Below are positions 1 to 51,554 of a DNA stretch of 51,554 bases, one piece after another. This DNA comes from a virus: positions 1-51,554 of IMG/VR virus record IMGVR_UViG_3300024348_000058. One strand, given 5' to 3'. Made by a program: the position numbers and the translations under genes. Numbering within the stretch: the first letter of the stretch is position 1; each line of letters opens with the position of its first letter. Under the pieces are notes generated by a model that saw only the letters and a program-made list of their open reading frames with translations, did no database searches and was not told the DNA's origin.

Positions 1-2436
1 AGTGTTACTGACAGCTTTAACTACATTATCTGAATTTTTTGCTACGTTATCTATTTTTCCAAAAACACTTGGTGCCCATTCTTTTGCTTTTTTTAATAAT
101 GCTGTTATTATACTTTTACCTTTTTGAGCAGTTGGTAATTCTTTTCCATATCTTGCATTTAATACATTAAAGCTTCTTTCTGGAGTTTTACTGTCTGATA
201 TAGTATTAAACATTTCTAGTATCTGATCATCCGTATAAATTTCTTGTAGTTGTTTATACTGTCCACTTTTTTTCATTATCTCAATCATCTCAGGAGTAAC
301 CTTTGAATCAAATATACTAGGTAAGTTTTTGTCTATGTTTCTTTCACTACTTCTACCAAAGTCTTCATCCTCTTCATAAAAATATCTTGTAGCATTTATT
401 CTTGATCTTGTTTCTGTATCTCTATTTAAGTATCTGGCACGGTCAATTCTTTCTTGAATAACTTCCTTATCATTAGGTGTTAATCCTTCAGACTTTAATA
501 ATTCATTAAGTTCTTTTTCATCTTCCTTTAAACGTTTTATTCCTTGTTTACCATATTTTTTAATTAGTCTACGGTCAGATAAAGGTATATTACTTGCATT
601 AAAATAACCCTTGTTATCAGGATTACCATCATCAGTAAAATGTGATAATTCATGAACAAGAACACTATCGTAACCATTACCTATTACATACTCTTCCATT
701 GCTGAAGGGTTCATTGTTACTTGTCCATTAATATACTGTCCAAGAAATCCATCAACTTCCTCATCAACTATATTTACATTATCAAAATTGCTTCTTGCAA
801 CCTTAACTTTATTTTTAAATTTCTCTGAACTAGAACTAGCATTTAACATTTGATTATGCATTGGTGAATTTGCCCAGTTAGTCATGAATTCAATTTGCTT
901 TGTTGGAGTAGAAGTGCTTCCAGCATCTTGAAATGTTGGGAGGTATTTTCCTAATTCCATTACATCTTGAGGTGTTGGTAAGTATTCTTTTAATTTTTTG
1001 TATAAATTTGAGGGAATATCAGTAACACTTTTAATATCACCATATTTAATGTTTAAGGCATCTATTGGGTTAAGAACATTTTCCATTACTTTTTTAGATA
1101 GACTAGTCTCATCTTTAGGATTAAATACTCCTACAACTCTTGATTTACCTTTTTCTCCATCACTCACTAATCCTCTAATTTTAGAGTAAACAGTATTTTT
1201 TTGTGGAGTAGAAGAAAAATCATAAGAGTCATATATAGTTATGTCTCCTGTATTAGGATCTTGCTCATAACTAACTCTACCAAACGTTGTAGCTGCTGCT
1301 AGCTCAGGTGATAGTAGACTGCCTGCAAGCATATCTATAGAAGACATATTAAGACCGTCAAGATCTTTTTCAATTTCAGGACCATAATCTATATATTGTG
1401 TACCTCCTTTTGTTTGCCCTGTTCTTTTAATTGCATTTAAAACACTTCTTTTAAGTTGCTCATTTGCATGATAAGTTGAATCTTCAAAACTATATTTATC
1501 ATAACCTGTTAATTTATTAAAAATAAGCTGACTTGCATTTTGTGGCAAAGGTGTCACTCCTCTTACAAGATTAGGTGGACTAACCAAACTTGCTAATGGC
1601 ATTAATGTTTGGGATGGAACACCACCAAGTTGATACTCTGGTGTTCTTCTTTTTCCTTCTGCATCTTTAAAATATACATCTTTAGACATACCCTCTTTTT
1701 TTCCTTCTTCAGTTGCTACATATCCGTCTGGTAAAAGATTATTATATGATAGATACCTTATTACTTCATCTTTTTTAGAATCATCAATATTTAATGATCC
1801 TACAATTGATCCAACATAATTGTTAAATGTGTCCTCTCCCATTTCTTGAAGCTTTGTCAAGAATGGTCTTTCATCCCCACCAAATATAGTTCTTAACTCA
1901 TGCCCCATACCCATTGCATTAGCACCAATAAAACCAGCTGCTTTGTCTACACCTACAAAATCTAATAGACCACCTACATAAGGCAGATCTCTAACCTTTT
2001 GTTGAATTGCTTCTGCAGCATATCTACCTCCTGAAGCATGCCTCATATTATCAATGTTTGCCATCTCATCTTCACTCTCAGAAAAATCTCTTGCCTTCTT
2101 ATCTATATTACCTAATGACTTATTAATTAATGTTTCAATATCATATAAAAAACTATTTTCAGGTACTGCAGCTTCATCTGGTATTTCTGTACCATCTTGA
2201 GCCATAGGAAACTCATCAACATAATCTGCATTTTTAAAATAGTGTTCACTACCAGGCATCATCATTGTTCCCGGACCAACATTAGGCTGAGCCCACACTG
2301 GATACTCTACATCTTGCATAGTAATGTGATTACCTTCAATGCGTGTATTTTTTCCTGGATGATTCCATTGTCCTTTTGGATCAACAATTATTTGATTTGG
2401 TCCACCTGGTAATCCTATGCTTTTATTTTTTCCCAT
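1..2436 (-). CDS. Virion-associated protein with zinc-metalloprotease motif (3' end outside window)
   Basis: The frame is open from an ATG at 2436 to the left edge, about 812 residues, with no stop, so the C-terminus is missing. The ATG overlaps the stop of the upstream muzzle gene by one base (TAATG), so the two are probably translationally coupled. Around residue 595 it reads VLVHELSHFTDDG; HELSH is the HExxH signature of zinc metalloproteases, with two His ligands and a catalytic Glu. The rest is hydrophilic and mostly unrecognised; the N-terminus is Gly/Pro-rich and there is no signal peptide. In crAss-like phages the gene after the muzzle encodes large proteins packed in or ejected from the virion, so an ejected protein with peptidase activity is a reasonable inference. 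The motif is seen; the role is not proven. Confidence 0.7.
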   Translation of the reverse strand, partial: MGKNKSIGLPGGPNQIIVDPKGQWNHPGKNTRIEGNHITMQDVEYPVWAQPNVGPGTMMMPGSEHYFKNADYVDEFPMAQDGTEIPDEAAVPENSFLYDIETLINKSLGNIDKKARDFSESEDEMANIDNMRHASGGRYAAEAIQQKVRDLPYVGGLLDFVGVDKAAGFIGANAMGMGHELRTIFGGDERPFLTKLQEMGEDTFNNYVGSIVGSLNIDDSKKDEVIRYLSYNNLLPDGYVATEEGKKEGMSKDVYFKDAEGKRRTPEYQLGGVPSQTLMPLASLVSPPNLVRGVTPLPQNASQLIFNKLTGYDKYSFEDSTYHANEQLKRSVLNAIKRTGQTKGGTQYIDYGPEIEKDLDGLNMSSIDMLAGSLLSPELAAATTFGRVSYEQDPNTGDITIYDSYDFSSTPQKNTVYSKIRGLVSDGEKGKSRVVGVFNPKDETSLSKKVMENVLNPIDALNIKYGDIKSVTDIPSNLYKKLKEYLPTPQDVMELGKYLPTFQDAGSTSTPTKQIEFMTNWANSPMHNQMLNASSSSEKFKNKVKVARSNFDNVNIVDEEVDGFLGQYINGQVTMNPSAMEEYVIGNGYDSVLVHELSHFTDDGNPDNKGYFNASNIPLSDRRLIKKYGKQGIKRLKEDEKELNELLKSEGLTPNDKEVIQERIDRARYLNRDTETRSRINATRYFYEEDEDFGRSSERNIDKNLPSIFDSKVTPEMIEIMKKSGQYKQLQEIYTDDQILEMFNTISDSKTPERSFNVLNARYGKELPTAQKGKSIITALLKKAKEWAPSVFGKIDNVAKNSDNVVKAVSNT

Positions 2437-5400
2437 TATCTTTTTGATAGTAATAATTTAGTATTGTCTAATCTCAATAGCATTTTTCTATTTCCTGATT
2501 CTTGTCTTCTTAATAAAACATGATTAGAATAATGTCTAAACTTTTTATGTTGAGTAGGACTCTTAAAGTAATTTAAATTAGTTTGATTTAAAGGTCTAAT
2601 ATATCCATTACATTGTGTATCAAATACAGATTGTTCTGAGTTAGTAAATTCACCTCTATCATTTGTAATATCATAAAACTGATTTATTCTAAACTTGTGT
2701 TCTACTTTACTAGAAAGAACAGTTATATCATTAGGACTAACTATTGGATATGCATTTTCTGCCCATGGATCATTAAAGGGTTGCATTTCTATATTCAATA
2801 ATCCTGATACCTGCTCTGTATTATAAATAATTGCTTTATCAAAATTAAATAAAAGATCTTCCCATTTGTCCCCTCCACACATATTGTATTCTGGTTCTCC
2901 TTTATAAACAAATGTTTCCAACTGATATTCTATACTTCTAATAGTATTTACTGACTGACCTGTATTTGATATCAACTCTATTTCCCACGGAAAACTTTCA
3001 CCATAGTAATTAGCAAATAAATCACACCTTACATTATGTCTCCAGAATGAACCAACTTGATAATTAGCTTGTACAAAGTCTGCATAATAATAATTACATA
3101 ATGGAGGTGTTGGGTCAACCCAAGTTGGATCACCTATTAAACCTAGTTCAGGAAAAGTATCAGGACAACTGCCTAGTGAAGTTGTTGTAGTACCTGTTGG
3201 CCCCGGAGGACAAGTAGGACATTCAACTTTTCTACATATAGGTGATTCCCCTGGAACATCAGAACATGTTCCTGTTTGCTCTGTAAAAATCCCACCATTT
3301 GCTGGGTCAGGATATATAAGTGTATAACCAGGAGGACAGTCACAACTATATGGTATAGAACAAATATCTGCTGCAACAGCTGCTGCAGTGGATTGTAATT
3401 CTATGGGGTTATTAGCTGCCATTGTAAATTGACCTGGACCCGGTGTGTTAGTCGTAGTATTATAATAAGCACTTGAAGGTCCAGCACCACTACCTACTGT
3501 AAACTGATCTAACACTGATTCATTGTCAGGAATATTACTTGTGTTACCTACATATACAGAATAAATTTCTTGATTTATAGGTCCACCAGCACCGGCTATA
3601 AGATTTTCACTTTGACAACAATTGTATGTTTGTGGCGTTAAAGGATCATTACCAGCAGAAATTCCGTCAGCATCTGTTGCAATTATGAGTATTTGTCTAT
3701 AATTAGGATCAGCACTTCTTGCTGGATAACTAGCTGCTAATGCTGAGCCAGCTTTATTATCCAATTGAGTTATACCGCTATCTCTTGCAACTTGTGCATT
3801 AGTTGAACTACCTATACCACCTTGGTTTGTCCAGTTATTTACATACCATATTGCTGCTTGAGCTCCTGTTACTGAAGCTAACATTGATTGTCCTGTGCCT
3901 GTTGGATTACCTTGTGCACTACCTGAAGCCCAAACTCTAAAACCTAATTGAATTGTACCATTAACCAATCCTGCCTGAATAGCAGGGTCATCTACAAAAA
4001 CAGCTAACCAATCTATCAATGCTTGTCCTCTTGTGTTTGCACCAACGGAAGGCCATGAAGGAAATACATTACCATTTTGTGAATTTCCACCAGGCCAAAG
4101 TGTACTACCAGAAGCATCTACTGTAACTACTATATCAATAAGACACTGTTGTGGTCCACCTGTTATATCAGCTGGGACATCGCTTTTAATAACTTGTCTT
4201 GGTTCAGTAATATTTATTATATCCTCACATAAACCAGTTGTTGAATTAAAAGTATATCCGGGAGGACATTGTGGTACATCAGTTGTTATAGTCTTTGTTG
4301 TAAAGAAATGATTTATGCTTGGCAATGCAAATTCAGGATGCCAATCATGAAATGAAATCCAAGCTTTTGCTTTTGGATCATAACTTATGGTCCAAGAACA
4401 ATCATCAAAATATATAGGATCTCCTATCTCAACAGCAACTACATTACCACCAAGAGTAATATCAATTGGTGCAGTCAATCTATCTGTAAGAGTTGCCCTT
4501 ATTGCATACTGAGATTTCATTGAATAGTCTTTTTTCATAAAGTAGACTATATCATCATTCGGATCATACATGACTTGACAACCAACTCCAACTACCGGAT
4601 TGTCTATCCATTTTGTTTCCTCTGCTTCTGGGAATTGTTTTAAAAATTTAGAAGGTAAATATTTATTAAACCACCATTTCATTCCCTGGTTTGATATAGC
4701 AATTAAGCCTTTACCTGGAGTATATTGGAATATTTTACCTTGAGCTTGTGATATAAAAAATAAACCTGCTGCTGTGTTTATAACACCACGTTGATTTTCT
4801 AGTGATCCATACTCATTTGATAAATCACTATTTACTATATTCTGTAAAGGCTGACTAAACAATCCACCATCACCTATTGTTATTTTAGTACCGGCATCTG
4901 TTTTCAAAGTATCAACACCCTGAAATAATTGTGGTGATTGATAAGGGAAAAACATTAATGCTCCCGTCTTACTAAAAGGTTTTATGACAGATACTTTATT
5001 TTTAAAGTCCTTATAATTAGCAAATAGATACTGTCTCCAGTAATCTCTTCTATCTTCTTCTTCAGCACGTAAGGAATATATTAATCTTTTAGGATAATTG
5101 ACATAACAATTTTCTGCAACGTATGGGTCATAGTCTTTTGTTTGTAGCTCTGCAAACGTACTGTTTTGGCTAACAAATTTAGACGGGCTTAAAGACTCAT
5201 CATACTTATAAAAGTTATCAAATTTTTCTATTTCAGCATGAAACAAATCATCTAAATCATTGTAATCATACTTGTCATAAAATCTTCTTTCTTTTGGTTC
5301 TTCCCAATCTCTATATGGTAAGTTAATTTCTGTTTCAACATAAAAGTCATTTACCCCATTTATGTGACTATACATATATGCACGGTTCATAGCAAATGCA

Positions 5401-8400
5401 CTATTTAAACCATCAGAAGTAAAAAGTGATAGTAAGTTCCATCCACAAGTATCACCTCTATCTAAGTAATATAATTCATTTGGTAAAGTCTCATCAATAT
5501 CATTACCACCAAACAATTCATTAAATCCAAAAGAACTTATTGTAGTGGCCATACCAGCCATATCAAACTTTCTACTGTTAAGCCAAAACCTTGGAAAGGG
5601 TACATTGTACCTTAAGTAATAATCATATGGGTATCCATCATACTGACCAATTAAAAAGTCAGTAAAGATTGGCATAATAGATTTTTCGGTGTAGTGAGAA
5701 ATAAATACATCACCACTGAATAAAGCTTTACTTGTATATTTAAAATTAGCTGGATCTGATTGATCTACTTTTTCTACACAACCTCTTTGCTGTATTTGTT
5801 TTACACCATCAAGCTGCCCATATTGATTATCCATATTAAACTTTAATGCACCATACAATGCAGATATAGGTTTTTTATACGGACCTTCTGGGTTCTTCAA
5901 ATTGCTCTTCCAATTTGGTGTTGATGCAGAACCATTACTATTAAAGAATCCACCTAAAGCAAATCTAGATTTATCTTCTACACCGTAGTTTGAAGATATA
6001 TTATCTTTAGTTGAAATTGCTACAGTAGTAGGTCTAAATAAATTATTTATTTTATATTTATTTTGATCAAATGTTTGGAATGAAGAGCCTATATAATTAG
6101 CTGCTTCATTTAATGTTCTAAATGTTATGTTTAAAGGATGGGCATTAAAATCATTATAGAAACCATATGAATTATATTTTAAAACATGTTCCTGAAAAGA
6201 ATTTAGGTTATATAATAAATCTATTATTTCTTGACCTCCAACTGCAATATTTTTTTGGAGTAATGCAAAACCAAAAGCTTTTTTAAATAAATTTCCCAGG
6301 TTTGATTCTGAAGTATCTAATGTTACTCCTTCTTGAGAACCACCACCCATAAGACCACCATTAGCAGTAGAACCAGTATCTGACATGTTATCTATAGCCA
6401 ACTGATTTAGTCTTTCTTTTGTACTGTCTCCAAACCCGGTTAAATCTGCTACATCTTGAATACCACCAGTAAACAAATCCATAAAACTACCTAACCAACC
6501 TCCAAGGCCACCACCACCTTGACTACTTACATAGTCATTAATAGCATCGTTTGCGTCAGTATGTGCACCACCACCTTTTTCATTATTATCACCATCACCA
6601 CCACCATGACTGCTAATATTACCTGTTGTGCTAGCAGTTGCAACACCTCCTGGAGATACAGACGTTGCAAAGTCATTCCAAGTTCCACCACCTCCACTTC
6701 TTTTATTAATCTTCCATTCAGGGTATGCAGTATTTATACCCTGAACTGGCAATGCTTTAGTATCTGGTGTACCATTAATATTTCTTAAAGCATAACCTAC
6801 ACCTATTAATGCACTAATTATAGCACTAATATTTCTTAGTAATTTAAACTGAGGATGCTTTTCTGATGGTTTAAAGTAACCTGATGATTCTCCGGTTATC
6901 TTACCATAGAATACTGTTTCATATGCATTTAAATATGGCTTAGTAAACATTAAGTCTGGAGAATGAAATGTAAAAACATCTTCTCTAAAACCTGATAGAG
7001 GTGGAAAATCACTAATTGCAGAACCAGAAAATGGACCACCATTATCACAACCTTTTGTTTTTCTAACTGTTGTATGAAACACATCAGGTCTTAAATCATT
7101 AAAAGGGTAATTAGGATATAAACCTTGAGCATCACCAATTAAATTTTCAGTATCTGGCAAATCATACTCACGCATGTTTTTGAACATTCCTTTAGCAAGT
7201 ATAGTTCTATTCCCTAATCTAGATCCTCTGAGTAATTCATAACCTACTATATTTGTAATAGGACTACCATCATTATATACAGGTCTTTTTATATTTGAAA
7301 ATTCTACACCTAATATGTATATACCTGTATCTGTACCATCTGTTAAACCTAGTACAGGGTTAATCATTTCATTAGGCATTTTATGGTGCCTAATAAATTC
7401 ACCGCATAAGTCTGCACCTGGATCAAATTCATTTGACCAAGTATGTGAGCTTGAATTCCATATTTCAGGTTGCTTATCAGGATACTTTTCTGTAGATTCC
7501 CAATAAGCCATTTCTCCTCTAGCTATTATTGTTGATCCATCTTCTTGTGGTTCACTAACTAAAGCACCTACGGTACTTGTGTTATAAACTTTGAAGACAG
7601 GATCTCCTGCAGGATCTAATGTATTAGGACCAAATATTATATCTCTTTCATTTTCAATAGTTCCATTTGGTAATGTATAATCTTTAGATGCTCTACCTGG
7701 TATATGATATGACGAAGATCTTTCACCTGTGTTATATATCCATCTAATAAAAAATGCATACTGCTCATCCCGCATGTATCCTAATTTATTACCTGAGTTT
7801 ATATAGTAATCATTAGTTACCTCGTTAATAACCCAATTGGTTTTTATATTATTTGCAATGGGTTGGTAATTAAAATCAAATTGTTCAGTTGGTCCTTGTC
7901 TTATAAGATAATCATTGACAACGTACATTGCCTCTGATTTTTCATATGCAGGTGACTGTCTGAATATTTCTTGTATTGGTATAGATATAAGTGAATCATC
8001 TATATAGTCTATATTTATATGTTTTGACTCAGTGCTATAGTTACCTATAAGTTTTGTAAATATTTGTCCTTGCTGTCTTATGAGCAATACTAAATCAAAA
8101 TAAAAGTAATCTTTATCTAAACCATCAATTTCTATATCAAGTGATCCATTACTACCTCTATGTGACCATATAGTCTGAATGTTTGATATTCCTATGTAGT
8201 CTGATATAACTTGATCATTCTCAGTATAAGCTATATAAGCTTGATAAGCTCCGTTTATAATAGTACCTCCATCAGTTGCTTTAGTAAGTTTAAGACAAGG
8301 TGTATCTACTAGAGGGTGTAATCTTATTTTTTCACAATCTAAAAAAGAAGTATCATCGTAAATAATACACGGATCACCAGGAGCTGATACTATATCTTGT

Positions 8401-8891
8401 ATGTAAGGAACATCATCTATATTCATTGAGCGTGATGGATTGTTACCATCATCCCAATACACTTGCCAAGAGCAGTCAAAATTTTCTTTTGCTGCACCGC
8501 TAACTAAAAACTTTTTATTAAAATTTAAACATGGATCATTAACTATTGTCTCATACTTACATTCACTATCATCAAATCTTCCTATTTCTGAACTAATATT
8601 ATCTGTAGAATATACAATCCACTCATCACCATATCTATGTATAGCACCTATAATAGTATAAGGTATAACACCACATTGTAAATTAGCTGGCTCATTACCA
8701 ATAATACCTAGATCACCATCTGAACTATTATTTGCTGCGTTAATAGCATGGTACCAAGTATCATTTTTTTCAAAAGATGGTGTTACATCTTTATTCATTC
8801 CTTTGGTAAACATATTAGTATTTACACTAGAACTACTTTTAGATGATGCTTGTGTTGCTTTAGCTTTTGATGTAGACTTCTTCTTTGCCAT
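2436..8891 (-). CDS. crAss-like stabilization/muzzle protein with internal vWA domain
   Basis: This 2151-residue protein opens with a Lys/Ser-rich tail and then NMFTKGMNKDVTPSFEKNDT, followed by a Gly-Asn-Glu-Pro segment. That start is characteristic of the crAss-like phage stabilization protein, the muzzle at the tail tip (recalled similarity). It lies directly downstream of two ring-type proteins, as in crAss genomes. Residues about 690-880 are Gly/Ser-rich low-complexity sequence. Residues about 1580-1845 look like a von Willebrand A domain: DASGS is a DxSxS MIDAS motif and IIATDADG follows later. Cys motifs flank it, CPPGYTFNSTTGLC before and CDCPPGYTL after. The C-terminus (about 1900-2151) returns to ordinary virion-like sequence. 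The protein is longer than I would expect for the family, which fits an inserted module. Confidence 0.8.
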   Translation of the reverse strand: MAKKKSTSKAKATQASSKSSSSVNTNMFTKGMNKDVTPSFEKNDTWYHAINAANNSSDGDLGIIGNEPANLQCGVIPYTIIGAIHRYGDEWIVYSTDNISSEIGRFDDSECKYETIVNDPCLNFNKKFLVSGAAKENFDCSWQVYWDDGNNPSRSMNIDDVPYIQDIVSAPGDPCIIYDDTSFLDCEKIRLHPLVDTPCLKLTKATDGGTIINGAYQAYIAYTENDQVISDYIGISNIQTIWSHRGSNGSLDIEIDGLDKDYFYFDLVLLIRQQGQIFTKLIGNYSTESKHINIDYIDDSLISIPIQEIFRQSPAYEKSEAMYVVNDYLIRQGPTEQFDFNYQPIANNIKTNWVINEVTNDYYINSGNKLGYMRDEQYAFFIRWIYNTGERSSSYHIPGRASKDYTLPNGTIENERDIIFGPNTLDPAGDPVFKVYNTSTVGALVSEPQEDGSTIIARGEMAYWESTEKYPDKQPEIWNSSSHTWSNEFDPGADLCGEFIRHHKMPNEMINPVLGLTDGTDTGIYILGVEFSNIKRPVYNDGSPITNIVGYELLRGSRLGNRTILAKGMFKNMREYDLPDTENLIGDAQGLYPNYPFNDLRPDVFHTTVRKTKGCDNGGPFSGSAISDFPPLSGFREDVFTFHSPDLMFTKPYLNAYETVFYGKITGESSGYFKPSEKHPQFKLLRNISAIISALIGVGYALRNINGTPDTKALPVQGINTAYPEWKINKRSGGGGTWNDFATSVSPGGVATASTTGNISSHGGGDGDNNEKGGGAHTDANDAINDYVSSQGGGGLGGWLGSFMDLFTGGIQDVADLTGFGDSTKERLNQLAIDNMSDTGSTANGGLMGGGSQEGVTLDTSESNLGNLFKKAFGFALLQKNIAVGGQEIIDLLYNLNSFQEHVLKYNSYGFYNDFNAHPLNITFRTLNEAANYIGSSFQTFDQNKYKINNLFRPTTVAISTKDNISSNYGVEDKSRFALGGFFNSNGSASTPNWKSNLKNPEGPYKKPISALYGALKFNMDNQYGQLDGVKQIQQRGCVEKVDQSDPANFKYTSKALFSGDVFISHYTEKSIMPIFTDFLIGQYDGYPYDYYLRYNVPFPRFWLNSRKFDMAGMATTISSFGFNELFGGNDIDETLPNELYYLDRGDTCGWNLLSLFTSDGLNSAFAMNRAYMYSHINGVNDFYVETEINLPYRDWEEPKERRFYDKYDYNDLDDLFHAEIEKFDNFYKYDESLSPSKFVSQNSTFAELQTKDYDPYVAENCYVNYPKRLIYSLRAEEEDRRDYWRQYLFANYKDFKNKVSVIKPFSKTGALMFFPYQSPQLFQGVDTLKTDAGTKITIGDGGLFSQPLQNIVNSDLSNEYGSLENQRGVINTAAGLFFISQAQGKIFQYTPGKGLIAISNQGMKWWFNKYLPSKFLKQFPEAEETKWIDNPVVGVGCQVMYDPNDDIVYFMKKDYSMKSQYAIRATLTDRLTAPIDITLGGNVVAVEIGDPIYFDDCSWTISYDPKAKAWISFHDWHPEFALPSINHFFTTKTITTDVPQCPPGYTFNSTTGLCEDIINITEPRQVIKSDVPADITGGPQQCLIDIVVTVDASGSTLWPGGNSQNGNVFPSWPSVGANTRGQALIDWLAVFVDDPAIQAGLVNGTIQLGFRVWASGSAQGNPTGTGQSMLASVTGAQAAIWYVNNWTNQGGIGSSTNAQVARDSGITQLDNKAGSALAASYPARSADPNYRQILIIATDADGISAGNDPLTPQTYNCCQSENLIAGAGGPINQEIYSVYVGNTSNIPDNESVLDQFTVGSGAGPSSAYYNTTTNTPGPGQFTMAANNPIELQSTAAAVAADICSIPYSCDCPPGYTLIYPDPANGGIFTEQTGTCSDVPGESPICRKVECPTCPPGPTGTTTTSLGSCPDTFPELGLIGDPTWVDPTPPLCNYYYADFVQANYQVGSFWRHNVRCDLFANYYGESFPWEIELISNTGQSVNTIRSIEYQLETFVYKGEPEYNMCGGDKWEDLLFNFDKAIIYNTEQVSGLLNIEMQPFNDPWAENAYPIVSPNDITVLSSKVEHKFRINQFYDITNDRGEFTNSEQSVFDTQCNGYIRPLNQTNLNYFKSPTQHKKFRHYSNHVLLRRQESGNRKMLLRLDNTKLLLSKR

Positions 8892-8911
8892 AACTAGTTA
8901 AATATATTTTA

Positions 8912-9865
8912 TTAATTATATCCAGTTGTAGTAGCAGATGTACCATTACTGTTTATTACTGCTGGTCCAGATACTTGAGGATTTGCAGGAGCATAACTTA
9001 AAAACATATTATAATAATTATGATATTGAGCTCTTCTATTCATTGTCCATACTTTTCTCATCTCAGCAAAATCTGGAGTGTTAACAAAACCAAGTGCATT
9101 ATTTCTTGCTGCTCTAAGCTTACCCTCAACAAAACCTATTTGTTGTGAAACGTTTTCTCCTTGCCATAGCATATTTTCTAAAATCCTTTGTTTTACTGCA
9201 TACTCATAATACTCATTACAGTAAGGGTGATCTAAAACAAGTAAATCACCATTAGCGTCTTCCATTGCCCCTTGATAACTTATATAAACCTTACCTGTCT
9301 TAAATGTAGTTATCATATAACCGTCTTTTATTTCAGCAACGTCTAAAGCTTGTGCTCCTAATGCAGGGCAAAAACATGTTGGATCATTTACATTTTGTAT
9401 TCTAAGCTGAGTCCAACTACTAAATTGTCTGTATTGAGATGGACCAACACGTTGAACAAGTTGATACTCATTTTTATCATTGCATGTTTTAACAACACAT
9501 ACATCTTTGCAATTTTCACCATCTTCACACGGTGCTGCATCAGTTGGTGCTGGAACGTAGGGTACATCATTAAATGTTTCAACGTGTGTACCTGAAGGCA
9601 TGCTATTATTAATTACATAAGAGCCACATCTAAATGCATAATTTACAAATGCAAAATCAGATGGTAGTTGAGCTTTACCATGTTCAATATCTAAAACAAC
9701 TTCTTTCGTTCTATGTATTCTTAAACCTAAATCATAGTTTACTCTAGTTGCAACTTTAATTAATTGTTGTGGTTCAATCATTCCCTCTAATGCATAATTA
9801 GAAAAGTCAATGGAGACATCTTCCATTAATTGACTGAACGTTCTGTATTTATTTGATACGCCCAT
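8912..9865 (-). CDS. Ring/tail-tubular protein, crAss-like
   Basis: This 317-residue protein starts MGVSNKYRTFSQLMEDVSID and continues with an alpha-helical N-terminal region, KVATRVNYDLGLRIHRTKE, then a beta-rich section. It resembles the P22 gp4-like ring proteins that crAss-like phages place just before the muzzle. A mid-region segment, residues about 110-165, is Cys-rich and may be a small insertion. The start ATG overlaps the stop of the preceding gene by one base. Its position immediately upstream of the muzzle gene is the main support for a role at the head-tail junction. It could instead be another connector component. Confidence 0.65.
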   Translation of the reverse strand: MGVSNKYRTFSQLMEDVSIDFSNYALEGMIEPQQLIKVATRVNYDLGLRIHRTKEVVLDIEHGKAQLPSDFAFVNYAFRCGSYVINNSMPSGTHVETFNDVPYVPAPTDAAPCEDGENCKDVCVVKTCNDKNEYQLVQRVGPSQYRQFSSWTQLRIQNVNDPTCFCPALGAQALDVAEIKDGYMITTFKTGKVYISYQGAMEDANGDLLVLDHPYCNEYYEYAVKQRILENMLWQGENVSQQIGFVEGKLRAARNNALGFVNTPDFAEMRKVWTMNRRAQYHNYYNMFLSYAPANPQVSGPAVINSNGTSATTTGYN

Positions 9866-10539
9866 TATTGTCTATGTATATTACGTTTATTATCTGAATC
9901 TTCTGAAGGTATTTGCATTGACCCAATCATTGTCTGAATAACTTGACCTTCTATTTCTGCAAAAAGTGCTTCTGGAATATATATTGGTTGTTCATATCTA
10001 GGTGTACAGTCATCTTCTAAATCACAATTCCATCTTGTAATATCTGAATTAAATACCCCTTCTAATTTTAATGCATCCCACTCAATACTAGGAGAATATA
10101 TATATCCATCTAACCACCAAAAATATAATGTTTTATTATATTTGAATGTGGTTGTTTTAGTCATTGAAGTATATGTACCCGGTTGAGTTGCTTGTAGCTC
10201 TTGTGAACCATCTATTGAACTTACGGTACGTATTAGTGGCCCCCAGTAACCTTCTATCATTGAAGGTAATCTATGTTTTGTTCTTTTTATTGTACAACCA
10301 CTTGTTACTCCAGAACAACCAGCCTCTACTTTATCTACTTCTATTAATTCTACATATGGTAAAGCTTTCCATACTGAATTAAACTTCATTAATTTGTTTG
10401 CATAATCTTGTCTTCTCATTAATATTTGAGCAAACTTTTCTATCAAACTATAAATATATCTGTCTGTAATAAATGCGTCTTGTACTTCTGCTTTGACTTG
10501 ACCCCTTACTCTTGATACTACTTCTGCTATTGTTGACAT
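9865..10539 (-). CDS. Ring/connector-type virion protein
   Basis: This 224-residue protein starts MSTIAEVVSRVRGQVKAEVQ and continues with DAFITDRYIYSLIEKFAQIL. This helical opening is typical of head-tail connector and ring proteins in crAss-like phages. A Trp/Tyr-rich beta section lies around residues 130-160 (LYFWWLDGYIYSPSIEW). It sits in a tightly packed set with 10545-11111 upstream and the ring protein at 8912-9865 downstream, sharing a TAATG junction with the latter. A structural role in the tail is inferred from this order. The exact ring cannot be named from sequence alone. Confidence 0.6.
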   Translation of the reverse strand: MSTIAEVVSRVRGQVKAEVQDAFITDRYIYSLIEKFAQILMRRQDYANKLMKFNSVWKALPYVELIEVDKVEAGCSGVTSGCTIKRTKHRLPSMIEGYWGPLIRTVSSIDGSQELQATQPGTYTSMTKTTTFKYNKTLYFWWLDGYIYSPSIEWDALKLEGVFNSDITRWNCDLEDDCTPRYEQPIYIPEALFAEIEGQVIQTMIGSMQIPSEDSDNKRNIHRQ

Positions 10540-10544
10540 AGTTT

Positions 10545-11111
10545 TTATATTTCAAATTCATTATAATCTTTAAGAGCTTCATTAGTTTTATCAGGTGTCT
10601 TATCATAAAGATGAGCTACCCTATACTTATTTTTCATTATAACATACTTTGTCCAATTCTTTGGGTAGTCTTTGGCAACTGTTCTTTTAAAATTTCTACA
10701 TGCTTTAAATCTCCAAAGTTCTCTGTTTTTAAATCTGTACTTTGTTGACCAGTTTGTATAAAATATTTTTCCTAAATTACCATCTGTTTCCCAGTTCTTG
10801 TTTTGTAAAACTTTACCATACTGATTAGATAATGCATAATTTGTATTAACTGATTTAGAGTTAGGGCATGTTCCAATAAACATAAATCCTAATGAATCAG
10901 GTAATTCAACACCATCTCTATTATCTATCACAGCATGCCATAAGTTTTCATTATATGTTTTAATTATTTTTTTTAGCTTCTTATTATCTATTTTAGAATA
11001 CAAAGGTTTTTTCTCTTTGAATTCTCTATATGTTTCTTCATTTAATAACCCCAATCTTTTTTGTCTGTATCTTGGAGCATTCAAATCAGGTTTTTTAAAA
11101 TTATTAATCAT
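10545..11111 (-). CDS. Conserved hypothetical protein in tail-assembly cluster
   Basis: This 188-residue basic protein is rich in Lys, Tyr and Trp. It contains a central motif LPDSLGFMFIGTC and a Trp-rich region (NLGKIFYTNWSTKYRFKNRELWRF). I recall similar small basic proteins before the ring genes of crAss-like phages but cannot name a family. It ends five bases before the next gene and is preceded by a terminator at about 11133-11170. It is therefore probably the first gene of the cassette that continues through the ring proteins and muzzle. A structural or assembly role is inferred only from its neighbours. Confidence 0.55.
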   Translation of the reverse strand: MINNFKKPDLNAPRYRQKRLGLLNEETYREFKEKKPLYSKIDNKKLKKIIKTYNENLWHAVIDNRDGVELPDSLGFMFIGTCPNSKSVNTNYALSNQYGKVLQNKNWETDGNLGKIFYTNWSTKYRFKNRELWRFKACRNFKRTVAKDYPKNWTKYVIMKNKYRVAHLYDKTPDKTNEALKDYNEFEI

Positions 11112-11132
11112 ACAGTCTACATTTATAATTTA

Positions 11133-11170
11133 CAAAAAAAACCCCACTTAATGAAATTTAAAGTGAGGTC
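11133..11170 (-). terminator. Rho-independent terminator after metallophosphoesterase
   Basis: In the minus-strand transcript, CCTCACTT pairs with AAGTGGGG (one G-U pair) around an 11-base loop, followed by eight U. It begins within three bases of the stop codon at 11172, so it ends the metallophosphoesterase transcript and separates it from the ring-protein cassette. Confidence 0.8.
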
Positions 11171-11171
11171 T

Positions 11172-12395
11172 TTATATTGCTTGATAAGTTAATACGCATA
11201 TATTTCCCATTGTTGGGTGTTGAATTTCTAATTTACCAGATCTTCTATTACCCACATACTTGTTACTATAGTGGTAGTAATCTGTCTTTCCTAAACTTGG
11301 AAGTGTCTTCTCTATAAAACCAGCTGTTTCATTAGATGTCATATATTCTACTTTTCTATCTGTATGTATGTGACCTTTAAATAATGTTCTGTTTGTTGTA
11401 GCACCCCATTCTTTTGGATACTCTGATGCATATATCAATGGATTATTTTTACTACGTTTATCACCATGCTCAAATGCATTAAAGTTGTTATGCCATACAT
11501 GAACTTTTCTTTCTTCATATTTGGTATCCCATACTATCTCATCACTAACAATAGATTTAGATAAAGCATGGACTAAATGAAAAGAAGATAATCTATCATG
11601 ATTACCTGGAACATATACAACAACTAATTCTTTACAATATGCTTTAATGTAATTTATAGCCCAGTGCATTGCATCAAATGCTTGCATATAAGCTTCTGTA
11701 GCAGGCATACAGTTATCTAATCCTGTTCCGCTAGTGGTAGTCCCATCAAATGTATCCATGTTGATTAAATCACCTCCTACAACAAAATACATTTTTTCTA
11801 TATAATTAACAGGTGCTGCCTTATCTATAAGATATCTTACAGTATCTTCAAAGTCTTTATCTATGGTATCATTACCTTCTTTACCAAAATGAATATCTTG
11901 TAATGATATGACACCACACACAGGGTCTTTTGAAACAATATTTTTTAGATTTACTTTAGGTAATTTATATGTCTTAGGTTCCCAGCTTTCTAATAGCTCT
12001 TTAAAAAGCTTTTCTTCTGGGTTTTTAATCTGAGATACTAATGCTGACACTCTCCAGTGATCACCCATTTGTTTGTTCCAATACTGAGATAGTTTCCATC
12101 TATCAGTATCTATTTTTAGTAACTCAATTATTTCTTCTGCGCTTTTAGGCTCATGATCAAAAGTTCCTGAGATTTTACCTTCTCCCTTTTCTAAATCAAT
12201 TGCTTCAACAACTTGAGCATTTTCTGCTGCTTTGCTAAAAAATATTGATTTTTTCTTTTTATTTTTTCTTTCAGTAAGTAACTCTTTCTTTATTTTTTTA
12301 TATTGCTTTTCACTTATACCTAGTCTTTCACTACTGATTGAAGGATGCTTTTTCCACTTTAATGATTCTAATACTCTCTGTTTTAAATTGTCCAT
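11172..12395 (-). CDS. Calcineurin-like metallophosphoesterase
   Basis: All dinuclear-metal phosphoesterase blocks are visible in order: DIHFGK (DxH), GGDLIN (GD), YVPGNHDR (GNHD) and FKGHIHTD (GHxH). The ATG at 12395 (MDNLKQRV) gives 407 residues. An upstream ATG would add 23 residues translated through the preceding terminator hairpin, so I reject it. Residues 1-40 look like a helix-turn-helix-type segment (SSERLGISEKQYKKIKKEL), followed by a Lys-rich linker. The region WKLSQYWNKQMGDHWRVSAL precedes the catalytic domain and is familiar from phage members of this family. The substrate is unknown; nuclease or phosphodiesterase activity on nucleic acid is possible. The gene is bracketed by terminators and probably has its own promoter. 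Confidence 0.88.
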   Translation of the reverse strand: MDNLKQRVLESLKWKKHPSISSERLGISEKQYKKIKKELLTERKNKKKKSIFFSKAAENAQVVEAIDLEKGEGKISGTFDHEPKSAEEIIELLKIDTDRWKLSQYWNKQMGDHWRVSALVSQIKNPEEKLFKELLESWEPKTYKLPKVNLKNIVSKDPVCGVISLQDIHFGKEGNDTIDKDFEDTVRYLIDKAAPVNYIEKMYFVVGGDLINMDTFDGTTTSGTGLDNCMPATEAYMQAFDAMHWAINYIKAYCKELVVVYVPGNHDRLSSFHLVHALSKSIVSDEIVWDTKYEERKVHVWHNNFNAFEHGDKRSKNNPLIYASEYPKEWGATTNRTLFKGHIHTDRKVEYMTSNETAGFIEKTLPSLGKTDYYHYSNKYVGNRRSGKLEIQHPTMGNICVLTYQAI

Positions 12396-12424
12396 AAAAA
12401 TTTTTTTGATTATTGTAAAGATAA

Positions 12425-12460
12425 GAAAAAAAAAGAGACCGGAGTTAAACCCGGCCTCTT
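12425..12460 (-). terminator. Rho-independent terminator
   Basis: In the minus-strand RNA, AGAGGCCGG pairs with CCGGTCTCT (one G-U pair) around an eight-base loop and is followed by a run of nine U. It lies 47 bases after the stop of the Cys-rich fibronectin-like protein at 12507 and ends the fibre locus transcript. Confidence 0.9.
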
Positions 12461-12506
12461 CCAACGTTTGTAGTAGAAAACCAACAAACCACCACCTGTT
12501 GTTATT

Positions 12507-13067
12507 TTATTGTGCTCCCGTTGAAATTAAAATTTCAATAGGTATACAGCCAGCACCTATACCTGCATCTACAACTTTAATTTTGTAAAGAGTGTTTGGA
12601 ACTAGATTTGTTATTTTAAAATTGTTTGTAGTTGGCACTATAGGTGTGGTGTTTACTAATGTCCATCCTTGTGGGTTAATTTGCGTATCTATATAAATAT
12701 TTATACCAGTACTATTGCTCCATACTCCATTCCACAGAACCTCTGCAGAGTTTTTAGTAACTACACCTGCATATACATTATACGGATCATGTTGAACATC
12801 ATCTGATGTACAAGTACCTAACCCATTTGCTAAAATCATAGAAAACTTCTGTATAATAGAATCAAGTCTTTCACCAGAAGTTATAACTATTTTACTACCA
12901 GAATCACCTATTTGAAAAGACGTACCACAATAACTTACACATGAAGCACATTGTATATCTTCACATCTTTCACTTCCAACACTACAATCTGTGTATGAGC
13001 AAGGGTTAGTTAATGCAACATCACTGCATCCACAATTACTACTATTATTTGAACAATTACATGCCAT
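12507..13067 (-). CDS. Cys-rich fibre-associated protein with fibronectin-III-like domain
   Basis: This 186-residue protein has a striking N-terminus: the first 50 residues hold 12 Cys (MACNCSNNSSNCGCSD and following). Residues about 95-186 look like a fibronectin type III domain: SAEVLWNGVWSNSTGINIYI, then NNFKITNLVPNTLYKIKVVD. It is the last gene of the fibre locus, 16 bases after the vWA protein, and a strong terminator follows. A role in host-surface binding or fibre assembly is inferred from context. The Cys block could bind metal or form disulfides outside the cell. I do not recognise a named family. Confidence 0.6.
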   Translation of the reverse strand: MACNCSNNSSNCGCSDVALTNPCSYTDCSVGSERCEDIQCASCVSYCGTSFQIGDSGSKIVITSGERLDSIIQKFSMILANGLGTCTSDDVQHDPYNVYAGVVTKNSAEVLWNGVWSNSTGINIYIDTQINPQGWTLVNTTPIVPTTNNFKITNLVPNTLYKIKVVDAGIGAGCIPIEILISTGAQ

Positions 13068-13083
13068 CTCTTATTATTTTATT

Positions 13084-15309
13084 TTAGCAGCTTGCTATAA
13101 GCTGTGCGTTTATAGTTGAAGGATCTTCATTTTCATTCCAAGATCCACTAGTATTAACTGCTAACTCTCTCCATGGATAAACTATTGTTCCTCCATTATC
13201 ATATGTTGCATTTACACCAGCACCTAATACAATTATTTTAACACCTTGATTATTTGCCTGAGAGGTTAATTGACCTATATAAGCATAATCAGTTGGATCA
13301 AATGCATCATCATCACCGCTTGGTAATACATCAGTTATTACAACAATGTATTTAGCTACATTAGCTCTAAATGCATTTAAGAAGTTTCCAGTTAGTACTT
13401 GACCTATTGCCATATCTGTTGGTTCAGGACCATTAACTCCATCACCTATTTGTATACATGTACCATCTACACCACCATTAAGTTTTTGAACTTGAGTATT
13501 TGCTGATGTTCCATTATTGTCTTGGAACATTTCCCATGCTGTTACATATTGAGTTACTCCAATTCCTGTATTAGCAATTTTTTGTGAAGTAGGTAATGTT
13601 GTGTAATCTACACATGCTGCATATTTCGGTGGATTTGATGCTTCTTCTTCATCAACAGTTACTATACCTATTCTATAGTTATTAGATCCTGAAGAAGTAT
13701 CTATGGTATTAATTATACCAGCCATACCTGCTTTAATATCGTTTATTTCACTACCCATGCTTCCTGTGTAGTCAATAATAAATGCTACATCCATACCAGC
13801 ATCACACGGTGCACTTGCTGATGCAGTATTAAAATCTACTTTATCACATTCTTTTGTCTGACCATTTACTATGATTTGAAGCTCAGCAGTATAAGTTGTT
13901 GCTGCTGTTAATCCTCCTATTGGTTGTGTAACTTGTGGGCCAGGATTGTTAATAACATATGTAGCAACAACACTACTTGTTGAAGCTTCTTTAATTATTA
14001 AGGTATACTGTGCTGTTAAGCCTAGTAAATTTGTAAAGTTTGCATTACCGCCTGATACTGTCATATCTGTAAATACTATAGTTGGACAAGGGATTATACC
14101 ATCTATAACTGAAGATTCAACTGATTCACAAGATGATGTTCCGTCAGTAACTTTAAAGTCTACAGAGACACTTATATTTCCATACTGATTTAATGTTGGT
14201 ATTGGAAAGTTGTAACCTCCCCCATTAGATTGAAGCTGTGTTACATCTACTATTGCTGTTTCACTTGAACCAAGTGAATCTGTTAAAGTAATAACAGAAG
14301 ATCCAGCAGGTGTTGTAAATGAAGATGGTATAGATGATGATGTGAAATCAAAGTTTATAGCATCTATAGATCCTGCAGCATTTAAAATATTACTTGTTGT
14401 ATATCCAAAAACTACACTATCACAACCTGTTGGACAACAATTTGTTTGTATAGATGAAACTGCATTATATAGATCATCAATAACAATCCATGCATTCTGA
14501 ACACTTTGTGCAAGTGTACTAGGATTATTATTATATCCAGTTATAGAACCGTATGTTGCATCTGATGATAATGAGCTTGTAGACCCTATCAATGAAGTTT
14601 GACTTATTGCAGAGTTTATTTGTGTTGGTGTTCCAACAGCACTTTCTAAAGCACAAAATCTTTGTTCTAAAGCAAGAAGAAGTACTGATACATCTGTTAA
14701 ATTACCTACATTAATAATACAAGTTGGTATAACTTGCTTTTCAGCTACAACTCCAGAACATGGTAAAACACATGCTTCTAATGTATTTAATCTATCATTA
14801 TAACTTGAAAGAGTTGTATTTATGATTTGAATACTTTGTAAGTTAGTACATACCTGATTGGCAATTAAACTTGCAAATAAATCTAAACGTAATTCTGTTA
14901 CAGGATTTCCATTTTTATCATCATACTGCAGACATGCAGGTAATGTCATTATAGGTAAACTATCTGTTGTTTGTTTTGTTCTGGCTAAATTTGAGCTTGT
15001 TCCTACAGTTGTACCGGAACTATTAGCACAAATCTGATTAACCATTTCCTGTAGTACAGGTACCAAAGTTGTTGGTGTTTGACCTTGAATATTTAAACAA
15101 GTAAGGTCTAATCCACTAAGATTAGGATTAGCATCAACCCCGTTAGTAATTATATCACAAACTTTAGTTGCTAGTTTTGCTGTAACATCAGTTATTGTAT
15201 CACCTGTACATAAATCAATACATGCAATATCTGGACCTTGCCACACTACACAATTAGATGATATATTGTCACACCCGTTTGTTGAGGCACTTGAGCTTGT
15301 TGGGATCAT
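13084..15309 (-). CDS. Tail-fibre/adhesin-like protein with C-terminal vWA domain
   Basis: This 741-residue protein has an N-terminal half of Thr/Ser/Asn-rich beta sequence with scattered Cys, like phage fibres of Bacteroidota. Residues about 400-490 resemble a fibronectin-III-type segment. A von Willebrand A domain fills residues about 500-741. It starts CDAGMDVAFIIDYTGSMGSE, where DYTGSMGS is a MIDAS-like loop with Thr and Ser in the usual positions, and continues with YRIGIVTVDEE and KYIVVITDVLPSGDDD. Such domains usually bind protein or glycan ligands through a metal ion. The gene follows a terminator and a short gap, so its transcription is probably separate from 15439-15693. It is a candidate receptor-binding or virion-surface protein. 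Confidence 0.75.
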   Translation of the reverse strand: MIPTSSSASTNGCDNISSNCVVWQGPDIACIDLCTGDTITDVTAKLATKVCDIITNGVDANPNLSGLDLTCLNIQGQTPTTLVPVLQEMVNQICANSSGTTVGTSSNLARTKQTTDSLPIMTLPACLQYDDKNGNPVTELRLDLFASLIANQVCTNLQSIQIINTTLSSYNDRLNTLEACVLPCSGVVAEKQVIPTCIINVGNLTDVSVLLLALEQRFCALESAVGTPTQINSAISQTSLIGSTSSLSSDATYGSITGYNNNPSTLAQSVQNAWIVIDDLYNAVSSIQTNCCPTGCDSVVFGYTTSNILNAAGSIDAINFDFTSSSIPSSFTTPAGSSVITLTDSLGSSETAIVDVTQLQSNGGGYNFPIPTLNQYGNISVSVDFKVTDGTSSCESVESSVIDGIIPCPTIVFTDMTVSGGNANFTNLLGLTAQYTLIIKEASTSSVVATYVINNPGPQVTQPIGGLTAATTYTAELQIIVNGQTKECDKVDFNTASASAPCDAGMDVAFIIDYTGSMGSEINDIKAGMAGIINTIDTSSGSNNYRIGIVTVDEEEASNPPKYAACVDYTTLPTSQKIANTGIGVTQYVTAWEMFQDNNGTSANTQVQKLNGGVDGTCIQIGDGVNGPEPTDMAIGQVLTGNFLNAFRANVAKYIVVITDVLPSGDDDAFDPTDYAYIGQLTSQANNQGVKIIVLGAGVNATYDNGGTIVYPWRELAVNTSGSWNENEDPSTINAQLIASC

Positions 15310-15367
15310 AGATACTTAATTTTATTATATTGTAATGTTTGCTTGTAAACTATACAATAATAATATA

Positions 15368-15413
15368 CAAAAAATTTTAAAACCAAACAACTAATGCCTG
15401 GTTTTAAAATTTT
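15368..15413 (-). terminator. Long-stem terminator
   Basis: A perfect 15-bp inverted repeat, AAAATTTTAAAACCA against TGGTTTTAAAATTTT, encloses a 13-base loop. In the minus-strand RNA it runs straight into further U residues. It lies 26 bases after the stop at 15439, in the 129-base gap before the vWA gene. Confidence 0.8.
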
Positions 15414-15438
15414 GTTTAAGTAAATATGTAAAGTAAGT

Positions 15439-15693
15439 CTAAGCTTTTTCTTCTTCTATATCACTAATAGTACCATCTTCTAAACTAATGTTTACAGATC
15501 CATACTTTTCTTCTAAAGCTACACTCATATCTTTCCATTCTGCTTGAAGTTCAGTATGTCTAGACACAAGTTGATTTTTTACAAGTTCAGCATTACCTAT
15601 ATTCATCAATAAAGTATTGATTTCATTTTGCTTTACTTTTACTTCTTCTAATTCCTTTGCAGAAATTTTTTTTGCTTTTTTTGATTTTGCCAT
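15439..15693 (-). CDS. Small coiled-coil protein
   Basis: This 84-residue protein starts MAKSKKAKKISAKELEEVKV and is strongly helical with heptad-like spacing through residues 12-65. The C-terminus is acidic (SLEDGTISDIEEEKA). Small coiled-coil proteins like this often sit beside fibre genes in Bacteroidota phages and may be assembly helpers, though this is inference. A consensus promoter lies about 33 bases upstream and a perfect 15-bp stem terminator follows, so this gene appears to be a separately transcribed unit. That suggests high expression. Confidence 0.65.
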   Translation of the reverse strand: MAKSKKAKKISAKELEEVKVKQNEINTLLMNIGNAELVKNQLVSRHTELQAEWKDMSVALEEKYGSVNISLEDGTISDIEEEKA

Positions 15694-15725
15694 TATAATT
15701 GGTTTTTAAAAATTTGTATACTCTT

Positions 15726-15755
15726 CAAAGATAATAATATTTTCTAAACTACCAA
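15726..15755 (-). promoter_or_regulatory. Bacteroidota-type promoter for the coiled-coil gene
   Basis: On the minus strand the sequence reads TTG, 19 bases, then TATCTTTG, an exact match to the TTG-N19-21-TAnnTTTG consensus of the Bacteroidota primary sigma factor. It overlaps the 3' end of the gene at 15749-16186. It would start RNA near 15719, about 26 bases before the ATG at 15693. Confidence 0.65.
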
Positions 15756-16186
15756 GGAAGATCAACAACTAAATTTGTATCAGGTAATAAATCTTTCTTA
15801 ATTATATTCTGCATTCCTGTTATATAATCATCCCTTAAATACTTTACTAAAAATGTTTTTACATCATTTTTAGATAATGATTTATAATCTTGTGTTGCTA
15901 CAACTCCTTCATCAGTATCTTTTACTATGTATGATCCGTGTACAGTAACACTTTTCTTTTCATATGTTAATTTTAATGACTTGGGTATTACTAATGAACC
16001 TGTATAAGTAAATACTATCTCCTTTATTAAAGAATTACCATCCGTAACTAAAGACTCAATATCAAAATAAAATCTTTGAGATAAGTGTTCTTTAACTACA
16101 GGTGCCTGTACTTTTTTAACAACCTTCTTGACAACTTTCTTTTTTGTTACTTTTTTCTTAGTTGACTTTTTTTTCTTCTTTGTCAT
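15749..16186 (-). CDS. Hypothetical protein with Lys-rich N-terminus
   Basis: This 145-residue protein starts with about 27 residues that are almost entirely Lys, Thr and Val (MTKKKKKSTKKKVTKKK). A mixed alpha/beta domain follows, with LSQRFYFDIESLVTDGNSLI and an acidic patch near the end. I do not recognise the family. It follows the collagen-like fibre gene by 27 bases and precedes the coiled-coil gene, so it is probably a fibre-locus accessory. The basic tail could bind DNA or an acidic partner, but nothing in the sequence decides this. Confidence 0.6.
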   Translation of the reverse strand: MTKKKKKSTKKKVTKKKVVKKVVKKVQAPVVKEHLSQRFYFDIESLVTDGNSLIKEIVFTYTGSLVIPKSLKLTYEKKSVTVHGSYIVKDTDEGVVATQDYKSLSKNDVKTFLVKYLRDDYITGMQNIIKKDLLPDTNLVVDLPW

Positions 16187-16213
16187 AATAGTTAGTTTAA
16201 ATATTAAAATTGA

Positions 16214-19201
16214 TTACGGGCAAACACTTAATGTTATACAAGCTGTGCTTCCATCTTCAAAAGTAATTACTAAATATTTAAATTTACCTTCAGTAAAAAA
16301 CTCTTGAGATTTTATGCTTGTTGATTTTCCATTTACAAAAATACTTCCACCACCATCACTTCCCGCTGGTCCTTGTGGTCCTCGTGGACCCTGAGCACCA
16401 GTATTACCTGTGGTACCCTTTGATCCAGCAGGTCCTTGTATTCCTTGTGGTCCTTGACTTCCCGTTGCACCTGTATTACCAGTAGGTCCTCTAGAACCTG
16501 TTGGTCCTTGACTACCAGTTGGTCCTTTATCACCTTGTGGTCCTTGCGGTCCTTGACTACCTGTAGCCCCGGCTGATCCAGTTGCACCTCTAGGTCCAGT
16601 AGATCCAGTTGCACCTGGTGCTCCATCACTACCATCAGTTCCATTACTTCCTGCCGGTCCTTGTGAACCTGTATTTCCTTTAGCTCCAGCTGGTCCCTGA
16701 GCACCGGTAGTACCTGTAGCTCCTCTTGCTCCCGCATCTCCTGTATCACCTTTAGGTCCTGTCAAACCTGTTGGATTACCTACCCAGTCTCCTTTAGCAT
16801 TAATTACATCTGCACCATCAATTCTAACATACCCTACATCAGCAACACCTTTAAGTCTTAAATTACCTGAAGTAGTTAATGACATTGCACCGTCACTATT
16901 TGACTGACCTTCATACTTCCAAACCCATCCACGGTCTGAGTCATTATTCATTTGGAATACTGTAGCATAGTCATTTAAATAACCATAGCTCTGACCAGAT
17001 TGCATTCCTATACCATAAGTAGATGAGGTACCCCAGAATCTATATTTACTTGCATTATCACCTGAATTAGTATAGTGATATGTTCCACCATTAGGTCCGG
17101 CTGGACCTTGGGAACCAGTATTACCCTTTGGACCTTGAGATCCCGTGTCTCCTTTTGCTCCTGCTGCACCAGCAGATCCAGTAGCACCACGTGCACCCGT
17201 ATCTCCCTTAGCTCCGGCTGTACCCGGATTACCTTGAATACCCTGTGATCCAGTAGCACCTTTATCTCCAGTGTCACCCTTGGCACCTGCAGCTCCAGCG
17301 GCTCCTGCAGGTCCTCTTGATCCTGTAGCTCCTGCATCACCTGTATCACCTTTTGCACCAGCTGATCCAGTTAATCCACGTATACCTTGTATACCTTGTG
17401 ATCCTGTATCTCCCTTAACACCTTGAATACCTTGAATACCTTGATCACCTTTAGGGCCTTGTGGTCCCGTATTAGTTGGCATTGTTACAGAGTTACCATC
17501 ACTAATTGTAAGTGTTTGACCTGATACAGAAAGGGTTTGTTGATCTGCACAAATAGTAACAGTTCTTGATTCTTCATCAACTTGTACATTTGTTCCTTTA
17601 CAACCTACTAAAGTTAAAGTATCATTATTGCTACCCGCTTTAATAATACCTTTACCATCAGTTACGTTTTTAAATATAGATTGAGAAGAACCTCTATCTG
17701 TATTTGTAATAGTTATAGTACCTCCACTAGATGTAGAAGTCATTTCTGATTGTATACCACTACCTTGTGCTATTGTTACTGTTTCACCATTTGTAACAGT
17801 TGTACTTTCTGTTCCGTTTCCTTCTTTAATAGTCCAAGAAGACATATTCCCAACTTGTGAGTTATCTACTTTTGTCCATGTTGTATTAGCAAATACAGCC
17901 CAATCACCTATTTGCCAATCTGTAATACCATTTAAATTTGTACTACCTGCAACAGACACTATATAATAATCTCCTGATGTACCTACATTACTTGCAAGAC
18001 TTGGTGAATTTGTACTAGCGTTCCATGTACCTTCAAATTGTAATACTCCAGTTAAAGCATCATTAATAGCTTTTTGTATTTGAGCACCTGTTGCAAGGTT
18101 AGAAGACGAAGAAGTTACAGCAGCAGTTTTTGGTGTTAGTGTTACTGATGTTGTACCAGTCTTAGTTAATGTATTTGTATTTCCAGATGCAACACTTGTT
18201 ACACCTGAGCTTGAACTAGTACCTGCACCAATTAATGTTCTAACTTCTGCAGCACTAATTCCTGAATTAAGTGTAGGTGTAGTTCCATTTGAAAGTATTG
18301 CTGGTACACCACTATCTGTTACTTTTTTAGTGTTATTTACAATAGCAGTTGCTTGTGTAGAAGTAATAGTTGTTGTATTACCTGCCATTGCAGTTGTTGC
18401 TGTTGTACCAATAACTAAGTTGGAAGAACCAGTTCCTGCTCCTATAAGAGATCTTACCTCTGCTGCACTTATCCCTGTATTTAGAGTTGGACTTGTACCA
18501 TCAGATAATATTGCAGGTCTACCAGTATCTGGTAATGTGTTAGTAATAGTTATGGTTCCACCACTACTTGTTGATGTCATCTCAGATGTAATACCTGTAC
18601 CCTGAGCAATAGTAAATGTTTCTCCATTAGTAACAGCAGTTGATTCAGTACCATTACCTTCTTTTATTGTCCAAGAACTCATAGATCCTGAACCTGTCCC
18701 AGCTCCAATTAATGACCTTACTTCTGCTCCAGTTACACCGGAAGCTAAAGTTGGTGTACCACCACCACTAAATATACCCGGCTCAGCATAAATAGTAGAA
18801 CTATTAAATGCATTACTTCCATATGTATATGTTTGATTTGTAGTACCACTAACGCTAAACGTAAGTGTGTTACCTGATTTAGTTATACCATCAAGATAAA
18901 AGTTTGAAGCAGATGTTAAATATCTACCATCTAAATCTACTGTAAGGTCTGCTAGACCTGAACGTGTTAATGTTAAAACTCCATTAGTAGTATTAAAGCT
19001 TATACCTGATACATAGTTATTTGTACCTGTCTGATCATCAATCCATTTTACAGCTGTACCTGTAGTACTAAGAACTTGACCATTAGTACCAGCAGATCCA
19101 CTACTATCTAATATTCTACCACCTGCCCCTAAAGAAACAGTAGTATCTACAGTGTTACCTTCTAAAGATAATAATCTTTGTGAGCCAGTTATTGTTGCCA
19201 T
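16214..19201 (-). CDS. Collagen-like tail/head fibre protein
   Basis: This 995-residue protein has three parts. Residues 1-575 are fibre-type beta repeats in which a block starting [15 protein letters not shown] occurs twice and a block of the form [16 protein letters not shown] occurs four times. Residues about 577-703 are collagen Gly-X-Y repeats ([16 protein letters not shown]). Residues about 704-811 are a non-collagen insert with a Tyr/Trp-rich fold ([14 protein letters not shown]). A second collagen block spans about 812-947, then a 45-residue C-terminal cap ends in ACITLSVCP. Such fibres trimerise and display receptor-binding tips. It starts one base after the stop of the next upstream gene. 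Expect length variation of the repeats between relatives. Confidence 0.85.
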
Positions 19202-19202
19202 A

Positions 19203-20948
19203 TTATTTCTTTTTTCCTCTTAATTTAAACTTAGTCATTTTTTGTTTAATAGCAGGATCCATTTCTGATGCATACTTAGTTCCACACATCATAAAATCTT
19301 CTGTGTCACTCATCTTATATGCATTTTTAGATATGTCACCTGATGCAGATAATTTTAACAAAAGTTTATTTCCTTGTTTTGAAAATGTATGTTCTCCTGT
19401 ATCAGTACCGGAATATACTTCCCATGTTGCTCCATCATCATTAGACACATAATAACTCAATGTACAACCATTAGGAATAAAATAATCTACTCTATTCCAA
19501 AAAACAAAATCAACAGAAGCTGAGTTATCTAATGTATAAGGTCCATATACTATTTCCCAATTAGGTATAAAATGATTAGCATATTTTGCATCCCATATTC
19601 TAAAACCATGTCCATCATATCCATAACCCATCTGAATCCACCATTCTGCACCGCCTGTAGAATACATTCTAGTAATGTTACATCCATAATCAGATCTATA
19701 AGATCTTCCTCTTCCCTCTGATGTGGTATCTTCAACAACTGTATCATGTCTACGTAAAGCAACATATCTATCATTATCTTGATCTAAGAATCCTGGTATC
19801 ATAGCTCCACCTCTATCTCCTGCAGTAGGAATAAAATTAGGATAACCTACCATTCTATCAGTTGGTTTACCACCTTGAGCATCTTGATACTTTACTCCAG
19901 CTCTAAATAAAATACCATAGTTATTACCTGGATTAGTAGAACCTTCATATGTAATTTGCAAAACAGTGGCTTTATTACCAGTAAGACATGGAGTCACATC
20001 AAGTTTAGTATGTCTACCAGACGCACCAACCCAAAATATATTAGGTTCATTTATTGGATCGGGTATAAACCATCCTTGTTCATAACCATCATCTCCCTGA
20101 CCTATATCTCCCATATCTACATAAACTGATTTAGGTTTGGCTGTAGATGCATCTAATATTAGAGAAAAGTTTGCATTATGGTAATAAGCATATAATATTC
20201 TGTCATTAATTTCATCATACATAATCCAACCTCTGTATCCATTTCTATCTACAGGTTCGGAGCCTTCAAGCATTATATTTCCTGCTGTGGCATCCATATA
20301 TAATATTTCTTCAACACCAGTTTTCATGTTTCTACGCATACATCTTTTATAATGTCTTGCATCATAGTCACTTGCATATGCCCATTCTCCTGCTGCACAC
20401 AAGCCTCCTACATAATATAGACCTGTGCTTTCTACATAACCTCCACCAGTATCTTGTGATCCTATATATATTTGAGGATTACTGTGTGTTGGTCTTGGAT
20501 CTTTAACAAAGGTTGATCCTCCATTCATAAGACCACTGTAGTCAAATGTAGTATAGCCATTAACATTATAAGTCATAACTACACCTTTCTTGTTTACTTT
20601 ATCAATGCACATAGATTGCAAATGATTATATGTAGATGTTGTATCTCTCCATAAAAAGTTACTGTCAAAAAATAACCTTGTCATAGTACCATCATCATTT
20701 AGTCTACGTACAGCAAAGCCATCACCCCAACCAACTGTAAAAAGTAAGTCACCATCTATTTCAAAAGCAGTTGTATAACCAATAAGTCTGTCACCACCAT
20801 CATATTCACCACTACCAGAAGACACAGTAACATTACTCATACCTCTTTTAGTTACAGGTACAATAGCTACTTGCCCACTATAATTATTAGAGGCACATCC
20901 TACAATGGATTTTATATCACTTTTACTTACGTTAGTTGCTTTAAACAT
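19203..20948 (-). CDS. Probable beta-propeller-like tail protein
   Basis: This 581-residue protein consists of repeated short beta-strand units ending in Gly-Asp/Gly-Trp turns ([39 protein letters not shown]), which suggest a propeller or a similar beta-solenoid. The C-terminal 100 residues form a separate domain with [20 protein letters not shown], a pattern seen in phage base-plate and fibre proteins. No catalytic motif stands out. It overlaps the 60-residue gene upstream by 22 bases and abuts the collagen fibre gene downstream. A host-binding or glycan-binding role is inferred from location; I cannot name a family. Confidence 0.65.
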
Positions 20949-21109
20949 TCTTGTATTTCAAATTGTAACATTTTAATCATACTATCATTAGAACCTGCTG
21001 GAGCTATATTTACCATGTTTAACTCTTCAGCCAATGCTTCTTCAAATTCAGCTAGACAATCTAACCAATATTGTCTGTCATCTGTTATTTCAGTTCCTCT
21101 TTCTGACAT
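20927..21109 (-). CDS. Small acidic helical protein
   Basis: This 60-residue protein, MSERGTEITDDRQYWLDCLA onwards, is acidic and almost entirely helical. It fills the gap between two fibre genes exactly: the ATG lies two bases from the upstream stop and its 3' end overlaps the next gene by 22 bases. That spacing supports it as a real gene. Small acidic proteins beside fibres are often assembly chaperones. That is a guess, and no family is recognised. Confidence 0.6.
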   Translation of the reverse strand: MSERGTEITDDRQYWLDCLAEFEEALAEELNMVNIAPAGSNDSMIKMLQFEIQECLKQLT

Positions 21110-21110
21110 C

Positions 21111-22706
21111 TTATGTTGTTATTACTTCTACCCAAAACTGGTGAAAATTCCTACTTGTTCCTACACTATGCATATAAGATGAATTCATTCCACTATAAAC
21201 CAATGACGCATTAGATCTTGATAATGCACCTTGAGTTGTTGCTGAATCCATATATATTTCTATGTGGTCTATAAATCTTGACAAAGGCAAATCATATTGA
21301 ACATAATATGCAGAAGGTAATTCTATTACTGACATATTAATAACAGACAATGCACCTGCTGTATAAGCTTGACTTACTAATGAAGGACTTGAATATACAC
21401 CTTCTTTAACGGCATATATTCTATATGACATTGTACCACTAGTACTAAATGTAGTATCTACAATAGTCATTGTGCCAGAAAAATCATCTGGTGGTACTTG
21501 ACCTATAATACCAAAGTCTGCACCATCATCTGATGACCAAACTTGATAGTAATCTATATTACTTGTTGAACTTGATTTACCAAATACAACTTCTATTGTT
21601 TGACCAACTACTGAAGCTGATACATTACTAGGAGCACCTGGTGCTGAAGGTCTATGATTACTTATAGCATTATCTACATATGTTTTATTTGTTGCATCTG
21701 TACCAGATGAAACTGTATCTACCCCTTGTATTCTACCAGTTCCCCCAAGGGTAATATCACCACCAGAAACTGTTATATCATTAGCAAAAGTAGAATTACC
21801 ACTTGAATCATTTATTGTTGTTGTTTTTCTACCTGCCCATCCACTACTCCAATTGTCAGGAGAAGAGTTCATCTGTATTCCTGACTCAGCATTTAAATAA
21901 ACTAACTCATTTGTCTGTCCTGTAGCATAAGATGATGACTCACCTGCATTAAGTACAAGTTGTTGACCACCATAAGTTCTTACTTGATTAGTTCTTAATC
22001 CATCTCCATTGGAAAAATCAGCTCTACTTGTAAATGTTTTTACATCACCAATGGATTGTGCACCTGAAGTTCTTACTACTGTACTATCTACTTCAATTGT
22101 ACCTGTTGAGGTTATTGTACCTCCTGTAATACCATTTGAAGTAGCTATAGAAGTAACACCTGAGCTTGTAACATATCTTCCATCAAGATCAACTGTTACT
22201 GCAGTAAGTCCAGATCTATTAAGTGTTAATACACCATTAGCTTTATCAAAAGATGCAGAACTTAAATAATAGTTTGTTGTTGTATCTTTAGATATAATCT
22301 CAATAGTATCTGTGATTGCATCAGTCGTTATTGTAATATTTTTACCTGCTTTAAATGTAAGTGTATCATTATTATTATCTGCAACAATGTTAGATTGACC
22401 AGCTGCTGCAATATTTTTAAATATGTTTTGAGCTGAACCTCTATCACTATTTGATAAGGTTATTGTACCACTTGATGTTATTGTACCTGTACCAGATAAA
22501 CCATTAGAACCTGTAACAGTAACTGAAGTCACAGTACCTGTTCCTGAACCTGCACCAATATCTGATAAAAGCTGAGCTTTAGTTCTGTACTTCAATCCTG
22601 AACCATCCCATACTAATATACCAGTATATGTACTGTTATCATTTCCTATGCTAGTGACAGTACATGATCCGTTTATTTCTATTGAAGATAAAAAACTTAT
22701 AGCCAT
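21111..22706 (-). CDS. Tail fibre with fibronectin-III-like domain
   Basis: This 531-residue protein starts MAISFLSSIEINGSCTVTSI. Residues about 30-260 carry the fibre repeat pattern SGVTSIATSNGITGGTITST (Gly-Thr-Ile-Thr turns). A tail-spike-like stretch follows. Residues about 350-450 resemble a fibronectin III domain (APSNVSASVVGQTIEVVFGK, then YYQVWSSDDGADF). The C-terminus binds its own partner or receptor, by inference. The segment [19 protein letters not shown] is shared with the collagen fibre gene, so the two genes share a common fibre module. A terminator lies upstream, between this gene and 22804-25209. Confidence 0.75.
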   Translation of the reverse strand: MAISFLSSIEINGSCTVTSIGNDNSTYTGILVWDGSGLKYRTKAQLLSDIGAGSGTGTVTSVTVTGSNGLSGTGTITSSGTITLSNSDRGSAQNIFKNIAAAGQSNIVADNNNDTLTFKAGKNITITTDAITDTIEIISKDTTTNYYLSSASFDKANGVLTLNRSGLTAVTVDLDGRYVTSSGVTSIATSNGITGGTITSTGTIEVDSTVVRTSGAQSIGDVKTFTSRADFSNGDGLRTNQVRTYGGQQLVLNAGESSSYATGQTNELVYLNAESGIQMNSSPDNWSSGWAGRKTTTINDSSGNSTFANDITVSGGDITLGGTGRIQGVDTVSSGTDATNKTYVDNAISNHRPSAPGAPSNVSASVVGQTIEVVFGKSSSTSNIDYYQVWSSDDGADFGIIGQVPPDDFSGTMTIVDTTFSTSGTMSYRIYAVKEGVYSSPSLVSQAYTAGALSVINMSVIELPSAYYVQYDLPLSRFIDHIEIYMDSATTQGALSRSNASLVYSGMNSSYMHSVGTSRNFHQFWVEVITT

Positions 22707-22742
22707 GACATTTTATTCTTTGTTTGCAATATACATATTTTA

Positions 22743-22790
22743 AAAAAAAGGGGAAACACTAAATTCTAGATTTAAATGCTCCCCCTTTAA
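22743..22790 (-). terminator. Rho-independent terminator between fibre genes
   Basis: In the minus-strand RNA, AAAGGGG pairs with CCCCTTT at the base of a long imperfect hairpin, followed by eight U. It lies 14 bases after the stop codon of the 801-residue fibre gene. Confidence 0.75.
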
Positions 22791-22803
22791 ATTCTACTCT
22801 TTA

Positions 22804-25209
22804 TTATCCTACAAGTTGCATTACTACTGTAATGTCATTTGCACCCATATTAGCAGTTGTAGTAAATGTTACAGTTCCTGTAGATTGATCCGCAAGCACA
22901 TCCATAAATACTTGAACTCCTTTAGAATTATAAGTTTGAATAATCCAAGGTCCATTAGCTAATTTATGAACACCAGTAGCAATACTAAAAGTGTTTGCAG
23001 TAGCTGCTGGATAAGTACCTGTGTATGATCTTTTAGATTGAGCACTTGCTAATGTTGCTGGAGTTACATATCTAAATGTATCTGTTCCCGCATCAACTTC
23101 AGCTTGTGTTGCAATCTCTGTTACACCAACTGATCCTGTTGCAGCATTAGGTAATGTTCTTTTACTCATTGATGTAATAACACCATCAGTAACATTAATC
23201 TGATCTACAACGTCTACATCAGCTGTATCAAGATCTGTACTAGTACCAATCTCTTTGTTAAATGTGCTTGCTAGTTGTGCATCACTAATTCCACCTGCTT
23301 TAACAGTAATGAATCCAGTTGCTGTACCAGCAAAAGTTGCACTACTAAATCCAGCCACACCTTTTTCAGTTGCTCCATCTGTAGCACCTACTCCTGCAAT
23401 GTTTTGATCTTGTATTACTATAGCATAATCTGAAGCTGGAGGATTAGAACTTGCTGCAATTGTTTGATTAGCATAAATTGTATCACCAACCTCTACGGCT
23501 ACCGTACTTCCATTAAATGTTATAGTACCATCTTTAGTAACAACAAAGAAATCCCCGGTTGTTAGTGCAATGTTACTTGCTCCTGCTATTGCTGGTGAGT
23601 TTGCTGATGCATCATATCCACCTTGGAATACACCAACTCCGGCTACAAGTGCTTGTACTTGTCCTAAGTTAACTGCATCTTTTGATCCTGTACCATTTGC
23701 TAGAGATGTAAGTTTGAAGTTTCCAAAACTTAAATTAGCAGAAGGTTCTTTAAATACAGATAATGTAACCTTACCAAACGGTTGTTTAGCTGTTACACCT
23801 GTACCACTTGCTACATCTTGTATTAATATTAAGTCATCAGACTTTGGGTCTTGTGTCATTAATGGAGCATCTTCTATAAGACCGCTTGTACCATAATCAA
23901 CTTCAACTGTACCTGTAGCTGTAATTGTTCCACCTTTAAGACCTGCTCCTGTAGCAACACTTGTTACTGTACCAGTTGTATAAGTACCTAAAGTTAAATC
24001 ACCAAGTACTACTTGACTTGATGAACCTGCTCCAGCAATGTTAATTGTACCTGAAGTAGTAATTGGTCCACCTGTAATTGTTAATGCATTACCTGTTTCA
24101 GTTATTTCAATACTTGTTACACCTGAACCAGAATCATTAACCCACTCTACTACACCTAATGAGGAAACAGCAAGTCTTTGCCCGCTTCCACCAATTGCTA
24201 ATGCAGCTAATGAATTTGCACCGTCTGCAAATAATATATCTCCTTTGGTATATGATGCTAATCCTGTACCTCCATTTACTTCGTTTAATGTACCAGCTAG
24301 AGTAATTGTTCCAGTAGATGTAATTGGACCACCACTTGTTGTTAAACCAGTAGTTCCACCACTAACATCAACAGAAGTTACAGAACCTGCACCTGCATTA
24401 ATATATTTTGCTACTTGAGATAAGTTTGCAAATTTAGCATTGCTATCTGTATCATCAGAAAATAAAACTTTATCATCCGCAAGTAAAGTAACAAGTGTTC
24501 CATCAGTGGCTGCTAATACAACGTTGTCTATTCCTGCATAATCTACTGCTAGTGTTCCTGCTGCAGTAATTGCACCACCTGTTAAACCTGCTCCAGATCC
24601 TACAGAAGTAACTGTACCATCTTTACCAAAACCTGGCATCTTATCAAGAGTGGTCTTGTAGATATTATTATCATCTACAGCTGAGAACCATAGATAATCT
24701 TCTGATTTAATAGTTAAAGAACCAGCTGTTAAGATTGCATTATCTACACCCTCATAATCAATATTTACAGTTGGTGTTACAGTTGACGTACCTGTAACAC
24801 TAATTCCTTTACCTTCATTTACATCTGTAACTGTACCAACATATTGATCAGCTGAATTAATAGTAAATGTAGAACCAGCACGTGTTACTGTAGTTGTTCC
24901 TGTACCTGTATATACTATTGCATCAGTACTAGCTGGATTTGAAGCAACTAAATTTAATGTTGCTGTTCCGTTACCAGATCCTGTTGCTGTTAAGTCATAG
25001 GTTGTGTTACCATCTGCACCTGTTGTTATATCTACCCATGCAGAACCATCATATAATTTTAGTTTATTTGTACCAGAGTTATAATAGATTTTACCTGCAA
25101 TTCCTGACGGGTCTGCGCCAAGAGGCTGAATGATCACATTTTGTATTTGATTATCATTCAGATTTAAATTTCCTTGGACATTAAGTCCCGTTAAAAATTG
25201 TACTGCCAT
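22804..25209 (-). CDS. Phage tail-fibre repeat protein
   Basis: This 801-residue protein starts MAVQFLTGLNVQGNLNLNDN, a common opening for fibre proteins. It contains many copies of a turn-rich pattern of the type VTSVGSGAGLTGGAITAAGT, at least five across residues 60-460. Residues about 500-650 are a linker-rich section. The C-terminal 75 residues (YTGTYPAATANTFSIATGVH and following) resemble the short beta domain that caps many phage fibres. A terminator follows immediately. A 34-base A+T-rich gap separates it from the small Cys-rich genes upstream, which are probably in the same transcript. Confidence 0.8.
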   Translation of the reverse strand: MAVQFLTGLNVQGNLNLNDNQIQNVIIQPLGADPSGIAGKIYYNSGTNKLKLYDGSAWVDITTGADGNTTYDLTATGSGNGTATLNLVASNPASTDAIVYTGTGTTTVTRAGSTFTINSADQYVGTVTDVNEGKGISVTGTSTVTPTVNIDYEGVDNAILTAGSLTIKSEDYLWFSAVDDNNIYKTTLDKMPGFGKDGTVTSVGSGAGLTGGAITAAGTLAVDYAGIDNVVLAATDGTLVTLLADDKVLFSDDTDSNAKFANLSQVAKYINAGAGSVTSVDVSGGTTGLTTSGGPITSTGTITLAGTLNEVNGGTGLASYTKGDILFADGANSLAALAIGGSGQRLAVSSLGVVEWVNDSGSGVTSIEITETGNALTITGGPITTSGTINIAGAGSSSQVVLGDLTLGTYTTGTVTSVATGAGLKGGTITATGTVEVDYGTSGLIEDAPLMTQDPKSDDLILIQDVASGTGVTAKQPFGKVTLSVFKEPSANLSFGNFKLTSLANGTGSKDAVNLGQVQALVAGVGVFQGGYDASANSPAIAGASNIALTTGDFFVVTKDGTITFNGSTVAVEVGDTIYANQTIAASSNPPASDYAIVIQDQNIAGVGATDGATEKGVAGFSSATFAGTATGFITVKAGGISDAQLASTFNKEIGTSTDLDTADVDVVDQINVTDGVITSMSKRTLPNAATGSVGVTEIATQAEVDAGTDTFRYVTPATLASAQSKRSYTGTYPAATANTFSIATGVHKLANGPWIIQTYNSKGVQVFMDVLADQSTGTVTFTTTANMGANDITVVMQLVG

Positions 25210-25243
25210 TTTGTTTTATTTATTTGTTATTTATTTTATTTAT

Positions 25244-25783
25244 TTAATTTAAAAAGACGCATCCTGAAAAGGAAGCTGCAAATGTTATTCTTAATTGTTG
25301 TGAACTTATATAATCCACGTTACCTACTACTACTGTATTTGCACTATCAACAACTGTAACTGATGGAAAACTTCCTAAATTATGTGTTACAGTCCATATA
25401 CTAGATGCACTTTCAAAGCATTGTGTATATGTTCCTTTATCCTCTATTATTTCTTCTAAATCTAATATTGTGCAAACACCTGTAGGTGTTTCTGGACAAC
25501 TTACACTAGCTTTAAGATTTACTTTTGCTAATGGCTCTACAAATACACCTGGTGTTTCTGTTGCTACTACAAGCTTATTGCTTACAGAGTTTTGCCAATC
25601 ACATATATCTTTTTTTAATGTTGCACTTACAAAATCTGTATAGCAGCATGCTTCAATACCAAACTTAACTGACTTGAAATTAGCATAAGCTTGATTAGCA
25701 AAATTTTGCTCAATCTTAATTTCTTTCATTAAGGCAACATTGGTTACCTGATTTGCATTTGTTATTTCTCTTGTAGTACTCAT
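25244..25783 (-). CDS. Fibre-locus protein with C-terminal fibre-cap-like domain
   Basis: This 179-residue protein starts MSTTREITNANQVTNVALMK with a helical N-terminus. Several Cys follow (IEACCYTDF). The C-terminal 60 residues contain TVTHNLGSFPSVTVVDSANT and end RITFAASFSGCVFLN, a recurrent phage fibre-tip domain. Its ATG overlaps the stop of the Zn-ribbon gene (TAATG). With 25783-25953 and 25975-26535 it forms a trio of Cys-containing proteins at the head of the fibre locus. A role in fibre attachment or maturation is inferred. Confidence 0.65.
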   Translation of the reverse strand: MSTTREITNANQVTNVALMKEIKIEQNFANQAYANFKSVKFGIEACCYTDFVSATLKKDICDWQNSVSNKLVVATETPGVFVEPLAKVNLKASVSCPETPTGVCTILDLEEIIEDKGTYTQCFESASSIWTVTHNLGSFPSVTVVDSANTVVVGNVDYISSQQLRITFAASFSGCVFLN

Positions 25784-25953
25784 TATTTAGATTTCAAATC
25801 CATAATTTTTTGTTGTGCAAGTTGTCTACTTAATGTATTTGTTGATGATTGTTTAACAGGCTTACATGACTTGCATACTGCTGCACCATTTTCATCATAT
25901 GCCTTTTGACATCCACAAGTAAATCTTCTTCCACATACATTACAGTTACTCAT
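25783..25953 (-). CDS. Small zinc-ribbon-like protein (56 aa)
   Basis: Translation from the ATG at 25953 gives 56 residues, MSNCNVCGRRFTCGCQKAYD onwards. Cys pairs at positions 4/7, 13/15 and 27/30 (CNVC, CGC, CKSC) suggest one or two zinc sites. The remaining half is a helical tail. The stop overlaps the next ATG (TAATG), and a 21-base gap separates it from the gene upstream, which supports a real gene. I recall similar small ribbons near fibre genes in Bacteroidota phages, but no function is known to me. Confidence 0.75.
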   Translation of the reverse strand: MSNCNVCGRRFTCGCQKAYDENGAAVCKSCKPVKQSSTNTLSRQLAQQKIMDLKSK

Positions 25954-25974
25954 AACTAATTGGTTTATGTTATA

Positions 25975-26535
25975 TTATTTTGAACCACAATTCCCATTAG
26001 GGCATGTAATTTTATTTAATCTTTGCTTTGCATAATTATATATCTGCATCCCTTGTGCAGGTGATTGACAGTATTCTACATTTGAAACTGCAGCATCTAT
26101 CATTGTTCTTATATAACTCATTTCAGAAAGTAATTCAGCTTTATCAGAATCAGGTTGACAAGGATGTACATCTAAATCACATAATACTTCATAATACTGA
26201 GATAATAATTTTGTTACTCTCAAATGATTATATTCAACATACACCTTTGAATTTGGTGATACACTGTATCTGATAATGTATATACCGTCAGGAATATTTT
26301 GTTGTTCTGTACCACAATTCTCTGATTGTAAAGCAAGTGTACATGCAGTTAAACACATGTCAAAATCTTTATCTACTTTTATAAGTACAGGCACAGAGTA
26401 ACCTGGCAAAGTAATAAGCAACTCCTCACATTCAACCGCAAGGTTCTCAGAATACTGACTTGTATCTTTTATACATAACAAATTACAATTAGATACTGTT
26501 GGTATTTCAAGGCTTAAAATATGTCTGTTTGCCAT
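25975..26535 (-). CDS. Cys-rich fibre-locus protein
   Basis: I choose the ATG at 26535 (MANRHILSLEIPTVSNCNLL), 186 residues. An upstream ATG would add 13 hydrophobic residues across A+T-rich leader sequence and is less likely. The N-terminal 110 residues look like a beta sandwich (CIKDTSQYSE, LLITLPGYSVPVLI) and the rest is helical. It ends in CPNGNCGSK, a possible metal or disulfide site. About a dozen Cys are spread along the protein. It begins the fibre cassette after a strong terminator, so a promoter is expected in 26536-26600. The function is unknown. Confidence 0.6.
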   Translation of the reverse strand: MANRHILSLEIPTVSNCNLLCIKDTSQYSENLAVECEELLITLPGYSVPVLIKVDKDFDMCLTACTLALQSENCGTEQQNIPDGIYIIRYSVSPNSKVYVEYNHLRVTKLLSQYYEVLCDLDVHPCQPDSDKAELLSEMSYIRTMIDAAVSNVEYCQSPAQGMQIYNYAKQRLNKITCPNGNCGSK

Positions 26536-26593
26536 TTTTGTTTTATTTATAAATACTATATAAATAATATACAAAAAAATCTAGACAATATAA

Positions 26594-26628
26594 AATAAAA
26601 AGGGCAGGAGATTTCTCTCCCACCCTTA
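26594..26628 (-). terminator. Strong terminator after 406-aa virion protein
   Basis: A 12-bp stem, AAGGGTGGGAGA with TCTCCTGCCCTT (two G-U pairs), closes on a GAAA tetraloop in the minus-strand RNA and is followed by a U-rich run. It lies 29 bases after the stop at 26656. The GNRA loop and long stem make it one of the strongest terminators in the window. Confidence 0.9.
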
Positions 26629-26655
26629 TTAATTAACAAACTAACTATTTACTAA

Positions 26656-27876
26656 TTAGTAGTCATTTTGGTCAAATGCTAAATTGTTACCATTATCAGC
26701 CGCCCAATCTTGCAATAATTCCATAAATGCAACCATTTGAGTTTGTGCTTCTGTATCACTACATTTTACATATACTTTGTAAATATACTGATCATTATCA
26801 AATACTCCAGTAGGATTATTGAATCTTGGTACAGAATGCTGAATGTAATATGCTTTGTATGTTGAAGATCTATCAACAGCAGCTAAGATTTCATCAGACA
26901 TTTCAATTTCTCTGATTCTAGCACTGTCAGCATTTCCTTGGTTATAAGGAGATTGACGGTATCTTTCAGATAAAATTAATTCTCTAATTACTTCTTCACC
27001 TTGTGTTTGTTGCATAGAACCTGGTGTTGCTGTAGCAACTCCACAATCATTACATGGGTTTCCAGTTTCATCAAGTAAAGAAACAAGAACTTCTACTGGC
27101 TCAGCATTAAAGTGATCTCTTGTGTCAAAAGAACAATTTCCAAATACTGTGTCAACATAAGCTCCTACAAAATTAACTTTTACAGATACTGCTTTAACAC
27201 CAGTTGGATCAGTTGATGGAACATATGTTCCGTCTAATGCTTCTGCTATAGTAAATGTAGTTGTTGTAGCTACTCCTGCTTCTGTAACAGTTACATCTAC
27301 ACCACCACCACTTTTCTCAGCTACAAAAGGCTTGATTAATGGATCTGCTAATACCATTTGAGCCATTGTTGCAGCTACTAAAACTGGATCAATATACTCT
27401 TGTCCTTCAACGCAGCAAATATTTGCTGAATCTCCAATTGCATAAGCATTGTGATTTAAGAATCTTAATGCAGGTGAACCCTTTACATCAATTCTCATAA
27501 ATTGTGTTTTACCACATGGTGCACAATCAGATGCTAAAGATAAACTAGCTGTTGCTTGTGATGCAGTTAAACATGCTGCTGACCATAATCTAGTAATATA
27601 TCTAGGATTAATTCCTTTTGATTTTACTGATTCTTTGTAACCACCATGACCAGGGTTATTTCCAATTGAATCTTTAGTATAGAAAGAACCTTGTACTACA
27701 TAAGCTAAATCTCCTGCTGCAGGAGTTGCTTGATTTGTAATACTTAGTGACTTCCAATCTTTGCCATCAACTAGAGCTAACTCACCTGCGGTAAGTACAC
27801 TTGTTGCAGAACTACCAGCCATATCAACTGATGATGCTACAAACGTTTTTTGAAACGCATTATTAAAATATGCCAT
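26656..27876 (-). CDS. Virion structural protein, separately transcribed
   Basis: This 406-residue protein starts MAYFNNAFQKTFVASSVDMA. It is a well-mixed alpha/beta protein with no signal peptide. It has Cys-containing loops (DCAPCGKTQ, NICCVEGQE, NPCNDCG) and a C-terminal helix-rich segment. It is isolated by a 125-base leader and a strong GNRA terminator, a pattern typical of an abundant virion protein. In this position, downstream of the capsid and connector genes, it could be a tail-tube-like or head-decorating component. I do not recognise a specific crAss gene product. The capsid protein is better matched by 30157-31776. Confidence 0.6.
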   Translation of the reverse strand: MAYFNNAFQKTFVASSVDMAGSSATSVLTAGELALVDGKDWKSLSITNQATPAAGDLAYVVQGSFYTKDSIGNNPGHGGYKESVKSKGINPRYITRLWSAACLTASQATASLSLASDCAPCGKTQFMRIDVKGSPALRFLNHNAYAIGDSANICCVEGQEYIDPVLVAATMAQMVLADPLIKPFVAEKSGGGVDVTVTEAGVATTTTFTIAEALDGTYVPSTDPTGVKAVSVKVNFVGAYVDTVFGNCSFDTRDHFNAEPVEVLVSLLDETGNPCNDCGVATATPGSMQQTQGEEVIRELILSERYRQSPYNQGNADSARIREIEMSDEILAAVDRSSTYKAYYIQHSVPRFNNPTGVFDNDQYIYKVYVKCSDTEAQTQMVAFMELLQDWAADNGNNLAFDQNDY

Positions 27877-27891
27877 AATAAATAAAATTGT

Positions 27892-27911
27892 GTGAGGACC
27901 ATTACCCTCAC
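27892..27911 (-). promoter_or_regulatory. Hairpin in leader of the 406-aa virion gene
   Basis: GTGAGG and CCTCAC form a 6-bp stem with an eight-base loop, 16 bases before the ATG. Downstream sequence is A+T-rich without a clear U-run, so this is more likely a leader stabiliser or attenuator than a full terminator. No TAnnTTTG box is visible in the 125-base gap 27877-28001. Confidence 0.4.
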
Positions 27912-28001
27912 TGGTTATAAAAAAAGATTTTTACAGTTTACTCTGTCCGTAACTTTCTTGTTACTATAATAATATACGCTTTTTTAAACTAAAAACATAA
28001 A

Positions 28002-28703
28002 TTAATTATTTCTTTCTGCAGATTGCATTCCTCTTTGCTGCTGATACATATTTTCAATATCACCTGCAATTAAAGCAGCTGTATCATCAAGGATTACTTC
28101 TACTAAATCATCTTTAAATTCACACTCAACATTTACAGGACTTACTTGTCCACTATATGGATTTACACATCCTTCTATTTGCATAATAGTTGGTTGTCTA
28201 TAATAAGTAAGAACAGGATTTACAATATCAAAATTTCTTTTGTATATCCTTATTGTATTATTAATCATTGTGCAGAATGTCTCTCCCCATTCAAAATCAG
28301 GGTTTTTAAGAGGGTCTCTCATAATGAGTGGTACATTTGCTTCTTCAGCTAAATATACTGTCATAGACCTAGGTGTACAACAATCATCTTTGGCTTGTGT
28401 TGTTACCCTCTTAAATTCCATATATTGATTTACAGGAAAGTTGTCTGTTTCAAAATAATCTGGAAAATCATTACCCGTTAAAGATAATTCAATAAGAAGT
28501 GGTTGTAAATCATCTATTCTTCTTTTAGATAATTCATCCCCTTCTTTATACATATTACCTCCATGTAAGTTTCTTCTACACCATTCAACTTGAGCTTTAT
28601 TAAAAGCTTCAACAAATTGCCAACATTCAACATTGTCAAAGTCTTGGCTATCTAATTTGTTTAGACGCTGTTTTAGTTTTACAAGTAGAGTATTGTTTTC
28701 CAT
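28002..28703 (-). CDS. Connector/ring-like virion protein
   Basis: This 233-residue protein has a helical N-terminus (NTLLVKLKQRLNKLDSQDFD) with the pattern CWQFVEAFNKAQVEWCRR. A beta section follows with CCTPRSMTVYLAEEANVPLI, then a terminal helix that may insert into a ring. The pattern of N-terminal helices, beta domain and C-terminal helix is that of crAss-like head-tail connector proteins. It lies just after 28714-29730, 10 bases away, and before the isolated virion gene. The assignment to a connector is inference from order and shape. Confidence 0.55.
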   Translation of the reverse strand: MENNTLLVKLKQRLNKLDSQDFDNVECWQFVEAFNKAQVEWCRRNLHGGNMYKEGDELSKRRIDDLQPLLIELSLTGNDFPDYFETDNFPVNQYMEFKRVTTQAKDDCCTPRSMTVYLAEEANVPLIMRDPLKNPDFEWGETFCTMINNTIRIYKRNFDIVNPVLTYYRQPTIMQIEGCVNPYSGQVSPVNVECEFKDDLVEVILDDTAALIAGDIENMYQQQRGMQSAERNN

Positions 28704-28713
28704 TTTTTATTTT

Positions 28714-29730
28714 TTATGAATTCCAGTATGGTTCAACTTTTTGCATTAAAGATAATAATGTTTCTTCATTTTTAGGATCCATTAAGAATGTTAAACACTC
28801 TGCTGGTGATTTACCTAGTCTTACTCCACTATCTAAAGGCTCAATCCATCCACCTGCTTTTGTAGCTAAAAATCTATAAAACAATGCATCTTTAACAAGA
28901 GCTCTTAGTTTTATTTCTTCCATTGATAATGTTGCAACATCTAGGAAGTTCTGAGCTGCTCTTTTCTTATTTGATTCACTACCATGCCCTTGAACGTAAT
29001 CATCCATGTTCTCATATAGTATATCATTAGGTGTTGATTTAACATACTGTACACTATTCACATCACATATTTTAGAAACATACATCAACTTTGTTGGATT
29101 ACTATCAAACATTGTTTGTAATTCTACTAATGCTTTATTTCTAACTTTTGTTAATTCAGTTCTTGTAGTTAATGATTCTTCTAAAGTATCTAAATAAAAC
29201 TTAACTCCTTTAGGGCTAGCCTTAGCATCTTTTAAAGATTTAGCAACAATAGAAAACCCTCCCGCCTTAATTGCATGAAGTTTAATTCTATCATAAGGGT
29301 CCATTTCTGGATCTAAAAATACTGGTTCATTACCACATCTCATACTAATCTTGTCCCAGAACTTAGCATTATTAGGACTCATAATAGTTAATTTATTCCA
29401 AAAGTCTTTATCTTCTGGATCAACTACATTAGCAGCAAGAGATGCTTCTAATTCAGCAACTACTGATCTAATTTCTTTAATCTTAGCTTTCTTTTCTTTT
29501 GGTGCTAGCTTTTTTACTTCAGGTGCAAATTCATTTAATCCTGTTACATATCTTTTAACACCGTTCATTTCTAAACATGCTAAAGACTCTTCATGGTATA
29601 CTCCATCATGCAATGACAGACCATACTTTTCTAATCCCATGTTTTCTCTATTAGGATTAAAAAATGGACGTACAGCAACAGTTTGATTTTTCTTCTGTTG
29701 ATACTTTTCTACAATAGTGTAATCACTCAT
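28714..29730 (-). CDS. Conserved structural-cluster protein
   Basis: This 338-residue protein starts MSDYTIVEKYQQKKNQTVAV. It is mostly helical with Lys-rich helices near 60-105 (LAPKEKKAKIKEIRSVVAEL) and later repeats of hydrophobic helices. It has no transmembrane segment and no catalytic motif. Crass-like genomes have proteins of this size in the connector region, but I cannot assign which one. A terminator-like hairpin and a palindrome overlapping a TAnnTTTG box lie upstream, so this gene may start a new transcript covering itself and the connector gene. Confidence 0.5.
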   Translation of the reverse strand: MSDYTIVEKYQQKKNQTVAVRPFFNPNRENMGLEKYGLSLHDGVYHEESLACLEMNGVKRYVTGLNEFAPEVKKLAPKEKKAKIKEIRSVVAELEASLAANVVDPEDKDFWNKLTIMSPNNAKFWDKISMRCGNEPVFLDPEMDPYDRIKLHAIKAGGFSIVAKSLKDAKASPKGVKFYLDTLEESLTTRTELTKVRNKALVELQTMFDSNPTKLMYVSKICDVNSVQYVKSTPNDILYENMDDYVQGHGSESNKKRAAQNFLDVATLSMEEIKLRALVKDALFYRFLATKAGGWIEPLDSGVRLGKSPAECLTFLMDPKNEETLLSLMQKVEPYWNS

Positions 29731-29769
29731 CTTTGTTTTTGGTTTTAATTAATAATTATTACTCACAGT

Positions 29770-29790
29770 CAAAAGTACATATTTATGTAC
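29770..29790 (-). promoter_or_regulatory. Candidate promoter with overlapping operator palindrome
   Basis: On the minus strand, 29777-29770 reads TACTTTTG, a TAnnTTTG box about 40 bases before the ATG at 29730. A perfect palindrome GTACATA-TT-TATGTAC (29775-29790) overlaps its upstream edge, as an operator would. No clear -33 TTG is present, so the promoter call is tentative. The palindrome itself is plain. Confidence 0.45.
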
Positions 29791-29810
29791 ATTTATTATT
29801 ACTAATTTCT

Positions 29811-29838
29811 AAAGCAAGGTTTTACCCTTGCTAAAGTT
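29811..29838 (-). terminator. Hairpin after the small capsid-cluster gene
   Basis: AGCAAGG pairs with CCTTGCT around a short A-rich loop, 10-37 bases after the stop at 29848. On the minus strand the U-run is weak. On the plus strand the same stem is followed by TTTTTT, so it may act better against antisense RNA. Confidence 0.45.
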
Positions 29839-29847
29839 TTTTGACTT

Positions 29848-30087
29848 TTAGCCTATAACAATTTTTAAAGCTCCTTCTGTATGATATATATCACCTTTCT
29901 TTAAACCGGCTGCTATTGCTGCCGCTTCATCAGCGTATGAATCAGAACTGGCTACATCACGTACCCAACTAATTACTTCATTTACATGTAGTAATCTAGC
30001 ATTTCCTGTTTCTGCTCTTGATACACCGTCATAAGCTGGGCTTTCAAATTGTTGCTTCAACTTAGTTATTTGTTTTGGTGCTCCCAT
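29848..30087 (-). CDS. Small head-associated protein
   Basis: This 79-residue protein starts MGAPKQITKLKQQFESPAYD. It ends in AAIAAGLKKGDIYHTEGALK, matching the short Gly-rich C-terminal motif that recurs at the ends of phage head-fibre and decoration proteins. It lies directly downstream of the capsid gene, between two hairpins, where head decoration or accessory proteins are common. The motif is recognised from recall; the decoration role is inferred. Confidence 0.6.
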   Translation of the reverse strand: MGAPKQITKLKQQFESPAYDGVSRAETGNARLLHVNEVISWVRDVASSDSYADEAAAIAAGLKKGDIYHTEGALKIVIG

Positions 30088-30110
30088 TATTATTATATTT
30101 AAAGGTTAAA

Positions 30111-30145
30111 AATAAAAAGGGAGGAGGTATTAGCCCCTCCCCTTT
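30111..30145 (-). terminator. Terminator after the capsid gene
   Basis: AAAGGGGAGGGG and CCTCCTCCCTTT pair with one mismatch around a short loop, followed by UUUUUAUUUUU in the minus-strand RNA. It lies 12 bases after the stop of the major capsid gene and would set capsid expression apart from the genes that follow. Confidence 0.75.
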
Positions 30146-30156
30146 AATTATTGTTC

Positions 30157-31776
30157 TTAGAATGATCCTCCTGTTACAGGGTTTCTCATTACAATTTTAA
30201 GAACTTTGGTTGGATCTTTAACCCATATTGCTGGCATGGTCTGAGTCATGTAAACTCTATATCCATTAAAGTTACCAGAAGATGCAAACCCTTGAGTTCT
30301 TCCCATGTAGTCCATAGTACCATTTTGGTAGAACCACTTAAGTTGATTATCCCAAGAAAGTTTCAACAAGTGAATGTTGTCATTTCCTTCATCAGTAACA
30401 TCAAAGATAATAAAGCTATATGAACTTAGAGGTCTTCCGTCAATTAATGGATTCTCAATGTCATTAGTATTTAAGTTATCAAATGCTGGATTCAATACAA
30501 ACTTAACGTTAGCTAAGAATGGAATAGTAAAGCTTGTGTAAGCAAAACCATAATCTAAATCCATACCAGAACCTTTAACGGCTCCTATATCAGATGCATT
30601 TTGAACTAAACCAGAACCATACACTTCATCAGCAATTGCTTTGTTGATTAATTGCATACCACCAATACCTGTTTGTACAACAAGTGATCTTTGTGGGTCT
30701 GGCCCTTTAAATTCAACTTTACCTTGGTAGAAGTTGTAAAGCTCAGACTTAAACATATCAAGAGTAAATGATGACTTGTTGTATACTCTTTTGAAAGAGT
30801 TATCTAACTGTGACCATAAACCTACAGATAATCTAATATCATCTGGTCCATCTTGCTTAATTCTACCACCTTTACCCCACATAAGGTAAGTCTCAATATC
30901 TGTAGCAATTTTAGATAAGTGTGCTGCTTCCATATTTGTAATGAATGTTCTTGTCAAACTTCCATTTTCAAATGCTTCTCTAGCACCAGCTTTACCCATA
31001 TTAGCTACTAATCCTTCAATACTAGGTACAGATGGATTGTTAGGGTCAGTATTAAAGTTTCTCCAAATTTCAGTTACAGGTACTGTACCATCAGCGTTTA
31101 ATCCGCCTTTGATCATTAAGTCTGCTCTTGAAGATACTGAATAGTGTACGTGTGCTTCAGCTCCTCCTACAAAGTTGTAGAATTCACGGAAACCAGAACC
31201 TGTTTCAATATCAGAGAATCTTTCTCCATACTCACCTCTTGCAGAACCTTTTCTAAAGAACTTAGTCCCTTTTGCAAGATACTTGTTATCTAAGATTGCT
31301 GCGTTGTTGTTGTTAACTAATTGAACAGTGTAAACAAAACCGTCACCTGCTGGGATAATATCATCAGCTGTGATGTAAAGTTCAAGTCCATTATACTTAT
31401 CATAAGTAATAATGTCACCATGTCCAAATGTTCTTTTGTTGATCTTAATCTTAAATAGAGTTCCATCAATACCTTTGCTATCATTAGCTGGTTCAATGTC
31501 TGCTACTACGTAAGGTAGATCTTGTGCAATAGGAGTTTGCCACTTGTACTCACCTCTAGCGTTGTCTACTAATATTGTATTCTTTCCACCAAAAGAAGCC
31601 ATTTGATATAAAGGCATTTCTACCTTTTGGGTCATAGCCCATAAATCAATTGGTCCCATATCCATAGGCTCAGAAGATCCAAGCATTTGGGTAAGGTGAT
31701 AAGAATCAACATGAGAACTAGCTTTATAGCTTGTATCACGTAGGAAAATCCCATTATTTAAAACTGGAGTTGCCAT
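30157..31776 (-). CDS. Major capsid protein (HK97-type, crAss-like)
   Basis: This 539-residue protein starts MATPVLNNGIFLRDTSYKAS. It follows the portal and a scaffold-like gene, and a terminator comes just after. It contains NARGEYKWQTPIAQDLPYVV in the N-terminal part, a segment I recall from capsid proteins of crAss-like phages of marine Bacteroidota. The remainder is a mix of strands and helices compatible with an HK97 fold. The length is slightly above the roughly 500 residues usual for crAss capsids. It probably forms the icosahedral shell. The main alternative is the 406-residue protein at 26656-27876, but gene order favours this one. Confidence 0.75.
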   Translation of the reverse strand: MATPVLNNGIFLRDTSYKASSHVDSYHLTQMLGSSEPMDMGPIDLWAMTQKVEMPLYQMASFGGKNTILVDNARGEYKWQTPIAQDLPYVVADIEPANDSKGIDGTLFKIKINKRTFGHGDIITYDKYNGLELYITADDIIPAGDGFVYTVQLVNNNNAAILDNKYLAKGTKFFRKGSARGEYGERFSDIETGSGFREFYNFVGGAEAHVHYSVSSRADLMIKGGLNADGTVPVTEIWRNFNTDPNNPSVPSIEGLVANMGKAGAREAFENGSLTRTFITNMEAAHLSKIATDIETYLMWGKGGRIKQDGPDDIRLSVGLWSQLDNSFKRVYNKSSFTLDMFKSELYNFYQGKVEFKGPDPQRSLVVQTGIGGMQLINKAIADEVYGSGLVQNASDIGAVKGSGMDLDYGFAYTSFTIPFLANVKFVLNPAFDNLNTNDIENPLIDGRPLSSYSFIIFDVTDEGNDNIHLLKLSWDNQLKWFYQNGTMDYMGRTQGFASSGNFNGYRVYMTQTMPAIWVKDPTKVLKIVMRNPVTGGSF

Positions 31777-31827
31777 AATTTTGATTGTTTTTGATTAATA
31801 ATTATTGTTTATATTTAATTTACTTAA

Positions 31828-33141
31828 TTAAATTCGTTTAAATATGTTGTTAGCTCTTGGTATTTTTCTCTTAGCTGTTCTTTGAGTGGTTGGTTCTTTA
31901 TCTTTAACTCCTAAAGATGTAGATCCACCAGCATTAGATTGTTCAGTCTTAAGTTTTCTTACCGTTTTTTCTATAGTTTTCTGTGCACCTTTATCCATGA
32001 TCTTTGCTTTGTATCCATCTGGATCTTGCAATAACCATAATGCCTCAGATATTAAACCATAGTTTGGCTCAACAAATTGATATTTTTCTAATAAATGTCC
32101 AAGTAAGTTAGTATTCTTACCACTAACAGAAGGATAAGAAGGTTGTACTAAACCATTATATATCATGGCTTGTGTTTTCTTATCAAGTTTAATTTCTCCT
32201 ATGCTACCTGATTTTAATGTTTCATATACATTTTTCATGTATTGTTGAGATGCTTGCTCTTGTTGCTTCTTCTTTAACTGTTGTTCTTGAAGTTTTCTTG
32301 CTACAATTTTTTCTTGCATCTTATCTAACTTAGGCTTAAACTTATTAGCTTGTGATTCAAGCTTACCTAAATCTTTCCAGATTTCAATTTCTTCAGCAAT
32401 CTCTTCTGAGTTACCATACCCTGTTGCAGATAAATACTCAGTAATAATTCTTTCTTGGTCTTTTTCACTTTTAGTACTTAGCTGTCTGTTTTCTTCAACA
32501 CTAGCTAAGGTTGCAAATAAACCTTTCATATCTTGACCACCATCTGCTACATAGCGTGCTGCTATTTGTAATTCTTGTGGTAGACTATCAAAAAATTGTT
32601 TTGGAGTTTCTCTCCTAACTTGATTAGCCTTTTCTTCAAGGTTTGCTTGAATTAACTCTTCCCAGTCTTTTGCAGTATAATCTTCTAATTCTTTATCATC
32701 ATCAAAAGGAACTATCTTATCATCTTTAATAAGTTTTGAAAATACATCCGTTATTCCTGAGATCTTTTTTCTACCTCTAGTTTCTTTCTTTTCATCTTCT
32801 TCAGTCATCTCATCTATTGAATCAATAACCTCATCAATGTTTACTTCTTCCTTAACATCATCAGTAGCTTTATTTTCTCCTCCTTCATCAGCAGTAATAT
32901 CTTCTACTTCTGCTTTTTCTTCTACTTTAACGTTTAAGTCATCCGTGTCTGTTACATCCGGATCAGCAAATGACATATCAGCTTTTTCACCTCTTGAAAA
33001 AATGCTTTTTGCAGGTTTCTCTTCAGGTAAAGTTACTTCTGCTGCACCTGGGGCTGCTGCAAAAATTTCATCTAAGTTTATGTCTACTTGCTCTACTTTA
33101 CTATTCACAGTTTTACTTTCTGTTGTTGTTTCAGTACTCAT
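31828..33141 (-). CDS. Probable scaffolding protein
   Basis: This 437-residue protein lies between portal and capsid genes. The N-terminal 140 residues are very acidic and low in complexity (DIDDVTDTDDLNVKVEEKAE type composition). Residues 200-330 are Lys/Gln-rich helical coiled coil (KPKLDKMQEKIVARKLQEQQ). The C-terminus is basic (RKIPRANNIFKRI), as in scaffolds that bind the capsid through a positively charged tail. There is no visible protease motif. The position and composition are those of a scaffold; sequence family is not recognised. Confidence 0.7.
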   Translation of the reverse strand: MSTETTTESKTVNSKVEQVDINLDEIFAAAPGAAEVTLPEEKPAKSIFSRGEKADMSFADPDVTDTDDLNVKVEEKAEVEDITADEGGENKATDDVKEEVNIDEVIDSIDEMTEEDEKKETRGRKKISGITDVFSKLIKDDKIVPFDDDKELEDYTAKDWEELIQANLEEKANQVRRETPKQFFDSLPQELQIAARYVADGGQDMKGLFATLASVEENRQLSTKSEKDQERIITEYLSATGYGNSEEIAEEIEIWKDLGKLESQANKFKPKLDKMQEKIVARKLQEQQLKKKQQEQASQQYMKNVYETLKSGSIGEIKLDKKTQAMIYNGLVQPSYPSVSGKNTNLLGHLLEKYQFVEPNYGLISEALWLLQDPDGYKAKIMDKGAQKTIEKTVRKLKTEQSNAGGSTSLGVKDKEPTTQRTAKRKIPRANNIFKRI

Positions 33142-33259
33142 AATATTTGTTGGTTTTAATATTAAACTTTCTATACATATATAATATAAGAATAAACTTT
33201 TATAATAAACTTATAATATTTGAAAATTTAAAAAGTTTTTTGCAGTATATAGCTAACAC

Positions 33260-36019
33260 TTATTTTTTATCTTTCTTTTCTTTAGCTGAAGGCACATCAT
33301 ATTTGTTTTTATTCTCTTTAGCTATATCAAGTTTAGTCTGTGCTATACTTTTTTGGGCAGCAATTTTTTCTCTTTCAACTTGCAATCTATTTTTTTCCAT
33401 TCCTGATTTAGCAACATTTTCTTCACGCTTAAGATTCATTTGATCTTGATACTTCTGTGATTCTCTGATATCTTTCATAGCATCTTGATAATCAGATTGT
33501 TTATTTTCATTTATATCAACCATTGACCCATAACCTGCAGATCTTATTTCTGCTAATAAAACATCATTCTTTCTGTCTTTATCATTTTCTTCCATTTCAA
33601 CTTGAAGTTTCATTTGATCTTCTTGTTGTTTAGCTTGGATTTGTTGCTGTTGCATTTGTTGCTGTTGTTGCATTTCTTGCATTCTTTGTTTTTCAACACG
33701 CTCTTGTGAATCTTTTAAGATATCTGTTACTTCAGCTATTGAGTCAGCTTTAACAATATTACCTAATTCATAAATGCTTGCACCTGTAGTATTATTTTGT
33801 AGTGCCATCTGTTTAAGACTTTCCAAGATAGCTCTATGATTTGTTTTAGTTGTAGCAAAAATATTAAAGTCTCTTAGCAATAAGTCAGTTCCATTTATTG
33901 AAAAGTTAACTTTCTCTGCTTCTGATGAAATATAACTTAATCTTACGCTAGGATTTGTGCTTTGATAATACTGAGCTAAGTCAGTTCTCATTTGATGTAC
34001 TCTTGGCATCAACTGATCTGAGTGTTGTACAAAGTACATTTCTGTTTGTGCATATGATTGTTGCATAGCCTGAACTACACCTGTTGCTGTTTGTGCTGAT
34101 ACAGCACCTCCTAGACGCTGTGGGTTAATACCTATTGCATCAAAACATTGTTGTTTAAAATAATTTGCAAGTTGAATTCTAGACATTAATCTACTAGTCT
34201 GCTCCATGTTTAGAGTTTGATAGTGATTAAAGTTAGTTGCATTCTCAGTATTAGTAATAGATGTATCAAGAGGTAGCATTTGAAAATCTTTCATTGCTAC
34301 GTATGCTTTTGCATAATTGTTCTTGCCCCAGTCTTCACCCATAGAGTGACGTGGTAAAGCATTCTGATCAAACATTATTACTGTTCCTAATTCATCTATT
34401 AGAATGTCAGCAATTTGGTTATTAACCATATTATATCCAACTTGATACGCTTTCATTAAATCTACCAAAGAAGTAGACTTTGTATTTCTGTCTGAAAAAA
34501 CTCTTCCTTCTACAGGAAGTTTGCAACCATATAGTGTGTTATTACCTTTAAATTGGAAAGGTATTCTTCCAGGTTTAGTTCTATTAATACCAACATAAAT
34601 AGGGTTTATATTATCACCCATTGTTGATCTCCACATTGCTGGTAAATTTGGACCTATCTTAATACCACCCCATACTTCATTAATCCATATCCATTCTATA
34701 TGCTCACCTTGTAAAAGATTCTCTTTAGATTTGTTTTTGAATATTGATGTATCATATACAGCTTTCTCAGTTATCCTAAATGTCTCATCTATTATCTCTT
34801 GTGTAACAGAACCATCTAATTCTATTTTAGTTAAATGACCTATTCTTCTTTGAGTCTTCCAATAGATAGTTGATACTCTCATTAAATTTCCTTCATCTAA
34901 TGGAGTCATGTCTTCACTCTGATCTAGTATTTCACTTATAATATCCCCACCGGTTGCTGGGTCATTCCAATAATTACTAGTGTATTGTCTGTATGCTAGA
35001 CCGGGCATTTGAGTATTCCACTCATGAGATCTTGTAGCATCATAATATGATCCATCATTTTGATATCCATTAACCTGATATTGTGCTGATCTTGCAGGAT
35101 AAATCTTTTGTAAAGACTTTAATTGTCTTTCATCCATTAAGTATCCATACTTATCAACAACATCAGATACAGTCATCAAATCTATTTTACCTACATAATT
35201 TGAATCTGATATATATCTTTGATCAGGTGATTTTTGATAAAATGTTAATACAGGATTCCATAGCTCAACATCATAATCATCCTCTAACATACGGAAATGC
35301 CAAAACTCTCTGTCAGAAATTAGCATATCTCTAAAGCCTCTTTCTTCTAACTCCTGCATTTTAAATCTCTCCTCATCTACATTTAATTGATGTGATGCCC
35401 ATTCTTCAACCATACTTCTATATGACTTACTAAAAAAGTCTTCTATTTCTGGTAAAGTTTTTAATGTTTCAGGATTAAGTTGTTGCTGTGCTTCTTTAGA
35501 ACTTGGGTCCATACCCATTTCTACCATCTTTAAAACTAAATTAGTCTCTGCTTCAGCAAGTAGTGTTTCTTCAATTTGAACTCTTTTTTGCTCAAGCATT
35601 TCATTATAAGATGTATCATCAACAGCTCTAAATTGTACTTTAGAATATCTTTTAGCAAACTCACCTGTAAGAACGTTTATTACATTGGGTACAATTGGAT
35701 AAAATTTTAATTCCAATGCTGACTCATTCTCAGCAGTTAAAACATCCATCATATCTTTATAGTCATTATCTGGCTCTACAATATAATCTGTTTTATCAAT
35801 AATACCTTTAGCAAGCTTATAGTTTTTAAGTAAGCGTCTAGAATTGATACGTAAAAATTCTATACCCTGCAATTCAAGCCAATCTAGATTCCATGCGGCC
35901 CAATCATCAGTTTTCTTTTTATATGTTAAAAACTGTGTAGGTTGCGTTAAACTAGAAAATGTTGGTCCACTTTCTGCCTTAGCACCGTTCTTAAGTTGCA
36001 TTGCATTTAATACTCTCAT
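33260..36019 (-). CDS. Portal protein
   Basis: This 919-residue protein follows the terminase gene by seven bases. It has a helical N-terminal domain, then clip/stem-like segments, with Trp-rich strands such as HFRMLEDDYDVELWNPVLTF. The region CFDAIGINPQRLGGAVSAQT fits the portal family's central helices. Residues about 760-880 are a Gln/Lys-rich coiled coil (QQQQQMQQQQIQAKQQEDQM) resembling the extended barrel of crAss-like and P22 portals. It would form the dodecameric DNA entry channel. The length is somewhat greater than other crAss portals, mainly because of the C-terminal coil. Confidence 0.85.
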   Translation of the reverse strand: MRVLNAMQLKNGAKAESGPTFSSLTQPTQFLTYKKKTDDWAAWNLDWLELQGIEFLRINSRRLLKNYKLAKGIIDKTDYIVEPDNDYKDMMDVLTAENESALELKFYPIVPNVINVLTGEFAKRYSKVQFRAVDDTSYNEMLEQKRVQIEETLLAEAETNLVLKMVEMGMDPSSKEAQQQLNPETLKTLPEIEDFFSKSYRSMVEEWASHQLNVDEERFKMQELEERGFRDMLISDREFWHFRMLEDDYDVELWNPVLTFYQKSPDQRYISDSNYVGKIDLMTVSDVVDKYGYLMDERQLKSLQKIYPARSAQYQVNGYQNDGSYYDATRSHEWNTQMPGLAYRQYTSNYWNDPATGGDIISEILDQSEDMTPLDEGNLMRVSTIYWKTQRRIGHLTKIELDGSVTQEIIDETFRITEKAVYDTSIFKNKSKENLLQGEHIEWIWINEVWGGIKIGPNLPAMWRSTMGDNINPIYVGINRTKPGRIPFQFKGNNTLYGCKLPVEGRVFSDRNTKSTSLVDLMKAYQVGYNMVNNQIADILIDELGTVIMFDQNALPRHSMGEDWGKNNYAKAYVAMKDFQMLPLDTSITNTENATNFNHYQTLNMEQTSRLMSRIQLANYFKQQCFDAIGINPQRLGGAVSAQTATGVVQAMQQSYAQTEMYFVQHSDQLMPRVHQMRTDLAQYYQSTNPSVRLSYISSEAEKVNFSINGTDLLLRDFNIFATTKTNHRAILESLKQMALQNNTTGASIYELGNIVKADSIAEVTDILKDSQERVEKQRMQEMQQQQQMQQQQIQAKQQEDQMKLQVEMEENDKDRKNDVLLAEIRSAGYGSMVDINENKQSDYQDAMKDIRESQKYQDQMNLKREENVAKSGMEKNRLQVEREKIAAQKSIAQTKLDIAKENKNKYDVPSAKEKKDKK

Positions 36020-36026
36020 CTAGATT

Positions 36027-38219
36027 CTATTTAATATTCTTAAAACCTGAGCGTCTTCTATTACCACCTAAGCCAGATCTTCTACGGCCTATATTTTTAA
36101 ACGCACTGGTATACTTTAATTTACTTATTTTTTCTGAATTTACCAAAGATTCTCCTTCTGATTCACGTCTTTTAGTATAACCTCTATTTGATTGTTGTAT
36201 TTTGGCAAAAGCAATAAGTGCACCAAACGTAACTAATCTATCCACGTTAAGTCCAGGATAATATGCAGACATTTCTTTAATTAGCATAGGATCTGGTATT
36301 CTTTCTACACCTAATGTTTGATTCATTACACCACCATCATCATCTAATTCCTCATCTATAACCTCTCTTATAAATTCAATTGCATATGATATCAAATGAC
36401 TTTTAAATAAAGTACCTGTATTCTTCCATCCATACTCTTGATAAACTGTTCTATTAGAACCAAGGTCTTTTAAGAAAAGTATTTGTTGTTTAGGTACAAG
36501 GTATCTTTGTTTTTTTCTAGCAATCATATGTTGAATAAACAATGATATATTATTCTCAACAATAGTCCATGCATTATACCATTCTATTATTAATTCTAGC
36601 CTTTGATGTGTTTTATTTATATCATCAAATCTTCCACACCATGCTGCTACAATTTTATCTTTTTCTATAAACTGTTCTATGTCTCCAGAAACAGTTGTTC
36701 TAGTAACTTCAGTAGCATTTTTGTAAACATATATACTACATAAAGAATCAGAAGTTGTTGTTTTACCTTCTGACACTGGATCAATAGAAGCATAATATGC
36801 TCCAAAGTCTGGTTTTTTCTTAGCAGGTCTTTCCCACACAACTATAGATCCAGTTTTATCTGTTTGTTTTTTCTTAACTGGAAACTCAGATATAGGTAAT
36901 TTAGTTGTACGTTTTGCTACAATACCATCTTGTTCTTTTTCAAGATCTAATAGTTCATAGGAATATTCTTTTTCTTCAATCTTTTTTAATTGTTTTGACA
37001 ATATACCTTGTGGAAAAACTGATGCTTTTCTATATGCAAAAGCTTCAGCTATATTTTTTGGTTTCTGAGATATTCTTAATTGAAACTGTTCAGGTCCTAA
37101 TTCAGACTTCCATCTTGCTCTTTCATTGTCTATAGCTATAATTGCTTCCTCTATTTCTGAGTTTCCATAAGCATCAATGTATGGAGGCATAGACCATTGT
37201 TCTGGTATAAATAAACCAGCCATCCCTATTGTGCCTTCTGCATCCATAAGGTTAGTCTCTACAGCATATATATCATTAGCATTTGGATTAAGTATCATAT
37301 CCTTTAAGGGATTACATTGTTCCAAATCACCAACTGACCCTGCTGCAATAAACATTCCTGTAGTAACCATACCTGAAGACATTGCAGGGCGCAGGTACTC
37401 ATAAGTTTGCATCATCTTTGGTGCTATACCTGCCTCTTCATGAAAGAAATATGAACATGGTCCACCTACACCAGTTGTTGCATTTTTCTCAAATGATGCA
37501 CCTTGTATTTTAGATTTTAAACCACGTGAAGTTTTTCTGTTTCCTACCTTAACTTCTATCTGCTGTTGCCATAATAATACTTTCTCAGGATTACTAGGTC
37601 TATACCAAGCTGTATGTTCGTTTAAGAAGGTTTTGTATTCTTCTAGAAATTTCCAGGAACCTTTATCATTAATATAATCTTTTAATGATGCTCCAATTTT
37701 GCACGTACTACCTTCTTCAAACCAGTACGTATTAATTATCTTACCCATATGGAAATAAGAAGAAGCAATCTGACGTTTTTTTAATATTGCTGAATGTTGA
37801 TTGTTTAGCTCTGCTAATAGTTCATACAAAGCCATATGATATTGTGCATCTCTAACTTTAGCAAAACCATATTTTTTTTCTTCTTTATCAAATATTGGTA
37901 GAAAATTTAACCACATATAATAATCCCTAGTTAAATACCAAGTCTTATCTTTATTCTTGTAAATTACACCTTCCCTACATTTGTTCTTCTGATCATCCCA
38001 ATAAGACATGAAGTCTTTTGATCTAAAAGGAGAACTACAATATAAACCTTCTTTATTAAATCTTTTAGCTTCTTCATTGAATATATAACTTGTTTCATCA
38101 AATTCATATTCACCCGGCTCCTTGAATAAAGAGTATATGTATTCCTGAAAATCAGAATCATTCTCAAACTCTGTTACAGACCAATTGCCTGAATCATATG
38201 TAGGTATAGTTCTACTCAT
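36027..38219 (-). CDS. terL: Terminase large subunit
   Basis: This 730-residue protein has an ATPase half and a nuclease half. In the ATPase half, the Walker B region reads CSYFFHEEAG. The expected Walker A region is KKRQIASSYFHMGK, which lacks a canonical GKS/GKT. The nuclease half begins FGAYYASIDPVSEGKTTTSD, with Asp at the RNase H-like first acidic position; later FLKDLGSNRTVYQEYGWKNT precedes the helix with more acidic residues. It packages DNA into the procapsid with the portal encoded next. The gene overlaps the GroES gene by eight bases. The C-terminus is basic (NIGRRRSGLGGNRRRSGFKN). Confidence 0.88.
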   Translation of the reverse strand: MSRTIPTYDSGNWSVTEFENDSDFQEYIYSLFKEPGEYEFDETSYIFNEEAKRFNKEGLYCSSPFRSKDFMSYWDDQKNKCREGVIYKNKDKTWYLTRDYYMWLNFLPIFDKEEKKYGFAKVRDAQYHMALYELLAELNNQHSAILKKRQIASSYFHMGKIINTYWFEEGSTCKIGASLKDYINDKGSWKFLEEYKTFLNEHTAWYRPSNPEKVLLWQQQIEVKVGNRKTSRGLKSKIQGASFEKNATTGVGGPCSYFFHEEAGIAPKMMQTYEYLRPAMSSGMVTTGMFIAAGSVGDLEQCNPLKDMILNPNANDIYAVETNLMDAEGTIGMAGLFIPEQWSMPPYIDAYGNSEIEEAIIAIDNERARWKSELGPEQFQLRISQKPKNIAEAFAYRKASVFPQGILSKQLKKIEEKEYSYELLDLEKEQDGIVAKRTTKLPISEFPVKKKQTDKTGSIVVWERPAKKKPDFGAYYASIDPVSEGKTTTSDSLCSIYVYKNATEVTRTTVSGDIEQFIEKDKIVAAWCGRFDDINKTHQRLELIIEWYNAWTIVENNISLFIQHMIARKKQRYLVPKQQILFLKDLGSNRTVYQEYGWKNTGTLFKSHLISYAIEFIREVIDEELDDDGGVMNQTLGVERIPDPMLIKEMSAYYPGLNVDRLVTFGALIAFAKIQQSNRGYTKRRESEGESLVNSEKISKLKYTSAFKNIGRRRSGLGGNRRRSGFKNIK

Positions 38220-38490
38220 ATCTTATAATTGCAAACACATCACCAGATTGCAATAATAAATGCTCTTGTCCATCATGTTCCATTGGAGTAGGCATAGCAT
38301 GATCAGCATATTGTACCTCATCACCTATTTTAATTTCTGCAACATCAGCACCTACACCAACAACAGTTCCTTTAAACTCTTTCTTTTGTGCTATCTCAGG
38401 TATTATTAGACCTGATGCTGTCTTTGTTACTGCCGCTTTTCTTTTTATCAGTAACCTTTTGCCTACTGGAATTACTACTTGTTTTTTCAT
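38212..38490 (-). CDS. groES: GroES-like co-chaperonin
   Basis: This 92-residue protein matches GroES closely: IPVGKRLLIKRKA at the N-terminus, then TASGLIIPEIAQKKEFKGTV, including the mobile-loop position, followed by VVGVGADV and IKIGDEVQYADHA. GroES caps the GroEL cage. Phage GroES homologues such as T4 gp31 help fold large capsid proteins, so a link to the nearby capsid gene is likely. The overlap with terL by eight bases ties the two genes in one transcript. It would depend on the host GroEL, since no large chaperonin gene is visible in the window. Confidence 0.9.
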   Translation of the reverse strand: MKKQVVIPVGKRLLIKRKAAVTKTASGLIIPEIAQKKEFKGTVVGVGADVAEIKIGDEVQYADHAMPTPMEHDGQEHLLLQSGDVFAIIRYE

Positions 38491-38523
38491 CTTTGATTTT
38501 TATTTGATTATTAATTGGTTCAT

Positions 38524-38547
38524 CCCAATAACAAAAAATGTATTGGG
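38524..38547. promoter_or_regulatory. Intergenic hairpin between groES and the 172-aa gene
   Basis: CCCAATA and TATTGGG form a perfect 7-bp stem around a ten-base A-rich loop in the 65-base gap. Only on the plus strand does a U-run follow (TTTCTTTTTT), so it reads as a terminator against antisense RNA or a stability element in the minus-strand mRNA. Confidence 0.45.
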
Positions 38548-38555
38548 TTTCTTTT

Positions 38556-39074
38556 TTAGAGTTGATCATAAGCAAGGCCCGCACCCCCTCTTACTGAACT
38601 TTCCTGTTCTTGTTTCATATCAGTATATGCTCCTTTATATGATTGTCTTATATTCTCAAATTTAGCTGCTGCATTAATCATAGAGTTCATATTACCGTCT
38701 CTACCATGTTCTATAGGGGTAACCTCCATATAACGTGCAAGTCTGTCTAACATGGCCTTAATACCCACGTAAGCTCTGTATGTAGGAGTTTCATATAGCT
38801 TTTTACACATGTCTAACGCATACCTTATCTTACCATCTTCTGGAGATTCTTCTAGTTCAATCTCATCTATAATAATATCTTCCTTTTCATGTTCAGGTAA
38901 ATTAAAAAATGGATTTAGATCTGGATCAGGACAACTCAAATAAAATATATACTGATATACTTTAATGTAACTATCAGGATACTCATCCATAATATTTTTA
39001 AGAAATGGAAGTGCATAACAATGCTCTGTTACAACTAACTTGCTATTTTGTATATCAAATAATTTTACTATCAT
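38556..39074 (-). CDS. Conserved hypothetical near terminase
   Basis: This 172-residue protein starts MIVKLFDIQNSKLVVTEHCY. The pattern is helical and acidic in the middle (EHEKEDIIIDEIELEESPED), with a conserved-looking stretch ALDMCKKLYETPTYRAYVGI. The start overlaps the upstream stop by four bases. Proteins at this spot upstream of terL are sometimes small terminase subunits, but no DNA-binding helix-turn-helix is obvious here, so I leave the role open. Confidence 0.5.
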   Translation of the reverse strand: MIVKLFDIQNSKLVVTEHCYALPFLKNIMDEYPDSYIKVYQYIFYLSCPDPDLNPFFNLPEHEKEDIIIDEIELEESPEDGKIRYALDMCKKLYETPTYRAYVGIKAMLDRLARYMEVTPIEHGRDGNMNSMINAAAKFENIRQSYKGAYTDMKQEQESSVRGGAGLAYDQL

Positions 39075-39325
39075 ACTTCTTTAGATTTAATTATATCTTC
39101 CCATAATTTGTTGTAACCAATCACTAAAATTATTGGTTTACTTTGACCAAATAATAATACTTCAGTGTGTGAGTCTTGAAACTTATTTGTTGCTACGTGA
39201 AAGTACTCTTTAAACCATACTATTTTATTAAGATCAATACGTATTTTTGTTTCTTCAAATCTAAAATCTGTAGGTACTTTTGATTTTCTAGATTGCACTT
39301 CTACTGCTGCTATATACTCTTTCAT
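39071..39325 (-). CDS. Hypothetical protein
   Basis: This 84-residue protein starts MKEYIAAVEVQSRKSKVPTD. It appears mostly beta-stranded (KIRIDLNKIVWFKEYFHVAT). It overlaps its neighbours on both sides by one to four bases, which supports a real, translationally coupled gene. No family recognised. Confidence 0.5.
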   Translation of the reverse strand: MKEYIAAVEVQSRKSKVPTDFRFEETKIRIDLNKIVWFKEYFHVATNKFQDSHTEVLLFGQSKPIILVIGYNKLWEDIIKSKEV

Positions 39326-40137
39326 TATTGGTTATCTTTTAACCACATCATTAAAGATGTTACTTCATCTTTTAAATATGGAAGTTCATAAATTTTTATA
39401 TCTTCTAATACAGGCTCACCATTTACATGCTCATTTATAGGATATCCATTTTTATCCTCTCCAACTTTCTTAAACTTTACATGTTGAATAATAAGTTTAC
39501 CTACTTTAAGTTTAGGGTTATGCTTTTTAATAATATACGCATAAATACTGAGTTGTAAGTTATAATGATTAAGATTACAATCATCTAAATGATTAACTGG
39601 TCTAAACATTTTGTTTGTTATACCCTCCCAGTTTGTAAATCCTTTCTCTTTTATTTCTTTATTTGTCTTGTAATCTGTAATATTTATTTTACCATTTACA
39701 ATTTCTACTAAATCAGCTTGACCACAAACTCCTAATGATTTTAAATAAACTAAATGTTCAGGATATACACCATCAGAAACCTTCTGTTCTGGTGCTATTT
39801 TAATTCCTTTATTATCAACAATAGGTTTGATGATGGGAACTTCCACACCTTCTCTACCTATTGTATTTAGATCTAACATATCAGATTCTCTTTGGTTATG
39901 ATAAAAGTTACCTAGTTTGATTGCTCTATCCGTCTCACCATCCCATGCTGCTATGATTTCTTTTGGAGTCATACCATACCACTTAGATCTTTTATTTTTA
40001 GATGATTTCTTTGCTTGACCATCTCTATCAAACTTAGGTTTAAATTTACCCACCAAAGAAGTGACGCTAGTCCATTTTATTTTTTCTTCTGTTGTGCTTT
40101 CATACACATGTCCTTCTTCTATAAATTTTAGTCCCAT
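39325..40137 (-). CDS. PD-(D/E)XK nuclease (RecB/Cas4-like)
   Basis: From the ATG at 40137 (MGLKFIEEGHVYESTT) it has 270 residues. A TTG eight codons upstream is possible but less likely. The nuclease core is seen as GVCGQADLVEI followed by KINITDYKTNKEI: Asp then Asp-x-Lys, the typical PD-(D/E)XK metal-binding arrangement. LQLSIYAYIIKK further on fits the Gln-Tyr motif of RecB-type nucleases. Proteins like this process DNA ends in replication, recombination or packaging. The gene overlaps the next gene by one base. crAss-like phages commonly carry such nucleases. Confidence 0.78.
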   Translation of the reverse strand: MGLKFIEEGHVYESTTEEKIKWTSVTSLVGKFKPKFDRDGQAKKSSKNKRSKWYGMTPKEIIAAWDGETDRAIKLGNFYHNQRESDMLDLNTIGREGVEVPIIKPIVDNKGIKIAPEQKVSDGVYPEHLVYLKSLGVCGQADLVEIVNGKINITDYKTNKEIKEKGFTNWEGITNKMFRPVNHLDDCNLNHYNLQLSIYAYIIKKHNPKLKVGKLIIQHVKFKKVGEDKNGYPINEHVNGEPVLEDIKIYELPYLKDEVTSLMMWLKDNQ

Positions 40138-40215
40138 ACTTATGCTATTGTTGTATACCAATAAGAATTTGTTTCACCAATAGTAATATTAGTAACATGG
40201 TCATTGTATACATAG

Positions 40216-40551
40216 TTAATTATTAAATTTTTCACCTTCTATTTGTTTAGTTATTATTTCTTCTTGTTCTTCTGTTGTATATGCATCCCAATATCCTTTA
40301 GGACATTCTGAAGATAAAGATCTTAGTTTAAAGCTTAAGCTACATCCACAATCTCCACAACACGGTTGGGTACCTGGTGCAATACATTTATCTCCTCCAG
40401 CATCAAACAAAGAACACTTTACACATATTTGAAATCTATCAGTTGCTACTGCTTCAACATGCTCTTTTTTAAAAATGCTATTCTTAATTCCTTCTGCAAT
40501 TTTATCAGCATTTTTAAATACGTCAAGATACTTACTCCATTTACCTTTCAT
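40216..40551 (-). CDS. Zinc-binding conserved protein
   Basis: This 111-residue protein has a Cys cluster: ICVKCSLFDAGGDKCIAPGT then QPCCGDCGCSLSFK and SSECPKG. Eight or more Cys suggest two zinc sites. The pattern is familiar to me from Bacteroidota phages, but its function is not known. The start overlaps the end of the IHF-like gene by 11 bases. A 78-base gap without features separates it from the nuclease gene that follows. Confidence 0.65.
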   Translation of the reverse strand: MKGKWSKYLDVFKNADKIAEGIKNSIFKKEHVEAVATDRFQICVKCSLFDAGGDKCIAPGTQPCCGDCGCSLSFKLRSLSSECPKGYWDAYTTEEQEEIITKQIEGEKFNN

Positions 40552-40897
40552 TTCTAAACTTCTTTTTTTCTTTAATATCTTTTTGTATTTGATCCATTGC
40601 TATTTCCATTTGTCTTATTTTTTTAGATACATCTTCACTTTTTGCATATCCATTATAAGTTCTTTTAGCTATGTTACCCAACAGACTTTTGTTTTTGAGG
40701 ATAGCATTTTCTAACTTTTTTATTCTTAGTTCAAACGTACCTAATCCTTCCACATAAACTCTAGGGAATGATATATTTGATAATGACTTCCTTACCTTAG
40801 AGTAATAAAAAGAAATAAAGTCATCTACAACTTGCTCATGTACTCCTACCTCTTCAGCAATACCTTTTTTAAAATCTTTATGAGACTTGGGATACAT
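40541..40897 (-). CDS. IHF/HU-like DNA-binding protein
   Basis: This 118-residue protein starts MYPKSHKDFKKGIAEEVGVH with the two N-terminal helices of the HU/IHF fold. VVDDFISFYYSKVRKSLSNI leads to the beta hairpin FPRVYVEGLGTFELR. The C-terminal 50 residues are a Lys-rich helix that is absent from plain HU. An IHF-like gene at this position is a hallmark of crAss-like phages. It would bend DNA in replication, transcription or packaging. It overlaps both neighbours by 11-20 bases. Confidence 0.75.
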   Translation of the reverse strand: MYPKSHKDFKKGIAEEVGVHEQVVDDFISFYYSKVRKSLSNISFPRVYVEGLGTFELRIKKLENAILKNKSLLGNIAKRTYNGYAKSEDVSKKIRQMEIAMDQIQKDIKEKKKFRNER

Positions 40898-41249
40898 TGC
40901 CTAAGATTTTATAATCAAGTAATACTAAACCTTCTGACTGAACATTAATATCTTTATTTAAAGAAATTGTTTTTTTATTATTACCATCTTTGATGAGTAA
41001 TCCCTTTTTCTCAGCCTTTGTTATTGCATTTCTAGCTGATTGTGGGCTTTTAAATATATTTTTAGATACTAGGTCCAAACAGAATTTAGTAAGCTCTACA
41101 CCTTTATTCTTTGCTAGTTCACATAAAAACTTAATATCTGAATTAGATATTATTATATCATTAAAAAAACAGTATGTAAGTATTTGATACTTTATTGATG
41201 AATCAATACTTACTTTCAATTTCAAATCTACTTTATTTACTAACGCCAT
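40878..41249 (-). CDS. Winged-helix DNA-binding-like protein
   Basis: This 123-residue protein starts MALVNKVDLKLKVSIDSSIK and contains SARNAITKAEKKGLLIKDGN, a typical winged-helix recognition helix and wing. It lies beside the IHF-like gene, an arrangement I recall from crAss-like phages. A role as a regulator or replication/transcription accessory is inferred. Its ATG overlaps the stop of the endolysin gene (TAATG), so translation is coupled. Confidence 0.6.
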   Translation of the reverse strand: MALVNKVDLKLKVSIDSSIKYQILTYCFFNDIIISNSDIKFLCELAKNKGVELTKFCLDLVSKNIFKSPQSARNAITKAEKKGLLIKDGNNKKTISLNKDINVQSEGLVLLDYKILGNVSQVS

Positions 41250-42169
41250 TATAAACTCATTATCATATCAACCATGTCAGGATGAGGATATATATCTGAC
41301 TTACCACTTCTAACATTTCCGTGAGTCAGTAATCCTTTTACCTTACCATAGTACGCATCTTCCTGAAAATCAAAACCTTTTGAAGGTCCGTACTTTTTGA
41401 TATATTGTTTTAAACCTAATCTAATATCTATTTGATCTCTTTCAGCAACAAACTTAATCCACTTCTCAGTTTCTTTTATTTGTTTCTCAGAGTATGCATG
41501 CCATAATAGTTTACCTTTAAAAGCTTCTTGTAAACCTATCACTTGTTCTCTTTGACACAATGATTTTACGTATGTTCTGTTATTATTATCAAGATAACCC
41601 ATATTACATATTTCTAATCCTACAGAATGACGGTTCATATAACCAGAAGCAGTTCTTCCAAGATGCCATCCTTGACATCCTTCAGGAAATGCTTGAACCA
41701 TAACTCCGTCATAATCATCATTTCCATTTCTATGGTTAATTCCACCTAATACAAATTCAGTAGCTACTCTCCCTCTGCTATCTCTTCCCCAGTGATCAAT
41801 GCATCTATAAGGATTGTCATTACCTGCTGTGTGATGTAAAAATACATACTCATTCTTAATAGGTCCTTTTAAGTATTCTCCTTCTGGTAAATAATGTTTA
41901 TGTATTATCTGATTAAAAGGAGTATTAAAGTATTGCTTAGATGAATCAGTATCTTCATCAATATCTTCTGTTACTTGTGGTCCCTTTTGAAGTAAAATAG
42001 CCCATGTATCAGAACCTACAATACCATCAGCAGCTAAACTGTGAGATAATTGAAATCTAATTACATGCTTTTCTGTTTTAGGTCCAAATACTCCATCAGG
42101 AGAGATCATTAACTTTTGCTGTAAAGTTTTTACATCATTGCCCGTATCACCTTTTTTTAGCAGTCTCAT
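41249..42169 (-). CDS. Endolysin: N-acetylmuramoyl-L-alanine amidase
   Basis: This 306-residue protein has an N-terminal peptidoglycan-binding domain, residues 1-65 (DVKTLQQKLMISPDGVFG, GIVGSDTWAIL). An amidase_2 domain spans residues about 100-300. Zinc ligands can be placed at YVFLHHTAG and GWHLG, with a third His near the C-terminus in SDIYPHP. The domain cleaves the amide between muramic acid and the stem peptide and releases progeny. There is no signal peptide, so a holin or membrane protein must let it out; candidates are the membrane proteins encoded just upstream. Confidence 0.9.
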   Translation of the reverse strand: MRLLKKGDTGNDVKTLQQKLMISPDGVFGPKTEKHVIRFQLSHSLAADGIVGSDTWAILLQKGPQVTEDIDEDTDSSKQYFNTPFNQIIHKHYLPEGEYLKGPIKNEYVFLHHTAGNDNPYRCIDHWGRDSRGRVATEFVLGGINHRNGNDDYDGVMVQAFPEGCQGWHLGRTASGYMNRHSVGLEICNMGYLDNNNRTYVKSLCQREQVIGLQEAFKGKLLWHAYSEKQIKETEKWIKFVAERDQIDIRLGLKQYIKKYGPSKGFDFQEDAYYGKVKGLLTHGNVRSGKSDIYPHPDMVDMIMSL

Positions 42170-42170
42170 G

Positions 42171-42473
42171 TTATTCTACATTAGTTGCTGCCTTCTCCAT
42201 TGCTGCTTTAAACTCTTTCTCATCTTCTGATGGACCTTCTGCACCTTGTTGTTGGGCTGCAGCTTGTGCCATAAAGATTTGAGCTTGCAGTCTTTCTGCT
42301 CTAGCTTTATCAATGGTAGCTAATAACTCCTCATATTCTGCTTGAACAGTAAGATGTGGAATGTTGTCTTTGTAAAATGCTGTAATTTCTTCTCTACGGC
42401 TAGCCAACTCTTCTTTTGTTAGCTGAGGATCTTTATCCTGAAGTTCTGGATTTAGTTTTTTAACGTCTGACAT
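42171..42473 (-). CDS. Small helical protein before the endolysin
   Basis: This 100-residue protein starts MSDVKKLNPELQDKDPQLTK and consists of long charged helices ending in a Gln/Ala-rich stretch (QAQIFMAQAAAQQQGAEG) and an acidic tail. It is separated from the endolysin gene by one base and is preceded by a consensus promoter. It has no transmembrane segment. A role in virion assembly or lysis timing is possible but not shown. Confidence 0.55.
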   Translation of the reverse strand: MSDVKKLNPELQDKDPQLTKEELASRREEITAFYKDNIPHLTVQAEYEELLATIDKARAERLQAQIFMAQAAAQQQGAEGPSEDEKEFKAAMEKAATNVE

Positions 42474-42503
42474 TTCTTTTGGTTTTAAAATTAAACATTA
42501 GTA

Positions 42504-42534
42504 CAAATATATACAAATAGTTTAAATTTCAAAA
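42504..42534 (-). promoter_or_regulatory. Bacteroidota-type promoter for the endolysin cassette
   Basis: On the minus strand the sequence reads TTTTG, 18 bases, then TATATTTG, close to the TTTG-N19-21-TAnnTTTG consensus. RNA would start near 42497, about 24 bases before the ATG at 42473. It lies in the only gap (79 bases) of this part of the operon. Confidence 0.6.
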
Positions 42535-42552
42535 GTTTAAAGACGTTTTATT

Positions 42553-42804
42553 TTATTCCGGTGGAAATAACGGATTTTTTTCTATAAGGTTTATCATATC
42601 AACTAGATCCGATTTGATGTACGTTTTAAAGCTTATAGCATAATTTTCTACTGGCCAATTATCATCATCAATAGTAGTACTGTCTGGTGTAATAAATGGT
42701 GAAGCATTACCAACTGTTTTGTAAAATGTATAAGGTTGAGGATCACAACATGTGTCCTGTATTTGTTTAGTAAATCCTAATTCTATTAAATCTCCTTCTG
42801 TCAT
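42553..42804 (-). CDS. Hypothetical protein
   Basis: This 83-residue protein starts MTEGDLIELGFTKQIQDTCC and contains a Cys-Cys pair and a mixed beta pattern (PYTFYKTVG, YAISFKTYIK). Two bases separate it from the gene upstream. The 79-base gap downstream holds the endolysin promoter. I do not recognise it; proteins with this pattern (short, starting with an Asp-Leu-Ile-Glu-Leu-Gly-Phe segment) are common in Bacteroidota phages. Confidence 0.55.
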   Translation of the reverse strand: MTEGDLIELGFTKQIQDTCCDPQPYTFYKTVGNASPFITPDSTTIDDDNWPVENYAISFKTYIKSDLVDMINLIEKNPLFPPE

Positions 42805-42806
42805 GA

Positions 42807-42971
42807 CTATTTATTTTTGCATTCCTTCTTATGGCTAAACCAACCTCCACACTTGCATTTGATATAATATACTGCAGTAGTAACTACTGGTGCTGACGCA
42901 ACTGCTGTAAATATATTTGGGTGCCAATGCTCTCCACATATGCCTAATGTATGTTTTATGACTTCAATCAT
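42807..42971 (-). CDS. Small protein with a hydrophobic segment (54 aa)
   Basis: Translation from the ATG at 42971 gives 54 residues: MIEVIKHTLGICGEHWHPNI, then FTAVASAPVVTTAVYYI, a possible transmembrane span, then KCKCGGWFSHKKECKNK. Three or four Cys at the end may bind metal. The ATG abuts the previous stop (TAAATG), and the stop lies two bases from the next gene. Membrane position near the endolysin raises the possibility of a lysis role, but this is not shown by any motif. Confidence 0.6.
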   Translation of the reverse strand: MIEVIKHTLGICGEHWHPNIFTAVASAPVVTTAVYYIKCKCGGWFSHKKECKNK

Positions 42972-43226
42972 TTACCTTCTAGACTTAGCACCAGAACATT
43001 TCCACCTTTTACGAGATAGATTGTTTGGTGTATTTGGATCATTTCTTTTTTTCTTAGATACTCTTTTTTTAATACCTAAACTTCTAGCACAGTAACTATC
43101 TCCTTTTGATGTACCAGGTTTTACTCTTGGTCCACCACCTTTAGCTTTTCCTGCTTGTCCGTAACTTACTTTCTTACCAGACTTAGTTACTTTAACTTTT
43201 GCTTTTCCTTTTCTTGGTGTTGCCAT
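42972..43226 (-). CDS. Lys/Arg-rich small protein
   Basis: This 84-residue protein starts MATPRKGKAKVKVTKSGKKV. Almost a third of its residues are Lys or Arg. It contains GPRVKPGTSKGDSYCARSLG and ends LSRKRWKCSGAKSRR, where Cys, Trp and basic residues form a characteristic pattern that I recall from small proteins in marine viruses. A nucleic-acid-binding or virion-DNA role is inferred. It shares a junction with its neighbours in the run of four basic genes. Confidence 0.65.
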   Translation of the reverse strand: MATPRKGKAKVKVTKSGKKVSYGQAGKAKGGGPRVKPGTSKGDSYCARSLGIKKRVSKKKRNDPNTPNNLSRKRWKCSGAKSRR

Positions 43227-43468
43227 TATCTTTTCTTTCCTTTATGTAAACCATGACTTGCATGTTGTTTACCTTTTTTTGTAGCTGCACGTTTCTTTTT
43301 ATTTGCTGCAGCCAGCTTTGCTTTACCCTTTTTAGTGCTTTTTAACTTAGCAATAGTTTTTTTTGGTGCATATACTTCACCTGTCTCTGAACTCTTCTTA
43401 CCTGAAGCCGTTGTCCATTTTTGTTTAGTCCATCTACTTAGGCTTTTTTGTTGTTTAGTTTTTGCCAT
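43226..43468 (-). CDS. Lys-rich protein, DUF5872-like
   Basis: This 80-residue protein starts MAKTKQQKSLSRWTKQKWTT and continues SGKKSSETGEVYAPKKTIAK, which resembles the DUF5872 pattern (Arg-Trp, Lys-Trp, Ser-Gly-Lys, Gly-Glu, Tyr-x-Pro-Lys). The C-terminal half is nearly all Lys, Ala and Gly. A DNA-binding, histone-like role is plausible. The TAATG junctions with both neighbours support a real gene in a coupled series. Confidence 0.7.
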   Translation of the reverse strand: MAKTKQQKSLSRWTKQKWTTASGKKSSETGEVYAPKKTIAKLKSTKKGKAKLAAANKKKRAATKKGKQHASHGLHKGKKR

Positions 43469-43590
43469 TACCTTGTCTTTTTACGTACACAATTATTTAC
43501 GGTCTTACTTCCTTTTTTCTTCACGCCTTTTTTTACGTATCCAGTCCAGCAAGATGATTTCTTTTTAGTTCTTTTATTTGGTAGAGCCAT
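43468..43590 (-). CDS. Very small basic Cys-Trp protein (40 aa)
   Basis: The ATG at 43590 gives 40 residues: MALPNKRTKKKSSCWTGYVK, then KKGSKTVNNCVRKKTR. The pattern Cys-Trp-x-Gly-Tyr ... Gly-x-Lys ... Val-x-Asn-Cys recurs in small proteins of phages and large viruses. The stop overlaps the start of the DUF5872-like gene by one base (TAATG) and the start overlaps the upstream stop likewise. It is too short for most gene finders. The function is unknown. Confidence 0.7.
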   Translation of the reverse strand: MALPNKRTKKKSSCWTGYVKKGVKKKGSKTVNNCVRKKTR

Positions 43591-43817
43591 TACTTCTTAT
43601 GTTTACATTGAGTCTGCTCAAGTCTAATAAGATCTTTTTCTAAATCTACAATTCTATCTTCACACTCATTTATCAATCTTATCTTCTTTTCCAGTCTAGA
43701 TTCTATAACTTCTATATCATCCGATAACTGTGCTATCTGACTGTATGCTATACCCATTGTGAATATAATACCTATAATCCAAATTATATTACCAATATTT
43801 AGGGTTAGATCTTTCAT
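43590..43817 (-). CDS. Membrane-anchored coiled-coil protein
   Basis: This 75-residue protein starts MKDLTLNIGNIIWIIGIIFT with one N-terminal transmembrane helix (about residues 8-27). The rest is a charged coiled coil (DDIEVIESRLEKKIRLINEC). This layout resembles an inner-membrane spanin or a holin accessory. The neighbouring endolysin makes lysis a sensible guess, but no matching outer spanin is evident. Both junctions are one-base overlaps. Confidence 0.65.
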   Translation of the reverse strand: MKDLTLNIGNIIWIIGIIFTMGIAYSQIAQLSDDIEVIESRLEKKIRLINECEDRIVDLEKDLIRLEQTQCKHKK

Positions 43818-44011
43818 TACTTTTTAGATTTATATCCGCCTCCGTTAGCTTTGTAACGTTTAGCAAGCATCTGAGCTTTACGAGCAGACCATTGTCCCGG
43901 TGCTCCTCCTTTACCTCCAGCTTTGATAGAGTTAAATAATCTTTTACGCATTCCCGGTTTTGTGTAATTACCCGAACTATTTACGGTACTTTTTTTCTTT
44001 TTTGTTGCCAT
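43817..44011 (-). CDS. Basic small protein with Gly-Gln-Trp-Ser-Ala-Arg motif
   Basis: This 64-residue protein starts MATKKKKSTVNSSGNYTKPG. A motif KAGGKGGAPGQWSARKAQML recurs in many phage proteins of this type, followed by KRYKANGGGYKSKK. It is highly basic throughout. With the genes at 42972, 43226 and 43468 it makes a series of four Lys-rich proteins at the start of the late operon. A nucleic-acid-binding or condensing role is inferred; the motif is recognised by recall only. Confidence 0.7.
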   Translation of the reverse strand: MATKKKKSTVNSSGNYTKPGMRKRLFNSIKAGGKGGAPGQWSARKAQMLAKRYKANGGGYKSKK

Positions 44012-44013
44012 TG

Positions 44014-44340
44014 TTACTCATTTATAGTTTGTGGATATATTTTATTAACGAGTTTCTGCAGCTTAGCACACTTCTCATAAGCTTCCTCTTCAATATAATA
44101 ACTAATCATATTTTCTAATTCTTCTTGCATTGGTCCTTCAGATGGATCAAATGCCATGACAGCTTCGCCCCCTTTTGTAAATCTTTCAGTCAACAAGTCT
44201 TCAAATGTTATTTGATTAGTTAGCACTAAATAGGAATTGTTATATGCTGTCTCAAGCATTACTGCGTCTAGTTGCATTTGCTCTATTTCATTCAGTCCAT
44301 TTTTATTATCCTCCCCGCTGTTGTCATCCCAATTTGCCAT
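44014..44340 (-). CDS. First gene of the leftward operon, acidic protein
   Basis: This 108-residue protein starts MANWDDNSGEDNKNGLNEIE. It is acidic and helical, with a repeat-like C-terminal pair of helices (EEEAYEKCAKLQKLVNKIYP). It is the first gene after the non-coding divide and is followed two bases later by the basic gene 43817-44011. An acidic protein next to strongly basic ones may act with them, but this is inference. The family is unknown. Confidence 0.55.
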   Translation of the reverse strand: MANWDDNSGEDNKNGLNEIEQMQLDAVMLETAYNNSYLVLTNQITFEDLLTERFTKGGEAVMAFDPSEGPMQEELENMISYYIEEEAYEKCAKLQKLVNKIYPQTINE

Positions 44341-44593
44341 ATTTTCATTTTTAAGTTAAACTGCGTCTATAGAAACAATATACTAAAATTATAAATCCTA
44401 TAAAAATTTTTCCGTCATAACATACCCCTCACTTGAGTAAAAAAGTTTGTACACCCCTATCCCGGCCCTGGCAAAATTATATATTTAGCGTGCTTGAGAT
44501 GCCATAATAAACTGCTCCCCACCTAGTGTTTGTGGTTGGGGGTACCCCTGTAATGTTCCACAATTTTAATTAATTTTTTAAATATTTTAAATT
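44341..44593. promoter_or_regulatory. Divergent control region between late and early arms
   Basis: No gene is visible in these 253 bases. The base composition is mixed, with a C/G-rich stretch near 44450-44470. On the minus strand 44479-44472 reads TAATTTTG, a possible -7 box for the late arm, without a clear -33. On the plus side a hairpin of CCCCACC (44517-44523) with GGTTGGGG overlaps the perfect palindrome GGGGTACCCC (44539-44548), so the two cannot form together. A+T-rich sequence leads to the ATG at 44594. The motif CTGCTCCCCACCT recurs before other plus-strand genes. Confidence 0.6.
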
Positions 44594-44923
44594 ATGGTTT
44601 ACTTTAGAAAACTAAACATCAATGAGTCAACTGGCTCAGCAACAATCATCGTGAGCTCAGCTCCAATGTCAAACAACAAGACTACACTTGCTGGTCTGTC
44701 TGTTGCTACAAGAACACAAGGGAACATCTCCTTTGGTGTGTTATCTCTAATAGACCCTGAAACTAATCAGGTGATGAAGAGTACTCATCCAACAATCAAA
44801 GCTCTTGGGCAAAAGCTCAACCTTGGTGATGAGATGGCTGGCTTCAGGTTAAGTGAGCAAAAAGTAGTTAATCTACAGACTGGTGAAGAGAACCAGAACC
44901 TGTTCTGGGTTGAACAAGCCTAA
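44594..44923 (+). CDS. Early-arm protein, paralogue 1
   Basis: This 109-residue protein starts MVYFRKLNINESTGSATIIV. It aligns along its whole length with the gene at 45120-45455, sharing more than half of the positions, including ISFGVLSL, DPET, HPTIK and GFRLS. It is a soluble mixed beta protein with no signal or transmembrane segment. It is the first gene of the rightward arm, followed ten bases later by a terminator, so it is its own transcript. Separate transcription at the start of the arm suggests an abundant early protein, perhaps DNA-binding or host-directed. The family is unknown to me. Confidence 0.7.
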   Translation: MVYFRKLNINESTGSATIIVSSAPMSNNKTTLAGLSVATRTQGNISFGVLSLIDPETNQVMKSTHPTIKALGQKLNLGDEMAGFRLSEQKVVNLQTGEENQNLFWVEQA

Positions 44924-44932
44924 TCAGGAACA

Positions 44933-44961
44933 AGGGGTGTGTGTAACAGCACACCTCTTTT
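44933..44961 (+). terminator. Terminator after paralogue 1
   Basis: AGGGGTGTG pairs with CACACCTCT (one G-U pair) around an eight-base loop, followed by four T. It starts ten bases after the stop of the first paralogue. Confidence 0.85.
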
Positions 44962-45119
44962 AAACGTTCTACTGCTTTAGGGTATACATTTACATTCTAT
45001 TGCTATAGACCATACAATCCTATTGTATATATTCACTGCTTCCTTCCTCTTTCACTTCTCCCCACCTATAATACGTATACATTTATACATAAAATAATTA
45101 TTCATTAAATACATTTATT
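44962..45119 (+). promoter_or_regulatory. Leader and promoter region of paralogue 2
   Basis: This gap carries a perfect 7-bp inverted repeat ATACAAT-CCT-ATTGTAT at 45012-45028, an operator-like element. A C-rich motif CACTGCTTCCTTCCTCT follows at 45035-45051, and CTCCCCACCT at 45058-45067 repeats the sequence before paralogue 1. TATACATTTA occurs twice. No exact TAnnTTTG box is seen; TACATTTA at about 45078 differs in the last base. Confidence 0.5.
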
Positions 45120-45455
45120 ATGCAAACAGCAGTTTATTTTAGAAAATTTAGTATCAATCAGAATACTAACAGTGCAACACTTATTGTATCAGACGTACCA
45201 ATGGTACAATCTGAAACTACTATAGCCGGTTTAAAAGTGGCAAGTAGAAAGCAGACCAACATTAGCTTTGGTGTGTTAAGCCTAATGGACCCAGAGACAG
45301 GTCAAGTAATGAAGGCAGATCATCCTACAATAAAACAATTACAGGACAAACTAAACAGAGGTGATAAGATGCCTGGCTTTAGATTGTCTGATAATCCAGT
45401 AATGAACCTATCAACTGGAGAAGAAACAGACTTGAGATGGGTTGAGGCAGTTTAG
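45120..45455 (+). CDS. Early-arm protein, paralogue 2
   Basis: This 111-residue protein starts MQTAVYFRKFSINQNTNSAT and is a paralogue of 44594-44923. The shared core is ISFGVLSL, DPETGQVMK, HPTIK and GFRLSDNP. The divergent regions are the N-terminus and residues 28-43. It has its own leader with an inverted repeat and its own terminator. Retention of two separately regulated copies suggests dosage or split roles. No catalytic motif is visible, and no family is recognised. Confidence 0.7.
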   Translation: MQTAVYFRKFSINQNTNSATLIVSDVPMVQSETTIAGLKVASRKQTNISFGVLSLMDPETGQVMKADHPTIKQLQDKLNRGDKMPGFRLSDNPVMNLSTGEETDLRWVEAV

Positions 45456-45476
45456 TTTAGTAAACCGTAGATAAAT

Positions 45477-45516
45477 TGATTAATCAGTGTAAAAGCTGGT
45501 TAATCTTTTTATTTTT
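45477..45516 (+). terminator. Terminator after paralogue 2
   Basis: GATTAATCAG pairs with CTGGTTAATC (one G-U pair) around an eight-base loop, followed by TTTTTATTTTTT. It begins 22 bases after the stop codon. Confidence 0.9.
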
Positions 45517-45869
45517 TGTGCATTAATGTGTGTTATACAAACAGTATGACATCACATACCCACAATATACCACCTTTTACCACTATCATAACTACCATAG
45601 CACATTAATATATTAATATAGCTAACACTACTACAAGAGTAGCAATTACACTCAACAATACTACATGGGTAATGTTTGTCTCTTCCTCTATAGGATAATA
45701 GACATAGTACCCGCAATATCAATAATGATAACAATAATAAACTCACTTGTAAAACAAGGGTAGATACCATAACAATTGGTTAAGTGAGCAAAGAATCAGG
45801 GGAATAAGGTTATGCGTTAAAACCTGAATGAATGTTATTATATTTTACTAATCACTAATACTTAATCAA
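45517..45869 (+). promoter_or_regulatory. Structured non-coding interval before membrane-protein cluster
   Basis: No convincing gene is visible on the plus strand. A 12-base element ATACAAACAGTA at 45536 recurs at 46997. At 45742-45788, CTCACTT pairs with AAGTGAG and encloses ACCA/TGGT, while an alternative hairpin CTTGT-AAA-ACAAG uses part of the same left arm. Another hairpin, AGGTT with AACCT, follows near 45810-45830. The layout suggests a leader RNA with alternative folds. A TATATTTT box near 45845 is a weak promoter candidate. Confidence 0.45.
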
Positions 45870-46076
45870 ATGAAGAATACTAAAATCATGTTGGCTACAG
45901 TAACAACCTTTATCCTAACTGTAATATTCGTAAACACAATCGTATGGTATCTAGAAGATACTTGGACATTTAAAGAATGCTTTGCTCATGGTGCAACCAT
46001 AGGCTTCTCAGTAATCTTTGGATGGTTACCAGCAATATTCGTTGGTCAAGACGTAAATGAAAAACTTAATCACTAA
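45870..46076 (+). CDS. Small two-helix membrane protein
   Basis: This 68-residue protein starts MKNTKIMLATVTTFILTVIF. Two hydrophobic spans (about residues 7-27 and 40-60) are separated by a polar loop with a Cys (EDTWTFKECFAHG). This layout fits a small inner-membrane protein such as a superinfection-exclusion factor or an early membrane-active protein. It begins the membrane cluster, with the lipoprotein gene starting 19 bases after its stop. The family is unknown. Confidence 0.6.
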   Translation: MKNTKIMLATVTTFILTVIFVNTIVWYLEDTWTFKECFAHGATIGFSVIFGWLPAIFVGQDVNEKLNH

Positions 46077-46095
46077 TCACTTAATTAAAACCATT

Positions 46096-46455
46096 ATGAA
46101 ACATTTATTCATAGGCTTATGCCTAACCTTAGCATTCACCTCTTGTCAGAAAGAGGAATTAGAAATTACTGAACCAGAACAAATACAGTGTACTAACATA
46201 CTTATTCAATATAATCGTGAAGTAGAATTAGTTGACTACAATGTAGCTTGGCCTACTAATCAATGTTTACCATTGTTACCTACGTCTTCAGACTATGACT
46301 ATGTATATATAGTTAAACCATGGTATGTACCAGGAGCAAATGGACAACCAGAGTATGTAGGAGATGATTTATATTATCTCTTTGATGATAGACTTATCAA
46401 TGATGGTCAACAAAACGTAGTAATAACAGTTCAATCCTTAATAGCAAAATTATGA
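46096..46455 (+). CDS. Predicted lipoprotein
   Basis: From the ATG at 46096 it has 119 residues. The N-terminus MKHLFIGLCLTLAFTSCQKE is a lipoprotein signal with Ser-Cys at the cleavage point, as in Bacteroidota lipoproteins. An in-frame ATG 39 bases upstream would place the signal deep inside the protein, so the downstream start is chosen. The mature part is acidic at first (EELEITEPEQIQCTN) and then Tyr/Pro-rich. It overlaps the next gene by four bases. Phage lipoproteins often block superinfection at the cell surface; that is an inference here. Confidence 0.7.
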   Translation: MKHLFIGLCLTLAFTSCQKEELEITEPEQIQCTNILIQYNREVELVDYNVAWPTNQCLPLLPTSSDYDYVYIVKPWYVPGANGQPEYVGDDLYYLFDDRLINDGQQNVVITVQSLIAKL

Positions 46456-46625
46456 AAAAGAAATTCCTTTACCTTATGTTACTCCTATTCATAGGAGGAC
46501 CAGTATTACAGTCATGTGGATCCACACGTAACAGATGTGGGACATCAAAAAACAAAAAAGCTTGGGCCAAGAAAAACTATTGGGTATCCAAGAAAAAACA
46601 CAAGAGATCCAAATGGGGTCGTTAA
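46452..46625 (+). CDS. Small basic lipoprotein (57 aa)
   Basis: The ATG at 46452 overlaps the stop of the previous gene (ATGA). The protein starts MKKKFLYLMLLLFIGGPVLQ, then SCGSTRNRC, a lipoprotein signal followed by a strongly basic C-terminus (KKAWAKKNYWVSKKKHKRSK). It is too short for most gene finders. A basic, lipid-anchored peptide could act as an outer spanin or bind envelope components, but it lies in the early arm, away from the endolysin. The function is unknown. Confidence 0.7.
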   Translation: MKKKFLYLMLLLFIGGPVLQSCGSTRNRCGTSKNKKAWAKKNYWVSKKKHKRSKWGR

Positions 46626-46655
46626 TCAATAATCAATCACTTAATAAATCAAATT

Positions 46656-46985
46656 ATGAAATCATTCGTCAGATCATTAGTAAAAATCCTATACGTAGTA
46701 GTATTACCACTAGCATTCGTAATAGGTACATATAATTTTGTAACAAATTATGATGTAGACACATTTATGCTAACACTTATCACCTTAGTAGGTGTAGTAG
46801 TTGTAGCAAACTCAGTTATGTATCTTGTCTTTATGCAAAAGATAAAGATGTTTCCTAACGTTAAAGTAGAGTTCATACCTATATTTGGATTTGCCTTTGG
46901 TGTAGATCCAGATATTAACCATAGAGTATCATGGTTATTACTTATACCTTTTGTATCATTTGAGTTTAGTATAGAAAAAAAGTGA
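46656..46985 (+). CDS. Membrane protein
   Basis: This 109-residue protein starts MKSFVRSLVKILYVVVLPLA with two or three hydrophobic helices (about residues 9-27, 37-59 and possibly 88-105). The end is FSIEKK. It lies 30 bases after the small lipoprotein and is the last gene of the membrane cluster. It probably acts in the inner membrane. The stop codon is part of a perfect palindrome, TGAACC-AC-GGTTCA. No family recognised. Confidence 0.6.
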   Translation: MKSFVRSLVKILYVVVLPLAFVIGTYNFVTNYDVDTFMLTLITLVGVVVVANSVMYLVFMQKIKMFPNVKVEFIPIFGFAFGVDPDINHRVSWLLLIPFVSFEFSIEKK

Positions 46986-47194
46986 ACCACGGTTCATACA
47001 AACAGTACCAGTAGATATTTATATATAATATATACTACTATAGTTAGGCCTTGAGTTTGGTTATGTAAGTGATGACCTTTGATAGCAACAGCATATGCAT
47101 GAGTTTATTTTGTAGTTTACTTCATGTAGCTGTTGCATATCATACTCACTGCTCCCTACCTCTCATTCGTCAAACCTTAAAATAATAATAAACA
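46986..47194 (+). promoter_or_regulatory. Non-coding interval with hairpin and promoter candidate
   Basis: No gene is visible. The 12-base element ATACAAACAGTA at about 46997 is shared with 45536. TTG-N20-GACCTTTG (47051-47084) is close to a Bacteroidota promoter, with one base off. GCAACAGC (47085-47092) pairs with GCTGTTGC (47129-47136), and CATGA with TCATG inside it, giving a stable hairpin right at the expected transcript start. ACTGCTCCCTACCTCT follows near 47146-47161, repeating the C-rich motif of the other early leaders. Confidence 0.5.
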
Positions 47195-47752
47195 ATGGCA
47201 AATCAATTTAAAATTTCAGAAAAAGTGATGGAGAACATTCTAAGTAATGCTATCTCTATCAAATCAAAAGAACCTCAGAACTATGAGCACATGTTTAAGA
47301 TCCTTATGGATAATCTTAATGACACTGCAAAAGAATCTATAGTACACTTAAGTCTTATAGAAGAAGTATATAAGCCAGTAACCTTAAATGGTTATGTAAA
47401 ACTTATACCACCGTCTTATCATAAATCAGACAAGTATGAAGAAGACATATTGCAAGATATGGGTCTATATGCAGGTCATGGTATGGTATACGCAAAAGTT
47501 ATAGGTGATACCTCATGGGGATCAGAACCATTTAATCCTTTTTATAGTAGCATTAAGATAGAATTTATGTATCATAATAAAGAAAAGCAATTAGAAATGT
47601 ATGAACACTCTTGTTCACCATTAGAATTAATAGCTGTATCAGTTGATGATATAAAATATTTTGATATATTGGCAACAGATTCAGAGCCTATACATCAGGC
47701 TGATTTATTTATGAATGTTGAACAAACAGAAGATAATACTATAAAAGAATAG
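47195..47752 (+). CDS. Hypothetical early protein
   Basis: This 185-residue protein starts MANQFKISEKVMENILSNAI with helical character, then a central beta part (YAKVIGDTSWGSEPFNPFYS). It ends in an acidic tail (NVEQTEDNTIKE). There is no signal peptide or membrane segment. It leads a row of small genes ending at 48199, with two bases to the next gene. I do not recognise the family. Confidence 0.55.
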   Translation: MANQFKISEKVMENILSNAISIKSKEPQNYEHMFKILMDNLNDTAKESIVHLSLIEEVYKPVTLNGYVKLIPPSYHKSDKYEEDILQDMGLYAGHGMVYAKVIGDTSWGSEPFNPFYSSIKIEFMYHNKEKQLEMYEHSCSPLELIAVSVDDIKYFDILATDSEPIHQADLFMNVEQTEDNTIKE

Positions 47753-47754
47753 TC

Positions 47755-47967
47755 ATGGCAAAGATATCAATGGAGTTATTACATAGTGAACAAGCATCTT
47801 GGAAACTATTAGACAATGCTATAAAAGATGCTAATGGTAAAAATATATCCTTTGGGAGATATATGAATGACAAGTATGGTATGAACAATGATGATTTAGC
47901 TAAAGAAACTAATGAATCTATGGCCATGCTTATGCTTTTAAAAGACCATGTCCAAGAAATCAGATAG
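47755..47967 (+). CDS. Small hypothetical protein
   Basis: This 70-residue protein starts MAKISMELLHSEQASWKLLD. It is helical and mildly acidic, ending LKDHVQEIR. Its 3' end overlaps the winged-helix gene by 20 bases, and its ATG is two bases from the previous stop, so it is likely a real, coupled gene. The role is unknown. Confidence 0.55.
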   Translation: MAKISMELLHSEQASWKLLDNAIKDANGKNISFGRYMNDKYGMNNDDLAKETNESMAMLMLLKDHVQEIR

Positions 47968-48199
47968 ATTTGGGATAGTCAAATACAAAGTATTGTCAGA
48001 TCCAAGTTTGTCTATACAAGCAAAAGGGTTATATAGTCTCATAGCGTGCTATGCAGATAAAAACCGTGAAGCATATCCGTCTGCTTCAACATTAGCTGAC
48101 TCAGCAGATGTATCCCAAAGGTACATATTTAAACTATTAAAAGAGTTGAGACAGCACAATTACATAAAAAGAGTAAAAGGCAAATTAGTTATTATATGA
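47948..48199 (+). CDS. Winged-helix protein, HTH_36-like
   Basis: This 83-residue protein reads MSKKSDRFGIVKYKVLSDPS, then LSIQAKGLYSLIACYADKNR, then YPSASTLADSADVSQRYIFK and LLKELRQHNYIKR. The Ala-Lys-Gly-Leu-Tyr, Tyr-Pro-Ser and Val-Ser segments match the helix-turn-helix_36 type found in replication initiators and phage regulators. The protein stops right after the wing, so it is a single domain without a C-terminal effector. It may act in early regulation or initiation of replication. Confidence 0.75.
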   Translation: MSKKSDRFGIVKYKVLSDPSLSIQAKGLYSLIACYADKNREAYPSASTLADSADVSQRYIFKLLKELRQHNYIKRVKGKLVII

Positions 48200-48298
48200 G
48201 TGATAGCTATATATATGCAATTTATTTTTGATCTTAGACATTAATTCCTTAAAATTAGTGAGCCAGGGTTAGTTATATTTTTATCTTTGTTAACAGAT

Positions 48299-48568
48299 AT
48301 GATAGTACAACTGCCCAATGGACGTATAATTGAATGCTCAGTAGAGCAATACCTCTCATTAACTGATGAAGAAGTACAGGACCTTAATGGTTTAAGTTCA
48401 GCATACACCAAAGAAGTGGTCAATCCCTTTTATAATAGGTTTTCAGGTAAACAAGTGCCTTCCATACAAGATGAACCAGAGTTCATAGAAGAATATGAGA
48501 AAGCATTAGATGAACTAGAAGCTTATGAAAAGCTAGATGACCCATATTTTCATTCAGATGACGTGTAG
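48299..48568 (+). CDS. Acidic small hypothetical protein
   Basis: I take the ATG at 48299 (MIVQLPNGRIIECSVEQYLS), 89 residues. A TTG 12 bases upstream is possible. The protein is acidic, especially in the last 30 residues (EYEKALDELEAYEKLDD). An exact TATCTTTG box at 48282-48289 lies just before the ATG; if used, the message would be almost leaderless. The gap 48200-48298 holds nothing else I can identify. The family is unknown. Confidence 0.55.
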   Translation: MIVQLPNGRIIECSVEQYLSLTDEEVQDLNGLSSAYTKEVVNPFYNRFSGKQVPSIQDEPEFIEEYEKALDELEAYEKLDDPYFHSDDV

Positions 48569-48609
48569 TCATCAACAAATCAATTATTAATTTATTAAAT
48601 TTCAAAAAA

Positions 48610-49218
48610 ATGCAAAAGCAAGTAATTATCTTAGCTGATGACATGGGCAATGTTATCCGTCAATCAAACAACAACTCAGAGTATGGGTACATCAGATTAC
48701 AACAAGACAGAGTAACCTTTGGCAACGGAGGTTGGGTCAAAAGATCTAAAGTATCAACACTATTACATGGTAAGTTAGAAGACTTACAATCATTAGATTT
48801 TAAAGCTGACAGTGAGTTAGCTGGTAAAATCATTATTAAAGAGCAATTGGAGCCATTCAACAGTAATGATCCAGATAGAGATTATAAATACGCAGGTGAT
48901 ACAGGTATCATATGTTGTGTAGATGGTCAACCTATTTATAGGAAAACGTTTTTTGTAGCTGATAGTACAGCACAAGACGTATTATTAGCTCATACAAATG
49001 GTGAGGACATCAAAGATGCTAATGGAACTAGTAACACTAAGTCTAACAGCATAGGTGTACCAGCAGCTAGTGTAGAAGAAGCATTTGATATTAAATCAGA
49101 AGGCTTTGATAACTCTACAGTAGATGATGTAGATGATCTAGAAGAAAGTAATGATGAAGTTACTGATGAAGTAAGTGAAGAAACAGAAGAGCTCGTAGAA
49201 GAGACTTTTGAACTATAA
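48610..49218 (+). CDS. Protein with acidic C-terminal tail
   Basis: This 202-residue protein starts MQKQVIILADDMGNVIRQSN. The N-terminal 125 residues look like a compact beta domain with YGYIRLQQDRVTFGNGGWVK and GIICCVDGQPIYRKTF. The last 60 residues are acidic and low in complexity (DDVDDLEESNDEVTDEVSEE). The layout resembles single-strand DNA-binding proteins or DNA mimics with an acidic tail, but no clear OB-fold signature is visible. The position before the HNH and helicase genes fits a DNA-metabolism role, as inference. Confidence 0.5.
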   Translation: MQKQVIILADDMGNVIRQSNNNSEYGYIRLQQDRVTFGNGGWVKRSKVSTLLHGKLEDLQSLDFKADSELAGKIIIKEQLEPFNSNDPDRDYKYAGDTGIICCVDGQPIYRKTFFVADSTAQDVLLAHTNGEDIKDANGTSNTKSNSIGVPAASVEEAFDIKSEGFDNSTVDDVDDLEESNDEVTDEVSEETEELVEETFEL

Positions 49219-49401
49219 TAAAGTAGTTAAACCTAACACATGCAAATAGTATGGTAGTGGGTGCAGGTTAAAGTTGAGTCCATATAACAATATACTTGAC
49301 TACTTTTAAATATGTAGAGGGCCTGTATGGAGATTTTAGTTAATTTCTGTGCAGGCCTAATACTTTAATCACTTTACTTAATCAATAACAACTAAATCAT
49401 T
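49219..49401 (+). ncRNA. Possible structured RNA or leader
   Basis: No gene is visible in these 183 bases. A nested hairpin around 49320-49358 has GGCCTG pairing with CAGGCC and, inside it, GAGAT with ATTTC (one G-U pair), separated by matching four-base internal loops. A second set of complementary bits, AAGTAGT at the start and GACTACTTT before the hairpin, could close a larger fold. No U-run follows the main hairpin, so it is less likely to be a terminator. It may be a 5' leader element of the gene at 49402. Confidence 0.4.
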
Positions 49402-49920
49402 ATGCTATCTCAAGATCAAATAAATACACTCAAACAACAACAACAACGTGAGTTACTCTCAAAGAGAGAGGAACGCTATCAATACTATGGGATACTAACA
49501 GAATATCAGTTACATCCTGAATCAATAGTAAACTCTTTAAGTTATACTAAACTAAATCCGTATCAACATTTTTTGTTTAAACGTGTGCTTCATGGCCTCA
49601 AGGTTTATAAACCTGAAGAAGTTAACAAGCTGCATTGGGACAAAAAACGTAGAATAACTAAAGTTTGGAAAAGAAGTCAAAGAGAGATCAATGCATGGAA
49701 ACAAACTATTTGTAATAAGCGTATAAATGCTTATCTTAGTAAAACATTCAAGCATTCACCAACAGCACAGTATATGGCAAGTATACCTGCTGATGAGATT
49801 TTAGATGATTATACTAATACCATGAGTTTCAAAGACTTAGGTATTACATATGAGGATGTTATATTAAAATTTATGTCTTTAGGTTTACTTCCTAAAAACT
49901 ATTTACAACTAAAAAAATGA
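49402..49920 (+). CDS. Hypothetical basic helical protein
   Basis: This 172-residue protein starts MLSQDQINTLKQQQQRELLS. It is highly basic in the middle (NKLHWDKKRRITKVWKRSQR) and helical, ending FMSLGLLPKNYLQLKK. It overlaps the HNH gene by four bases (ATGA), so the two are co-translated. The basic helices fit nucleic-acid contact. No family recognised. Confidence 0.55.
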   Translation: MLSQDQINTLKQQQQRELLSKREERYQYYGILTEYQLHPESIVNSLSYTKLNPYQHFLFKRVLHGLKVYKPEEVNKLHWDKKRRITKVWKRSQREINAWKQTICNKRINAYLSKTFKHSPTAQYMASIPADEILDDYTNTMSFKDLGITYEDVILKFMSLGLLPKNYLQLKK

Positions 49921-50186
49921 GCATCAAAAAAGTCTCAAGTAAAATGTCTAAATTAAATACTGCTTACAGCAAATTGCGTAGGCAGTATTTAACAGACAAA
50001 CCAGTATGTCATGCAAAGATCCATAAGTGTTCTGTGCAAGCTACTGATGTGCATCATATGCATGGTCGTGGTATTTATCACTTAGATATATCTACATGGT
50101 TACCAGTTTGCAGAAACTGTCACATGTGGATAGAAGAACACCCAGAAGAATCTTATGAATTAGGATTTTCAGGCTCTAGAACATAA
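49917..50186 (+). CDS. HNH endonuclease
   Basis: This 89-residue protein carries the compact HNH core: a CHAKIHKC pair, then DVHHMHGRG with the catalytic His, and WLPVCRNCHMWIEEHPEE with the second Cys pair and the HNH third His. It is short, with no extra DNA-binding domain. Small HNH proteins in phages act in packaging, DNA repair or as free-standing nucleases. This one lies just before the tRNA cluster in the early arm, far from the terminase, so a DNA-metabolism role is more likely than packaging. Confidence 0.75.
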   Translation: MSIKKVSSKMSKLNTAYSKLRRQYLTDKPVCHAKIHKCSVQATDVHHMHGRGIYHLDISTWLPVCRNCHMWIEEHPEESYELGFSGSRT

Positions 50187-50192
50187 CTTTAT

Positions 50193-50269
50193 GGTCCTAT
50201 AGCTCAACTGGATAGAGCAACAGCCTTCTAAGCTGTAGGTTCTAGGTTCAAATCCTAGTGGGATCACCA
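50193..50269 (+). tRNA. tRNA-Arg (TCT)
   Basis: The cloverleaf is complete: acceptor GGTCCTA with TGGGATC, D arm, anticodon loop with TCT, T arm GGTTCAAATCC, and an encoded CCA at the 3' end (77 bases). It reads AGA codons, which are common in this A+T-rich genome. Confidence 0.93.
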
Positions 50270-50270
50270 G

Positions 50271-50358
50271 GCCGGATGATGGAATTGGTAGACATGACAG
50301 ACTTAAAATCTGTTGAACTGGATAGTTCGTGTGGGTTCAAGTCCCACTCCGGCTACCA
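50271..50358 (+). tRNA. tRNA-Leu (TAA)
   Basis: The 88-base gene has a long variable arm typical of Leu, anticodon TAA in the loop CTTAAAA, T arm GGGTTCAAGTCCC, and an encoded CCA. It reads TTA, a frequent Leu codon in the genes here. One base separates it from the Arg tRNA. Confidence 0.93.
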
Positions 50359-50432
50359 GGACTCTTAGCTCAGTTGGTCAGAGCAGCTCACTCATAATGA
50401 GAAGGTCACAGGTTCAAGTCCTGTAGGGTCCA
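50359..50432 (+). tRNA. tRNA with CAT anticodon (Met or Ile2)
   Basis: The acceptor GGACTCT pairs with AGGGTCC, and the anticodon loop reads CTCATAA. G1-C72 pairs normally, so this is not an initiator tRNA. It may be elongator Met or the lysidine-modified Ile tRNA. No CCA is encoded (ACCT follows). It follows the Leu tRNA with no gap. Confidence 0.88.
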
Positions 50433-50451
50433 CCTTTAATACCAAAGAGAA

Positions 50452-50565
50452 ATGAAACAATATCAAAAAGATAGACTAATAAAAACATTAGTTTGGACAA
50501 TAATCTTAACAATAACAATAATATTATGGCATACAATCCTTCAGCTAATCTTTCCAGAGATGTAG
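50452..50565 (+). CDS. Tiny membrane peptide (37 aa)
   Basis: The ATG at 50452 opens MKQYQKDRLIKTLVWTIILT and continues ITIILWHTILQLIFPEM before a TAG. It has one hydrophobic span (residues 13-34). It overlaps the helicase gene by 40 bases in a different frame. It is tight against the tRNA cluster. A real peptide is plausible but not certain; a basic start and a clean helix speak for it. Confidence 0.4.
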   Translation: MKQYQKDRLIKTLVWTIILTITIILWHTILQLIFPEM

Positions 50566-51554
50566 TACAGAGTGACGCACTATCAATTGCAGCACAACAT
50601 AAAAGATGTGGTTTAGGTATATCTATGGGTGTAGGCAAAACAAGAATTGCTATACAACACCTGCAGAGGAACTTTAATCAATTTATACAAGTATTGGTAG
50701 TAGTACCAAAACATTCAGTTACTCAGTCTTGGCTTGATGAACTAGATAAAATGGGATTATACTCATTAGTTGAGCATATTACTTTTACAACTTATATATC
50801 TCTTAAAAAGAAAGATCCTAATAATTATGACATAGTGTATTTAGATGAGTGTCATTCATTAAAATACTCTCATGAATTGTTTTTAGGCCCTTACACAGGT
50901 AAGATATTAGGTTTAACAGGCACGCCACCAAGAGATAAGCAATCAGAGAAAGGAAAGCTTGTACAAAAGTACTGTCCTATAAAATACACATTTAAAGTTG
51001 ATGATGCTACTGACTCAAACATATTAAATGATTATAGAATAGTTATACATGACTTACAGTTATCAGGTGTACCATCACTTAAGAAGAAAAACAAGAATGG
51101 TGGTCACTGGCATACAAGTGAAGTTAAAGACTATAGTTATGTTACACGTAGAGTAGCAGAAGCACAAACACCAAAGCAACAGCAATGGGCCTATATTATG
51201 AGGATGCGTGCACTTATGGAATACACTACTAAAGAAGCATATGTTAAGTCTATGGTTAATAATATAGAAGATAAATGTATAATATTTGCAAACACCCAAG
51301 ATCAAGCAGACCGTGTCTGTAAGTATAGCTATCATTCAGGTAATAATAAATCAGCAGATAACTTAGAATACTTCTCAGATGGGCGTATAAATAAGTTGTC
51401 TTGTGTATTACAGTTATCAGAAGGTGTGACAATACCTCAACTAAAACAAGGTATTATTATGCATGCATATGGTAATGAAAAGAAAACAGCACAAAGAATT
51501 GGTAGGTTATTAAGACTTAACCCATCTGAGACAGCTGTATGCCATATACTATGT
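50526..51554 (+). CDS. SF2/SNF2-type helicase (3' end outside window)
   Basis: The frame is open from the ATG at 50526 to the right edge, 343 residues. Helicase motifs are in order: Walker A GISMGVGKTR (about residue 34), VVVPKHS (motif Ia), DECHS (motif II, about 105), LTGTPP (motif III, about 132), NTQDQADRV region and QRIGRLLRL (motif VI, about 323). SF2 helicases with DEC/AH and Gln-Arg-Ile-Gly-Arg motifs unwind or remodel nucleic acid with ATP. crAss-like phages carry such helicases near their replication genes. The start is supported because Walker A comes close to the N-terminus. The C-terminus is missing. Confidence 0.85.
   Translation, partial: MAYNPSANLSRDVVQSDALSIAAQHKRCGLGISMGVGKTRIAIQHLQRNFNQFIQVLVVVPKHSVTQSWLDELDKMGLYSLVEHITFTTYISLKKKDPNNYDIVYLDECHSLKYSHELFLGPYTGKILGLTGTPPRDKQSEKGKLVQKYCPIKYTFKVDDATDSNILNDYRIVIHDLQLSGVPSLKKKNKNGGHWHTSEVKDYSYVTRRVAEAQTPKQQQWAYIMRMRALMEYTTKEAYVKSMVNNIEDKCIIFANTQDQADRVCKYSYHSGNNKSADNLEYFSDGRINKLSCVLQLSEGVTIPQLKQGIIMHAYGNEKKTAQRIGRLLRLNPSETAVCHILC

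Follow-up and report, generated by a model that had tools for sequence, protein, structure and literature searches.

By cryo-EM, the muzzle of phage crAss001 was found to be hexameric, with blade 4 of the propeller forming a gate, and the same paper proposed cell contact by the tail-tip part of the muzzle (PMC10172136). Its muzzle passages describe length variation in the crass and IG2 regions and not in the propeller loop considered here. The crAss sections of the review PMC10136315 describe fast change in tail and host-recognition genes. Inserts of the von Willebrand A (vWA) kind are not mentioned in the muzzle passages of either source, and no report linking vWA with Crassvirales or crAss-like phages was found in the open-access literature, with prior description elsewhere being possible. 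So far, the muzzle has had a gate role and a conjectured role in cell contact.

The window analysed here is the whole 51,554-base IMG/VR record IMGVR_UViG_3300024348_000058, which is probably a fragment since several relatives are 107–119 kb long. The open reading frame at 2436–8891 pointed out in the earlier note is real and encodes a protein of 2151 aa (P0001), but it is read from the minus strand (window 8891–2436). Its product matched PHROG 37948 (1.2e-44) and PHROG 15100 (2.2e-26), and its homologues include a csAssE-Sib protein annotated as ‘Muzzle protein’ and, in Cellulophaga phage phi4:1, a structural protein. Four HMM blocks of the family (N, mid, up and dn) recognized the csAssE ‘Muzzle protein’ and the phi4:1 and Lbo-JY46 proteins with E values of 1e-10 to 1e-38, and crAss001 gp44 weakly (4e-5 to 0.06). 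The hhalign comparison of the family profile with gp44 was also weak (1.2e-4) and colinear, residues 1–163 being aligned with 1–153 and residues 1364–1455 with 1122–1199. The structure model of the window muzzle was matched by crAss stabilization proteins from BFVD. Two crAss ring genes adjoin the gene, the CrAss_Ring_1, CrAss_Ring_2 and Crass_capsid Pfam families are present in the record, and so are portal and terminase PHROGs of the crAss type. On the grounds of the PHROG, csAssE-Sib and phi4:1 matches and the colinear alignment with gp44, P0001 was assigned as the muzzle (tail-tip nozzle or ‘stabilization’) protein, in agreement with the identity first suggested for it and with its crAss neighbours.

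Several other features of these muzzles were recorded. Residues 701–850 (6342–6791, minus strand) are Gly-rich, poorly conserved and of variable length, with 23–35% identity to relatives, and form a second variable region of the muzzle within the crass-domain part. The L075, L076 and L078 muzzles carry insertions of ~200–400 residues near window residue 1146. The muzzle homologue of Lbo-JY46 (PP438436.1), listed alongside L081, is 27% identical and lacks the cassette described below; this phage was recorded from a cyanobacterium (Leptolyngbya phage), which is unexpected if crAss-like phages infect only Bacteroidota.

A vWA domain had been claimed at residues of about 1580–1845, and the HMM placed it at about 1582–1845; it is given here as residues 1583–1845 (3357–4145, minus strand). 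The sequence of P0001 alone gave no vWA match at E ≤ 1 in a single-sequence Pfam scan, though PF00092 (VWA) was matched by 17 of the 39 aligned relatives (best 5.8e-08) and the family profile searched against PDB sequences detected the integrin alpha-1 I domain and PTMP1 (E 0.0004–0.02). The assignment was therefore made from the Pfam matches of the relatives, the PDB profile search and the structure. The AlphaFold (AF2) model, built for residues 1456–2151 from the 39-sequence alignment, showed a pLDDT of about 90 over the domain and the order of secondary-structure elements characteristic of vWA. Foldseek matches in the PDB were mostly vWA proteins, namely C2a/factor B, integrin alpha2 I (TM 0.62 by target), collagen VI, TRAP and CMG2, and also included the pilus adhesins SpaC, PitA and PilB. 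The fold is thus a Rossmann-type alpha/beta vWA fold by AF2 and Foldseek, and the refutation by a different fold foreseen in the earlier note failed.

The DASGS loop noticed earlier proved to be the first MIDAS loop (D1592-A-S1594-G-S1596; 4104–4118), in which the aspartate and S1594 were present in 39/39 and S1596 in 38/39 relatives. The second loop provides T1697 (3801–3803, kept in 34/39) and the third D1740 (3672–3674, kept in 37/39), all encoded on the minus strand. These residues are kept in 34–39 of 39 divergent relatives despite a mean column identity of about 32%, and all five rank among the 20 most conserved of the 262 vWA positions (hypergeometric p 1.6e-6). Parts of the MIDAS were lost in relative L036. 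The domain is far beyond chance, as tens of relatives have it in this very position and its MIDAS residues are among the most conserved. Judging from these residues, an intact MIDAS should coordinate a divalent cation. The idea that length variation is limited to the MIDAS face was not supported, since the bottom loops vary as well, and variation alone does not single out the MIDAS as the binding surface.

The vWA domain is framed by short Cys motifs. The CPPGYT motifs reported on both sides were confirmed, one at residue 1542 and the other at 1852; the related CPPGPTG follows at residue 1894 as a third motif. The first motif, CPPGYTFNSTTGLC, covers residues 1542–1555 (4227–4268, minus strand) and the second, CDCPPGYT...GTC, residues 1850–1876 (3264–3344, minus strand), while CPPGPTG occupies residues 1894–1900 (3192–3212, minus strand). 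The motifs of the window are cEGF-like and scored 16–17.5 bits, below the cut-off of 26.6 for cEGF (PF12662), with L070 being the one relative above it (29.3 bits). C1844, C1850, C1852 and C1876 are conserved in 36–39 of the 39 relatives, and the cysteines of these motifs probably form disulphides.

The distribution of the domain was followed by scanning IMG/VR with six peptide patterns, all located outside the insert and hence blind to the cassette, which yielded 79 loci. The site is spanned by 64 distinct relatives, and the counts of its contents depend on which relatives the scan reached. A vWA domain was found in 55 of them (51 single, three carrying another copy in the next loop upstream and one tandem), a PA14/CBM-like beta-sandwich in three, a PA14-like domain together with vWA in one and another domain of about 400–480 residues in two (L043 and L060), whereas the site was empty in three. 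In crAss001 gp44 (near residue 1218–1235), phi4:1, csAssE-Sib and Lbo-JY46, the site is a short loop. The segment is missing from gp44, phi4:1, csAssE, Lbo-JY46, L031, L066 and L073; its absence from several crAss-like muzzles bears out the suggestion that it is an inserted cassette. L031 lacks exactly the vWA domain and retains both Cys motifs, and the remainder has 90% identity to L074, which bears the vWA. The same empty state was seen in another contig, L113. The empty muzzles (L031, L113, L066 and L073) indicate that the domain is dispensable in some phages. At least eight changes are needed to account for what the main site holds across the 91-sequence core tree.

Such precise losses (L031/L113) and the high sequence divergence of the cassette could also be expected of a neutral or selfish passenger, i.e., an insertion that a surface loop tolerates, that recombination maintains and that evolves rapidly because it is weakly constrained. 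We regard this as very improbable. All five MIDAS residues are conserved, with purifying selection on the MIDAS present in the sample, the reading frame is kept across the insertion site in the relatives examined, and no associated retroelement was detected, a reverse transcriptase (RVT_1) being found in 0 of 12 related records. The same result led to the rejection of the muzzle as a DGR target protein.

In the more distant muzzles L097, L109 and L190, the main site is empty and a PA14-like or vWA domain is found in another loop, some 85 residues upstream (window numbering). This second insertion loop (window residue about 1465) accepts vWA or PA14-like domains in L048, L055, L080, L097, L109 and L190, and phi4:1 has about 300 extra residues there.

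A scan of IMG/VR with the vWA profile gave 80 loci, all of which were muzzle ORFs (78 with both flanking blocks and two truncated). All vWA-bearing relatives were metagenomic, and searches of named phages revealed no vWA-bearing muzzle. The corresponding scan with the PA14-like domain also gave matches in many other large phage proteins. Outside muzzles, this domain was seen in L091–L096, L098–L108 and L110, in proteins of 328–1444 aa, some with weak tail PHROG matches. The alternative cassettes scored 17.4 and 13.8 bits against PF07691 (PA14), below its curated cut-off of 24. The AF2 model of the PA14-like domain (pLDDT 84) had the fungal lectin POL, CBM35 and CBM6 as its best matches, with PA14 (6x7z) weaker (E 0.003). 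As the lectin and CBM matches outrank that of PA14, the alternative cassette was named only PA14/CBM-like, and membership of PA14 is not claimed. The 480-aa insert of L043 (14690–16129) and L060 (14675–16114) had no convincing match in Pfam or among PDB sequences and is possibly lectin-like. A donor search among genome contigs with the single L057 cassette sequence, a method detecting close relatives only, returned no relative.

Not only the kind of domain but also its alleles differ between close relatives. The exchanged cassette comprises residues of about 1554–1893 (3213–4232, minus strand). The muzzle cores of the window phage (Q) and L004 are 98% identical and their cassettes 63%, whereas Q and L003 share 85% of the core and 88% of the cassette. 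Similarly, the L004 and L025 cassettes are 89% identical with cores only 75% identical, and L005 and L025 have 96% identity in the core and 72% in the cassette. The cassette tree rejected the core clades {Q, L004, L002} (AU 3e-49) and {L005, L025} (AU 0.002), and the core tree rejected {Q, L003} (AU 1e-7) and {L004, L002, L025} (AU 4e-65); as the identities were already known when clades and cassette boundaries were picked, these AU p-values are not strictly those for groups named in advance. In the codon-aligned comparison with L004, nucleotide identity dropped abruptly from 93% to 70% right after CPPGYTFNSTTG (residue 1554) and rose from 70% to 98% at CPPGPTG (residue 1894). These steps make the Cys-motif coding blocks the edges of exchange, with the first motif as the upstream and CPPGPTG as the downstream recombination edge, and the blocks may serve as homology anchors. 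The earlier note had recognized the cassette; it had missed both this allele recombination and the nature of the site as a hotspot holding vWA, a PA14/CBM-like domain, another domain or nothing.

To see which genes vary together with the cassette, the window was compared with the near-identical L002 genome. Head, portal, terminase and ring proteins were about 96–100% identical. Strong divergence was confined to the muzzle cassette and a collagen-like tail fibre (16214–19201, minus strand; Pfam Collagen 5.3e-39; 60–84% identity); two further fibre-like genes (86–87%) and the C-terminal part of a 741-aa protein diverged more mildly. Phage genes that vary while the rest of the genome is near-identical are typically host-recognition genes.

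This pattern also bears on the possibility that the cassette binds environmental or host-associated matter in general, such as extracellular polysaccharide, particles or biofilm, rather than an infection receptor, its exchange then tracking habitat. Binding of this kind has been proposed for the Ig-like and BACON domains of other phages, and bacterial matrix adhesins commonly contain vWA, PA14 and CBM-like domains. The PDB matches, with a PA14 sugar-binding domain and pilus adhesins among them, and the existence of empty muzzles fit it as well. However, the cassette is carried by the nozzle, which must contact the cell, and it diverges together with the tail fibre while the head and ring genes stay about 96–100% identical. 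General adhesion is accordingly considered unlikely, though it is the strongest of the competing explanations.

The 741-aa protein mentioned above is a neighbouring fibre-like protein (13084–15309, minus strand) with a C-terminal vWA from residue about 507, including a DYTGS MIDAS (Pfam VWA 5.3e-4). Five relatives match it only from residue 1 to about 493–499, their C-termini being replaced by other modules in ORFs of 807–1217 aa. This vWA is a second one, different from that of the muzzle, and judged by these alignments, the C-terminus looks like a second exchange site for adhesion domains.

The presence of another vWA in a neighbouring protein could suggest that the muzzle vWA is an interaction module internal to the virion, engaged in assembly or in docking of fibres or cargo, with its MIDAS binding an acidic residue of a phage protein. 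Most of the described phage and archaeal-virus vWA proteins found indeed act inside the cell as assembly partners of AAA+ ATPases (PMC7824862, PMC7911831). Against this, a MoxR-type AAA_3 gene was found in 0 of 12 related records, most of them over 105 kb, with control genomes positive, and a MoxR-vWA cochaperone system was rejected on this basis. Swaps of the cassette are, moreover, not accompanied by matching ones in ring or neighbouring structural proteins, and for an assembly part, deletion or replacement by a sugar-binding fold would hardly be expected. Such an internal role therefore appears improbable.

The best reading, to which we assign a probability of about 0.68, is that the cassette serves on the tail nozzle as an exchangeable domain for surface binding, which probably depends on cations. 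Exchange, replacement or loss of the vWA is what would be expected of a swappable part gripping the host surface, and both the swapping pattern and the conservation of the MIDAS support metal-dependent receptor binding, which we infer. In the muzzle hexamer at the tail tip, a loop of the C-terminal beta-propeller region would bear a stalk stiffened by disulphides of the CPPGY motifs, with an exchangeable binding domain on it, which in the window phage is the integrin I-like vWA. Through its MIDAS cation, this vWA may bind an acidic group of a protein or polymer on the host surface, and up to six copies could provide multivalent secondary attachment once the tail fibres have engaged, i.e., a two-step attachment, with the attachment domain next to the gate retaining DNA and cargo. 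The domain would be replaced because the ligand changes between hosts: alleles would pass between phages by recombination with edges at the conserved Cys-motif coding blocks, and in the longer term vWA would give way to a PA14/CBM-like or other domain or be lost. A point against this proposal is that the insertion lies in the propeller and not in the distal crass domain, which the muzzle passages of PMC10172136 favour for cell contact. How the vWA is placed with respect to the propeller is uncertain in the model (pTM 0.46), so outward display is not proven.

A further, rather doubtful possibility is that the muzzle vWA works as an integrin-like switch, in which binding of ligand and cation at the MIDAS shifts the C-terminal helix, which runs directly into the Cys stalk and the propeller, and so helps to open the gate. 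If true, the cassette would both anchor the phage and trigger the release of its genome.

As an exchangeable surface-binding domain, the muzzle cassette is a candidate for the contact of crAss-like phages with the outer membrane after passage through the capsule, in a phage group which, as far as bearers of the vWA cassette are concerned, is known only from metagenomes. The recombination pattern amounts to a natural swap series for linking the cassette to the host.

Among known systems, crAss001 gp44 is alike in its N-terminal, crass-domain and propeller parts, which are weakly colinear with the window muzzle, and in the adjoining ring proteins, and it is the published hexameric tail-tip gate (muzzle passages of PMC10172136); it differs in its length of 1371 aa and in having a short loop near 1218–1235 where the window muzzle bears the cassette. 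The vWA/integrin I superfamily (integrin alpha1/alpha2 I, CMG2, TRAP, collagen VI and PTMP1) shares the fold, the order of elements and the DxSxS...T...D MIDAS, whereas the PDB matches are only about 10–15% identical and the cassette sits within a phage nozzle between Cys motifs. The MIDAS pilus adhesins SpaC, PitA and PilB, which are among the top fold matches, are likewise extracellular bacterial adhesins with vWA heads, but they belong to cellular pili of Gram-positive bacteria and the likeness is one of fold alone. With the cassette, a phage tail tip would carry a MIDAS adhesion domain of the sort known from integrins and bacterial adhesins. The described phage vWA proteins (MoxR-vWA cochaperones, CobT-like proteins and crAss001 Gp52) have the domain in common with the window muzzle; they are stand-alone, AAA+-linked or serve other roles (PMC7824862, PMC7911831, PMC8651126), in contrast to the cassette, which is part of the muzzle. 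Modular receptor-binding tips of phages, with fibre domain exchange, crAss BACON repeats and DGR targets (the sections of PMC10136315 on them), also exchange a binding module on a conserved platform; here, no retroelement was found in the 12 related records, the platform is the nozzle protein and complete vWA or PA14-like domains are exchanged, which would extend the modular exchange of receptor-binding parts beyond fibres to the nozzle. Exchangeable receptor-binding modules are thus of a kind already known in phages, whereas the muzzle as its platform, a vWA with a MIDAS as the module and domain-for-domain replacement at one loop are, to our knowledge, new.
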